A stretch of DNA of 64,000 bases from Homalodisca vitripennis (Eukaryota > Arthropoda > Insecta > Hemiptera > Cicadellidae): assembly GCF_021130785.1 (NCBI RefSeq), contig NC_060207.1:194857501-194921500 (forward strand), written 5' to 3'. Shown here piece after piece: positions 1-64,000 of the stretch; position 1 is the stretch's first letter; every line of letters starts with the position of its first letter. The notes under the pieces are model-generated. The model saw only the letters and a program-made list of their open reading frames with translations. It ran no database searches and was not told the origin of the DNA. The position numbers and the translations under genes are program-made.

Positions 1-727
1 ATTCTGAGTTGTAATTTATTATCTTTCGTGTTATGCTAAGTAGAAAAAAGCCAAACTAAAGGCTGATTTGTTGATTTTCAACATCTATAACAATTAATTG
101 CATAAGTAACACATTTATCAATGCTGTTTATGAAAATGTTATACAATATTGTGAACTGATAAACAACAAAATCCTAACCAACTAAACATAATTTATTTCA
201 GTAAATAATACATTTCCATGAAATAATTTTGTAATACAATACAAAATTACATGATTTTAAATAATCATTACACAAAACTTTATTTGAAGTATATGAGAAG
301 AGATTCTTAAGAGATGAGGGACTTGTACAGTATGCAGACTTAAGTTAACCATCATTAACACCAAAGTTATTTTTGTTGGGGGTTTTTAAACAATTGTATT
401 GAATGCTATATTTACCTGATTAATAATAAAATTATATAGTGAAAATCAATTAAAGATGATATATTACTAAAAGTAAGGCAGATTACTAAAATTTATTTCT
501 GTAACACTGAAAGGACCAGACTCTGCAGTACACAGTTGTAAAAAGAATAATTTACTGTTGAAGTTTGGAGGAGGAAAAGAAATCAAGTGTGTTTTCTCTA
601 GTGAAACTGATAAATTAGTATTACACTCTTTGTATAAGAATAAAAAAATTAAAACAAAATTACTAAGTTATGAAATATTTTTTACAATTTGTCCGCAACA
701 TAGTTTAATGCCTCAAACTTTAAGTCT
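1..727. other. AT-rich non-coding, possible galectin 3' UTR side
   Basis: No convincing coding exon or RNA gene is visible. If the small terminal exon proposed at 728-739 is right, this stretch holds the galectin 3' untranslated region read on the minus strand. Several minus-strand AATAAA-like polyadenylation signals (TTTATT on the plus strand) occur here, but such hexamers are common in sequence this AT-rich. Confidence 0.3.
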
Positions 728-739
728 TTACATATACTG
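728..739 (-). CDS. candidate terminal micro-exon of the galectin gene
   Basis: On the minus strand a pyrimidine-rich tract ends in cttgcag, followed by three codons (Gln-Tyr-Met) and TAA. The previous galectin exon (1151-1237) ends in phase 0, so this would close the frame at once. A second AG three bases later would give Tyr-Met-stop. This is only a splice-logic proposal. The true last exon could lie beyond the left edge, or among other short exons I cannot recognise. Confidence 0.3.
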   Translation of the reverse strand, partial: QYM

Positions 740-1150
740 CTGCAAGCCTAGGAGATCGGCAGTGAGGGAACAATACATATATCAAAAGGTATGCCACCAA
801 TATGATAATTTAATGTCACTCCATAAGTAAGGTTACATAGTTCAATATGTGTTTGTGTAGAAAAAGGAGATAAACTAACACCAAATAATCAACTCAATGC
901 TTCCTATCCCAAAATTCCTGGATCGTCTCAATAGCTCAGATTCTATCCATACATTGATTAGAGTACTTGAAGTCCTAACAGTCGGATCTCCTTTTTACTT
1001 TTATCCAACATTTGTTTCATGCATTTTACCCCAAACAATAATTGTAACTTTAAGAACCATCTTTCTTTTACAATCACGTTTAAACCTTCCCTCTCTCCTA
1101 CACACCCAATAACCTTAATTTATAAAATAAGTATTTTCCCAAGGACTTAC

Positions 1151-1237
1151 AGGACTGAGATGGCCTGTTAGGGCAGCTCCTGCCAGGCCCCCCGCCATCA
1201 TTGGTCCCATCATGCCCCCGCCATGGTGGCCTCCTAC
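1151..1237 (-). CDS. galectin tail exon, Gly/Met/Ala-rich (29 codons)
   Basis: The minus strand shows an acceptor (ctattgcag) at 1238 and a donor (gtaagt) at 1150. Both ends are in phase 0. The exon encodes a Gly/His/Met/Ala-rich peptide beginning VGGHHGGGMMGPMMAGG. The previous exon ends in ILGK in phase 0, so the join is clean. The segment has no recognisable fold and extends the low-complexity galectin tail. It is an exon because of the splice sites, frame and compositional continuity, not because of a known domain. Confidence 0.7.
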
Positions 1238-2476
1238 CTGCAATAGAAATAATATTCACAAAACAATTAGTTTTGTAGTTGTAATTACAAAACTAATTCA
1301 ACAGATGATGCAGAATATTGTAGACAGAATGGAGATGCTTATTTGTGAATCAAAGAGGAAAGTGTCTGTTTTTCACCTGAGAGAAGGTTTGCCACAATAG
1401 ATGGAGCCGAAGACAACAGACTCTTTGAGGGTGTCAAGGAGCTCTTTCTTCTCTTAGCACAAATTCTAACACAACTACGATTGATTTTAATAAATTGTAC
1501 ATTTAGACCTGTATTCAGAATCACCTTCATAAAGACAAAGGATGCACTGAAAGTTTTTTGCTCATAGTCTAGAGTACATGACTATGAAATTGGGAAATGA
1601 CTATGAGTTTATATAGTAATTGAGAAAGATAAATCAATTGCATTATCACTGTTAGAAGTGAATGGTTAGCAACTAACACAAGTAGCATTTAAGCAGCAAA
1701 CAGAGCCCAGCCAAAAAGGATAATAACAATAACATACAATGATAATAATGGAGTCTTTAATGACAAAAAGTGATGATGGTGTTAAATCACAACAAAGAAA
1801 GCAATCTTAGTTTAAAACATTTACAAATGTTAAATATTACAATACAGTAGTCATTTATAAAGAGTAAAAATCTTTCACTTCACACTAAGTATTATGCATT
1901 GTTATTAAGCTATAGAATAGAAAATTATTTAAATAAATTTATACAATCACAGAATGTGCTTGTATAGATAGAAACATTCCAAATTATTAAAGGTTTTACA
2001 AGATTGTCATACCAAAATGAATCTTTATAAAAATAATCGTCTGTAGAGCATTTATAAAGAACTATAGTAATTTTACAATATACTGCCCAGATTTTTCTTT
2101 AAAATGGAAATTTGTCCTTTCTTCATTAAAAAGCCTACACCATTCACGTAAATCTCCTTTATTCATTACAGCTTCAATAAGCTGCCTTAAAATTCAGCAG
2201 GGAAAATTTAAACCTGTTTAAAATAATAATACCACAGTGTACTTTAAAATCGGTGGGATTATTGATCGACATAGCAACAAACGAAGCAGTATAATCACAC
2301 AACCAACACCAGCAAAGACGTAAAACATGTCTGCGGTATAGTGGAGGACTGGCTAAACTTGTCTGTAGGCTCAATTGATCATAATTACAATAAAAGATTT
2401 AAAGCCAATTTTCAATATCCTATACAGTGACTGCGCCTAGCAGAAAAAACTCTAATATACACGGCAAAAAAACTAT

Positions 2477-2552
2477 ACAATAAGTTACCTCAAAAATATA
2501 AACATTTAATCAATTCAAAAACATTTAAAAGCAAACTAACAGAAGGATGATC
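2477..2552 (+). pseudogene. possible LINE reverse-transcriptase C-terminal fragment
   Basis: A short plus-strand reading containing KLYNKLPQKYKHLINSKTFK resembles the conserved C-terminal tail (the KLYNxLP... region) of several insect non-LTR polyproteins. It ends in TGA. No RT catalytic motif is seen upstream, so this would be a heavily truncated relic inside the galectin intron. The match is from memory of the family and is short. Confidence 0.35.
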
Positions 2553-3371
2553 TGGCATGTTATCTGAGGTCAGGAAAGTACCGATCGAAAATGCCCCTGG
2601 CTATCAGTGCAGGCTTCAGCAGCCCTGCAATGCTTGCAAAAAAAGGAAAACATTCCTCTAGACAGTACTCAAATTCAAGCTCAGATTACGTGAGCTCTCA
2701 TAAACTTTCTTTGGTACTACTAATATCATCCTAATCTAAACCTACTTATATCGCTTGGTAACAAATAGTACATAAGACAGAGTGGCCTCCAAATAATACC
2801 AAAGTACAAAATTTTATTTTATCGCTTCATTATTCTCAAATTAAATAAATATCTCAGCTACAAAAAGAGGTAGAAATTTTTGTTAAACACCTTAATCATT
2901 GTGATTTGTTCCAATTGTTGTGTCCACAGATTGTTTTTTTGTCTCTGTAATATTAGAAGATAATAACTAAATATTGCATAAAATTTCAATACTACAAAAA
3001 TAAACAATCTAACGGCAGTAAGAAGTTTATTTATATGCTTTTATCAACAACACTTGTACAGAACATTCTTTTAAATTGTCAGTATATCTTCATCACCATA
3101 ATTTTAAACTACAACTAACAATTATTTTCCCCAAACTGGTACGCAATTTTCATTAATTTTATATGCTTCTTATGAAAATTTATGGTCATCTAGTTTTTAT
3201 GTTAGGAAAACATCTAAGCATATTATAGTTTTTGAAAAGTATTAGATGTCATACACACATAAAAGTATTACTGTTTTATATTAAAGAAATCGTAAATATG
3301 TATACAACTATTGACAGAAAAATATGTTTCCAAAACTTCTAGAACAATAATCATGTCCATCCATAATCCAC

Positions 3372-3621
3372 CCTAAAATGGTAGCCGTGCTATAAGTGAA
3401 TATATTGGATAAAAAGAAAGTTTAATTAAAATCATGCTAAGCAAAAAAATATTGTATCGGATAGAAAAATATAGTAAAATAATCATGTTCATCCATCCTA
3501 AAATGGTAGCCGTGCTATAAGTGAATATATTGGATAAAAAGAAAGTTTAATTAAAATCATGCTAAGCAAAAAGATATTGTATCAGGTAGAAAAATATGAT
3601 CATATACATCCTAAAACTACT
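3372..3621. repeat. 125-bp tandem duplication
   Basis: A segment starting CCTAAAATGGTAGCCGTGC at 3372 recurs at 3497 with only a few substitutions (period 125 bp). It includes the block ending ...CATGCTAAGCAAAAA. It lies inside a galectin intron. The near identity points to a recent local duplication. Confidence 0.85.
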
Positions 3622-4221
3622 AAAATTTATTAACAGCGTTCATTTGTAAACCGTAAATACATGTTATTTTAAACTTGAAAGCCTAAACACATTGTTTAAC
3701 ACATTTTTCCATATTTTTAGAATGACTGTGATTTAGAAATACATTATAATAAAACAGCATGTTATAAAACGAAATTTGGATACATTCAAAACATTAATTT
3801 TACCTCATTGTTATGTACAAATAGTACAACACCAAGGTATGATATACATAATTTTACTTTGTATTTCTTGCAGGGATAAGGGCCACAGTGAAAACTTAAC
3901 GAAGTGGAGAGGAGTAACAAAGCTAAGTAAAGTTACTGTAACAGTTTAAATGATGATATATTCAATTTTTTTTACGTATCAAAAATGTTGTTCCAAAGGC
4001 TACCTCCAACGTCTATCAAGACATTAAAATAGTCTACCATTTTCCGAATGTACCAAAGGGTGATTTTATAATCACAAACTCAAATTTTGTTATCAGTAAA
4101 GTTGTATGAGCCAAAAACAACAATTAATATCAAACCAAAAAGCCAGCATGCACTCCTACAATTACAGTTCTCTAAAGGATGGGAATGTTACGCTTGAAGC
4201 AAGCGTTCCTCAGTTACTTAC

Positions 4222-4479
4222 TTTGCCTAATATTTTGTTGCCTATTACTGTGCCAGCAACAGCCATTCCTGCTTGTTCTAATACGGATGGTTTTTTGTAA
4301 GGCTGGGTACCTGGATAAACTTGTGAATTTTGAGTTGGGTAGGGTGATGGATTTTGTGTAGGATAAGGCTGAGTGGGATAAGGTTGAGCGGGATACGGTT
4401 GAGGTGGATAAGGTTGAGCTGAATGAGGTTGAGTAGGATAAGGCTGGAAGTTTGATGCGGGATACGGAGATGTAGCTTG
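4222..4479 (-). CDS. galectin tail exon: PYP(T/A)Q repeats plus hydrophobic Gly/Ala segment
   Basis: The minus-strand acceptor (ttccag) is at 4480 and the donor (gtaagt) at 4221. The exon is 86 codons, phase 0 at both ends. The first ~60 residues are a repeat of QPYPTQ/QPYPAQ units (about eight Tyr-Pro steps), intrinsically disordered in character. The last ~25 residues (VLEQAGMAVAGTVIGNKILGK) form a short amphipathic or hydrophobic stretch. The preceding exon ends ...PGYPGYP in phase 0, so this continues the galectin protein. Similar Pro/Tyr/Gly/Gln tails in other proteins mediate self-association; that role here is inferred. Confidence 0.8.
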
Positions 4480-5129
4480 CTGGAAAAGAATGCATACAAT
4501 TAGTTTGATTAACAGCAGACACAAGACATATGACATAAGCTTGTGAAAAGATTTGGTAGAAAGACATAAACAAGCAGCAGATAAACATTATAGCAAAAAT
4601 AGGCAGTTATTAAAAAATGCTTAAAGAAATTCTCAAGACAGACAGTTTTATATACATTTTTTGTAAAATAAAGAAAACTACGTAAAATTACATCAAAAAT
4701 TTCTTAGTACAAAATAGGACATGAAATATAACAATGTGATGAGAAATACTACCCTACAAACAAAACACACAATTATTCAGATACAAAACTGTACAAACAA
4801 TTTTAAGCTTTTAGTAATGAATATGCAGTTTGTTTCCAACAAATATGTACAGGAGATACAGATCTCTGTCACTAACTACATAAAGTTGTATGTTTGTTCA
4901 ATGTAATAATGTAAAAAACATTTAATTATTTATTTGTATGGTTATTAATCAAAATGTGACTACTGATTATGCATGATTCAAAAATAAGTAATCGCATAAT
5001 AAATAAATAAATATACTATATATATACCGGGTGAGTTTTTTAAAGTGATCCAATAGCTAACTTTTAATTACACGACTTAGTACACACTTTAAATTTGGAA
5101 CTTTCTCAGTTTTAAGTTTCACTCAAAAA

Positions 5130-6100
5130 AACACTCAAATTTTTTGAAGATGGCCGCTATTTTCCAATATGGTGGCCAACTTTAAAATCTTTTATGGAAC
5201 ACCATGTATTTTATGTTTTTTTTAGATTCTACTCAAAAAATAAGACATTTTTGCTATTGAGAGTTTTTCAATATCTCTAATGGTTCAGGAGCTACGTGGA
5301 CTGGAAGTTTTCATCATCAGTGGCATGAACTCTTAAAGCATGTTTAATCAATGTTAGTTTTATGTGTTGTTAGTGTTTTGTTATGTGTGTAGTTTGTATG
5401 TGTTTTGATATTAGACATATTTTATGCTGAGCATTAATCATTTTGCTTTGATATTCATTTAACTTTTCAACTAAATGTTTAGTAAAAAAAACAATTGAGA
5501 TAAAAAAAGATTTCAGTAGCGACTTAGATAGATCGCAGTTAAACAAACTCATTTAAAGAATACATATTTTACTGAACACATTTAAAAATTATATAAAAAA
5601 TTATTATTGTAATAGCAATACCAAAACAAAGGACCAGTTCTAATAGCTTAGTAACTTTACAAGTTCAAATCAAATGTTCGAAGTGCCGCCCTTCTGTCTC
5701 AATTCACTTTCTGAGTCGTTGCCTATGCACTCTTTGTACCCTGATTAAAATGTCTTCGCCAATTAAGCTGCACTCGTTGCGTATCCTTTCACGCATGTCT
5801 TCGGGAGTTGTAGGGGGCGTGCCTTATCCTTTATGGCTCCCCACAGAAAAAATCCAAAGGACACATAAAACTAACATTGATTAAACGTGCTTTAAGAGTT
5901 CATGCCATTGATGATGAAAACTTCCAATCCACGTAGCTCCTGAACCATTAGAGATATTGAAAAACTCTCAATAGCAAAAATGTCTTATTTTTTAGAGTAG
6001 AATCTAAAAACAACATAAAATACAGGGTGTTCCATAAAAGATTTTAAAGTTGGCCACCATATTGGAAAATGACGGCCATCTTCAAAAAATTCGAAAGTGT
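5130..6100. mobile_element. foldback element derived from an IS630/Tc1-mariner-type transposon
   Basis: Two inverted arms of about 237 bp (5130-5366 and 5862-6100) face each other. They share GAAGATGGCCG..., the gggtgttccat-type motif and GTTCATGCCAnTGATGATG-type stretches. The loop holds a minus-strand transposase relic (separate entry). TACAGGGTGTTCCAT/ACCGGGTG sequences are typical termini or internal repeats of a widespread arthropod DDE_3 transposon group. Outside the left arm another ACCGGGTG occurs near 5028, so the true element may start about 100 bp further left. Confidence 0.7.
5665..5862 (-). pseudogene. DDE_3 (IS630-type) transposase C-terminal relic
   Basis: The minus strand reads DMRERIRNECSLIGEDILIR, then a basic stretch, one stop codon and EGRHFEHLI. 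This is the usual C-terminus of arthropod DDE_3 transposases (TPEDMRxRIxxAC... then GxHFEHL). Just upstream, a frameshifted SFGFFLWGAIKDKA matches the DFFLWGxLKDKVY block. Only about 60 residues remain, with a frameshift and a stop, so it is inactive. It sits in the loop of the foldback element at 5130-6100. Confidence 0.65.
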
Positions 6101-6683
6101 ATTTCTGTAAAAATGTGATAAATATCTCTAAAGATAAAATTGTATTGAAGTTTTTGCAAGTCGTAACAGCGTGTAGGCGTATGACACAAAAACTCACATA
6201 GCGCCAAAGAGTAATAACATATTACTGTTTTTATAACGTATATTTGTTATTTTACTATACTAAATTGCAAACAAAAAATATTATTGACTTATAGCAATAT
6301 GATGTTACTACAAAGTTTTATTGTGATTCAGGTAAATCTCTCATAGTTTATCAAACTAAAACTTGTAAAACAATATTAGCTGCAGTGACATGAACATTTG
6401 CTACCAAGTACTTTTTCCACCTATATTCCACACAACTTATGCAGTGTTTAATGCCTTAGTGAATGAGATATTTAATCTCAAGCTTAACACATAAGAGAGA
6501 TTAACGCAAGACCAACAAAGACCAACTCTTTTTTTCTTACTTTAATTTACTATTTAGTTTTGCCTATATCCATGTGCTAAATTTATTTAGTTCATAACAA
6601 GTAGAACTTAATAACTATTCACCTCATCCATCCTGTGAGCTCTGTGTAAAACACCTTGGCTGGTTATTTTATATATATATATA

Positions 6684-6740
6684 TAATTGAGTATTAAAAG
6701 TGAGTAATTCATAATCACGTTACAGAGTATGTTCTTAAAC

Positions 6741-6789
<49 letters not shown>

Positions 6790-6849
6790 TTAGTTTAAGA
6801 ACATACTCTGTAACGTGATTATGAATTACTCACTTTTAATACTCAATTA
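6684..6849. repeat. 63-bp-arm inverted repeat around a (TA)n core
   Basis: Left arm 6684-6746 starts TAATTGAGTATTAAAAGTGA. Right arm 6787-6849 is its reverse complement, ending TCACTTTTAATACTCAATTA, with essentially no mismatches. The 40-bp centre is pure TA dinucleotide. Such a palindrome can extrude a cruciform, and is a plausible MITE or replication-slippage product. Confidence 0.9.
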
Positions 6850-7497
6850 AGGATCAATACTCAGGGGGTTATAAATGAGGACAAATTAATGATCCTTACA
6901 AATTATATGTAACAATGTTTTTAATGTGTTCTTTAATAAGTGACGTGAGATAACAGACTTGCAGCATTTTTATCTTTGACTTAATTATTGACTAACAGAA
7001 ATATTAATAACAATTCAAGTAATCAGACTTAGTCACAACAGATAACTTATCACACCTGATTAGTTGCATCAATGGTTTCATGGGGCCTGCCTTTCTCACC
7101 AACAACAGACTTTATTTCTGTGGCTTTAATTTTTTGCAGTCTACCCACTTTTCTGTTTATCCATATAAGCCCAATACTTAGTATACAACAAGCTACTAGC
7201 TAGATGAGCTGATGTTCCCAAACATATAATGTGGGTACAAATGAGATATTTGAAAATCTTTATTATAATTCTGTTGTAGAGATATTCAATTTAAATTTAC
7301 ATTAAAACATAATAAAAGTTAGTTTCAATGAACAGTTCTGGAGCAATTGGAAATAATTTAAAACCCGTTGAAGTTAGTAAGAAGACAGAAGTACACCACA
7401 CCACGTGTCATAACAGGCTTTGCTGAAGTTGCATGCAAAATTAATTCAAATCTATGGCTTGTGACAGGTCAAATTACGACATTTGAATATTCGCGGG

Positions 7498-7569
7498 GAA
7501 TTGGCAGACTGTGACGACAGTGAATTGGCAGACTGTGACATCAGTGAATTGGCAGACTGTGACGTCAGT
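7498..7569 (+). promoter_or_regulatory. three 24-bp repeats carrying CRE/ATF-like sites
   Basis: Three tandem copies of GAATTGGCAGACTGTGACnn start at 7498, 7522 and 7546. The third contains a perfect TGACGTCA (7560-7567). The first two carry one-base variants (TGACGACA, TGACATCA). A further perfect TGACGTCA lies at 7754-7761. The repeats sit at the start of the LTR, the U3 position where retroelement enhancers lie. TGACGTCA is the CREB/ATF consensus; binding here is inferred. Confidence 0.6.
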
Positions 7570-7896
7570 GAATCACATGTTGTCGGAATTGAGATTTATT
7601 TAATTAATAACGGAAAAATATATTAAACTTTATACGGGAACAAATTTAATTAATTAAAATGAGTTAAACATAACCAAAATTCGTGTTTTACAAAAGTACT
7701 AAATAAAATTACGCAGAAAAGCCAATTGTGGGATAAAATGACTTGCGTATTGATGACGTCAGAAAGCACATGTTGCTAAAAATTTAAATAAAAAAGCTTT
7801 AGAAAAATAATAAAAGAAAATAGAAAGACTTAAATTGATCAATTATAGTGAACGTGATAAATTTCGACAATTATAAGAAAAGAATCAAACTATATT

Positions 7897-8238
7897 CAAT
7901 CGTGAAGACGCTGATTTGAACGGGAGAGGGGATGAACATTGTTTGGGCCGCTATGCGTGGTTTTTAGAGAGAGAATCCTTCTTCTCTGTCTGGACTTGAA
8001 GCAGCGAGGACGTCTACTCGTATAGATCCTCATGGTACAGTAGTGATGAAATTAATATGAAACTGTACAATCGTGAAGACGCTGATTTGAACGGGAGAGG
8101 GGATGAACATTGTTTGGGCCGCTATGCGTGGTTTTTAGAGAGAGAATCCTTCTTCTCTGTCTGGACTTGAAGCAGCGAGGACGTCTACTCGTATAGATCC
8201 TCATGGTACAGTAGTGATGAAATTAATATGAAACTGTA
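7897..8238 (+). repeat. 171-bp tandem duplication inside the 5' LTR
   Basis: The block starting CAATCGTGAAGACGCTGATT at 7897 recurs at 8068 with near identity. The 3' LTR has a single copy (from about 14459). LTRs are identical when an element inserts, so the duplication arose in this copy after insertion, or by recombination with another copy. Confidence 0.9.
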
Positions 8239-8784
8239 CAATAGTGCATTGAAGTTGTAATAAGGCATGGGATGTTGTGTTAGTGAACAAATTATCAAAG
8301 CAAAGTGAGTAGAATTAGACAGTATAACATAAAATAAATTGACATCAAGGTCATTTGCTTTGTCTTTCATTGATTATCCCATCTACAAAGAAATGTGGTA
8401 AGTAAGAAAATAAACTTTAACTTGAAGAGTATTACTTTCAAGGCTTATTAGAGTCAGGGTGATTAATGAAACACAGTGAATATTTTTGAACTTTATCATG
8501 ATGTAAATAATCATATTGATCAGAACTTTCAATGGAGTAATATTGACTTTTGAACCATCATTCAACCTATTTAAAAAACCTGAGATAGATATAGACCCAG
8601 TGCTGGTGATATAAACAACGCCACAGACATTGAGGTTTGATTGTTGTTTAAATACCGACGTGAAGCGGGTAGCACAACCAACGAGGGGCGGCACACTTGG
8701 AAAACTGATCGTGAGAAAATTGGCACAACAAACGTGGGACCTGGAACGTAGCAGAATGGCGACCAAAGTGGATCCGTAGCAAAA

Positions 8785-8810
8785 TGGCGCACCAACTGGA
8801 GGGCTCGAAC
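8785..8810 (+). other. primer-binding site, tRNA-Lys-like
   Basis: TGGCGCACCAACTGGAGGGC followed by TCGAAC begins three bases after the 5' LTR. It is close to the complement of the 3' end of insect tRNA-Lys(CUU), whose PBS form is TGGCGCCCAACGTGGGGCTC, with a few differences. The primer assignment rests on this resemblance. Confidence 0.75.
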
Positions 8811-9065
8811 TTCCACAATTAAATTTAAGTAGGTTAGTGGTAGCCTATTTTAGACCAAGTGAAGATCACTGTTTTTTATATAATTGTATTTTCAGGTGTG
8901 TGTCTAGAATAAGTATGATAAATTATTGTTAGCCTATAAGTTTGATAACTTTGAACACAGCCTAGTTATAATATAAATTTGTAAAATTTTCCTGGTAGGC
9001 TAGTAAAACAAATATTAGGCCTAAATTAATAACAAAAATTTTCAAATTAAACATAGGCTATAAAA

Positions 9066-10925
9066 ATGGAAGGCGAACAAAATAATGAAGGGCCCGCACC
9101 AATATTTGGACCAGTAGAAGTAGATCTTCATAGCTCAGCAGATACAGGGTATTTAGGTTGGTCATCCCCTAATACAGTAGAACATGAGGCGTCGACAACA
9201 GATGACAGAAATTCATTAGAAAATGAGAATGAGGTTAGCAGAGTCAGTAGTCCAGTAGGAGTTGATAGGGATGAAGGTCTTATTGCATTCATGAGGACTA
9301 TGATGAATAGTCTGAATGAAAAGATGGATAAAAATAATGAGGAATTGAGGGATCTAAATCATAAAATAGATCAGAATAGTGAGGAATTAAAAAGGGAGTT
9401 AAAACACAATTATGAGGAACTAAGAACGGAAATGCAAAGAAGTAATGAGCAGTTAAAACAAGACATGGAACAGATGAGAGGTGAGTTAAACAATAAAATA
9501 GTAGAGACAACGGAGGTTATGAGAGTAGAGATAAATAAAGACTTAAATACTTTAGATAAAGAATTAAAGAACTTGGAGGTGGGGGTCAGACTTGAACTAA
9601 GCGAACAAGCTGAGAAAAACAAAGGTGAGAGGAGTAAACTTAAAAGTCAGGTTAGAGGAGAGGTTACTACGGAGATAAAGAAATTAAAAGATAAAAGAGA
9701 AGAAGATATGAGGGAAATTGAGAAAAGGTTTGTACACATTGAGGATGATAAAAAGAAAATATATCAAAGATTAGAAAAGTTAAATAAGAGATTTAAAACA
9801 AGATTAGATGAATTAAATGGTAGGGTAGATAGGGACAGAGCTAACTTAGAACTTGACCAGGATGGAGAAAATGGTAAGGCGAGTAAGGACGTAGAGAACA
9901 AGTCAATAACGGGCAGTATTTTACAGGAAATAGAGGACATGGGAAATAGAATAGAAAAATCCTTGAATAAGAGATTGGATGAAACTTTAGGGAAATTAGA
10001 AAATAGACAAACAGAATTAGAGAATATGATGAGAAATCAAAGCATGGTGGGTATGAGAATAAGCCAACCAGCAAACACAGAAATATTCTTATTGGAATTT
10101 AATCCAATAAAAAATAATGTACATCCTATGGAATTTTTGGAAGCTTGTAAAAAATATATAGAGAAAAATGGAGAAGGACGGGATTTCCAGGTATTAATAA
10201 TTTTAAAATATATGAAAAATGAAGCAGGAAAGTGGGGACGACAGCACATAAATAATTGGAAAAACTTTGAACAGTTTTATAGGAGTTTTAAACGGAAATA
10301 TTGGTCCATAGGGGAACAGAAAAAATTTGAGAAAGAACTAATGGGTAACGGTACATATAGGGTTGGATTTGATAATCTAGTAACCTATGTATTGGAATTT
10401 TATAATAAAAGCCAGTATTTAGAAACTAGAATTGACATGGGAACATTCCTAGCATACATAAGCAAACATGTTCCTACAACCATAAGTAGTGCAATTCCTG
10501 CAGCCCAAAATGTTGAAAGATCGGAAGATCTAAAAAACCTGTTGAATCAACTTAATATACTGAATAGTGACACAAATAGAAGTTATGACAGATCATTTGA
10601 TATGAGAAATGAGACAACACTTAATAGAAATGTAAATCAATACAAGAATTTAAGACCTAAAGATACACTATATAGAGGGACACAAGTTAGAGGGAATATA
10701 AGAGGAAATAATTTGACTAGAGTAGGCCCATACTACAATAGGGACACATATAATAGGGAGAGAGTAGAGTTTGAGAATGATAGGAGAAGACAAAATGATA
10801 ATAGGGGCAGAGGTAAAAATGATTATGGAAAGGAGAAAGAAAGGTATGAAAACAACGAAACGAGGCATCAGAGAGATCAATATGAATATACAAAGGGAAG
10901 AGGAAGTATGAGAGGTAATAGGTGA
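9066..10925 (+). CDS. Gag-like protein of the LTR retrotransposon (619 aa)
   Basis: This is an intact reading frame of 619 codons, the longest in the window. Residues ~75-330 are a very charged Glu/Lys/Asn-rich region with long predicted coiled coil. Residues ~340-500 form a compact helical block (NPIKNNVHPMEFLEACKKYI, then a Trp-containing core) that resembles the capsid-like Gag domain of Ty3 elements. The C-terminal ~100 residues are Arg/Gly/Asn/Tyr-rich and basic. There is no CCHC zinc knuckle, so RNA binding may rely on the RG-rich tail. The frame ends TGA-CTAG and the same frame stays open for a further 121 codons into the SGNH-like segment. Confidence 0.85.
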   Translation: MEGEQNNEGPAPIFGPVEVDLHSSADTGYLGWSSPNTVEHEASTTDDRNSLENENEVSRVSSPVGVDRDEGLIAFMRTMMNSLNEKMDKNNEELRDLNHKIDQNSEELKRELKHNYEELRTEMQRSNEQLKQDMEQMRGELNNKIVETTEVMRVEINKDLNTLDKELKNLEVGVRLELSEQAEKNKGERSKLKSQVRGEVTTEIKKLKDKREEDMREIEKRFVHIEDDKKKIYQRLEKLNKRFKTRLDELNGRVDRDRANLELDQDGENGKASKDVENKSITGSILQEIEDMGNRIEKSLNKRLDETLGKLENRQTELENMMRNQSMVGMRISQPANTEIFLLEFNPIKNNVHPMEFLEACKKYIEKNGEGRDFQVLIILKYMKNEAGKWGRQHINNWKNFEQFYRSFKRKYWSIGEQKKFEKELMGNGTYRVGFDNLVTYVLEFYNKSQYLETRIDMGTFLAYISKHVPTTISSAIPAAQNVERSEDLKNLLNQLNILNSDTNRSYDRSFDMRNETTLNRNVNQYKNLRPKDTLYRGTQVRGNIRGNNLTRVGPYYNRDTYNRERVEFENDRRRQNDNRGRGKNDYGKEKERYENNETRHQRDQYEYTKGRGSMRGNR

Positions 10926-10940
10926 CTAGAGGAAAACCGG

Positions 10941-11291
10941 ATGGAAAACAAATGGGTAGGACAGGCTAGAATGAAGGAAACGATTGAGAAAAAAGAACCT
11001 AATTTTGAGGGATACCAAATGATAGGAGACTCTCAACTTAGGAGATTTGGGGAGAAAATAATGAATTTAAGAGGTGAATATAGAGAGAAAGGAGGAAAGA
11101 GAATTAACTTATGCATAGGAGGTCAGACAATTGAACAGTTGACCAGAGAGTTAAAACATGCAAATAATTTAGAAAGACAGCTAATAGTAATGATAGGTAC
11201 AAATGATTTATTAAGGGATAAAGAGGTAAGAAGCATTTGTGATGATTATGACAAACTGGTAGAGGTTTTACTGGAGAAAGGTGAAAAATAA
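10941..11291 (+). CDS. SGNH (GDSL-like) hydrolase, N-terminal segment, in frame with Gag
   Basis: This segment is 116 residues, in the same frame as Gag, starting 15 bp after the Gag stop. Residues ~25-35 read MIGDSQLRRF, with the block I Gly-Asp-Ser nucleophile. INLCIGGQTIEQL offers the block II glycine. IVMIGTNDLL supplies block III (Gly-Thr-Asn-Asp, oxyanion Asn). The frame stops at a TAA just where the next strand (ILVTNPP) would begin in another frame, a mutation in this copy. SGNH enzymes are esterases/lipases; an esterase domain is known in ORF1 of CR1-type LINEs. It could start at this Met or be made as a Gag extension through the leaky UGA. Confidence 0.7.
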   Translation: MENKWVGQARMKETIEKKEPNFEGYQMIGDSQLRRFGEKIMNLRGEYREKGGKRINLCIGGQTIEQLTRELKHANNLERQLIVMIGTNDLLRDKEVRSICDDYDKLVEVLLEKGEK

Positions 11292-11652
11292 TCTTGGTAA
11301 CAAATCCACCCATACCAAAGTTAGGTGAGAATGACAAGTATCATTTAAATAAACTTGAGAGAATAAATGGACATATAAAAAGTAAAGAAAATAGTGAAAA
11401 AATACAGTTTTGGAAGTGGCAGAGAAGTATTATGATAACTATGATAGTACAGACTGTAATGTGAAATTATATGAAAAAGAAATATTTTATAAAAGAAAAT
11501 GGTGTGAAGATTTGATACATCTGAATAAAGAGGGTCTAACAATTCTAGCAAATGAGCTTAGAAATCTGATAAGATCAGATAAGAAAAAATCCTGTCTAAG
11601 ACTAGGGGTGAATACAGCTTTTATACCAGAGAATGACATGTTGATGAATTGA
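11291..11652 (+). pseudogene. SGNH hydrolase C-terminal part, split by frameshifts
   Basis: After the stop at 11289-11291 the domain continues in a second frame (ILVTNPPIPKLGENDKYHLN). It moves to a third frame near 11405-11410, open to 11652. The third-frame part contains DLIHLNKEGLTILANEL, the block V Asp-x-x-His motif followed by the usual NxxG turn and helix. All four SGNH blocks are therefore present in order over ~210 residues, across two frameshifts. The lesions look like ordinary decay; I see no slippery heptamer with an open overlap that would argue for programmed shifting. Confidence 0.7.
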
Positions 11653-11969
11653 CCAATAAAGATAATTATAATGAAATTCCCATAAAACCAGTAGCAGAAG
11701 CACTACCTGAGATAGTTGGAAAAATAAATAAAGAGGAGTATCACATGATAATAGATTCAGGAAGCCAGGCGACAATAATGTCAGAAAAGTATTATAATGA
11801 GATAAAGGAAAGAAGTGTACTTGAGATTTTAGAGCTCCCGGTAACAAATTTGAGTATAATAGGAGTAACAGGTATTAGAAGTAAAAGGATAGATAAACAG
11901 GTCATGATAGAGGTGGAAATAGAGAATAAATTATTTCAAATAAATTTTCTAGTAGTTTTAAAGCAGTGA
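11649..11969 (+). CDS. retroviral-type aspartic protease segment
   Basis: The frame of 106 residues contains YHMIIDSGSQATIMSEKYY, the Asp-Ser-Gly active-site turn of retropepsins (hydrophobic-hydrophobic-D-S-G). A second conserved block, IILGCDFL, lies just downstream in another frame (from 11966), so one more frameshift splits the protease. The order after Gag and the SGNH segment fits the start of pol. It would cleave the polyprotein during particle maturation; this copy is broken. Confidence 0.75.
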   Translation: MTNKDNYNEIPIKPVAEALPEIVGKINKEEYHMIIDSGSQATIMSEKYYNEIKERSVLEILELPVTNLSIIGVTGIRSKRIDKQVMIEVEIENKLFQINFLVVLKQ

Positions 11970-12628
11970 ACTTGGGAATAATACTAGGATGTGACTTCTT
12001 AAGAGAACACAATGCAAAAATTAACTTTGAACATGGTAGGATAAAGTTGGAGGTAGATAAGGAAGTATTAAATGTTGAATTTACTGAATCAAACTGTGAA
12101 TCAGAGGATATAGTCAATGGTATAAAGTTAATTAGGTGCAATTATATAAATACATTAGTAAGTGAAGATGAGCTGAAGAATTCTTGGAACAACATAGAAT
12201 TTTTATGTAAAACACATACAGAAAATATGAAGGACAAACTTAATGATGAGAAGGATAAACAGGTTTTAGAAATATTAGAACATTGTGAAGTAAAGGAAAA
12301 TGAAGATTTAAATAAATTAAAAAGTATACTGATGAAAAATGAAGACATTTTTTCAGATGAACCAGGTTGTATAAATAATTATGAGGCCAAATTAAATATA
12401 ACAAATGAAAAGCCATTTGTAGGAAGATGCTATCCAATACCTTATTCAAAGAGGGAAGGTGTAAGAAAGGAAATAGGAAATATGTTGAAAGGAGACATAA
12501 TAGAGGAGTCTGATAGTCCATATTCTAACCCATTGGTGTGTGTAGTTAAAAAGGATCAACACATAATACCAGATAGGGAATCACCAATAAACATAGATGA
12601 TGTATTAAAAAAGTTTATAGGAGTTTAA
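11966..12628 (+). pseudogene. pol: protease end, linker and start of reverse transcriptase
   Basis: The 220-residue frame starts with the protease LGCDFLREHNAKINF block and a long linker. It then enters the Ty3-type RT fingers: KPFVGRCYPIPYSKREGVRK and IIEESDSPYSNPLVCVVKKD. About 15-20 residues expected between KKD and QHIIPDRE are missing, a small deletion removing the usual arginine-containing block. A one-base insertion in the first copy of the tandem duplication ends the frame at 12628. Confidence 0.75.
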
Positions 12629-12838
12629 ATATATGACATCATTAGATTTATCACAGGGATTTCTACAAACACAATTAAGTAAAGAGTCCAGGAAATATGT
12701 ATAATACCAGATAGGGAATCACCAATAAACATAGATGATGTATTAAAAAAGTTTATAGGAGTTAAATATATGACATCATTAGATTTATCACAGGGATTTC
12801 TACAAACACAATTAAGTCAAGAGTCCAGGAAATATGTA
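12563..12838 (+). repeat. 137/138-bp tandem duplication in the RT region
   Basis: The block starting ATAATACCAGATAGGGAATC at 12563 is repeated from 12701. The first copy has one extra T (GAGTTTAAAT against GAGTTAAAT), which changes frame and causes the stop at 12626-12628. It is a local copying error specific to this copy. Confidence 0.9.
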
Positions 12839-13216
12839 GCGTTTGTCTTCGAAGGAATGACAGAGTTTGTAACTACATATGTGGATGATATATTATTCAC
12901 TTTAAACACATATGAAGAACATTTAAAACATGTAGACCAGGTCTTAAGTAGATTAAAAGAAGGAGGAATAACAATAAAATTAAAGAAATCACAATTTTTA
13001 AGGAAAGAGATAAATTATTTAGGATACATTATTTCAGCTGAAGGAATTAAAATGGATAAAAATAAAATTGAACAGATAGTGAATTTCAAACGACCTACAA
13101 ACATAAAAGAACTACAAATGTTTAATGGATTATGTTTGTATTATGCAAAGTTTCAAAGACATTATGGTTATTTAATAGGACAGTTAAATCATTTATTGAG
13201 TAATAAAATAGAATAG
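12770..13216 (+). pseudogene. reverse transcriptase, palm/thumb remnant
   Basis: The frame of 148 residues holds MTSLDLSQGFLQTQL (RT motif A with the first catalytic Asp), then YVAFVFEG. It then jumps directly to TTYVDDILF (motif C, Y-V-D-D). The normal ~40-residue stretch between them, including the LPFGL block, is deleted. Motifs D/E follow (LKKSQFLRKEINYLGYIISA) and the connection start (IKELQMFNGLCLYYAKFQRH). The frame ends in LLSNKIE-stop, with no RNase H or integrase before the 3' LTR. Confidence 0.85.
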
Positions 13217-14045
13217 TCAGATTAGTATAAAGTTTGTTTAAATATTTAAAATAAGATGTGACAAGAGTAATGTAATATAGTATATAGCGTGTGTAATATG
13301 TTTCCAGTAGGAGATGACAATATAAGGATGTTACAATATTGTTTATCAGTAAGAATATGTTTAGGATTTTTTACAAGGTATTTATGTATTATCATAACTT
13401 GTGTGTGTAAAATCTAGTATAATCTAATAGTGTTAACTTGTATTGAACATTATGTTGTGTCAAATGGACACATTAAACATTATATTCAAAACATGTAAAG
13501 GTTACATGTATTCAGTTAAAAAAAAATATTTAAAAACTTTAGTACTGTTCTTATATATGAATATTTATTGTAATTTGTGTAGTTGACATATATATTCATT
13601 GATATTTGTATAGTTAATTATATATTCATTGAAATTTGTGTAATTGATTTATATATACACTGTAATTTGTGTAATTGTTTAATATTCATTGTAATTTGTG
13701 TAGTTGATATATATGTTCATTGATATTTGTATAGTTAATTATATATTCATCGAAATGTGTGTAATTGATTTATATATACACTGTCATTTGTGTAATTGTT
13801 TAATATTCATTGTAATGTGTGTAGTTGATTTATATATACATTGTAATTTGTGTCATATAATTGTAAGTATTTTGCTTTGCTTTGATATTTTACTTTGTTT
13901 TAAGTGAATACTCTTACAGGTGTTAACAAAATTATTAAAAAATTTAAATAATAGTTTAATTGAACAAAAATTTGAAAGATTTAATTACTTGGAGGAGAAA
14001 AATAAATTGACAACAAATATGTGATCAATTTATATTTGGGGGTTG
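13217..14045 (+). other. retrotransposon 3' untranslated region with AT-rich minisatellite
   Basis: No integrase coding is left here. Positions ~13560-13860 are a minisatellite of ~30-bp units (ATTCATTGTAATTTGTGTAA type) organised in a 121-bp higher-order period (compare GATATTTGTATAGTTAATTA at 13601 and 13722). The last bases before the 3' LTR (TTTGGGGGTTG) are the best candidate for the polypurine tract, and are weak. Confidence 0.6.
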
Positions 14046-15161
14046 TGTGACAGGTCAAATTACGACATTTGAATATTCGCGGGGAATTGGCAGACTGTGA
14101 CGTCAGTGAATTGGCAGACTGTGACGTCAGTGAATCACATGTTGTCGGAATTGAGATTTATTTAATTAATAACGGAAAAATATATTAAACTTTATACGGG
14201 AACAAATGTAATTAATTAAAATGAGTTAAACATAACCAAAATTCGTGTTTTACAAAAGTACTAAATAAAATTACACAGAAAGCCAATTGTGGGATAAAAT
14301 GACTTGCGTATTGATGACGTCAGAAAGCACATGTTGCTAAAAATTTAAATAAAAAAGCTTTAGAAAAATAATAAAAGAAAATAGAAAGACTTAAATTGAT
14401 CAATTATAGTGAACGTGATAAATTTCGACAATTATAAGAAAAGAATCAAACTATATTCAATCGTGAAGACGCTGATTTGAACGGGAGAGGGGATGAACAT
14501 TGTTTGATCCGGTATGCGTGGTTTTTAGAGAGAGAATCCTTCTTCTCTGTCTGGACTTGAAGCAGCGAGGATGTCTACTCGTATAGATCCTCATGGTACA
14601 GTAGTGATGAAATTAATATGAAACTGTACAATAGTGCATTGAAGTTGTAATAAGGCATGGGATGTTGTGTTAGTGAACAAATTATCAAAGCAAAGTGAGT
14701 AGAATTAGACAGTATAACATAAAATAAATTGACATCAAGGTCATTTGCTTTGTCTTTCATTGATTATCCCATCTACAAAGAAAAATGTGGTAAGTAAGAA
14801 AATAAACTTTAACTTGAAGAGTATTACTTTCAAGGCTTATTAGAGTCAGGGTGATTAATGAAACACAGTGAATATTTGTGAACTTTATCATGATGTAAAT
14901 AATCATATTGATCAGAACTTTCAATGGAGTAATATTGAGTTTTGAACCATCATTCAACCTATTTAAAAAACCTGAGATAGATATAGACCCAGTGCTGGTG
15001 ATATAAACAACACCACAGACATTGAGGTTTGATTGTTGTTTAAATGCCGACGTAAAGCGGGTAGCACAACCAACGAGGGGCGGCACACTTGGAAAACTAA
15101 TCGCGAGAAAATTGGCTCAACAAACGTGGGACCTGGAACGTAGCAAAGTGGATCCGTAGCA
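14046..15161 (+). repeat. 3' LTR (1116 bp)
   Basis: It starts TGTGACAGGTCAAATTACGA and ends GTGGATCCGTAGCA, followed by the target duplicate GGCT. It has two 24-bp CRE units, both with perfect TGACGTCA (14098-14105 and 14122-14129), and a third perfect site at 14315-14322. It lacks the 171-bp duplication of the 5' LTR. An AATAAA lies near 14724. Confidence 0.93.
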
Positions 15162-15165
15162 GGCT

Positions 15166-16805
15166 CTTTTCGTTCTCGAAAAGTTGACACGAAAACATTG
15201 AACTCATTCTTATACAAATGAAGTTTGATGCAAAATTTAAAATCTACTTATGAAACCTTTCTCAAAATATCTTGCCACGTGGTAAATTCAGATTTTTTAT
15301 CATTAAATTGAGTTTCATACCAGTTACTGGTACTGTTCAAATAATAAAAGGCTAAACACAAACTCACTATAAAATGATATTGTATGAGGTTGGACTGCAG
15401 GTGTTAATGTCACATATTACAATCTGATATGGATGAATTGAGTGTGTTTACAAATTTATTTAGTTTGCTATTTTCTATTTGCTGGTTACTTATTAGACAA
15501 ATGTAAAAATATTTGCTAACACTCAACCAAATCCCATGGAGTGGCATACACCATCATCAAAATCAGTGTTTCTCATTAAGAAAAGAAGAAGAAGGTTAAT
15601 GCACAATTTAAAGTAAATTTCATTTTAGAGATATCATAGGGACAGACAGTCAGATAGATAGACAGCCAGAAATTGTGTCATTGTGTCAAAATTATGAGTA
15701 ATGTTTATTTTTTTTAAGCTTATGTTTAAACTTTGTTCTTTCAATACATGGTTGTTATTTTTGCTTGTAAACTAACTTGCTTGTTTGCTCTTCTTTGTTT
15801 ATAATAAAACTAAATTATACTCCCATCTGTTCATACTAGGTAAAATTATTTCTAAATCTTTATATTTGCACCATATGGTATTTTAATTTCAATATTATTT
15901 GTAATAAACATTATATAAATAATTATTTGTGGAGTTGTGTTATGAAAAGAACTTTGTTTTTAAAAGACCTTCCCCAAAAATTAAAAAGTTACATTGGAAA
16001 TATGTTGTTATTAATAACTACAACTAATTTAAATATATTACAAATAATTAAGAACGCAAATATTGATTACTAGATACTCATGAAAATGATTCAAGCTTAA
16101 AATTATTAAAAGTTGTTTATAAGGATTTATAGTTATTTACTAGAATTCATAATACTTACAAGCAGTGCAAAAAACTTTACTAAATTTTGTGAAACTAACT
16201 CTTAACTTTATGGTTTTATGAAACCGATTTACAATACATCTTTTGTTTATCAATTACTGTTTGAGTGTCTACATTGGTTTTGTATCTTGTGTTGTGTAAA
16301 TGTTTATATTGTACTTTAGTTTATAATAAAACATGAATTAAAAATAGACTATTTACTTTAAAAATTGCAACCATCTGAAAAAAGAGTCTGTGTTCATACA
16401 AACTAACATGACACATCATTTGAATTTACTTTCTTCTGAACAAGCAAAATTTGTAAAACTGCTGTGGAATGGTCAACAAAATCAGATTATAGCTCTGACA
16501 TGAGAATTAAAGAGACCAATATGGACAATTTTAGGATTTTAACATGTGATAAACTTTGTTTCCACAACAAGGAGATAACCAATAAAATATTTTACACAAC
16601 AAAATGGTATGTTTCATTAACTTTATTATTATCAATTTAATTTTCCATTTATGATAAACCAGCAGATTTATACATTCATTGACAAACATATCTTTAGAAA
16701 CAGCCTAGTACTTGTACTGGTGGACCATCTTATCTAGCAGAAAAAAGAACTAAACACATGTTCTATATTATGAGAATAAATTCCTGACCATCAATCAGTA
16801 CTTAC
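15166..16805 (-). other. galectin intron, right part; nothing else recognised
   Basis: This is AT-rich sequence between the LTR element and the next galectin exon. No open coding exon, tRNA or clear transposon ends are seen. Confidence 0.5.
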
Positions 16806-17078
16806 AGGGTATCCTGGATACCCAGGTCCTCCAGGTCTACCCTGGATTGGATATCCGGGATTCGGCCCGGGCATTGGAGCACCCATGGGTACTGCTCCAG
16901 GCATGGGTACTGCTCCAGGCATGGGCATTGCTCCGGGCATGGGCATGGTACCCCCTAGCAGACCTCCCCCGTATTCAATGGACCTGATAGTGATGTCTCC
17001 GTCAACTGCGAAGTGTGACACACGGTTGTGTGGGACGCGGTGTTCAAACACAGTATAGTGTTGACCGTTCACAGCAAT
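16806..17078 (-). CDS. galectin exon: end of the CRD plus Met/Pro/Gly tail
   Basis: The minus-strand acceptor (tgttttag) is at 17079 and the donor (gtaagt) at 16805. The exon is 91 codons, phase 0 at both ends. The first ~35 residues, IAVNGQHYTVFEHRVPH and then VSHFAVDGDITIRSI, are the last beta-strands of a galectin carbohydrate-recognition domain (family pattern VNGxHxxxFxHR and LxxxGDxxL/I). The rest is a tail of MPGA(M/V)P repeats followed by GPNPGYPIQGRPGGPGYPGY. It joins residues ...HHGFK of the preceding exon in phase 0. Confidence 0.92.
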
Positions 17079-19138
17079 CTAAAACACATTTACAATAGGT
17101 TTTTGTATATTTTAAAATACACTCTAATTTCCATATATTTGAAGTATTGTTTTTTATAACAAAAGGCTTAAACTAGTTCGTTTAATGCACCCATCAATAG
17201 CCTAAGTATTGTAATAACCTATTGTTTATTTTTTTTAGAAGTTAAGAAGTTTCAAGAGTTTTTTTCTAAATAAACGAAATGCATCCTTGAATCTTAATCA
17301 TTAAACAGAACGATAATTTGGAAAAAGTTTACACTTGAGATGCTAATACATAAAGGATCATTTTATTCCATGTTTAATATAAAAAGCTTGTAATCAAACA
17401 CAGTACAAACCAAATGCACAATGAGACTTGTAGAATCACTTTTATTGGTAAGATAGTAACAATACCTGTTAAGAGGTTTTCTATAAGCACTACAAATCAA
17501 GATTAGCTGAACTCTTTTAAGACATGATATAAAAATTACATGTTATAAAATTGTATGTTGTTCTTTCACCCAACATAACTACTGAGAATTTTATTAGTAG
17601 TCAACATTACATACTGAGAACCATACATTTTGTAAGTGTTCCGAAACAATTATTAGTTTTATAATCCTACATATTTTCTAAATAAAATGTTAAGGTAACA
17701 AATTGACGATTATAAAATGCTATTTCTTTTCGTGTGAATCATAAATACATTTTTGTAGAAAATCAAATGTATAGCACATTTTGCATTATAAATCAATTTT
17801 TGAAGTCATAAATTTGTAGAATTCAGAATATTTTGAATGTTTGAGATTACATACTATAGGAAGTATTTTATTTCTTATATTTTTACCAACTTTAATATAC
17901 ATTGATGCACATATATATTAAATAAAACTAATGTATTTTTAAAACACCCACAACGGCCTAGGAATTGAGAGCCAGTTTGCATACATATAAAAAGCAAACC
18001 TATTTTTTTGTGAAGTCGATTGAGGAATTTCTTTTCAGAAAGAAATAGATAGTTGCCTATGTTACTTTAGGTGGGGGATGAATTGGGAGAATTATCAAAA
18101 GGGTTAAAAATATCAAACAATAATTTTTTTCTCAGATCATATTTTTTTAACCTTGATATAGATAGTTAAACAACAATCACAAAAAAATAACAACTATACC
18201 AACATCACGCTACAAAATCAAAGAAACTGATAGTTAAAACTTTCAGTCAAAAAGTTGGTTTTTATTGTGCAGAACTCTAATTTGCTTTATCTTAAATTTT
18301 CATAACTGATTCTTTTTTTTAAGAATATCAATCTACGAAAAATGTGACCTGAGAAAAACATATTGTGACTGCTACGGCAGGTTTTGTTTGAGCAAAGTTT
18401 TAGTAAAGCCTCAATATGTTTGCTAATTTTGATTAGATTTGTTCATTTACATACTTATAATGAAACTCACAATACATGTAATATATTAACTTTGTTACTT
18501 AAATATTATTATAAGATTAAATGTATTTATTACAATCAAACCAGCGGTCGCTTTTATTGTACTGAGCTGTCATTTTGGTAACATCACATTTTTGAGATAA
18601 TCAAACACTTTTCCAAAGAGAAATCAATTTTACTTACACAAATAATTTACAAATACGTCACAGTAGATCAATATCACACTGCTTTATTTATTCACCCCGC
18701 CGTAACTACAATCATTTGACAGAAACTTCTTGAATATCTTCAATATTCAGCAAAATAAACCCACTACAATGAAAAACAAAAACCTAAGAAAATATGTCCT
18801 CATTTGCTCTACTACATTCTGTTATAGGCTACTTACTTGGTCGGGATAATTCAAGAATTGGCCGCAAAATATAATCACTTGACAGGTAATCACTGTGCGT
18901 TATATGGTAATCAAACCACATAATGAGGTCATGAGTCTGCTTTGTAACACACTGTCCATATAACATCAAAGGGTTAAAGATTTATTTTAAAATATTTTAT
19001 TGTTTGTATGAATACCAATAGTATTATATATGTTTGTTGTATACAAACATATCCAGTTTGTTTAAATCAGTGCTTATTAATATTTAGTATATTTCAATGT
19101 ACAATGACTTAATTTAATGTACAATGAAACTCACTAAC
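17079..19138 (-). other. galectin intron, nothing else recognised
   Basis: This is AT-rich intronic sequence between two CRD exons. No transposase, RNA gene or strong repeat is seen. Confidence 0.55.
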
Positions 19139-19346
19139 CTTAAAGCCATGGTGCTCACAAAGTATCATGATATCGAAGGGCTGTCCTCTCATTAATGGGA
19201 AGTGACCTTGGCACTCTTCAGGGCCCCAGTTCATTCCCATGATGTTGTTTCTAATAATGCAGCTCCGATTGAAATCAGGACTGAAGTGGAGGGCAACATC
19301 ATCTCGTGGATTTACGTTTGGACCACACTGCAGATTCAGTGCAAAT
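19139..19346 (-). CDS. galectin exon: core of the carbohydrate-recognition domain
   Basis: The minus-strand acceptor (gattcaag) is at 19347 and the donor (gttagt) at 19138. The exon is 208 nt, entering in phase 2 and leaving in phase 0. It reads FALNLQCG..., ALHFSPDF..., CIIRNN..., MNWGPEECQGHFPL and FDIMILCEHHGFK, the central strands of a galectin CRD. Against the standard contact set (H44, N46, R48, N61, W68, E71, R73 in galectin-1 numbering), His, the second Asn, Trp and Glu are kept. The first Asn is Ser, the Arg of HFNPRF is Asp, and the Arg of WGxExR is Cys. Binding of ordinary beta-galactosides may therefore be altered or lost. Confidence 0.95.
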
Positions 19347-20781
19347 CTTGAATCAATACATAAAACCATGTCATTCAATAATTACTGTAATTAAATAATA
19401 AATTCAATGCTTCTCCTAACTAAATCTGTTACATTAACAGAACCAATCAGCTCTTATAAGAGCCAAATTGACTTCAAGAGCATCGGATCTGCCTTGAACT
19501 TACACCATTTCAATATGAAAGGTTTAACAAAGTCCAAGTATAATTGATAAAGTAAATTACTCTCAGAAAATGAGTTTATGCTCTCCAATAAACTCATGTT
19601 ATAGAAAGTGAGGGAAGAGCAAGAGGCAATATTCCTGAATCCAGCCTTTTGGAAGCTATTAGACATAAGGTTTATTGGATAGCAATGTATGTTCAACAGG
19701 ACATTACCCCAGGGTCAATAGTCATCAAAATATGGGATGACAATATCTTTATAGAGGCCATAGACTTTCTCAAATAAGTACAGTAAATTATTACTAACCA
19801 CTAAATGTGTAATGGCCAGATATTATTCTTCCACTGTTTACATACCATCTATGTTGGAGACTTAAACTGTCATCACAGCAAATGGAGTTATCCTTCCAAC
19901 AATAACAATGGCACATGTCTTGCCAATTGGGCTGAATCTTCTGATTCAGCAAGGAAAAATCTGAAATCTGATCTTTGATTTTAAAAACACAAGTACTTTC
20001 TATTCAGCTGTGCTTTTGTTCATATGACCGACCTTTGAAAATGATAGGTAGGTGGGAAGGTTTTTTTGTACTTTTCTATACTCCCAGCAGAAACCTGTTA
20101 TGATTTGGGTTGTAATCCGATCCAATCATTTCCACAACTAAGACAGAAATTCAGGTGACCGGAAGTCTGTTTCTTCAATTCTTCAGCATATCAGGTTCAT
20201 TCCTCGTACTGCAAAGAATTATGATAATTTCGCTAAGTTAATCCTGTTAACAGCTGAAAGATGTATACAGGTGGGTTTTGAAAAGAATACATTCTAGGGT
20301 GGCATGAAGCATGAGGATCTTTACAGTGAGTAATGGTTCAGAAAACTCTCGACACTGATGAGCTCCTGCCCCACAAGCTAGATGAAGTGAGGAGCAAGGA
20401 ATGGAAACCCTAAATTTTACTCACAGCAGTCAGAAAGCTTGGTCTCTATTGAGAAAACTTTCCATAGACATACCTGTCGCTAAAATTGCACCGTACCTCA
20501 AATCTAGTGATTTAACAAAGATTTTTTGCTCTATCCTAAATAAAATATTAACCTACTGATAAATATTTTGCTGTAAGCTTCAAGATACAAAGATCATTTG
20601 CAAGATTCGTTAAAGGTTTCCACAAATGTGCTGGAGGCACCAATCACACCTCTGTTGATTTATGACTGTGTACAATGAAATCCTAGCAAGTGGTATACTG
20701 CCTTTTAATTAAAGTATCTAAAATAATGTAGCCTTGAAGCCAGGCAATGAACCAGAGCTCTTACTAACAGGACGTCATTAA

Positions 20782-21831
20782 CCCTTTTAGCCCCGGCGTC
20801 CAATATATCGGACAGAGGTGGTCTAGCTAAAATGCTCAACGTCCGATATACCGGACGTCTCGAGAATTTAATGTAGCTGGCTAATAATATGTCCAAATGC
20901 CATCAGTTTCGGTATAGTAGTCGGTGAAGAAACGGGCTACATGCAAAAACAATAAACCTTCCAATTGGCATCGTATTTCGTTGTCGTTGAGCGTAGTTTA
21001 TTTGTCGATGTCAGCTGTCAGACGACTTCAGTTGCATTGTTGTTGTATGCTGACTTATAACCTCAATTAGTTTGCGTGATTGAAAGCGGTTGTTTTTCGT
21101 GTGATTTATTGTATTATTAGTAAAAAAACATGAGTAAACGTCGTAGAGAAAAGTTACCAGTGAGTGAAAACACTTTGATAAACACTATTATTAGTGGTGA
21201 ATGTGCTATTTTTGAAGACAATGAATTGAGTTGTTTATATAAAATATATATATATATATATTGTAAATATTATTTCTTTTACTTTTTTGAAAAATTAAAC
21301 AAGTTTTAGTCTTGCAAACCATTACAATTAGTTTGTGTTATTTTACAATTGTTATTATTTCAAAAGTGCAAAAACAAGTATACATATCTGTATACTTCTA
21401 CTGACGTGTATGTGGAAATATATGAAGAAGTGCTTATGCAGCAATACAATTAATTGGATATATCTCCTGCGTTTATCAAGGAAAGTTCTTCAAATTTTGT
21501 GTGTGTAGTAAGAAATATGTGTACAACAAAATTGCTTAATTTTTCAGGGGCTACAATTTTTTTTCTACCCTTTATGTATGTCCAAACTATAAAAAATAAA
21601 AAAATGTTTATGTATACATACGCTAAAAAAAAAACAAATCATTCTGTAAAAGTACTTTTTAACTATTACATCTAAGAGTACACTTATTTGTGAACAATTT
21701 AAAACAAAAACTTAAATATTATCTTCAAAAATAAAAAAACTAGATGTATTTTCCCTCAATTCTGCACTACGGTCCCTTATTGCCATGGGCTTTCTGACAA
21801 GTCCATGGAAAAATGGCTGGGGTTAAAAGGG
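20782..21831 (+). mobile_element. internally deleted piggyBac-like element with TTAA target sites
   Basis: It is flanked by TTAA at 20778-20781 and 21832-21835. The ends are inverted: CCCTTTTAGCCCC at the left, and the complement of GGGGTTAAAAGGG at the right (one mismatch). TTAA duplication with a CCCTTT-type terminus is the hallmark of the piggyBac superfamily. At 1050 bp it is too short for a full transposase. Just inside the left end lie two near-palindromes, GTCCAATATATCGGAC and GTCCGATATACCGGAC. It sits in a galectin intron 91 bp from the exon at 21926. Confidence 0.8.
21130..21309 (+). pseudogene. remnant N-terminus of a piggyBac-like ORF (59 codons)
   Basis: It starts MSKRRREKLPVSENTL and runs 37 sensible residues, then enters a (TA)n tract giving a Tyr/Ile run and a TAG. 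A short basic N-terminus at this position inside a TTAA-flanked element suggests the 5' end of the transposase gene left after internal deletion. The catalytic Asp block is absent. No similarity was tested. Confidence 0.4.
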
Positions 21832-21925
21832 TTAAATGAAAGAATATTTTTGTTTTATTGTAAGGGTAATTATTGCTAATTTGAATGATAATATTCTAAT
21901 TCCATATAAAAGAAAAGTAGCCTAC

Positions 21926-22014
21926 CTATGTGCTCCTGGATGTATTGTTCCTTGAATGCGAACAAAGTTACCAGGTGCTAAATAACCTCCAATGTGTCCA
22001 ATAAATGGTACTAC
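21926..22014 (-). CDS. galectin exon: N-terminal strands of the CRD
   Basis: The minus-strand acceptor (gtttcag) is at 22015 and the donor (gtaggc) at 21925. The exon is 89 nt, entering in phase 0 and leaving in phase 2. It encodes VVPFIGHIGGYLAPGNFVRI then QGTIHPGAHR, matching the family start (P-hydrophobic ... GxLxPGxxhxIxG). Its last two bases (AG) plus the first A of the next exon complete the Arg of the ...HRFALNL strand. The exon with the start codon must lie upstream (above 22 kb on the minus strand) and was not found. Confidence 0.92.
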
Positions 22015-22128
22015 CTGAAACAAAAAAAAAACATAAAAGTGAGCCCAATATGAAGTGGCTAAAATTTTTTTAGAGCAAGATTTTTTTTAATTTTGTAGAC
22101 TCAAAACGTTTTAAAAGATATTTTGGAT

Positions 22129-22695
22129 AGGGTACGATAAGCGGACCCGGTTTTTTTATATCGAAGAATGTAATCATCAATACCTATATTCACATCTCAA
22201 ATCCTAGATTATCAGTCGATATAAAAGTGTCTATAGTCCTCTCAATAACAATCATGTTTTAAATTAAAATATGAATTTAATATTTACAGTGATGAAACAA
22301 ATTATTATAACCAAAATTAGGAAAACTGAAGACGACCATATTTGCTCCTTTCAAAGTTAAGTTGTTTCTTTCCCACAAATTTCACACAATGGGTTTTTCG
22401 GTACGAGTCTATTATGTTGAAGCCACGAAAAGTATGTCTTATCATCTTTCAAAATAATGTTGTGTAGTTTTCTAAAACTGACTGCTATTTTTAATAATCA
22501 AATGTTACTTATGTAAAATTCAAATATTACCTTACGTGTATTATTTGAAAGTGTCTACAGCTGTTGATATAGATTATAGTTAATTGTTCAAAATAATTAA
22601 TCAGTATGGATTGATTATATCGATGGTTATGATTGAGGAATATCGTTTGCTAATTTCGATATAAAAAAATCAGGTTCGCTTATCGTACTCTACCC
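22129..22695. mobile_element. MITE A with ~40-bp terminal inverted repeats
   Basis: The left end is GGGTACGATAAGCGGACCCG then a T-run and ATATCGAAGAA. The right end, reverse complemented, is GGGTAGAGTACGATAAGCGA, ACCTG, a T-run and ATATCGAAAT. At about 565 bp with no coding capacity it fits a MITE. It is flanked by an imperfect 38-bp direct repeat (22079-22117 and 22696-22735). Confidence 0.75.
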
Positions 22696-24070
22696 GATAT
22701 TTTTTTTTTATTTTGTAGACTAAAAACGTTTTGAATTTGTATTTAATTTACTGTTGATATCCCCAGGACTGTTTTTATTTACTTAAAATTTTAGGTTTTT
22801 CTATAACCTAACATTAAACAATCCAATGTACTCATAGTATATCTTGAAAAAACATAATATTTTGAAGGCTCACTATTTACTCATTATCAGCCTCTGTCAC
22901 CATAGTACCTTCGTCAAAAAGTTTAAATTACACAAGCACAAAAATACAACACAAAATGCAACTACGTGCAAGAATACATGTAAGCTGCGGTGTGACTATG
23001 GCAGGTGATGAAATTACCAGGTTGTCGCTCTCTCCCAGAGGTTATGTTTCATGTACAATTACCACAATGATGTTTTAATATTAAATTCCAGAAAACATAA
23101 AAATAGTTTAAATTGGAACCAGAAAGTTGCACCGCTACATTTCATTTGTTGTTACTATACTTGAAAAATAAAAAGGAAAAATTAGATATCTTTGAAATAT
23201 CATCAGCTTTATAAGTTTTATATATATTGTAATTATAATTATATTATAAGAACCATTTAGACTGACAAGAAATTCATTAAATAACTTATCACTTTACAAT
23301 TACTGTAGAATGGGGGTACAGCATTGAAATCAACAGTTAAAATAATATTCATGTTTATATTATCTTTTGGGCCCTCTAAGAAACAACTATCCTGTTATCA
23401 CCATGTTAGATTTAATCAATTCATGAGAAAATTTGTTAAACTATAATATGGATGTTCTATTTCTCCAAATGTATTACCAAAACCGACACTGTGTATGTTT
23501 AACCTCTTTCTAGGCCTGCTGTGCTCAAATATTGATATCCTTTCCCTTCTATGGACTCAGAAGGAGGCTGAACTTTGACATATCATATTTTCTTAAGAGC
23601 TTAGTAAGAGAAAAATACTTTTATATTTTCCTTGCATTGAGAATGTTTACAGCACTATTATCAGCACTCAAATGTCTTGAAGCTGAAAATTCAAGACCAA
23701 GATATAGACTTGACTTTTGAGTAAAGCATTTTACTCGATTGAGAAATTTTCAAGGGAGTTACAAATTTTTCTAGCCACAACTACCTTACCTATGAAAAAG
23801 TTGTTAATGTTTTAATCGGCAACAAAGATGTAACCATAAAGATGTTAAACTAATAATGCACTCGAACCAGTCATGCTGGTCAAGGATGAAGTCTTTAAGT
23901 TTCATTTACATATTGTAAAACCATTTATAAAGAAATACCCAAATTCCAAACACACTAGAACATTTTTTTAGATCCCTAGAAATAGAAGCCCTTGAGTTTT
24001 CGCAGTTATAGTCAGACTTACTACTCTAGTGATGTCTAATCCTCTATTTGCCCTCATTGTTAGAATAAAT

Positions 24071-24505
24071 GGGTAGGGTCCAATAAGCGGACCCGGTTTT
24101 TTATATCGAAGAATATCAGTTTTGGTGGCTGTCAGTAAAAGTCATTGTAAAATATATCACAAGCCATATTTTAATCCTCCAAATGTGTAAGTAAATAAAA
24201 AATAAAGATATTTAAATTTAATTTTTAACAAAGTTGTTATCTCTACAATAACAACTAGGATATGAAGTTATTTCAAATCATAACATAACTAATTTAACTA
24301 ATAATAACACTAATTTCAAATCATACATACAGGGTTGTAAATGACGTTAGGCGACATTTTCTGCTCTGCCAATAGCTTGCAGTGGATCACAATTACTAAC
24401 AACTAAATGACAATGACAGTAACTTATTTTATTATTTTTCAACCTCACACTGTAACCAGTACCAATTCGAGGTTAACTCAGCTGTGATTAACAGACCCTA
24501 CCCTA
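24071..24505. mobile_element. MITE B, related to MITE A
   Basis: It starts GGGTAGGGTCCAATAAGCGG then ACCCGG, a T-run and ATATCGAAGAAT, almost the left end of the element at 22129. The right end, reverse complemented, is GTAGGGTAGGGTCTGTTAAT. The shared GGGTAGGGT termini and the ~435-bp length support a second copy of one non-autonomous family. Confidence 0.65.
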
Positions 24506-25564
24506 CAATGAACGTAACGTATCAACCCGGATTGGTGGCGTAGTATGACAGGACTACTACGTCATACTATGATTCACGGTCTTTTTAAAGTGAATTACTA
24601 AAATGCTAACAAAATTGCTGCATAATAACATTTTTATGGATAGTTTGATTTGTATTATTCATTTGGTTATTATTAGGAATTCTGATTTCAAAATTTGTTT
24701 AATGAATTCTAAGGACAAGTTTATGAACTTACTATTTTTTTTTTTTTTAAGAAAGGTTTCTTTCTTGTATAGTAATTGGTCAACTAACCATAAAGAAAAT
24801 TATAGTTCAAATATGGGAATAAATGCTGTTTATATTGTTTAAATTACATTCTCTGTTTGGTCATCCGCTATTTTTAGCTATATTACAAAAGTGACAACGT
24901 TTTTCTATGACATTGGGTCCACGTTTTATATCAATTTTGAAAAACTAAATAAGACCTATATTTGGTGTTAAAACATCAAACTACTAAAAGATATCTTTAG
25001 CAGTACAAATTCCACAGCAGCACTAAATCCTGGAGACATTAATAATCAAAATCTTCAAAATTTTGCTGTTTCCTCGTATGTAGGTACTATTTATATGGTT
25101 TACTGTACGTCACGTCACTCAATGGTCCATCTAAGAGTGGCAAAACCACAATTTTCTTAGTTACCTAAAATTAAAAATTTTCTCTATTTCTCATCTAGAG
25201 GATATAAAAACAAAACATTTCAAGTGTTTTAAATACATTTATTTAGGTTTGAAATTTTATATAAGCTCGGAAATAAAGATCAAGCGTATTTTTACCAGTC
25301 GACTTAGAATTTCAGTTTTTATGTTGCCTAGAGCGATGTTGTTAACTCTCTGTCCCCTACTTACTTACAACTATATCTAAGGTACGTAATACAACGTAGC
25401 ATTTATTTAACACTTGTTATTAAATGAAGAAATCAATTTGAAATGCATGACGAGAACAAACACTAGATTTAAAAACTAATTAACTTCCTTGCGCCAACGT
25501 GCGTCGAAATGAGCCTAGGATAAAAAAATATTCATTAGGATATGAGAACAGGTACATAGAGTGG

Positions 25565-26365
25565 TCAATGAAATCAAGTAAACTCTTAAAAAAGTAAATT
25601 CTGTTCTGAAGCATTTCTTGATGTCAGCTAGGCATTCGACAATGTACGGCATGATGGGCTTTTGTTCAAGATAAAATTACTTCTACCTCATACTTTCTAC
25701 AACGTCATTAAATCTTACTTATCTGGTACTTAAGAATTAAATTTCAAAACGATTATTCAGGTCTGAAAAGATTGAATATGGAGTTCTACAAGTGAGTGTA
25801 TAAGATTTTTTTTGTACACATTCTGCACAACAGATATACGAACGAATCAAACGACATCAACTGCAACCTTTGCAGGCGAAACTGCAGTTTTGGTTTCTCA
25901 TTAAAACACATATGTGGCTTAAAAATTCTTGCGATATGTTTCGAATTCAATATCTGATTGGCTCAAACGTTGGGAATAAAAGTAAATGAAAACAAATCTG
26001 TGCATGTTACATTTACACTTAACGAGCAAATTGTTCACGCGTTTTCTTTAACAACATTCAACTAACTCAAGCTAAGTACTAAGTTCTCGAAAATGTATCG
26101 GCTCTTTAGAAGAAATTCACATATATCTTCTGAAAATAAATTTTTACCCTACAAAGCTGTTTAGAAACCTAAATGGACATAAGGGATTCAACTGCGGAGT
26201 ACTGAATTTTTCTAGAATCTGAAAATAGTTCAACGTTTCCAATCCAAAGTGCTGAGAAGACTGCAAGGTCCATTATCCGTTACAAATCCGGTAATTCACT
26301 GCGTAATTGCATATGTAAAAGAGGAGATCTCAAAGTTTAGCTTACACTACATAATTAAGCTTGAT
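25565..26365 (+). pseudogene. jockey-clade LINE reverse-transcriptase fragment
   Basis: Plus-strand readings across several frames give RVVNEI, CSEAFLDVS then AFDN (RT motif A region), LLPHTFYNVIKSYLSGT, FAGETAVLVSH in place of the catalytic F-A-D-D block, SDWLKRW, and SSENKFLPYKAV then IQRFQSKVLRRLQGP. This order is that of jockey/BS-type insect LINEs. The catalytic block is mutated and there are many stops and frameshifts, so it is an old relic. Confidence 0.75.
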
Positions 26366-26369
26366 GGGG

Positions 26370-27470
26370 TTCTAAAGAATGGCCTGACCTTAGTTCGGGT
26401 GGTCCCCAAAGAAGTGGGAAATCACCTCCTCGGGGGTGACACTCAAGAGCCACTCAAGTCCAATGGAGGATCAGAATAAAACGAATGGTTAAGCGTTCTG
26501 CTTGAGATGGCCCTGCTTTCGACAAAACCACTGGATCTAAGCTAGTGCCCCGATTGTGCACTCTGCGTGGCAGTTTCCCTAGGTGCCACGCAGTAGTACG
26601 CAGTAGTAGTGCCAGGTCATGCCACGCACATGCTTTTGTGCGACTTGGGTCCTCCAATCCCACGGTGTGAAGCACCCCGTGCATAAGAGATACATGGTGC
26701 AGGATTAGTGCGTCGTGAACGGAGCTTTTGGGGCATTGAAGGCGTTGGACTCTTCTGAGTTCAACTCCACACTTGTCGGAGATTGCTATGAAGTCGTTTA
26801 TTCCCTTTCTAAAATCAACAATGTGACTGTTTGTTGCGTTCCTGGTCATGAGGGGATCTTGGGGAACGAAAGAACTGATGCCCTGACCATCTTGGGTTCA
26901 ACGTCCAATATGATTGGACCTCAAGCGCTCCGTGGAATTTCTAGGTGTGAATCCTTTGGGGCTGTCTCGAAATGGGTTCGCTCTGAACTCGAAAGAAGGT
27001 GAAGGCTGCATTCGGGTCTGAGAATGAGCAGAATGGTTATACAGCCGCCTTCCACTAGGGTGGCGTCTGACCTCTCACTAAGTAGATCGGTGTCTCCTTG
27101 CGTTAAGGATCTCATTACTGTGTACATGTCCCCTGAGTAATCATCTTCACATAGTTCAGCTCACATCCTTCGGGAGGATCCGCTCTGTAGAAAGTATAAC
27201 GAGCAGAGTAAGTAATAGGGAAAGTATAACTAAACTGCTGAACACTTGTTCTTTGACTATTCTGCAATGTTCAGGGAACAATTTATTTGGTAGTTTCGAA
27301 GAGTGGAAATTTTTCCCAGGAGGACCTGATCAGTTGTTTTCAGTGGTTTGTAAAACTGCTGAAACCGTAGACTGGCCGGCATCATTGTGTGTTTCCGGGG
27401 TCCGCAAAAGACCACTGATACTTAAATGCATGGCAATACGCCACCCCATAGAAGAAGAAGAAGATTGAAG
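26370..27470 (+). pseudogene. 3' part of a second LINE, with RNase H-like domain
   Basis: It is adjacent to and in the same orientation as the jockey relic, but has distinctly higher GC. A frame at 26715-27002 contains ALKALDSSEFNSTLVGDCY and CCVPGHEGILGNERTDAL, the WVPGHxGxxGNExAD block of RNase H domains in R1/LOA/I-type LINEs. Further on, a frame to 27468 ends with FFPGGPDQLF and VCKTAETVDWPASLCVSGVR. It ends in GAAGAAGAAGA, a simple-repeat tail. No RT part is present, so it is 5'-truncated near 26.37 kb. The clade is not certain. Confidence 0.65.
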
Positions 27471-29216
27471 GACATCAAAATAATCATGCTTTAAATTTAC
27501 TCGATAATAGTGAGTACGTGTATAGACTTAAAAAAACTACTTTCTCAATTTAACTGATCGCTTTTAAGTTCATTATCTTGGTTAACCTTAACGTCTTTGG
27601 ACGCTAATCAATCATTGATTTTTAATGTACCTATCATATTTAATTATCGTTTATATTTTATTGAATAGATTGTAAATAGTAGATACAAATTATACAAAAG
27701 GATATGAGCAAACACAAACGGGAAATTTTAGCTACGGTAGCCTGCGACCTTGGTGGATTTATTCTTAAATTACTTTAGATATCCGCTCTATCTGAAACGC
27801 CATCGTACAAAGATCGACAGCATTAAATAGATTTGACTAATTAAATCATTTAAATTTGCTTAGTTATTATGTTTATTTGAGTTGGTGATAGCTATGTAAG
27901 AAAATAATGATAAATCTTCAGTGCTCTCATAATGAGTTAATGTGTGACTTTTAGAAGGTGAACGTGATTTGAACAAATGTATGCAGTAAATGCAGTTGCG
28001 CAACAAAAAGTTAACCTAAACTGATAGAGAGGGTATATGCTCAAATATAAAGTCAAATATTTCTTCATCACTTTAATCGATTATGGCAGGAAGTGGATCG
28101 AAATAAGAAAACTTTCAATAAGTTTAACACTGCATTTAAACCACATGTTGTATAAAGAACCTCACAGCAAGATTTCAAATACTCGAATCGGTAGGCCGAG
28201 TAAACTATTCGGGTTGAGTTCAAAACTGATTAAAGGTGATCTTGATTTTAAAAGTATAAATAATAAAGAAAGAGATATTCTTTCCTATTTTGGACTGCGA
28301 TTCGTCCCGAATCCAAACAGCCAATCCCCCTACATTTTTAGGTGACGAAAATATATTGAAAACTATGTTACCACTTACTGTCAAAAACAAGTGTTTAAAA
28401 AAAGTCAATAGAAATTAATAAAAAGTATTTTACAAATAGTTGTAACAGTTGCTAATTTCAACGTTTACTATTAATTTTTTACTTTAGAAGTTTTGTTCCT
28501 ATTTTGGACTTGTGTTAAGTTGTTGTAAAATGCATTATGAACTTTACTAGTACAATATACATTAGAAACTTGAGAAAGTAGTTTGTATTAGGGCCTCCTT
28601 GGCTAAAAGCTTATTGAACATTGTCTATTAAGTCAACTTTCCTCTCGAAAAAACATGGAAAAGGGTAATACTGTATTATTATTGTCGTGATAGTCCGTAT
28701 GTGACCTTGACCTAAATGTAATGAAGCAGACATTTCGGTATGTATGATGTAAAATACTAAACAAATCATTTAAAATTTACAAGTGTTCCAGGCACTTGTA
28801 AAATTGTTCCGAATAGAGATAACATATAATTTAATCATCAGTTTAAATTGGGTAAAGCAATTAAAATAGCGTGAATCTTCAAAAATTGTGTTTATACTAT
28901 AAATATACTTGAAACACATGCTAAAAAGTTTCAGAATAACTGTATTAGGATAAGCCACGCAACAGACCCAATATGGACAAAGACAACAAATCGCAAAACA
29001 TTATTGTTTTCCATGGATGAAACGAACTTAAAAATTAAGTCACATAGTGTATTCAATAGGATAAACTGGAATTTCTGGGAAATTCTGTTACGAAGGAACA
29101 ATATATTCTACACGTTTGAATAAGTCCTGGCAAATAAGTCACAGACTTGTGTCAGGGGTGGAGATGGGAACGAGGGGCTTCGGCCCCAGCACGTCTCTCT
29201 CTCTCCCCCCCTCTCT
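27471..29216. other. mostly unassigned; possible transposase fragment near 28.2 kb
   Basis: A plus-strand frame at 28037-28345 contains TRIGRPSKLFGLSSK. This resembles the GRPxKxFxxxSxxSK motif found in arthropod proteins that also carry a Mutator-like transposase domain, such as the relic at 29217-29740. The resemblance is short. The rest of the interval shows nothing. Confidence 0.3.
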
Positions 29217-29740
29217 CTATCTCTTTTTGAAAAAAACTATATAATATTTTTTGCAATGGTCTTCCAGCTTTCTTTTAGAACTTGACCGTGCTTGTCTAGC
29301 TTTTTTGGCTACATCGGAAGCAATGCGCTGGGCTTTTTGTAAGTGACTAATATCCAGGTTATTCATTGCTTCACTAAAGTTATGTCCAACTATCATTCCT
29401 ATGTGTTTTAGATTCATGTATCTTAAAATATTTCCTTTGTTGAAGGAATTTATGGCATCATATACTTCTAGGTGTAGAGTATGTATGTCTACGAAGACGG
29501 TTTTTGGGAGGCGAGTCAAAATTATATGTTTTAAAGACTCATTTGGATTCCGCGATCTACTATGGAGACATTTTCTAAGCAAGTCAGGTAATTCAGGTCT
29601 GTAAAAATATGTTTTATCTTATTCATGACGACTGGAGAGAGATGGAAATGTTTTGAGTGGTCGTACGGTTCATTTGAAGCCATGGCCTTTTGGTACTTAC
29701 ACCATCTTTCGCCTGGTTACTTAAAATGGTCGATGTGTAG
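29217..29740 (-). pseudogene. Mutator-like transposase domain relic (C-terminal part)
   Basis: The minus strand shows, in order, PGERWCKYQKA, then NPNESLKHIILTRLPKTVF, VDIHTLHLEVYDAINSFNKG and finally a basic KKARQARSSSKRKLED. These match the C-terminal layout of the Mutator-like transposase-domain proteins common in arthropod genomes (SWCKYQ..., NPNES... W...PKTVF, AVxxFNxG, KRKxEE). The part above 29582 is in another frame, so there is a frameshift. A CT-rich microsatellite (29197-29222) adjoins its end. Confidence 0.65.
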
Positions 29741-32340
29741 TATATTTTTCAAAATTAAATTAAAATATTTATCGACATCTGATTTTAATAATTTTGGCAA
29801 CAAACTCTTCAGAGAATAATTTAGAATATTAAAATGTAAAAAACGAAAATTTAAAAAGTCTGTATATATTTTCGTACTGAACCCCCTTAAGGAAATAGAG
29901 ATATGTCTTCATGCTAAATGAAGAGGTTGTCAATAAAAGCCTAACGTGGAGTATACAAAAATCCAATTATAAATATGATCCTTAACTTTTTTTAAATTCT
30001 GAAATGACTAAAATACCACAACAGATCTCTAAAGTAAGTAGATAATAGACCGTTTTATGTTTCTTGAAATGGTCTCATACATCGCATATGCAATATAGTA
30101 TTTTCATAAGAATGGCTTTCTAACGAAAACTACACAAATGATTTCAGAAGGTATATAAAGGTTGGAAACGGGTTATCTCAATACATTGATGAAGTGTTGT
30201 AAAATGCCTGAGTATAGCAATTTTAAGGCCCTTACAAGGACTCTCCCCTTTACGATCTTCTCCGGAACAAGTTAAGTTTGAGTCTGTTTGTAATTTTCAT
30301 TATTAAGTATCACACGGACGGATATAATATTAGATTTCAGATCCCCTATTACACTCCGTTCGAGAGCCACATATGTCACTGAAGTGACATGAAATCTCAC
30401 TTCATATCATCAGACTTGATGAGAACCGCAGTCTAGACCCATGGATAAGACAATATATGTTTACCTACATTTCTGCCTGCCCTTAAACTACCACTCAGTA
30501 ACCGACAACATGCTCTCAACATAGCTATGTTAATTCTAGGGTATAAAGAATGTCCTCTTTTAATTCGCATTATTTCATTTACTGGATAACTGGCCTCTAA
30601 TTCGCCCATTTGATACATTTGAAAAAATTTTCCAATTAAGAAAAAAAAACATGAACTTTGTATTTCAAAGACATTTAGAAAATTTACTTTATTGACTACA
30701 ACTCTAATTACAAAATGTAATGGATTTTATGAAAAATGTTTGACATGTTTTTAACTGTAATGACCATCCATATATAGTAAGAAAGGCTCTTCCAATGTAT
30801 CCACGTTTCAAATTATAATTCTCAGTGCATTAACCATTCTATTATGCTTGGATTTAGGTACCATGTCTGTTCGCACCGCTGATAACGACCGAAAAACATC
30901 CCTCGAAAACAGTAACTGTAAGGTTTTCTATCATGTAATACTGACGTATACTCATGATATCAGGATGGCAAAACTGAGCAACATCAATTGACTTGAGTGA
31001 CTCATTTATTCAATTGTAAATCAATTAGACTTGATTACAAAAGATAATTAATGAAAATCGCTGAATGTGAAAAAAGTTAAGGAGACTAATGGTTACATAT
31101 TAGATCTGAGGGTTAACTTGACTTGCCCAACACCATCACAACCAAACCTAATAGTAACTTGGCCTGACTATGAAATATCGACTAAAAGTACTGAAAGCAA
31201 ACCAATATCCCGGATAATGGTTTTGCTAGACTGTTTTATTGCATCGTGTTTATTTACCATAACGTATTCCCAAACTGCTTTAGTATCTGAAATATAATTA
31301 AAAGATTATGATAGTGAAGGTTCAGGTAAACCCTATAGGCACCTGCGGAGCTACCTAACCTTCACTGTTAAATATACTTTTAGTTAAACATTTTAACCAG
31401 ACATTTCCCTAAGTCTATTTACTATTGCTTCTAAAGTATAGTTTCAGTATTGATCTAAATTAATTTAGACCCAAGTACTGTTCTTAAGTTCATTAATAAA
31501 GCACACTGACTTCTTGTAGAAATGGAGGAAATAAGATGTAATTTTAAGAATTGCATATATTCCAAGAAATATCTCTGCTGGCTCAATGATTACCCAAATC
31601 ATAATGTAGCCTACGTTGGTAGACGCTTTCGTTTGCCGTCTGTTTTAGCAAACAACAAAATGGCGACACCCTTTGCCGGCACTGAGGATTGTAAATAGGA
31701 ATATTTGAATTTAATGTTTGATTTTGCCTTCAGCTAGAGTGGTTATTAGGTTATTTGTACAGGTATGTTAGTTATTAAGTTATTATATTACAATTATAAC
31801 TTGATTTATTTAAATAATTCATTCACTTTTCTAACCCAGTTACTCAGGTAAAGAAAGATTTTTCAAATTAGGGCGATTTCTTTCAAAAGTAATCTTTAGA
31901 TAGGGCTTATCTGAACTACGGACAAAGTGAGTTACTACTTACATTTACAGCAGTAACTTTGTAATGTTTAACTTTTTTATCTTTACACAAGTAAATTTCT
32001 AAATAAGCTAACCCTAGCTTTATAAAGCTCTAAATACTTAAGTAAAACAGGCTAGGGCATGCATATTAGCTTATATTTTGTATTCACTTTTTGAGATAAC
32101 CTTATACACTGTTATCATTGAAATATTTTTTTATAAAATCAAATATGCCATTAAAATTTTAATGTAGGTCTATCTTGACAACCCTTTAACTGGCAATTGC
32201 GTCATATATTTGGTAGTTTGGCCGCTCCTGTACTGGCAGACAGCAGTAAGCATACATTTCAGAAATCGGTTTTTTTCATATTTTCAATGTTTCAGTTTAA
32301 AACCGGTTATCAATTGACCTATCAATTTGAAGTTTAATAC
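29741..32340. other. unassigned AT-rich sequence
   Basis: I see no gene. Small features are an 18-bp palindrome ATGTCACTGAAGTGACAT near 30.38 kb, a 54-bp hairpin at 31313-31366, and a locally GC-richer patch at 31.64-31.69 kb (an ATG with 12 codons before a stop) that could be a promoter or 5' UTR of something unrecognised. Confidence 0.4.
31313..31366. repeat. small hairpin with 15-16-nt arms
   Basis: AGTGAAGGTT-c-AGGTA pairs with TACCTAACCTTCACT across a ~24-nt GC-richer loop containing CCCTATAGGCACCTGCGGAG. No function is evident. It may be the collapsed remains of a short inverted-repeat element. Confidence 0.6.
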
Positions 32341-33308
32341 TTGCTGACTGGGCCAAATGTCAGTTACGTCTGCTGTCATTGTGTTTTGATGTCTGTAATT
32401 GACTTATTTTTAGTTAGTTTAGTTTTAATAGTTAGTAGTATAATAGGGCTGATAAAGATGCATTCAATTTTAAGAACTCTTGAGTGATTTGGGAGAACTA
32501 TTTAGCTGAACGGTAACCATTGTCTAGTGAAGATGAACATTACAATTTTGAGAATTCTTTATTAGCTTGTTAAGCTTTAATTTTTTGTGAATAACAATAA
32601 TAAACAAGTATTATTAATCTTAGAATTTTCTGAAGACATTGATAAATAATAAGTCATATGTGTTAAAATTCTAATGTTGTTAAGCAATTGTACAAAAAGA
32701 CTGGAAATACAATGTAGTGGACTTTATGCAAAAGTTTAAAAATTACTAAAAAAGTAAACTTTTTGTAAGTAAAGTTGCTTAAACTATAAGTTTTTTGGTA
32801 GCCTAACTATAAAATCGTGTTTCTTTTGTGTATTTTTTAATTTAAATAAATCTTTCACACATGTAAAAGGTATTGCCAAGTTATACAAAATTCTTATCAA
32901 AACTGTCATAAAAAAAACAATAAAAATAATTTATCATTCCTAGAAATATTCAGAAAATAATTACATATATAGTCAAAAAATAAGTCATATGTAAGTTGAT
33001 TTTCCAATGTTCTAAATCAATTGTTCAAAAATGCTGAAAATACAATGTTAGTACATTTTGCCCTAAAGTCCAAAAATTGATAAAAAAGGTAAAGGGTCAA
33101 TCCATATGAAGTAGTCCAAAGATGGTTGCTTCAAAATTTTTATTTTATTTCATATTTTTACCATAGAAAGTATTTCATATTTTTACCATAGAAAGTACAA
33201 TTGATTAGAAGTACAAAAATACAACTATTTAAATTTTAAAATCTTATATAGCTGATGGTGGCCATTTTTCCATTGTTTGAACGCATATGTCCAGGGATTT
33301 CGAAGCTC

Positions 33309-34703
33309 TGCGCTAAATTAAATATCTCAGCTCCTATTAATCCTAGAACATTAAAATAAAAACCAATCTCTTCAGAAAGATCTGAACATTAATAAGGATG
33401 TATGAGTATGCACATAAAACAAAAAATATAAATCTAAATACCTGTTCAAAGTTTAACATAACAAGATTAGAAAAATGGATTTTCTAACATATTTTTATAC
33501 AATAAAGCAAATGACTAAGTGTTTGTTATTATTTTATCTGATAGATATAGGTGGTGGCTTTCTAAATTTTGAAAGTTAGAAGCTGTGATCTTGCATAAGG
33601 TTTTAAATAAAAATTTCCACTATCATAAAATTCTCAACATTTCTAAAGTTTTAAGCTTAATATCTCATGAAAATAAAAATTTTAAATTTGGCTCCAATTT
33701 AGTACTAAGTAAGAGTTAATGCTCTTACAAAAATTTAATTTTGTTAACTCGAAACTGGTTTCAAAGTTATAATAGATTGAAAAGTACTAAAATAAACATT
33801 ATATCGCTAACGACATAGCAGCATATATACTTATATTTTCGGTAGGGATTCTTTTTAAATTTGTAAATAAATGTGGTACTGCAAGCTAATAAACTTACCT
33901 TCATTTGTGTAGTTAATTAGCATTCAGAAGCTGCAAAATTTCATCACACAATGCTTGCATAATACTGTAGGTACGCCCTGCCCTGTTGTTGTTGTTAACT
34001 CTAATGGTTTCTCTTGCTTAATTCAAATGGTTCTTGATCCAGACGGTTAAAATATGAATATAACAATCATGTTCCAGGTTCACAGATTAAATCTTTCCAA
34101 CTATTTGTCATATGTACAGGCAATAATATCCTTTTCCTCCAAATGGAATGAAACATTGTCTGATGTTAGCATCTTGATAAATTTAAATGAAGTTATTAAT
34201 CCAGACGGTTCAAAAAATCAGCATAACAATCATGTTCCAGGTTCGCAGATTTTATCTTTTCATCTATTTGTCAGATGTACAAGCAATAATATCCTCTTCC
34301 TCCAAATGGAATGAAATTTTTATTTTCATGACCAATAGAGATATGAAGCTTCAAACTATTGAAGTGTTGAAAATTTTACGATTGTGAAAATTTTGATTTA
34401 AAAACCTTATGCAAGTCCACAGCTTGAAACATTCAGAATTTGGAGTACCCACCAATATCTATCAGATAAAACAATAACAAACACTTAGTCATTTGCTTTA
34501 TTGTATAAAAATATGTTAGAAAATCCATTTTTCTAATCTTGTTATGTTAAACTTTGAACAGGTATTTAGACTTATATTTTTTGTTTTATGTGCATATTCA
34601 TACATCCTTATTAATGTTCAGATATTTCTGAAGAGATTAGTTTTTATTTTAATGTTCTAGGATGAAGAGAAGCTGAGATATTTAGTTAGTTGAGTTAACA
34701 CAG
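33309..34703. mobile_element. foldback element inserted in the left arm of the large transposon
   Basis: 33309-33610 is the reverse complement of about 34390-34703 (for example TAAATATCTCAGC against GCTGAGATATTTA, and AACAAGATTAGAAAAATGGA on both arms). The insertion splits a stretch that is continuous in the right arm: ...GGATTTCGAAGCTC before it and GAGTCATTCCATGTC after it, against GGGATTTCAGAGCTCGTCAT in the right arm. No transposase is seen in its ~780-bp loop. Confidence 0.8.
34037..34330. repeat. 162-bp tandem duplication in the foldback loop
   Basis: ATCCAGACGGTT...AACAATCATGTTCCAGGTTC at 34037 recurs at 34199, including the TCCAAATGGAATGAAA block. Divergence is about ten percent. 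The overlapping short reading frames here are products of the repeat and I do not call them genes. Confidence 0.8.
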
Positions 34704-35064
34704 GAGTCATTCCATGTCAGTTCAACCAGACCATTTCACCCACCATCTCAGATTTGTATGAAACTTAGTAGCTTAGCTTTGTTCTATATGTAAAGATAGG
34801 TAAAACTACCAAATTTGGAATTTTTATCTCACTTAGTTTTCCAGTTATGGCACTTAAAAGATTTTACATCTTTTAATTCCCGCACTCTGGATAGCGCCAA
34901 ACAAAACATGATATAGAAAAAAAATAATTTCTCATTTCCTCCTTTGACACTCAATCTTTATAACATTTTCAAGACAGGATTTAATCAGAAAAACACAATA
35001 TATAATATTTAATAAGAAGCAATTCTGCATTTTGTAATATAAATGTATATATATATAATCGGTT

Positions 35065-35640
35065 TCACAGCGTATGTGGTCGCCTTCCGATTCCCAACTT
35101 CCACTCTTTCCTATCATTCCAATCACCAGGTCCCAAGTTCCGTTCCGACATTGCCTTCGATATCCCCTGCTTCCATGTTTCTCTAGGGCGCCCCCTCTTT
35201 CGTCGTTCTGTTGGTAGCCATTCCATAAGAATTTTTGGCAGACGTTCCTCATCCATTCGGTTTACATGGCCGAACCATACTAACTGTTTCTGTCTAATTG
35301 CTTCAACAATAGTTTCTTCTCGTTTCATCGTTCTTCTTATCTCCTCATTTCGCACTCTGTCTAATTTCGATTTCCGCGCAGCTCTTCTCAGGAAATCCAT
35401 TTCGGTGGACAATAGTTTATTTTCCATTTTTCTGGAGATTTGCCATGTTTCACTACCGTAGGTCAAAGTGCTTTTGACAATCGTGTCGTAAATATGCATT
35501 TTCGTTCTGTTTCTTACATCTTTCTGCCATAGGATGGAGTTAAGTGTTCCCGTAATTCTTCGTGCTCCGACTATCCTGTCATTGATCATTTTTTCACACT
35601 TGCCATATCGTGCCCAAGTATATGTACTCTTCACACCCAC
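35065..35640 (-). pseudogene. LINE polyprotein C-terminal region
   Basis: After the frameshift the 191-residue frame gives CEKMINDRIVGARR, TLTYGSETWQISRKMENKLL, LVWFGHVNRMDEERLPK and RRKRGRPRETWKQGISKAM, and ends IGRRPHTL-stop. This (WFGHVxRM... GRPxxTW) is the standard C-terminal block after the thumb in many insect endonuclease-RT LINEs. Apart from the single frameshift the sequence is well preserved, so the insertion is fairly young. Confidence 0.85.
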
Positions 35641-36175
35641 TAATTTTTTCTCCAGAGTTCAGTTGTAGGTCTTGCATTTGTCCTCCTATACATAAGTATT
35701 TGGTTTTCTTTAAATTTACTGCTAGTCCCCACTTTTTATATTCCTCCAGCAACTTCCTCGTCATATACTCTAAATCTTCAGGGTCTTGAGCGAGTACCAC
35801 CTGGTCGTCGGCATAATGCAGTGTATATAGCGTTCGATCACCCACTGAAATTCCCATTCCACTGCATTTCCGTCTCCATTTTGCTAATGCAGCATCGACG
35901 TATATGTTGAACAATATTGGTGACATGCAGCAACCTTGTCGGAGTCCTTTGCTGTCTGTAAAAATGGAAGTTAGACTATTACCGATTTTCACTTGTGCAG
36001 TATTGTTAGTGTACATTTCTTTGACGGTTTTTATAATCGGTATACCGATCTGTGATTCGTCTAGTACCTTAAAAAGGGTTTTGATTGGCACATTGTCATA
36101 CGCTTTTGTTAAGTCTACGAATAGTAGATCAGTACTTCTTCCCGTGGCTAATCTTTTTTCGGCCATTTGCATACT
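35594..36175 (-). pseudogene. LINE reverse transcriptase, catalytic part
   Basis: The frame shows LLFVDLTKAYDNVP (motif A), GLRQGCCMSPILFNIYVDAA (motif B), LHYADDQVVLA (motif C, Y-A-D-D) and AVNLKKTKYLCIG. The frame also reads through the flanking target duplicate upstream to an ATG at 36199, so that ATG is host-derived. It ends in a frameshift near 35600-35640, where both frames read the same EYIYLG-type strand. An RTE-like endonuclease-RT element is likely; the clade is not proven. Confidence 0.8.
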
Positions 36176-36459
36176 TAATATAAATGTAAGTATGTTCATT
36201 TAGAGGTTTTGATTGAATTAAGTATGTAAGTTGTTCACGGATGTAGGGTGTTCACCTTTCAAATTACATGCATTGAATGAAAACTCCAAAATTAGTTATG
36301 CTCAAAATAAACTAGAAAAACTACATAAAAATGTTACAATGAAAATTAAGACAGTTTTAGATGTTGAAGTGTCATCAAAAGTACCTGAATTATAACAAAA
36401 TACTGAGCAAAAAGCAGCAGAAATGGACTTACTTGTTGAGAACATAAAAAGTGAACTGA

Positions 36460-38290
36460 CCAAACTTTCAACAAAGAAGAAAATACAACTATTGACAATT
36501 CCTGTATCACTGAATTAGTCAAGAACAAACATCAAAGATACTTTTAAAGTGTCCGATTATTCTGCAAGATAAACAAAAAAATTATATAAAGAAATAGGGT
36601 TTTTGGCAGAATTTGAAGCAAGGAAAGGAAAGAAACTGAGTCCTGAGGTTGTTTAGTTATTTATCAATTTTTATCAGAGTGATGAGCAGTCGAGAGTTTT
36701 AACTGGTATGAAAGATGTAATAAGCTTAGGGAAAAAAAACAATATGAGAAGAAAAGATTAATTTAAAGTAATCTTAATGGAATGTTTGCAAACTTTAAAT
36801 GGAAATATGCTGAAATAAAAATAGGGTTTCCTAAGTTTTGTACGCTTCAATCCAAATTGTTTGTTCTGGTTGGTGCCAGTGGAACTCACTCTGTCTGTGT
36901 ATGTACTATCCATCAAAATGTAATACTTCTAATGCATGCAGCACAACTATAAGACAGTTACAAAGATCTACAAAAACTGGTTTTGTATGAAAATTCAAAT
37001 CAAAACTGTGTGTTTAGGCGATGTGAAAAATGTCCATCTAAAGAAAATCTGACCACATTCTTACAAACCAAGTTTGAAAACTATTGAAGAAGATGATAGA
37101 ATAGATTACAAGCAATGGGTTGCTACAGAACGGACGCAGATGGTAACACAAATATCAACTATTGATGAATTTGTTGATGAACTGATGTCCTGAGCAGAAA
37201 AGTTAATCCCTTATTCTTACATTGCCAAAAGCCAGTCAAGCTATTTTAAAAGCATTAAAGATGCTTGTGAGTCAAATATAGCCATCATATTAATGGTTTT
37301 TAGTGAAAATTATTCATTTATGATTCAAGACGAGGTCCAGGGTTATCACTGGACCTCAGACTCCTGTACTGTCCATCCAGCAATCATCAATTTATGTATT
37401 GACCAGGAAAAAAAGTCTCATCCCACTATATCGTTTCCGATGATTTGAATCATGATGTTTGTATGGTTTATAAAATTCAAGAAACCCTAATAAAATTTGT
37501 CATGGACAATTTTCCTAACATCACAGATGGTCATTAGTACAGTGACGGTTGTACAGGGGAGAACAAGAACAAATACAACTTCATGAACCTTTCACTTCAT
37601 GAAAAAGACTTCAAAATTAAAGGCCAATGGTCTGTCTTCGCTACAAGCCATGGCAAAACAGAATGTGACCGTATTGGAGGAACTGTTAAACAGTTGGCGC
37701 AAAAAGCAAGTCATCAAAGACCTCTTGACAATCAAATACTGACTGCAACTACCTTTTTTCAATTTTTTCAATCCAACATTGCCAAAATCAATTTCCACCT
37801 CATCTCAAAAGACTCAGTAGATCAGATTCGTTGTAAGCTCGAAGAACGCTTTGAAGATCTATATACCCTTCCATGTACTAGACTGTTTCACAACTACAGA
37901 TCCCTCATCTTTTTTGGAACTATATAAGCAAGGCGAGTCAGTTGCGATAAAAAACCAAGTCTAACATTCAACTTGAGAAGAGGATTAACTTTAAATGTTA
38001 AAGAAGAAGATCTATATCCCTCTCGCTTCATTGCTTGTACATATGACAATTTCTGGTACTATGAAATAATAACAAATATTGCCAAAGAAGATGGAGATGT
38101 AACAGTAAAGTTTCTTCACCCAGCAGGACCAACCCTTTCTTTTTACTGACCCAGACGAGATGATGTATGTGATGTGCCAATTCCACACATCCTTGCAGTG
38201 GTTGAGCCTCCTCACACCTCAACGGGAAGGACTTTTCAATTTCCTACCAGAGTGCACCAGATTAGTTAAAAATATATTCAAACAAAAAAA
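36460..38290 (+). pseudogene. transposase of the large inverted-repeat element, multiply broken
   Basis: Plus-strand fragments in all three frames keep one order: AEFEARKGKKLSPEVV, VLVGASGTHSVCVCTIHQNV, VFSENYSFMIQDEVQGYHWT, and (from 37583) NLSLHEKDFKIKGQWSVFAT, SHGKTECDRIGGTVK and SVDQIRCKLEERFEDLYTLP. I recognise this as a protein family that recurs in arthropod and cnidarian genomes, with acidic positions in the ENYSF block and just before the NLSLHE block, consistent with a DDE-type transposase. I cannot assign it to a named superfamily. At least six stops or frameshifts make it a pseudogene. Confidence 0.6.
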
Positions 38291-40017
38291 TTAGTCCATT
38301 AGCTTGCAAATCTTTTCTGTAAAATGGGTTTAATGATATGCATTTGGTGTGTGTAAGTACAAATTTCGGTATACTGAATCTTTACGTAAATGTTAAGTTT
38401 ATATTTTATATTATATTATATACTGAACCTATGAATCATATCTGAACTCAAATATTTTTAATTCACATTGCTTACTGTTAACTATACTTTTCCAAATATT
38501 AAAATGCAGTTTATGTCTTTCCTTTAAAAGCTATATTTATTCATTGTTATTGAAAGAACCTTACATCGCTTGTAATTAAATATTGAAACTTGCAATGCAT
38601 TTTAGAAATAAAATGAGCAAAATACACAGAATCTTTGTTTTACTAAATTAAAACCCATATTATGCTGAAAATAATGAAAAAAAAGATTTCTTGATTATCT
38701 CATTCCCTTTTTGAGATACTGAATTTAACATTAAACCATGTTTGCGGTTTTTCAACTAAAACAAATCAAAAATGTAATTTTTATAATATTTTAGGTTCAA
38801 CTTAGACTATTTAAGTCATTTTTTCAGATTCCTTAGTACTCAAGGGATCTGCCTTGAAAATTTCATAAAGATTAAGTGTTAAATGAGGAAATGAGAAATT
38901 ATTTTCTTTTCTATGTCATGTTTTGTTTGGTGCTATCCAGAGTGCGGGAATTGAAAAACTTTAAAGTCCCATAACTGGAAAACTAAGGGAGATAAAAAGT
39001 CAAAATTTGGTAGTTTTACTTATCTTTACATGTAAAACAAAGCTACCAAGTTTCATACAAATCTGAGATGGTGGGTGAAAAAATTATTTTTATGTGGTTG
39101 AATTGGCGTGGAATGACGAGCTCTGAAATCCCTGATATTAAGTGTTGAAACAATGGGAAAATGGCTGCCATCAGCCAAATAATATTTTAAAATTTAAATA
39201 ATTGTATTTTTTACTTCCAATAAATTGTACTTTCTATGGTAAAAATATGAAATAAAATACAAATCTTGAAGCAACCACCTTTGGACCACTTGATATGGAT
39301 TGACCCTTTTCCTTTTTTATCAATTTTGGACTTTTGGGCAAAATGCACTAACATTGTATTTTCAGCCTTTTTGAACAATTGATTTACAACACTAACAATT
39401 CAACCTATATATGACTTATTTTCCGGCTATATACATCATTATTTTCTTAATATTTCTAGGAATAATAAATTATTTTTTTTAAGTCAGTTTTGATAAGAAT
39501 TTTTAATAACTTGTCACTACCTTTATACATGTGTGAAAGAATTATTTAAATTCCAAAATATACAAAAGAAGCACGTTTTTTTAGTTAGGCTACCACAAAA
39601 TTTATAGTTTTAGTGACTTTAATTACAAAAGTTTACTTCTTTAACAATTTTAAACTTTTGCGTCAAATTCACTACATTGTATTTCCAGCCTTTTTGTACA
39701 ATTGCTTAACAACAATGGAATTTCAACATATATGACTTATTATTTATCAATGTCTTCAGAAAATTCAAGGAATAATAATACTTGTCTATTATTGTTACTC
39801 TATTGTTATTCACAATAAATTGAACCTTAACAAGCTAATAAAGAATTTTCAAAATTGTAATGTTTATCTTCAGTAGACAATGGTTACTCTTCAGCTAAAT
39901 AGTTCTCCCAAATCACTCGAGAGTTCCTAAAATTGAATGCATCTTCAGTCAATTGCAGACATCAAAACACAGTGACAGCAGATGTAACTGACAGTCGGCT
40001 CAGTGGACTGTCAGTCA

Positions 40018-40170
40018 ACAATGGAAAAATGTCTGCCATCGGCTAAAAGATTTTAAAAATTAAAATAATTTTTTTGTACTTCAAATATATTGTACTTTCA
40101 AGAATAAAAATATTTAAAATTAAAAAAATTATTAAGCAACCAAATAATTTTTTCTGGACCACTTGATGTG
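40018..40170. repeat. direct repeat of a right-arm segment of the large transposon
   Basis: AACAATGGAAAAATGTCTGC...GGACCACTTGAT matches 39149-39300 in the same orientation (about 870 bp apart) with moderate divergence. It suggests a tandem duplication of the element's end, or a second decayed copy abutting it. Confidence 0.6.
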
Positions 40171-40805
40171 GTCTATATTTTTGTTAAGTCCCACATTGTG
40201 CATCTTTTGTATATTTTGGAATGTATATAAAACTTTCTCATGTATGATAAGATAGTGTAAAGTTATAAAAAAACTGCTTATCATGTCCTTTCAAACACCA
40301 AATTTTTTAAAATAACAAAATAATAAAAATATTTTAGCCCATTATTTTTTGTTTAAATATTTTGAAATAATGATATATAATAAGTTGTATATTTGTCAAA
40401 TTTTTAGAGGTATATAACAGTTTTAAAGGTATGGTGTAATTCTCTACAATCACCAAACCAACTTTGTTTTTTGTGAAATGATTGAAATATATTACAAAGT
40501 GAACATTTAAAATTAACACAAATATACAGGGTGTTCATTTGAAAACTTCAAACTTGTACTAAAAGACTTATAGTCCAAATATTAACATTGAAAAGTACAA
40601 AAGTACTTTTGTGATGTGTCTGACAAAGATAGTCTTGCTATCGAAAGGCCTCACAAAATTAAAAGTTTTAAATATTGGTTTATGTGTTTGAATGTAAATA
40701 AGTTATACAAAAGTCTGTTGTCTCTGATTATTTAATTTACACGTACCACTGTTCCTTTTAAATAGATAACTTATTACTGGTCGTGTACTAGTTATTATTT
40801 ATGTT

Positions 40806-41370
40806 ATTGATAGTTTACTTTTGTCTTGCTGATCATTTAATTGTTCACTTATTATTATTGTTGTTTTGTTGATGCATATATAACTATGTACCCTTATATT
40901 GGCTTTGCTGTAGACAATAGATGGAATAAAATTAAATGAAATAAGAGTATCAGTATTCAATAAAAAGTGTATTATTATTGAACTGTTATTCGTTTACTGA
41001 GGAAGATTCTTGCTAATCATGTAATTGTTTACTTATTGTTATTGTTGTTTTTTATGCATACTACATACACAAACACACTACACATACTAACTATATGCAC
41101 ATTTATTGGCTGTGCTGTAGAAAATAGATGGAATGAAATAAGAGTCGCAGTATTTAAGAAAAAGGTATATTATTATTGGACTGTTATTCGTTTACTGAGG
41201 AACATTCTTGCTGATCATATAATTGTTTACTTATTGTTATTGTTGTTTTTTATGCATATAATAACTATGTACATTTATTGGCTTTGCTGTAAAAAATAGA
41301 TGGAATGTAATAAGAGTCGCAGTATTGAAGAAAAAAGTATATTATTATTGAACTGTTATTAATTTACTGA
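40806..41370. repeat. three-copy ~185-bp tandem repeat
   Basis: Units contain TTTACTGAGGAAnATTCTTG, TTATTGTTATTGTTGTTTT, GCATATATAACTATGTAC, GGCTTTGCTGTA and a block like ATAGATGGAATGAAATAAGAGTCGCAGTATT. Copies begin near 40806, 40995 and 41180, with a fourth partial copy to 41370. The 87-residue reading frame across two copies is repeat-derived. It lies just upstream of the first visible Hcf exon. Confidence 0.8.
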
Positions 41371-41501
41371 GGAATATATAATATCTCAAAAATTATTATT
41401 TCCTATGTGAATTTTTTAAAGCATTGATTTGAAAGTATGAAGATTAGTTGAAATTAGTATACTTGGTCTAAGGTGAAAGTTAATGTTTGGATTTGTTACA
41501 G

Positions 41502-41561
41502 ACATTTTTTACACCTTCTACAGCAATGGAAGAACTGATGCTGGCAACGGATTTATTAGGT
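41502..41561 (+). CDS. Hcf: host cell factor (Hcf) exon, linker
   Basis: The acceptor (gttacag) is at 41501 and the donor gtaagc at 41562. The exon is 20 codons in phase 0, TFFTPSTAMEELMLATDLLG. It is placed in Hcf because the splice phases carry it, without a stop, through the following acidic exons into the diagnostic FN3 exons. An alternative donor two bases upstream (gtgtaag) would break the frame of the next exon. This peptide alone is not diagnostic. Confidence 0.6.
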
Positions 41562-44500
41562 GTAAGCATCAGTAATGATTTTTTTATGTTCTATTTGTGC
41601 ATCGTGTAACCTGCTTTTTGTGAAAAATATTATGTCAAATACAAATTAATTTATAAAAAAAAAAATATAATATTTGGCCTTTGTTATGCGATCTTAAACA
41701 GTGTAGATTGATGTTTGTACAAAAGAGTTTAAAACAAGTTATGAACTATTGGTTAGCTTTGATAATAATAGTGAATAATGACAGACACCAAGAAAATAGA
41801 AGATTGAAGGAGCCTCAGACGTTTTAAAGAAATTTTTTTATTATTTTATATAATACATTTATTTATTTATAGTCAAATATTACATAGGCATTTGGAAAAT
41901 TGCAAGCTAATATTGAAGAAGCTTGAGACTAATAATTTATAATCGATTAATCTTTTTTACTGAATATTTAATTTTCGACATAGTTGTTTCTCCAGCTGTT
42001 TCATCGTAGCATGAAGAAGGAACATCAACTTTCTGGTCTAAAAATGATACCATTTTGTACTTTTCAAATTTACCTGAACAAACTTATTGTGAATTTAGTA
42101 CTAAATTTTCTGTTCCTTTAAAGTAATTATTTTTTATGCAATAGTTTTTAAAAGTTCAAAATAAATAGTTATGAACTAACTGTCTTCAAAATGGAGGTTT
42201 TGTTTAATGTTAAAAAATTTATACACACCAGAGATTACTTTGGAATGATTACAATGACAATCTGCCAAAATAAAAATGCTGGTGTAAGTACATAATGTTT
42301 TCTTGTACTGAATTATTCATAATTATAAGCCCAAATACTTAACAAATCTATGTTTAGTTCATAAAGACAACTCAAATATTGTCCACTTGACTTATTGAGT
42401 ATTGCTTTGAATTGACATCTGATTATTGCCTGGTAACAGTCAGTCTTCATTACATCAACAGCATTATCGGAAGAGCAAATTCCTTTGCTGCAATACCGGC
42501 AACTCACAGTCCTCACCAAGATTTTTTAAATTATGACCAGAAGAAATATCAACAAACAGTTGATTCAGAAATTGTTTGCTTCTTTGAACCATGAACTGTT
42601 TAATAATAACAGTTGTTTATGATTTCTGTATTTAAGTCTATCTGATGGATACACAAAGGTGACAGTTGCCTTCAACATCTTTAAGAATCTGAAAATCTCA
42701 ATTGAAACTATTCTGTACCCAACAGAAAATAAATAATCAAAACAAATTTCAGGTCAGTCTTCAACAAAATATAAAAAAGGTGTCAACCAAACCCAATCGC
42801 TGTCTTAAACTTAGCAAACTTCCATCACAAAAACAACACCATTGATTGGCTTTATTGATAACAAGATTGTATTAATACTGCTAATAAGTGAATGACTATA
42901 CTGATGCGAGCAGATATTATATTTATCAATTAGTAATTGGAATTTCTCAAGATTTTATCCAGAACCAATTTTATTTGCACATTTGAAAAAAAAATGTAAT
43001 TGTGAAAATTATGCAATAAGAACTACTAAATATTTACCAGACATTTTGAAATATTGTGTTTCATACCAGTTTTAAAGCCTACAATTAAATTAGAAAGTTT
43101 GCTGAACATCTCCAGATACATATTCACATTTCAAGAAATTCTCACTATAGAATAATGTCCTCATGCACAGCCTTATTTGAGCTATAGTGAATTAAAGTTA
43201 AGAATACAAGCATTGCTACAAAAATTAACTGAAAGTAATGGAAGACTCTGGGAAGGGTCTAGACAAGTTTTTGAGAATTTAAAAATCCTAACTGGAACCA
43301 CTATTACTGATATTGTCTCATGATATTTGAGAAGTTCACAAGACATGGTAATCTCCAGTCATTTTGTGAAGAATGGTAGCAACTACAGCTTACCAATGCA
43401 CATGAGTACTTTCTTTGAGAAGAATTCTTCACCCGCTGAATCTGGATTCTACAAGTTCTTAGGAAATGGGATTTCAAAGACCTGAAGAGAATGTTCAAAA
43501 GAGAAGAAGCTAGAAGACAATACAGCCTTAATGAATTTAAAATTGAAACTTAAAATGCCCACAATACAACAAAGATGTGAAAAGTAAACTTGTCTACCTA
43601 CAATAGCATACTTACTTATAACTATAAAACCTGAATGCTTGACAAGAGGATCACATTTACTGTACTAAGATAAAATGGGGACAAATACTCATAATTAGCC
43701 GATGTAAACTGTTTTAGAGGAATAACTACCTAATTTACAAATTCTTTCTACTTTTTATACTGGCTGTGAAGAAGCCTGTTTTTGATGTTAAACCAATTGC
43801 CCACAAATTGTTTGACATCTTTGTTGTTTTGGAACTATTTTCTCATAACATCTTAAGTGAGCCATACAAGTAAAAAGAATGAAGTGAAATCAGGACAGTA
43901 ATGAGATGAAGCTGGAACTGACAGCCCATTTTACCCAATGATTTCTTGATTTAGTGGATCAGTAAGAAGGTTGCACTTCTCATACTTAAGATCCTATACC
44001 TCTCACTTGAGATCCACAATGTATTTATCTCATTGTTGGTTTTACACTCTTCATAAGAATACTTAAGTAGTAGTGACTGTATACTTATGCAAATATACTA
44101 ATCTTTGATGTTGATTTAAGTTTCATGAGAGAGAGTTTAAACTTCAACTAACTGACCAGGACAGTTCCTAATGCTCCCAGTGTGCATTTAATTGAAGTAA
44201 AATGCATAATACTTTATTTTTAAATTTATGGAAATTATTTTTCTTCAAAATCTGTGGTGAAAGACGCAATGAGATTTTTTTTATTGTTAATACTTGAAAA
44301 ATACAATCTAAAAAAAACTATTACTTCACTTCTGTTCAAACTCTTCTTTGTCAGTTTTGTTTATTATGAAAGATATCCAGCTATATTTTTTGTTAATTTT
44401 CAGGATAACTGTTTATGTTTAACATATGTTGATTAAATATCTATACATACATTTATGACTGTCAGTCCTAAAATGCTCAGCACCAATAAGAAGAACCAAC

Positions 44501-46710
44501 CAGATTACAGGAATAAATTGACTTTCAGTTTTGTTTGAAAGTAGTGTTATTTAATCAAGAAAGTAATTTTTTAGTTTCTGGCATCCATTTTTTTAGTTGC
44601 CCTTTAAATGAAGGATGCAATAATTAATAATAATATTTACTTAAGCAGAATGAATGTGTTTTTGAGGTTATTGACATGAAATGTAATTTTAAAGTATGTT
44701 TCATTCACAAGTAGGAATTACTTCTGATGTGGCCCAGGACATGAAGCAATGAAGCATATCAAGGATTTGTGACCATTTCTCAACCAGATGCACAAGAGGT
44801 TTCCTCAATTCTGAAAGAAACTTTTAAATGCAGAAGTCAAACTGTGAAACAGCCTTATGGAAGATCTAAAGCTATGGTGCAATATATATGTATATATAAT
44901 CGGTAAAACTTATTAGGATCTAAGATCTTATCCAGACGGATTAACCCTTGCTGGAACACTGAAGATTTCAGACAAGAAGAAGTAAAAAATGTTCTTGATT
45001 GAAGAGTCAACTGGTATTCTTTTTATAATATAATACAATAAATATGAAATCATATATTCATTTGAATGAGAATAATTACCTATGATTTTTGTATTAGTAG
45101 GTTTTACCTGTCAGTTATACACAAATTCAGAAACTCTGATGAAAAAAATCTAAAACAATAATCTTAATACAAGTGTTTGTTTAAGTCTGGGCTACTTAAT
45201 AAAGTCTTGCTCAAAAATAGCGTTTTTCTATTACCAGTAACATTTATAATATTGACATGTGACATAAGTTTTTTGACAAATTTTTAATTCAATTCAGAAA
45301 GGTGTTAACAAAGAGCAATGCAATAAAAGTGATAAAATAATACTAAAGCAGAAAATTTAGCGAGTACAGGAAACCAACACAGCAATCTTGGAATAGCACT
45401 GGAAGTACTTTGAGAATCTTATTTTGTGCTTACCATATCATATTCTTACATGTATAAGATAAACAAAGTGCTTTGGAATAAAATTAAGACACTATTGTAC
45501 AAAGTACTTAGGAGAATAGACAGTTTTTGTTGTACATTTGTATTTGCCATCTCAAATTTAAGTATGTAATAGTTTTTTTAAGTGGGCACTTCATATTTTA
45601 AGTACAAATTAGAAATAATATGTTTTAAATTATTATGGTAAGATATGTAACAAATAGATTTTAGAAACTATAAAGCCTCTCCTACCAACATCAGCGTGGC
45701 TTTGCTTTTAGTGTCGGTACATGTCTTAAGGTTTTGTAAATTATTAAACATGGTGTGAATAAATTCATTTGAAGCATGCCATTGTATGAGCAAGGAAGTT
45801 ATATGTCAAGTTCGGAAAGTAAAGATGAACTTTACGAGTAGCTGTGTCCTTACTGAGTTACAACTGTCAGCTAATGAGTACACAGGATCCTGAGAAGTGA
45901 TCCTCTAACGCATGGTGCTGTCTTACACAAGGTCATATGGTGGCTGAAATATATTGTTAAACCAGTTGTTGTTTATGGCTAAAACTCAGTAAATTTTCAG
46001 AGATCAGTGTGTCCGTTTTCTGTCCTTAGTAAAAAGTTAGTGTGAAAAGTGGGAGATTAAGTTAGTTGAGATATGCATTTGATTCCTTTCAGAGACGTAC
46101 AACTTGTTATTTACAGAAACATTTTTGTATAAGATGCAGAAAACTTTGTTCTGAACAGGTGCCAAAAAATGACCACTGGCAAATACAAATCTACCCACAT
46201 TAGAAATAGATGATTTTTTCTAACTGGTTTTTGAGCAAAAAATTTTGAGGTTCTAGATATTTAATTAATACTTATCTCTTTACTTTCTGAACATGCCTTA
46301 TAACTTAATTAGCTCCTACACTCATTAATAAATTTTATTACAAATGTTACTGGCTTTCACTATATAACTTATATATTACACATTTTTGGCCAAGTAAAAA
46401 GAAAGCCTCTAGCCTCAAGTTTGGTCAAAAAAAAAACAAATTTATGAGCTAACTTGTAAATGTATGCCACTTGTTTACGAATGAAAATCATATTCAGAAC
46501 TTTTTTTGTAAAGTAGCAAATAAAATTGTAAAAAGTTATATACTTCTTGAGTTATTTACGCAAAATGTTTTAAATGTATTCATAATTACTTATATATATA
46601 ACAATTGTTTCAATGATTCCTAAATTTTACATGCTATGACTTAAATTGTTTATAACAGTCCTTAGTTTCTTGTCAGATTGTGTCATCAGAACCAAAATTG
46701 TTTCTTACAG
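41562..46710 (+). other. Hcf intron (5.1 kb)
   Basis: This is AT-rich sequence with no further exon I can support. It includes a TATATATAATCGGT at 44.89 kb like the LINE tail at 35.05 kb, probably by chance. Confidence 0.5.
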
Positions 46711-46771
46711 CCCAGCAAAGAGGAAGGTGCGGACGAATCACACCAAGATTCTCAACTGCATTCAAAACAGG
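46711..46771 (+). CDS. Hcf: Hcf exon, acidic linker
   Basis: The acceptor (ttcttacag) is at 46710 and the donor (G|gtaaat) at 46772. The exon is 61 nt, phase 0 in and phase 1 out, encoding PSKEEGADESHQDSQLHSKQ plus the first base of Gly. A hydrophilic, acidic, Ser/Gln-rich composition fits the linker of host cell factor. A different frame would give a basic, cysteine-containing peptide that does not fit. Confidence 0.6.
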
Positions 46772-47407
46772 GTAAATTGGACAATTCGTTTTGTAAAAGA
46801 CTTATTGAAACCCAGTTCCTCTCCTCTTCCACATCTATATCTGCTGCACTTTCCCTAAACTGAGGGAGTCACTCAGAGAAATTATATTAATTAGTCAATA
46901 ATTGTTCATTGTTGACACCAGCATCATTTGCTGTAGCTATTATTTTTTTCAATTAAGTAACATAAAATCCACATGATAATATGCTAAGAAAATAATGATA
47001 AAAATATGTCAATAATAAAACATAATTAAAGGGTACCATGTTATTTTTTTCTTAAACAATTTAATTAATTATAATCCTATATTGTGAATTTACACCTATA
47101 TGTGTCTTATATATAATGTATAGTGTATTGTTAAGATTATTTCAACAAGAATATGTATTTTCCATTAATTAGTATTGACATTCTAAAGAATAATTTTATA
47201 ATTAGAATAAAAATATTGATTACACTCCGGAATTCGTATTATTTCAATAAATAAAAGATTTTCTTTTTAATTTGATTTCAGTATGAACACAGTCACCAGA
47301 AAACAAAGTTGCACTTACAACTTTTGGGTTAAGAATAAATTAGGAGAGAGTACAATAGGACACAAAATGTGTGTGTTAAATTCAGCGCCTCTTCACCTTC
47401 CGCTTAA

Positions 47408-47676
47408 TGCAGTGTCTGAAATCTGATGTTGTCACAGACTTGACTCCTGTAATCTAGAGTCCGCCTCCATCTGAAGAAATCAAAAACAAGTTGGAAAACA
47501 CCTCTTTATCTAGATTACACTTTTTTCTAGTCTGAGTGTCTTTGATGTCAAAAGAATGCAAAAGGTTTCGAATAAGCTTCTTTATTGCCCACTTGTTTTG
47601 GATCTCTTGAAGTGGACAAGAACTCCAGATTCTAGGAGTCAAGTCTGTGACAACGTGAGATTTCAGATGCTGCACT
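47408..47676. mobile_element. small foldback element in an Hcf intron
   Basis: About 53-bp arms, TGCAGTGTCTGAAATCTGAT...GACTTGACTCCTGTAATCTA and its complement at 47624-47676, enclose a ~160-bp loop. A 73-residue minus-strand reading frame across it has no recognised motif and probably reflects the repeat. Confidence 0.75.
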
Positions 47677-47859
47677 AAACGGAATGGTTCCCACTTACAA
47701 AAGAGTAGTTTTTAGTATTAAAAATGGTTTCTTTACATAGAGTTTACCTAATTTTAGTACTACTTTGGATATTGTTTTGTTTCTATAACATTACTATATG
47801 AGTATATTTAATAATAAATTCCAAAACATCATTGTCATGGCTCTCTTACGAAGGCTGTT

Positions 47860-48233
47860 CAAGGACATCTCATTTTACATTTTAGTGATATTGCATGTCC
47901 TGCCTGATCTCTGGATCTCACTGCTTGTGATTTTTGGTTATGGGGCTACGTTATGAGCATAGTTTTTGTTACAAAACCTCACATCATTGCTAATTTAAAG
48001 AACTGCATAAAAGATGAGGTTGCTGCAATACCAATGTCTGTGGTACTCTGAGTAATGGCAAATTTCCAGAAAAGATTACAGTCATGTGTGGATGTTGATG
48101 AGGAACATTTACATGATGTTACAGTTGGCATAACTATGTACATACTCTGACTATGTTAATAAATTTTAAGTACTATTTCTTGTAATGTTATTTCATTTCA
48201 AAAACTGTCAGATTGTTTTGGACCACCCTTTAC
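47860..48233 (+). pseudogene. IS630/DDE_3 transposase C-terminal relic
   Basis: The plus strand reads ACPA-stop-SLDLTACDFWLWGYVMS, then ANLKNCIKDEVAAIPMSVVL, a stop and NFQKRLQSCVDVDEEHLHDV. The DLTxCDFWLWGYxK block carries the third catalytic acidic position region of DDE_3 transposases. It ends near GTTTTGGACCACCCTTTAC, probably the element's 3' terminal repeat. Two in-frame stops make it inactive. It lies in an Hcf intron. Confidence 0.7.
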
Positions 48234-49518
48234 TAGGATAGTATAATCTTATTCCATTAAATGACCCAGAGACACACTACAAAAGCTTGATTTGTTTTGT
48301 AAACTTCCATTAGCTTTCCACTTAGTCATCAACTATGATATTTTGTCTTCTTAAGTTAAATCTTTTGATACTAGGTAAATTCTTCAAACAACCATCGCCG
48401 TACTTATTCTATAATTGCCACCTTGTGGTGACAATTTTATTGTAAAATATTGCATATTGTAGTGTTGTAATTTTGGTACTGTATTTGTTTTCTCTTTCAC
48501 TGTTATTAGTTTTCTGAAGGTCAATTCAAATTGAACTGAAATCACTGTAAGATTGGAAAGACAAATAAGAAAGTGCTAAAATTGCAGTGGAGTATTAATG
48601 AGTAATGATTAGACAAAGCCATGGTTTCATGAGTTTTTTTAAGTTTATGAAAATTTATTTTCTTGATTATCATTAGTACTTGGCACAGCACAGAATCATT
48701 ACAGATCGTCTTGGCAAAAAATGCAGTTTTTGCCATAAAATGTTTGCATTACATTAGTTTTGTCACAGTAACGTTTTAATTTGTTACTGTCACAATTATC
48801 AGTTGACAATTAAACAAAGACTTCAGAAAAACATATCCATGTGACCAATTAAAGAGAATATGAAAATGGGTTGTTTTAGATAAGCACTTCATTTTCAGTT
48901 TTATATTGAGATGTTGCAAAGTAATCAGTAGTTGTAAGAATATTGAAAGTTATGTGCTATGTATATTTCTTAAACAATTATATCCTCTAAAAAGTCAGTT
49001 ACTAAACTGCTCACAAATTAAGATTTTAAAGAATTTAGTGCTTATCTTTCTTTTGAAATACAATTAATGAAAATTTGTATGACAAATTAACTGTACTCAC
49101 CCAATCTATATCACTTTCAAAATGGTAATTAATCATCATTGATATTCATCTCGATTTTATGATACTAATGTCATTTTATGTTCATACAAATTTATTCCAG
49201 ACTAATTTTTATTTAATGCTTTAAATTCCTTTAGAGATTATAATAATTTAAATGTAAATCCTTAAAACTTGAAGATTCTCTTTCCTTACTCTTTCTTTAT
49301 TGAGAAATAAAGTGATAATCCAAACATATTACCTGTTTACAACCAATAAGACATTTCCATCAAATTTATATATTTTATTATAAAATGAAAATATTTATCA
49401 ATAATTTTAAATATTCAGTTTTAGATAGTTAACACCACCTCTTCCTTACCTTCATACATACTATAGTGGGAAAAATGTAATTCATAAAAAATGTTTAAAG
49501 TATAAAATAAATTTCTAG

Positions 49519-49689
49519 GAATAAGTGGATTCTCAGATATAGAATTGGCCATGGAAGAAGAACTACATCCAGGAGAGAACCAACCAGAAACGAACCAACC
49601 AGAAACGATGGATGTTGACCCATCTACAGAAGAAGCAAATCCTCAAGTTTCAGATGCCACACATGGGGATGAAGTCTCTAAACCTGAAG
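49519..49689 (+). CDS. Hcf: Hcf exon, acidic linker (phase 1-1)
   Basis: The acceptor (atttctag) is at 49518 and the donor (gtgaag) at 49690. The exon is 171 nt, phase 1 at both ends. It reads ISGFSDIELAMEEELHPGEN, then ETNQPETMDVDPSTEEANPQ and a Glu/Asp-rich end. No fold is recognised. Acidic Pro/Glu/Thr-rich sequence upstream of the C-terminal FN3 repeats fits the acidic activation region of host cell factor. As a symmetric exon it could be skipped without loss of frame. Confidence 0.75.
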
Positions 49690-49869
49690 GTGAAGTTTTA
49701 TTATTTTCTTTGCAATATTATAAAAAATGGGTTTGATCAAAAACCTTCTTATTACAGGTTATTTTTCATCAGCAAATTCTATCTAACACCAAAATAGAGC
49801 TATTATTTGAGCTAACAAAGAAATCTGATTGTTGTCCAGGCAAAGAATTGTTAATTACAAGGGCCTTTT

Positions 49870-50380
49870 TTTCAACCGATCTCATGCTGTCACTGCATTG
49901 CATTTAGCAGTCCACAGTGTGGGCAGTAGTCAATCGCGTGTATTTCCCACTACATTTGTCACTGGTGAGTTCAAGTAACTATTTTGCGCTGAGCAGCAGT
50001 TGCATAATCATGGCTACCTCTACTGATACTCCTGCCAAATTTGAATTGAGGAGTTTTATTCTTTTCCTATAAGCAGAAGGGAATAGTGCAGCAAAAATCC
50101 ATCGGAAAATGTGTCGTGTTTACGGAGAAAATATTATGAGTGATGGTGTTGTACATGAGTGGTGTAGAAAACCAAAGATCTTGACACCCACAAGAATCGC
50201 CGAATGGCTTCAGCATTGAAATGTCACAAATTAATCCTTGAATTTGACATTTGGCCATCTTTAAACTTATGTCGCGATTAACGCACACCATCATTCATAA
50301 TTTTTTTTTCCATAAACACGGCACATTCTCCATTTGATTTCTGCTGCACTATTCCCTTCTGCTTGCAGGAAACGAATAAC
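49870..50380 (+). mobile_element. mariner-type transposase N-terminus in a foldback relic
   Basis: The plus strand reads MATSTDTPAKFELRSFILFL, then NSAAKIHRKMCRVYGENIMS and DGVVHEWCRK. This is the N-terminal helix-turn-helix of the mariner (Mos1/SETMAR-like) transposase family found in many insects. From 50290 to 50370 nearly the same 80 bp occurs inverted (GCAGAAGGGAATAGTGCAGC on both strands), so the relic is a head-to-head foldback with its catalytic part deleted. It lies in an Hcf intron. Confidence 0.75.
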
Positions 50381-50535
50381 TATCCTCAATTCACATCTAA
50401 AAACTCATGTTTCCATCTAGTATCAGAGTTGTTCTTGTATCAGTGTTCACGTAATTGGGATACGAAATGTATTTTTAGTGTCCCTAAAATGAGTATTATC
50501 TGTATTAGTATTCTGAATTTTTTTTACTGTCTAAT

Positions 50536-50558
50536 ATATATATATATATATATATAGT
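50536..50558. repeat. (TA)n microsatellite
   Basis: A run of about eleven TA units lies in an Hcf intron. Confidence 0.9.
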
Positions 50559-51127
50559 TGTTTCTACAATTACAGTAGAAATCCAAGCTATATGGGATCT
50601 CTTATACAGAAAAACATGTATATTTTGAAGATTTCGAAATAGCACCCTGTATTGGTCAAACTAACAGCAACCAGTAGAGCGATCCAAACGGCATAGCAGG
50701 GTGAATACTTTCAAAGCTGTAATATTAATTTGGAATTTTGTAAGAGAAGTGCAATATAAATCTGAACAGAAGGATCTATCATGACCATTCAATGAAATTC
50801 ACAGAAGTTATTTACTTTATTGTTATTTTTAAACATTGATTTACTGTGATCAATCTAAGATTCATTTATTTACATTTCACGATATGTTTACACTTATGCA
50901 ATAGTGTCACTTGACTCAAACGTAGTCCTTGATTCTTAATTTGTCTGTGTTTCACCACACTTGAAATGCTTCTACTAAAGGGCCGTCTCACCCAAATTCT
51001 GCTGAGGATTCTTCATTTTTTGTATTTTAACACAGTCTATCCCTAATACAAGGACACCATCCATTCCATATCTAATTTTATGAGCTCAATTTTTCTCTAA
51101 TCTCTTACATATTTTATCTCTATGCAG

Positions 51128-51289
51128 AAGTGCCACCTGATCCAAATCCAGTTGATGATGATATCCAGGATCCTGCTCCTCTGGAACATTCTGAGGAATC
51201 TGAAAATATAGGAATAGGAGAAATGGAGCATGAAGAGGCTGAACAGGATAACACCCCTGAAGAAGATCCAGAGGATGCAGGAATGACAG
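51128..51289 (+). CDS. Hcf: Hcf exon, acidic linker (phase 1-1)
   Basis: The acceptor (tatgcag) is at 51127 and the donor (gtttaa) at 51290. The exon is 162 nt, phase 1 at both ends. It encodes EVPPDPNPVDDDIQDPAPLE and a run of Glu/Asp (EMEHEEAEQDNTPEEDPEDA). Its layout resembles the start of the next exon (DP...P(L/I)...E..ESEN(I/L)), suggesting the two arose by exon duplication. I see no Taspase-1 type Q-x-D-G-x-D-D site, the cleavage signal known in some HCF proteins. Confidence 0.75.
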
Positions 51290-51844
51290 GTTTAACTCTC
51301 ATAGTGTTAATCAACAACATTTTGTCTTCTTTTTCCGTTTCTGTAGTGTCAAACGACAAAAATTTGTCGATCAAACATTGCTTCACATAATCACTTCTTA
51401 TAATATACTCCAGCAACATATCAGTTTGTATCATACAGTATTGGATTAAGGAAGAAAAATGTTAATTAAAAATAAAGTTTTATTCCTTTTTGTTATCATG
51501 GTTGTGACCTATTGACAAGTTGATTATTTCAAAAATAAAAGAAAATGTCCTCTGTTTGTTATGAACACCATCGTGGTGTTGTTTACTTTTACTTCTGTGT
51601 CGAGCTCTGTATAATTAATTAAGTTTTATTTGTATTTTAGTGTTGTATTAAATGTATAGTGTGTTGTTGGATATTGCAATAGTGCAAATAAATATCTTTT
51701 TACTGAAACCTGGAAACCTGTTGGATAAATGATCAGCTCTGAGTTGGCTATTACAAAATCATTTGGCTAAAATTCATTTCACATAGTTTGTTATTATTTT
51801 CCATATACTAAAACGTTATTTCCCGCAATCTTTTAGTTCTGAAG

Positions 51845-52160
51845 TAACAATTTAGTCTTGATAAATAGATAGTTTTCACAACCAAATGTAATTTCTTTGG
51901 TTATATGTGATAACTGGATCATTGTTTTCCACATGTGTACAATTATTATGGTTATAGCTGTGTAGTTGTGGTTATTACAGTTATATCCATGTAGTTGTGG
52001 AATAACAATTTAGTCTTGATAAATAGATAGTTTTCACAACCAAATTTAATTTCTTTGGTTATATGTGATAACTGGATCATTGTTTGCCACATGTGTACAA
52101 TTATTATGGTTATAGCTGTGTAGTTGTGGTTATTACAGTTATATCCATGTAGTTGTGGAA
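51845..52160. repeat. 158-bp tandem duplication in an Hcf intron
   Basis: TAACAATTTAGTCTTGATAA at 51845 recurs at 52003 with about three differences over 158 bp, and a third partial start follows at 52161. It is near identical, so it is recent. Confidence 0.9.
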
Positions 52161-54409
52161 TAAAAATTTAGTCTTGGTCAGATTTCATTAATAAGAAATA
52201 CATTTATTTGAAAATATTTATGATAAAATGGTGATTTATTGTAGGCTACGCCTAAGTGATGGATTGAGCTCTGACCTCAAGTAATTTAAGGGAACTGGTC
52301 GAAATAGGTCTCAGAAAAAGGAACTTGTGATATCATAATAAAATTACATTATATTGATGTACGTGTTTAATTATCTTATTATTCATTCTAATTCAACAAT
52401 GTTCAGGCTGATGTAAATAAGGATTAGGTAACACTTTGTATGTTATTATGGATTTGAATTTTTTCTAACTGGTGTTCATTATCACATTTTATTTTGTAAA
52501 TTTGGTATTATTCCATATATTTAGACATAGTTTATAGTTTTCTAAAACTATATAAAATATCCTATCAGTTATAAACCATAAATTTAATTATAATACAAAC
52601 TTTCAAAAACATCTGATACTTTGCATTATGAAAATCTTTTGTAAAAGTTTTGAATAATGACAAAAAGTAACATTTTCATACTTTTCAAAAAATGAGTTAT
52701 GGAGTCTATATCATTGTACTTTGAATTAAATGAGTTATACAGCTATAATTCATTGAATTCAGAGTAACAAAATTTGCAATGTTTCATATATTCATATACG
52801 ATTGTATTAGCAAAATTTGTGTTACCAAACTCTTACATATATTGTGCGTATACCCGATTTTCATAATTTATGTGCATAACTGCTTTTTGTTTTATAGCTT
52901 TATTATGGTTTTCTATGTATGTATAAAGTTTGTTTTTCTGAAACTAGATTAAATTTAACGCTTAGTGGGTATCTCACATTTACATTTTTCTCAATAACTT
53001 GATTTGATAAGAATGGTTCCCCTAAATTTTAGAAATGTCTGCAAAATGTACTTAAAAAAGATTTGATTCAAATTGTGTTATGTGCTACTTTAAATGCAAA
53101 TATTATTCTTTGTTTAATTCTGAACAAAAAGTGTATACATTTATATTGTCCGGAGAAATCGTGTTTCCTCCACAATCCTTCCATTATCAAAAACAAACTT
53201 CAAACAAAGAAGTACAATTTTGTATCAGTTTCTTTAAGTAGATTTTATTTAATGAGAAGGTTGGACTTCAACCTCTTTTATGGTCAATATCTGCTCTTCC
53301 CTGAAGGTTAATTATTTCTTCCTCGTATGGTTGATTTTAAATAATAAATTCTTTTCAGGGCTACAAATTATTGTAGTTTCTGGTGTATAATGCTACAGTA
53401 TCATGAGGTTATGTTTTAATATTATTGTGAATGGCAGACATTCTTATTGTATTGTAGATGCTTGAAAACCGAATATAGGGGGATCTTATTCAGGTATTCT
53501 ACATCTACACATATTTGTGCCAATCTTAGTCTGTAGGGCCAATGCAACAAAGACGTCTATTGTGTCCACAGTTGTAGAGATTGTCAATCAGATTTTGATC
53601 ATTGGGAGTCAACTTTATCAGTGCATACATTTAGACATACGTAGTACATAAAAGGTTCAGAGACCAAGTATGTTTAAGTTTCTTAACTTATTTAAGTATC
53701 TGCCCTTCCTAAAAGTGATTTTGCCTTAGGAAAGAATATGCATGGCACCCTCACTCCAATGTCCAGTATCTTAAATAAAAATAAAATAGAATAAATAAAA
53801 ATTAATAGTAATCTGATCCTTCCTTTGACAATACAAGGCCATACAATAAATGCTCATTTATTTACAATCAATGATTTGTCGTTACTGCTTCCCGAGCATT
53901 CTCTTCTCAATTCAGCTGAGAGTTAAAACCAATTCACAACCTTACTGAAAGCACCATTGCTAGAAAAGATATCTATGATATGTTAGTTGGGGCAAGGCTC
54001 GACTAATACAGGCTGGAGTGCTGCTGTTCCCCACTACCAGTCTATATCGCATATCCGTCCCGCCGTTCATATATTCCTCACACACTGTTCCTTTTTTTCC
54101 AAGGGGATAACATGTTTGATAAATTATTTAAATATATTAATAGTTAAAAAGTAGTTTCTATACTCCAAAGTAATAGTTGAGGACTCGCAGCAGGCAGAAA
54201 GTAAGGGTTGCAGAGGCCAGCTGTGGGAGTGTTATGTAGGGTTAAGGTTCTATAATATTTCAGGGGCATTGCTTGCCTTTTGTTTAATTTTGATTTCATG
54301 TAGAAATGTAATTTAAACCAAAGAACCCATACAGTGTTCTAGCCTAGACTTTAAATAACTCTATGGTATTATGAAAACAGTACCAAACATGTTTCTTGAA
54401 TGCTTTCAG

Positions 54410-55017
54410 ATTCAGTTCATCACCCTGATGATCTACAAGTACAAGATCCAATACCAGAAGAACAAACGGCAGAGGATCCTCATCCCGCACAGGAAGAGCC
54501 ATCTCTGGAAGAAACGGCTGCAGAATCCGAAAATCTCCCAGAGGAGGAAACTCCAGTGGCGGAACAAGAGGAGGACACCTTAATGGCTGAATCTGAGGAA
54601 GAGACTCCGATGGCTGAACCACAGAAGGAGACTCCGGTGGAATCTCAGGAAGGAAAACAAGTGATTGGATCTCAGGAGCAGACATCGGTATCCGAACCCA
54701 TGTCTGCTCCTGGTACTACTGACACCTCAAAACCCAAACTGACAATGATGCGCACCCCGTCGCTCATTGATGACTACGTCTCGGAATTTGACTCATCACT
54801 TCCGGTTAGACAGGAGGCTTCCCCTCCTGCGCCCACTCCTGTGCTCTCTGTCTCTGCCCCCACTATACTTAACCCACTCCCAGTGACTGCTGCCCCCATC
54901 CCTGTGTTGTCAGTGGCTCCCCTCCGTTCTGTACCCATCCAAGCACCTATTCCTGTGTCTTCAATGCTTGAACAGGACAAGAAGAGTACAGAGGAATTGA
55001 AGAATCTGAAGAATGAG
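54410..55017 (+). CDS. Hcf: Hcf exon, long acidic to Pro/Ser/Thr-rich linker
   Basis: The acceptor (tgctttcag) is at 54409 and the donor GAG|gtatct at 55018. The exon is 608 nt, phase 1 in and phase 0 out. The first ~90 residues are very acidic with short repeats of (E)ETPVAE/EETPMAE. The next ~110 are Pro/Ser/Val/Ala-rich (PTPVLSVSAPTILNPLPVTA), and the end is a charged helix (ELKNLKNEVS). The composition matches an activation-type linker; no catalytic domain is present. It is the largest Hcf exon seen, and the splice sites and phase agree on both sides. Confidence 0.85.
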
Positions 55018-55115
55018 GTATCTGATTTAAAATAACATTCTGCAAGCTTTGAAAATAACGTAGTTTTATTTTTAATCTGTTAATAAGTCATAACTTTGAT
55101 TTTATTAGTTACACA

Positions 55116-55117
<2 letters not shown>

Positions 55118-55163
<46 letters not shown>
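55118..55163. repeat. (TA)n microsatellite, ~46 bp
   Basis: A pure TA run lies 100 bp after the long Hcf exon, in the intron. Confidence 0.95.
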
Positions 55164-55165
<2 letters not shown>

Positions 55166-55230
55166 TATGGACATGGTGTGCTGAGTTTTGGAATTATTTC
55201 TGTTAGATCTCAGCCACATAACTTGGATTG

Positions 55231-57897
55231 CAGGGTGGCCACCTGACTGGCTGGGAATGTTAATGCACCGGGAATAAGCTGAGAATCTTCCTATAGAACT
55301 GGGGAAATCTGAAAAACAATCTCTAAGAACTTGTGAAATAAAAAAATCATTTTGCACCTCTTTCAATCAGGACCTGATTAATCTCAAAACGTCTTATTTT
55401 ACAGGACGTGGTTCGTGAAAAGATTGATATATATAATGACCCCCATCTAATACCGGTTGATTCACCGTAGTGGAGTTGTCTTCACTGGTGTAGTGGAGTT
55501 TATCTTGGTTAGTTTTACCCCTGTGTCACGGCAAGCTCCCCAAACACGTAACAATCCATTGAAAAATTAAAGTCAGCCGGCTGATCGTCTCAGGTCTTGG
55601 TCACTGTATGAGTGGTACGTTGTAAGCGGTTAAGCGGCAGATTGTTAGTAATACAAGTGGTTTTAAGTTTTATTCGGTCACCAAAATTAGAACAAGAGCT
55701 CTCACAAGCACTGCCGCAACCAATGTGAGACAGTTGTTTGCAAGAACTGGAGAGCAGTGTCTGCCATTAAAATTTAAATTATAATGGTTGCTGGGATATC
55801 ACTGTCTTGTGTAAACAAACTTCGTATTGAACCAGCGATACAACTGTAGCAAATACTTGAGACAGTTCTCATGAGTAAAATTACTTATTTTGTTCACATT
55901 ATGCCACAGCAGTTGAGCAAATTCTCTCGCAACTATACTTGCCAGTCTAAACGAAGCTTCATAGTGTTACCATTTTGCAGACAAGTAGCTGGCGGAATCT
56001 ACCACACATGTGAGTGGCATTGGGTAGGCAACGGCTGGTAGAAATCCCATCAGCTCTTCGATAAACTAATTATCTGAACAACTTCCCCGCATACATCACG
56101 ATCGGTTGGACGTCTCAAACTGTTCACACCAAATAGTGTATCAGGAGCATGTTGTTTCGTAGTCCATGACTATGATCTAACAAAAGCGTTGTGACGTAAA
56201 TCACAGCCTTTTGTGTGTTTATTTTATTTATTTTGCAGTTGTGCTATGATAAGGTGATTCTACTCTTGCATTATCTTAATGGCAAACACAAAATATTTGT
56301 CAGTGATTGATAACGTTAATTATACTTGTATTCTGGGGCAACTGTGGAAAGTATTTTTGTGTACTGATGTCTGCTTATATTACAGATTGCGAATTAACCA
56401 CACTTTGATAACTTCTGTTGCATATAACTTTCTGTTGTATTCTTTATATATTGGACTGGCAGTGGGGTATATTCGGACCCGTGATACTTTCGCAGGACTG
56501 TAACCAGGCTATCATCAACGATGAGAATCTGGAAAAACATGGGGTGTCCATTAATTTCCGGCCCCAGAAAAATGTGTGGATTTTTATAACGTCCCTGGAA
56601 TTTTTACTTGGGATGGATTGGTACTCAATACCACGGTTATTTTCACTTGGTTCTGATAACTATCAAAAGTGCTTAATACGCTTGGTAAATCACAATATCA
56701 TAATTTTACAACTAGTGGTGTGTGGAAGCTGAATCTCGAATCCAGATAAGTCTATTTGGACAAAAGCTGATCTGCAGTATCCAAATTACAGATTGCTAAA
56801 ATATGTATGTACTTTCTGTATGAAAAAAATGTAAATACATAACGAAATCAACAAATTACTGTATTTAAAAAAATAATATTGAAACTATAATTTATATTTT
56901 CTATGTTTATTTTGGCACATCATTGCACAACGTAACAAAATAACATGACTTATAAATAATATTTTAATTTAAGTTCGTATTTTCTATGTATATTTTGTCA
57001 GTGCCAGCGTGTCTGCTGGTCCTATGCACGGACATAAGCTGCTCGACAGTCAACAGACGATTGCTAATTTTTATTTTATCTATACATCGTACTTTGTGTA
57101 GTTATACATAAATAGATTCTCGATAAGTATATGCCCATACATTTTTTACAAATTGAATATATTCTGGAAGTTTATTTTATAGACTACCATTTCTATTATT
57201 TAAAAGCAGAAGTTACATAATATGGCTTGTAATTTTAAAATTCTAATCATTTCCCTGAATCTCTGCAAACGTCTTTAAAGTAGTATGATATTCTCAACAT
57301 TGTTTTTCCAAAAAGTCAAACTAGGTTAAAAGTAAAAGAAGAAAAGTAAAGTAAAAGTAATGAAAATAGTTAGTTTATTTGTAGGTTGTACCGAATGTAC
57401 CTTGTGTATCAGCAAAATCATGGACTTGTTCCTAAAGTTCATGCACCATAGACTTAGACCTACAATGCTGGATTGCAGTCTGTCCCACAGTAGCGCTGTG
57501 TTGTTAATTGTCTGTTTTCTTTATTTTTCTGAATGAATACATGTATTTTCCTAACATCACAAAAGGGAAAATTTATTAGGAATACACAATGTTAACTCGA
57601 CACATTGAAAGACACAGAGATAAAAACTAGGAGCTTGAAATATGTGGTAGCGATGAATCGTCACTGAATATCTCGTACATTGCTAATGACAAATTTTGCT
57701 TATGACAAATTTTGCTTGACCACAGCAGCTTCGTGGCATATCCCGCAAATACAGCTGGTGGCGATAAACCATCACCATTGCACTTGTATTAAGAGTTAAA
57801 TACAGTATTACAGTTGTTTATTTGGTTTGAAAACAGAGTAGAGAATAGCAATTTCTGACCGGGAATTTGATAAAAAAGGTTTTGAGTGGCCACCCTG
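55231..57897. mobile_element. probable non-autonomous hAT element
   Basis: The left end is CAGGGTGGCCACCTGACTGG and the right end, reverse complemented, is CAGGGTGGCCACTCAAAACC, giving 12-bp identical inverted termini. Both have CCGGGAAT just inside. CAGGGTGGCCA-type ends are typical of hAT elements. The 2.67-kb interior is GC-richer than its surroundings but has no intact transposase. The flanking 8 bp (TTGGATTG and AATTACTA) do not match, so the ends may belong to two copies or the target duplication has decayed. Confidence 0.5.
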
Positions 57898-58542
57898 AAT
57901 TACTACCATTCAAATATTTACATTCTGAGGTACTTGAGACTCTACAGAGGGCAGTCCTAGTGTTCACTTTTTCTATGCCTCAATTTTTAGCATTGTAGGA
58001 GTTATCTCCTGTGTAACTAATACAATCAAAGCTAATACAGTATATGAGATATGCCCCAGAAAATATAAATATATTGAAAACTATTTTTTTAATTAATAAT
58101 AAAATGTGACACTTAATTTTGAGATTAATATTCTCGAAGATAGTCGTTATTAGATACGTCAAGGAAATTGTCCATGAGTTTTAGATTCATGGCTAGTAAT
58201 CTCTACAAACTGGGCCTCAAATAGTTGACTTATGTTTATGTTCTTGGGTAAAATATTTCATTTGAATTCATTATGCTGCTGAACAAAATATATTTTCAGC
58301 TTATATTGTTATGTTGTCAACATTAAATTGGTATATTTATTTTGTGTATTATTCAATATATAAAAGGATATTGTGTTATAATTTCTAATTATTATATTTT
58401 TTCTGAAGTTAAGGTGGAAATATATTTAAAGCGTAAAAATGAATTGATACTGATTTGATCAATACTTTACTAAATTTAAAACTTGTACTTGGAAATATGT
58501 TATTTTTATAGACTACAATAATTTTTCTACTTGATCTTGCAG

Positions 58543-58626
58543 GTTGGTGAAGCAGATGCTTTAGCTACTTTAGCTTCTGCTGCATTAAGCTGTGACCAGG
58601 CTTCAACCAATGGTGTGAAACTTGAG
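58543..58626 (+). CDS. Hcf: Hcf exon, conserved Ala-rich segment
   Basis: The acceptor (tcttgcag) is at 58542 and the donor (gttagt) at 58627. The exon is 28 codons, phase 0 at both ends, beginning VGEADALATLASAALSCDQA. A short ADALATLASAAL-type motif before the C-terminal FN3 region is, as I recall it, characteristic of insect HCF. It joins the FN3 exon in frame. Confidence 0.85.
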
Positions 58627-59589
58627 GTTAGTTTATTAAGATTTAGTCACAGTGGTGGGTTTACCTGTTCTTTTATTAGATTGGGAGTAAAAACTGTCAC
58701 TGTTTCATTTTACCTGTGAATTCATTCTCTATGCTGCGACAGTGTAAGTAATGTTTAGTCACTATAAAAAAGGTCATTTAATATTGTTCTTATGCACTGT
58801 TTAATAAAGTGATAACGATATATCTTTCATGATACTAAATAATGAGCAGCATTTATGTATGGTATAAGTTCAGTAGTGAACTTTTTCTCAGTAAAGAAAT
58901 GATCAGTAAGTTAGGTGTACTGTATTTAGTTTGAATAATTCTTGTTCAAGGTTCATACAGTTCAGTCGAAATTTGTCAATTTTAACAGTGTTAGTATTAA
59001 CTTTTTGTCAAAACATTAATAATTTGAATCCATAAGATACACTTTCTTTTTTAATAGATTAAAATTGTAATTTTGTTTACAATTCATTACATGATTAGTT
59101 ATGTGGTAAATGTATTACATCAGGATAAATACGATACATGTACTATAGGAGTCAGAATGAGATTAATTAGAAGCTTTTTTGTTACCATGGCCTGGCTCAG
59201 CAGCTGGCAGCATACCTGTAAGCAGTTAAAAGGAGAGAATGGCATATGTTGGTAGAGGGAGAAAATATAGTTATCTCTGGCTTAATGTTTTCTCTTATCT
59301 CTTTTCTTAGCCCTCAATGTCAATATGTGTACTGGATGAGTGTTCATAAAACTGTATCATTTGTTCAGAATTCTTAGATAATTATTTTTTATTACCACAG
59401 AATATTGACTTCCAGTTGATCTGCTAGTTTAATATGCGAAGCCTCAATTATTTTTCATTTGAAAAATTCTCTGCAATGGGACTAGCTTCATCCTATTTCA
59501 TGCTATGATTTTCTTGCATTGTTTTTGTGTTCTTTAACTTTTACAATTTTTTTGTCTAGTTTTTGTTCAAATTTATTCTGAATAATATC

Positions 59590-60530
59590 TGACCTGACTT
59601 TTGGCAAGAACGTGAGTCACTTGGCGACAATCATGACACAGTCCTCTGTACAAGCCTCTAACATCTTCCAACACTCCACCCACTTTCCGAAACATTCTTA
59701 ATCTTATTTTTTGAAATAACTTATAGACCCCTTTGTCTCATATATTCTTTGCCGCATTTTGTCTCATATATTCTATGTCCTAACATCTTCTCCTTTTCAG
59801 AAGAATGTGCAATTTTGGGAACAGCTAGAAATCACATGGAGTTATGTCAGAACCGAAGGTAGGCTGTTGATGTTGTCTGATATTGTGTTTCACTAAAGAA
59901 TGATGAATAAGATTTGATGAATGAGGTGGCGCATTATCATGGTGCAGAGTCAATCATAACCTATCCACAGTTCAGGCTGTTTCCTTTGCACTGCATCTTT
60001 TTAGTTGCCTCAGGGTATCAAGATAATACTCCTTGTTGACTATCTGATCTTGTACAGCGTATTCGTAATGGAACAACACTGTCCTGAAAAAACTGTGAAC
60101 TTGCTTTGACATTGGTTCATCTTTGTCTTGCTTTTTTGACATGTCATACACTCTGAAGATTGTGCTGATTGAACACATCTCCTGTAAAACTTTCAATTTA
60201 TCCCAGTGGTTATTTAACAAAGTTCAAAACATCCATCAATATCCAAAGAACAATTTTGCAGAAACACGATTCATTTTTAAATCCATGTAAAATTTCTGAA
60301 ACTTTAGATTTTGATATGCCAAAATCTTCCTCCAACTACTGTACAATCAATCAGATAGTTTTGATAGTTTGTTGATTACCGCAATCACACATTTAATGTT
60401 TGCAGAATTTCTGGGCTTTACAGGCCTGCCAGATCTTGTGGCTTACTATCCACTGAAATACGACCACCTTTGAATCGTCTAAAGTACTCTTTTACCTATT
60501 GCCCAAAGGCTCATCACCAAAAGTTTTGTG
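59590..60530 (-). pseudogene. mariner-type transposase relic
   Basis: The minus strand reads, with frameshifts, DFGISKSKVSEILHGF, LKVLQEMCSISTIFRVYDMS, QDQIVNKEYYLDTLRQLKRC, then CDF/LFPKL near 59.8 kb. The order (linker HTH, VNKEYYLDxLRxL, then PCDFxLFPKL) is that of mariner/SETMAR-like transposases. Catalytic blocks are interrupted by stops. It lies in the Hcf intron before the FN3 exon. Confidence 0.7.
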
Positions 60531-60780
60531 TATCATAGAGATTGTCTTGTGAAATCCAACGCAAGCACATGTAATTACATATCGAAAGCAAGCATGTGTA
60601 ATTACATATCCAACGCAAGCACATATGAACACAGAGTGCAGAGAACACCTGACAGGTGTCTCAGAAGGGTTTCTCTGAGTTTTTCTCCCCTCAGGGATCG
60701 TGCACATCATAAGTGTTAGAGATGGACTATCCTGAATTAAAATTTAAGGCAACTTTTGGTCGCTTAATTAATATGTGATA

Positions 60781-61634
60781 TACCGGGTGTTCCATGTTTG
60801 ATTTTATATTACTTGCCCATTTATATACAACACATTTTCAAACTCTACACAACTCATTAAATAGGTTTTAAAAATATTCTGTAAAAATTCAGCTCTCTAG
60901 CAATTGTTAAAACAAAATGGTGGCATTTTGAAAAACTATACTTTAAAAACAGTAAAAAAACAGTATTTTTGGTGTTGTAAAATTATTTATTGTCATATTC
61001 TAGAGAAATAAAGCATTTCAATCAGAAAATTAGAACCTAGCCTATTAAATGAATCGTAAGCTTTTAGAAAGAAATTCTGCTATATCCAAAGAAGTTTCTC
61101 TGCAATTGATTGTTTTAATTCCTCATCATTATTGAAGCTACGAGTATAAACTTGTTCCTTTAAGTAACCCCATATAAAGAAATCACACACAGTTAAATCT
61201 GGAGATCAGGGTGGCAAATCTAAAAAATCACTTCCACAACCAATCCAACGGCCATGAAGGTTGTCACTTAGTAATCACTTGACAGGATTTGCAAAATGAG
61301 GAGGAACACCATCTTGTTGGAAAATTGCTTGATCCATTTCTGGAACCGTAAAATGAGGCAAGACTTGTTCATTTAAAACCTGTTCATACCAATTCCCAGT
61401 CATTGTAATCAAATCAAATCAGGTAATTCAAGAAATAAATTTTTATAGGAAGTAAAATGGTAAAATTTTCAGTATGTCACCATTTTGTTTCTACAATTGT
61501 TAGGAAGCATTAATTTTCACAAAATATTTTTAAAAGCTACTTTATTAATTGTGTAGAGTTCGAAAATGTTCAGTGCATAAATGGGCAAGTAATATAAAAT
61601 CAAACGTTTAAACCTCTTCATGGGACACTCTGTA
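60781..61634. mobile_element. deleted IS630/DDE_3 transposon with ~155-bp inverted termini
   Basis: The left arm 60781-60943 starts TACCGGGTGTTCCATG. The right arm (61475-61634) ends GGGACACTCTGTA. They share TTTGATTTTATATTACTTGC, CATTTAT, ACACAA and AACAAAATGGTG stretches. A transposase relic lies between them on the minus strand. It is related in end sequence to the foldback element at 5.1-6.1 kb, so one family has inserted at least twice in this window. Confidence 0.75.
61055..61403 (-). pseudogene. DDE_3 transposase C-terminal half, with stop codons
   Basis: The minus strand reads MTGNWYEQVLNEQVLPHF, IFQQDGVPPHFANPVK, then stop, GRWIGCGSDFLDLPP-stop-SPDLTV, and CDFFIWGYLKEQVYTRSFNN. FQQDGxPPHF carries the second catalytic Asp, and SPDLTxCDFFxWGYLK is the region of the third acidic residue. 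At least two stops make it inactive. It is the most readable transposase of this type in the window. Confidence 0.85.
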
Positions 61635-61721
61635 CATTGTTACTGTTACTAGACTCTCATTTCTCTAGTCTAGTAGTAAACAACTTTTACTAGTATAATA
61701 ACACATTCATCTGTCTTGTAG

Positions 61722-61946
61722 AAGCGGGAGCCAGTATGGTGTGATGTTGGTATCATCAAGGGTACATCTCACGTGGTGAAGAATTTCTACGACCCCTCGA
61801 CGTTCGAGGACCCAGACCACCCGGATATCACAGTAGACAATCTCCCGGATTACTCAGGAGCCATCAAACTGGACCTGGAGCCCGGCACAGCTTACAAGTT
61901 CCGTGTGGCAGCCATCAACACATGCGGACGTGGACCTTGGAGTGAG
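61722..61946 (+). CDS. Hcf: Hcf exon, C-terminal FN3 repeat
   Basis: The acceptor (gtcttgtag) is at 61721 and the donor (gtctgt) at 61947. The exon is 75 codons, phase 0 at both ends. VWCDVGIIKGTSHVVKNFYD and LEPGTAYKFRVAAINTCGRG match the first FN3 repeat of the C-terminal self-association region (SAS1C) of HCF-1, where animals share WFDVGVIKGT and LxPGTAYKFRVAxINxCGRGP. HCF is a nuclear adaptor that tethers chromatin-modifying complexes to transcription factors. Codon use is markedly more GC-rich than the flanks. Confidence 0.97.
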
Positions 61947-62639
61947 GTCTGTTACTTTATTCCTAGCTCTCTGCTATCTCTGTTCCAACTCGAACAGATT
62001 TGTTATTTTTCTTATTGCCAGCAACAAAAATGGAAACAAAGTTGAGTAGGGAAAATATAAGAAAGAATATTCGTTCCCCATAAGACGTTTAGTATATTCT
62101 CAGTTAAAAAAAAATGCGATTAGTTTAGAAAGAACACGTTATAATAAGAGAATCATTGGGTGGATTCTGGTAGTCACGACACTCATTTTTATTTAATCCA
62201 CCCAAACAGATGATCATTTTATTCCACGCACTGAAATTCAAACAACCACTGCAGAGAACCTTAATCATGGTTCTTCACATTGAAGAATTTGTTTTTTTCT
62301 CATTCTATTTTGAATAGCAAAATAATTAAAAGGTTAAATGCTTTTAGAGTCTCAAATACTATGTTTCTATAGAAAGATAATTAACCCTCATCTTAAAGAA
62401 TTCTGTCCAGTTGATAAAATGTTTCCTACTGCAGAGTTATTCCAACACAATCTCTCGGATTATCAACTAAGCTCATAAAGCTAAAATTATATAATTAAGA
62501 AGATTTTACAGGAAGAGTCTATATCATCGTTCAGCGTTTAGTATGGAAATTAATTGGACAAGACATTCTCTTTGTTTCTTTTTTGAATGAGGGAAAGAGT
62601 CTACGACCTTGCACTTGGTTCTAAAAGGACCTTTGGGTT

Positions 62640-62960
62640 TACTTACTTATTTGTAACCCTCAAATCTGAGGTTTATTTAAAACCCAATTAGATTTGTTAA
62701 CTCCTGTTCTCTGACGTCCTTTGGGCTTAAAAGGCTCCTTGGGTTCCTAGGAGGTTTTTTCCTGGTTTTACAAATAGCAGGACAATTTAGTCATATCTTC
62801 TCTGCTGCTTCTGCCTCTCCGCAGGGTCTGCGTTAATCGGTCTGGCATAAACCCACCTTCATCAGATGTTTTTAAAGAGGGTCATGTCCTGTTAGCATCC
62901 CAAGTACTAATCGTATATCCTCCTTGCTTTTATCTAGAAGTCTTGACCACCATTTACCAT
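62640..62960 (-). pseudogene. LINE C-terminal fragment
   Basis: The minus strand reads KWWSRLLDKSKEDIRLVLGM, then LTGHDPL, a stop and KHLMKVGL. This is the (L)xxxLRLVxGxLTGHxxLxxHLxxxGL block that follows RNase H in many insect LINEs. A degenerate CGEAEAAEK (normally CGxEEETAxH) follows. GC content is locally raised. Stops and missing Cys/His residues mark it as dead. It lies in an Hcf intron, antisense to the gene. Confidence 0.65.
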
Positions 62961-63812
62961 ATCGAAAATAAAACATAGTGATTGTCCAAGTCCTGAGGCA
63001 TTTCTCTAAGTGTCGGATCTGATCCTCTTTCTCCAGACATTTAAAAGAGCTTTAAATCTCACCTGTAGTAGTCAATAGCTTAAATAGCAAATTGTACCTT
63101 GTAAGTGGACTAAAATTAGTGTACAAGTAATAACTGGACAGATTCTGGTAATGAACGTTTACTCAACATTTAGAGGTGAAAGTATAAGATGGAATGAAAG
63201 ATGGATAATTTATGACTGAGTGATAACCTCCTATCTACTTCACATTTTTTTTAATTTATATCAACCTTATTTTTCTTCTTTGTTCTTTTCTAATTAATAT
63301 TATTATTTGTTGTTTATAGTGTAAATTTAATGTTTGTAAGGAATTTGTAATAAGATTGAAAATACGTATATAAAAAAAATTTAATTAAGTTTAAAAAGAT
63401 GTCAAATTATTTATATTGTTTATTAAAATATTAGTATTTTTTAAATAAATTTAGTTAAGAATGAGACTGAATACAAATAATTGTTGAATATCTATTAACA
63501 CCTTCACTGATATACTGAGTTCAGACCAAGACCAAAGCAAAGCAAAGCTTATGTATTTGGTTAAATAATATTAAGACAGCAAGCACACTAGGACACTTAT
63601 CGCAGTCAGTGTGTTAATCACAGAAAATGTGTGTGATTTTAATAAACTACAGAACAACTCGATCTAGTCTAAAATTCCCATTAAGGCTGCTTGACCTTAT
63701 TAAAGGCACAATAAAACCTGAAAATTCTTTATTGTGACTCCAGCTGTTTCTCTATGTTAACTCTGGATGTCTATAAATTTTTCATTGCTTTCACGTTGTT
63801 TTCCCTCCACAG

Positions 63813-63986
63813 GTGTCAGCATTCAAGACTTGTTTGCCTGGTTTTCCTGGGGCGCCATCTGCCATTAAGATTTCTAAATCGGCTGATGGAGCACACTTAT
63901 CGTGGGAGCCACCGTCTTCTTCATCTGGAAAAATCATTGAGTACTCAGTTTGTTTAGCTGTGAGGAATGCTACTACCAACCAGCAG
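63813..63986 (+). CDS. Hcf: Hcf exon, C-terminal FN3 region continued
   Basis: The acceptor (ctccacag) is at 63812 and the donor (gtttgt) at 63987. The exon is 58 codons, phase 0 at both ends. [20 protein letters not shown] and [20 protein letters not shown] then [10 protein letters not shown] match HCF-1 closely. The reading covers the end of one FN3 repeat and the start of the next. The gene continues past the right edge of the window. Confidence 0.97.
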
Positions 63987-64000
63987 GTTTGTTGTAAAAA

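What the first reader, a model, noticed from the sequence alone, without database searches (positions are those of the whole stretch)
10941..11652. SGNH (GDSL-like) hydrolase domain between Gag and protease of a Ty3/Gypsy-type retrotransposon
All four SGNH blocks are seen in order: GDS (MIGDSQLRRF), the block II Gly (LCIGGQT), GTND (MIGTNDLL) and DxxH (DLIHLNKEG). Esterase domains of this kind are established in ORF1 of CR1-type LINEs. I do not know of them as a standard part of Ty3 elements, so this may be an under-described lineage that gained a host- or LINE-derived esterase, perhaps acting on membranes or acylated proteins during particle assembly. The domain assignment is from motifs; the role is inference.
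Basis: partly seen in the sequence, partly recalled or inferred. Interest (0 to 1): 0.9.

Follow-up and report, generated by a model that had tools for sequence, protein, structure and literature searches.

The report
Oskar-like enzyme domain in a retrotransposon
A retrovirus-like jumping gene of a leafhopper carries an enzyme-type domain that, among the sequences compared here, looks most like the RNA-binding half of Oskar, the insect germ-cell gene usually traced to bacteria, so mobile elements become a testable alternative source.

Summary
Confirmed: an LTR element (7456-15165; TSD GGCT, RT nearest Ty3) carries an SGNH domain directly between Gag and protease. GDS, Gly and GTND lie in one open frame (10926-11291), DLIH in another (11398-11652). 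This copy is broken: two frame changes inside the domain, one before PR, and no RNase H or integrase. Other Homalodisca vitripennis copies keep the order.

The surprise is the kinship. The domain's N-terminal two thirds pass Pfam OSK (PF17182) at 55-70 bits (cutoff 27), above their GDSL scores. On dipteran Oskar HMMs they outscore each of 81 bacterial and 21 IMG/VR SGNH proteins; profile-profile scores agree in both directions. Unlike 54 Oskars examined, the element keeps the Ser, Asn and DxxH motifs. CR1 esterases are more distant by profile. Trees join it to OSK (95/69 to 99/73), but 99 columns do not exclude bacterial or CR1 placements (p-AU 0.24, 0.46).

Best reading: a catalytic-type, OSK-clade esterase made as Gag-SGNH-PR by read-through of the Gag stop, helping particle or RNP assembly (function inferred). 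Boldest open reading: Oskar's OSK domain came from such an element rather than straight from a bacterium. No such report was found in the open-access library searched.

The parts
7456..7459 (.). target-site duplication GGCT, left
7460..8781 (+). 5' LTR, TGTGAC...GTAGCA, with an internal duplication of about 170 nt that the 3' LTR lacks
   Evidence: 97.4% and 98.4% identical to the 3' LTR in the two long blocks
8785..8802 (+). primer-binding-site-like TGGCGCACCAACTGGAGG just inside the 5' LTR (primer tRNA not identified)
   Evidence: position and sequence only
9066..10925 (+). Gag ORF, coiled-coil-like N-half, RG-rich C-end, stop TGA at 10923-10925 followed by CTA
10926..11291 (+). N-terminal two thirds of the OSK-type SGNH domain (GDS, Gly and GTND motifs), same frame as Gag after the stop
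11285..11404 (+). middle of the domain in a second frame (matches P0009 453-492, 87.5%)
11398..11652 (+). C-terminal part of the domain with DLIH (11509-11520), third frame, 96% identical to P0009
11637..11969 (+). aspartic protease (IDSGSQ); its start is contiguous with the SGNH domain in H. vitripennis protein P0009
11930..12628 (+). ORF in another frame, taken as end of PR and start of RT from its place (no Pfam match above cut-off)
12563..12838 (+). ~138-nt tandem duplication inside RT
12683..13216 (+). reverse transcriptase (YVDD); no ORF for RNase H or integrase follows in this copy
14035..14045 (+). polypurine-tract-like TTTGGGGGTTG abutting the 3' LTR
   Evidence: position and sequence only
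14046..15161 (+). 3' LTR
15162..15165 (.). target-site duplication GGCT, right

Best explanation
A Ty3/Gypsy-type LTR retrotransposon family of the sharpshooter Homalodisca vitripennis encodes, between Gag and protease, an SGNH hydrolase domain of the same clade as the OSK domain of Oskar that still has the motifs of a working esterase. Shown: order Gag - stop - SGNH - PR - RT, Gag and SGNH in one frame across a stop found at the same place in three other Gag proteins, SGNH and PR start contiguous in another copy, catalytic motifs present, OSK the closest relative among what was sampled. Inferred: a fraction of ribosomes reads through the Gag stop (UGA-CUA in this copy) and makes Gag-SGNH-PR-Pol, so the domain enters the particle at a Gag-Pol-like dose, and PR frees it. 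Most likely job: hydrolysing short ester or lipid groups on membranes or proteins, or binding RNA or membrane, during particle/RNP assembly or trafficking, as proposed for LINE ORF1 esterases. The copy in the window is dead.
For: Pfam OSK bits 55.3 (window), 69.9, 68.6 and 67.7 (three H. vitripennis proteins) vs GDSL_2 26-42. Controls: 60 of 81 bacterial SGNH also touch the OSK model, best 43 bits, but in the 6 of 81 shown singly GDSL_2 is far higher (68-113); ZfL2-1 16 vs 62. An HMM of 23 Oskars gives four retro copies 42-60, best of 81 bacteria 30.5; the order holds with three subsets of these Oskars and against 21 IMG/VR proteins. hhalign score: retro-OSK 88.7, IMG/VR 68.2, bacteria 61.1, CR1 31.7; OSK's best of those run is also retro. 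Pairwise scores of P0001's domain: 23 Oskars median 109, best 128; 81 bacteria median 61, best 103. Best PDB sequence hit is Oskar, though weak (E 0.05 and 0.016). Trees: retro+OSK 95/69, 99/73; 100/99 against 51 bacterial and IMG/VR rows once CR1, TAP, PAF-AH and two long IMG/VR rows are left out (unrooted, bootstrap not settled). GDS and GTND in P0001 and P0013, DLIH in P0009 and the window; in 54 Oskars the block I motif found never has Ser and WNKIGR stands in the block V region of 53. Gag ends at the same residues in P0003, P0004 and P0008 (3 of 12 Gag hits; clusters of 9, 3 and 1 sequences). Gag then domain also in P0013 (one frame) and in P0007/P0002 (consecutive locus tags); P0009 runs the second half of the domain into the PR start. 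Domain pieces 94-97% identical between copies (4 comparisons) vs Gag 86-95% (11 of 12 Gag hits).
Against: A tree with the domain among bacterial and IMG/VR rows, OSK and CR1 on the other side, is not rejected (p-AU 0.24), nor one with CR1 (p-AU 0.46). D. melanogaster OSK alone scores lower (77) than several bacteria (up to 103) in pairwise alignment. The C-terminal third matches OSK only weakly (12 bits), and Pfam finds no OSK in P0009 or in the window's C-terminal piece. A 40-residue middle piece is only 87.5% identical to P0009, no better than Gag. Without Oskar rows in the alignment, Foldseek ranks Oskar 10th behind esterases, and VIA-align ties Oskar with other SGNH. No RNA hairpin follows the stop (z +0.55). 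No copy with a whole open Gag-SGNH-PR-Pol was seen; no activity or dN/dS data.
Confidence: 0.6

Rival explanations
1. The element captured the domain from an early host oskar-like gene (or both took it from one eukaryotic SGNH gene) before the catalytic residues were lost; the similarity is real but the direction is host to element.
For: Reciprocal best match with OSK among the groups compared; retroelements often take host genes (established knowledge).
Against: Catalytic motifs are present in the element, while the motif search found no Ser in block I of 54 Oskars and OSK of insects is said to lack key hydrolytic residues (PMC13389597, passages); Hemiptera have almost no oskar (PMC8662646, passages); no LOTUS domain in Pfam scans of the window Gag, P0009 and P0013.
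Confidence: 0.2
2. Element and Oskar took SGNH genes independently from related bacteria; the closeness is shared bacterial ancestry plus thin sampling.
For: p-AU 0.24 for the domain grouped with bacterial and IMG/VR rows; 60 of 81 bacterial SGNH touch the OSK model; published trees nest OSK in bacteria (PMC7250577, passages).
Against: None of 81 bacterial or 21 IMG/VR proteins reaches the element's scores on four Oskar HMMs; shared LC-[IV]-x-G-[QL]-T-I and a longer stretch between blocks I and II than in the bacterial rows shown.
Confidence: 0.3
3. The domain comes from CR1/LINE-type esterases.
For: CR1 joins OSK+retro in one tree (98/84); retro+CR1 not rejected (p-AU 0.46).
Against: Reversed Pfam scores; lowest profile score of the four groups compared, and of the three groups CR1 was compared with its best is bacteria (the CR1 profile had two sequences, one recalled); CR1 has a long branch (3.67).
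Confidence: 0.1
4. An inert passenger: a fragment inserted once in a master copy, spread by hitch-hiking, with no function.
For: The window copy is broken; no whole intact copy seen; no RNA structure at the stop; the 40-residue middle piece is no better conserved than Gag.
Against: Same frame as Gag and as PR in different copies, catalytic motifs kept, N- and C-terminal pieces as conserved as Gag or more between copies.
Confidence: 0.12

Closest known systems
OSK domain of Oskar (PF17182; PDB 5a4a, 5cd9)
   Same: Best Pfam model, best (weak) PDB sequence hit, best profile and pairwise match in this sample; shared LC-[IV]-x-G-[QL]-T-I stretch
   Different: Element keeps Ser/Asn/DxxH motifs; no LOTUS domain; lies in a Gag-PR-RT element
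GDSL ORF3 of bdelloid Vesta LTR retrotransposons (PMC5408684, passages)
   Same: LTR retrotransposon with an SGNH enzyme domain with invariant residues
   Different: There a separate ORF3 (gag = ORF1, pol = ORF2), not between Gag and PR; OSK kinship not mentioned in the passages read
CR1/RTEX/Penelope ORF1 esterase, ZfL2-1 (PDB 4c1b; PMC3905857, passages)
   Same: Retroelement SGNH esterase; block I GDS-x-x-R
   Different: Non-LTR element; ZfL2-1 matches GDSL_2 rather than OSK; most distant of the groups by profile
Bacterial GDSL/SGNH esterases (81 sampled)
   Same: Fold and catalytic motifs
   Different: Lower scores on OSK profiles; shorter stretch between blocks I and II in the rows shown
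Ty3 / Metaviridae
   Same: LTRs with TSD, PR before RT, RT closest to Ty3 RT
   Different: Extra domain between Gag and PR; this copy lacks RNase H and integrase
dUTPase between gag and pro in betaretroviruses (recalled, no call)
   Same: Enzyme domain inserted between nucleocapsid and protease, made at Gag-Pro level
   Different: Frameshift rather than stop read-through; unrelated enzyme

Membership tests
SGNH hydrolase superfamily | Blocks I GDS, II Gly, III GxND in order | tested here: met
   window 10926-11291, P0001, P0013
SGNH hydrolase superfamily | Block V DxxH | tested here: met
   motif DLIH in P0009 and, in another frame, in the window
SGNH hydrolase superfamily | alpha/beta fold | tested here: met
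   partial copy only: models pLDDT 62.7 and 60.2 from alignments that held SGNH proteins; SGNH-fold chains on top in both Foldseek searches
SGNH hydrolase superfamily | Esterase activity | not testable with these tools
   -
OSK domain (PF17182) | Score above Pfam gathering cutoff 27, OSK the best model | tested here: met
   55.3-69.9 bits for the N-terminal two thirds; some bacteria also pass 27 but have a better GDSL_2 score; no OSK match for the C-terminal third
OSK domain (PF17182) | Lost catalytic residues, as in Oskars | tested here: not met
   Ser and Asn motifs present in the element; not found in 54 Oskars
Oskar protein | LOTUS domain N-terminal of OSK | tested here: not met
   no LOTUS in Pfam scans of the window Gag, P0009 and P0013
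Ty3/Gypsy (Metaviridae) | LTRs and short target-site duplication | tested here: met
Ty3/Gypsy (Metaviridae) | RT closest to Ty3-type RT, PR upstream of RT | tested here: met
Ty3/Gypsy (Metaviridae) | RNase H then integrase downstream of RT | tested here: inconclusive
   no such ORF in this deleted copy; other copies' pol not read
CR1-type LINE ORF1 esterase | Non-LTR element, no LTRs | tested here: not met
Bdelloid Vesta-type GDSL element | GDSL as a third ORF outside gag and pol | tested here: not met
   domain lies between Gag and PR

The most novel reading that the evidence does not exclude
The OSK half of Oskar, the insect germ-plasm organiser, did not come directly from a bacterium but from an SGNH esterase carried by insect Ty3/Gypsy retrotransposons: an element inserted near a LOTUS gene, the domain was fused, lost catalysis and kept an RNP-assembly/RNA-binding ability it already used for particle assembly.
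Probability: 0.22. Interest if true: 0.95.

Novelty: new variant of a known kind. Interest (0 to 1): 0.8.

Why it matters
Oskar is a well-known case of a developmental gene said to be a fusion with a bacterial domain: BLAST with the OSK domain found no similar eukaryotic sequences, and an iterative profile search found, below its E-value limit, only fungal Carbohydrate Active Enzyme 3 proteins besides Oskars (PMC7250577, passages). A catalytic-type OSK relative inside an insect retrotransposon, in an order that has nearly lost oskar (PMC8662646, passages), offers a possible intermediate and a vehicle, and makes the origin question testable with existing insect genomes. It also adds another kind of LTR element with an SGNH enzyme, here in a position that would load it into particles.

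Tried and rejected
CR1 origin: tested with ZfL2-1 letters and one recalled fish L2 sequence; weaker than OSK by profile, not excluded by tree. Bacterial and phage relatives: P0001 and alignment A3 gave no confirmed relative in viral contigs, A3 none in genome contigs; tblastn of the window piece on phages gave nothing better than E 2, of P0001 on plasmids one GDSL protein at E 0.08 and the rest at 0.9 or more, of D. melanogaster OSK on plasmids an arylesterase at E 0.1. Of 25 IMG/VR loci 21 were used; 4 I took for near-duplicates of others were left out, and one of the 21 is identical to a bacterial row. Trees used 32 of the 81 bacteria, ten of them picked as the best on the Oskar HMM, and 12 of 54 Oskars; bootstraps and in the second tree had not settled. 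The block I and III motif counts take the first match in the whole protein. RNA hairpin at the Gag stop: none. Rfam at gathering threshold: nothing in the window. ARAGORN: no tRNA. Structure with Oskars in the alignment put Oskar first; without them Oskar fell to rank 10, so the fold supports SGNH, not OSK in particular. P0001 was cut at residue 122 for most comparisons because its tail diverges from the other copies. P0011 was left out of the Gag identities. One search stopped with an error and was rerun; 56 of 500 shuffles gave no reported score.

Papers: passages only (word finds) were seen of PMC5408684, PMC7250577, PMC13389597, PMC3905857, PMC8662646, PMC9487903, PMC4021074, PMC5563155, PMC4754038, PMC6431247, PMC5718144; others only as search listings. 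Two 2015 Oskar structure papers are not held. No paper linking OSK to a retrotransposon turned up (open-licence PMC only; one search listed 20 of 744). PMC4754038 compares Oskar with a LINE SGNH protein by function; PMC3905857 aligns Oskar beside LINE esterases as a non-catalytic SGNH protein.

Full report
What is there. The element spans 7460-15161, flanked by a GGCT duplication (7456-7459, 15162-15165), with LTRs 7460-8781 and 14046-15161 whose two long matching blocks are 97.4% and 98.4% identical. Gag is open from 9066 to a TGA at 10923. Directly behind it, in the same frame, an ORF of 121 codons holds MIGDSQLRRF, LCIGGQT and MIGTNDLL; DLIHLNKEG follows in another frame at 11398-11652; a protease follows at 11637-11969 (Pfam matches below cut-off) and an RT at 12683-13216. 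RT's best PDB chain is Ty3 RT (4ol8, 5e-20). No ORF for RNase H or integrase follows, and RT carries a tandem duplication. Comparison with H. vitripennis proteins shows frame changes near 11285-11291, 11404 and 11640, so this copy is a fossil. The host is H. vitripennis or very near it: 551 of 677 residues of its protein J6590_039092 (P0011) lie in the window as exact stretches.

The arrangement is that of a family, not of one copy. In P0003, P0004 and P0008 (3 of 12 Gag hits; clusters of 9, 3 and 1 sequences) Gag ends at the same residues as in the window, so the stop before the domain looks like a regular feature; the other nine end elsewhere or are cut or spliced models. With domain and Gag in one frame, read-through is the simplest way to make the downstream part; the window's UGA-CUA context is one I recall as favourable (no call). 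No hairpin supports it. Between copies the N- and C-terminal pieces of the domain are 94-97% identical to the window (4 comparisons), Gag 86-95% (11 comparisons, P0011 left out); a 40-residue middle piece is 87.5%.

What the domain is. Pfam names OSK first: 55.3 bits for the window, 69.9, 68.6 and 67.7 for P0001, P0002 and P0013, cutoff 27, with Lipase_GDSL_2 at 26-42. These are N-terminal parts; the window's C-terminal piece and P0009 give no OSK match. The model is not exclusive: 60 of 81 bacterial SGNH proteins match it at E up to 10, the best at 43.4 bits. But in the six of them shown singly GDSL_2 scores 68-113 and OSK at most 43; the LINE esterase ZfL2-1 gives 62 and 16; D. melanogaster OSK gives 21 and 313. 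Of the proteins shown singly, only the element's and Oskar have OSK above GDSL_2.

I then left Pfam aside. One search returned 54 Oskars, the named ones all from Diptera. An HMM of 23 of them scores four element pieces at 42-60 bits; the best of 81 bacteria gets 30.5, CR1 10.3. The order holds with HMMs from 8 Drosophilidae, from the other 15, and from Megaselia plus Hermetia, also against 21 IMG/VR proteins, TesA and PAF-AH. In the other direction an HMM of three element pieces finds nine Oskars before the first bacterium. hhalign scores: element-OSK 88.7 over 122 columns, element-IMG/VR 68.2, element-bacteria 61.1, element-CR1 31.7; OSK-IMG/VR 71.1, OSK-bacteria 68.1, OSK-CR1 38.4. Pairwise scores of P0001's domain: 23 Oskars median 109 and best 128, 81 bacteria median 61 and best 103; D. 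melanogaster itself, 77, is below several bacteria. In the PDB the element's best hit is Oskar, at weak E-values of 0.05 and 0.016, while a bacterial SGNH with 55 hits does not list Oskar.

Trees use only the N-terminal part, 99 columns, 32 of the 81 bacteria and 12 of the 54 Oskars. With 49 rows element+OSK has 95/69; with 73 rows 99/73, and CR1 joins outside them (98/84). Leaving out CR1, TesA, PAF-AH and two long IMG/VR rows, element and OSK stand together against 51 bacterial and IMG/VR rows at 100/99; this is a split in an unrooted tree whose bootstrap had not settled. Against this, a tree with the element among bacterial and IMG/VR rows is 24 log units worse but not rejected (p-AU 0.24), and element+CR1 is not rejected (p-AU 0.46). 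Oskars of other orders are missing, and the bacterial sample is partial.

Catalysis. The element has Ser in block I, Asn in block III and DLIH. In 54 Oskars the block I motif found is GDD in 52, GDK and GDV in one each; block III is GSVD in 50, GSED in 2, not found in 2; WNKIGR stands in the block V region of 53 (first match in the whole protein). So the element's domain looks like an enzyme, and cannot easily descend from an oskar that had already lost these residues.

Reading. Shown: anatomy, copies, motifs, and OSK as nearest relative in this sample. Inferred: read-through expression, entry into particles, an esterase or membrane/RNP-assembly role as proposed for LINE esterases (PMC3905857, passages). 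The published view is that OSK came from bacteria (PMC7250577, PMC13389597, passages), based on searches that found no eukaryotic relatives but fungal Carbohydrate Active Enzyme 3 proteins. The element is a candidate for such a relative. Whether it is the donor, a capture from an early oskar, or a parallel acquisition cannot be settled here.

Noticed in passing
35065-36199 (-): Fragment of a non-LTR retrotransposon: ORF 35597-36199 is RT (RVT_1 6.8e-28); the next ORF, 35065-35655, has no Pfam match and looks like its continuation (inference).
   Followed up: partly
7460-8781: The 5' LTR carries an internal duplication of about 170 nt that the 3' LTR lacks.
   Followed up: partly
13560-13801: Two 121-nt direct repeats (95%) in the AT-rich stretch between RT and the 3' LTR, where RNase H and integrase would be expected.
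   Followed up: no
6684-6849: Near-perfect palindrome (83-nt arms, 99% complementary, no spacer).
   Followed up: no
5117-6112: Nested inverted repeats (145 and 124 nt arms, 94% and 90%), possibly a small foldback element.
   Followed up: no
54400-55035 (+): 211-aa ORF rich in Pro/Glu, no Pfam match at E 0.01.
   Followed up: partly
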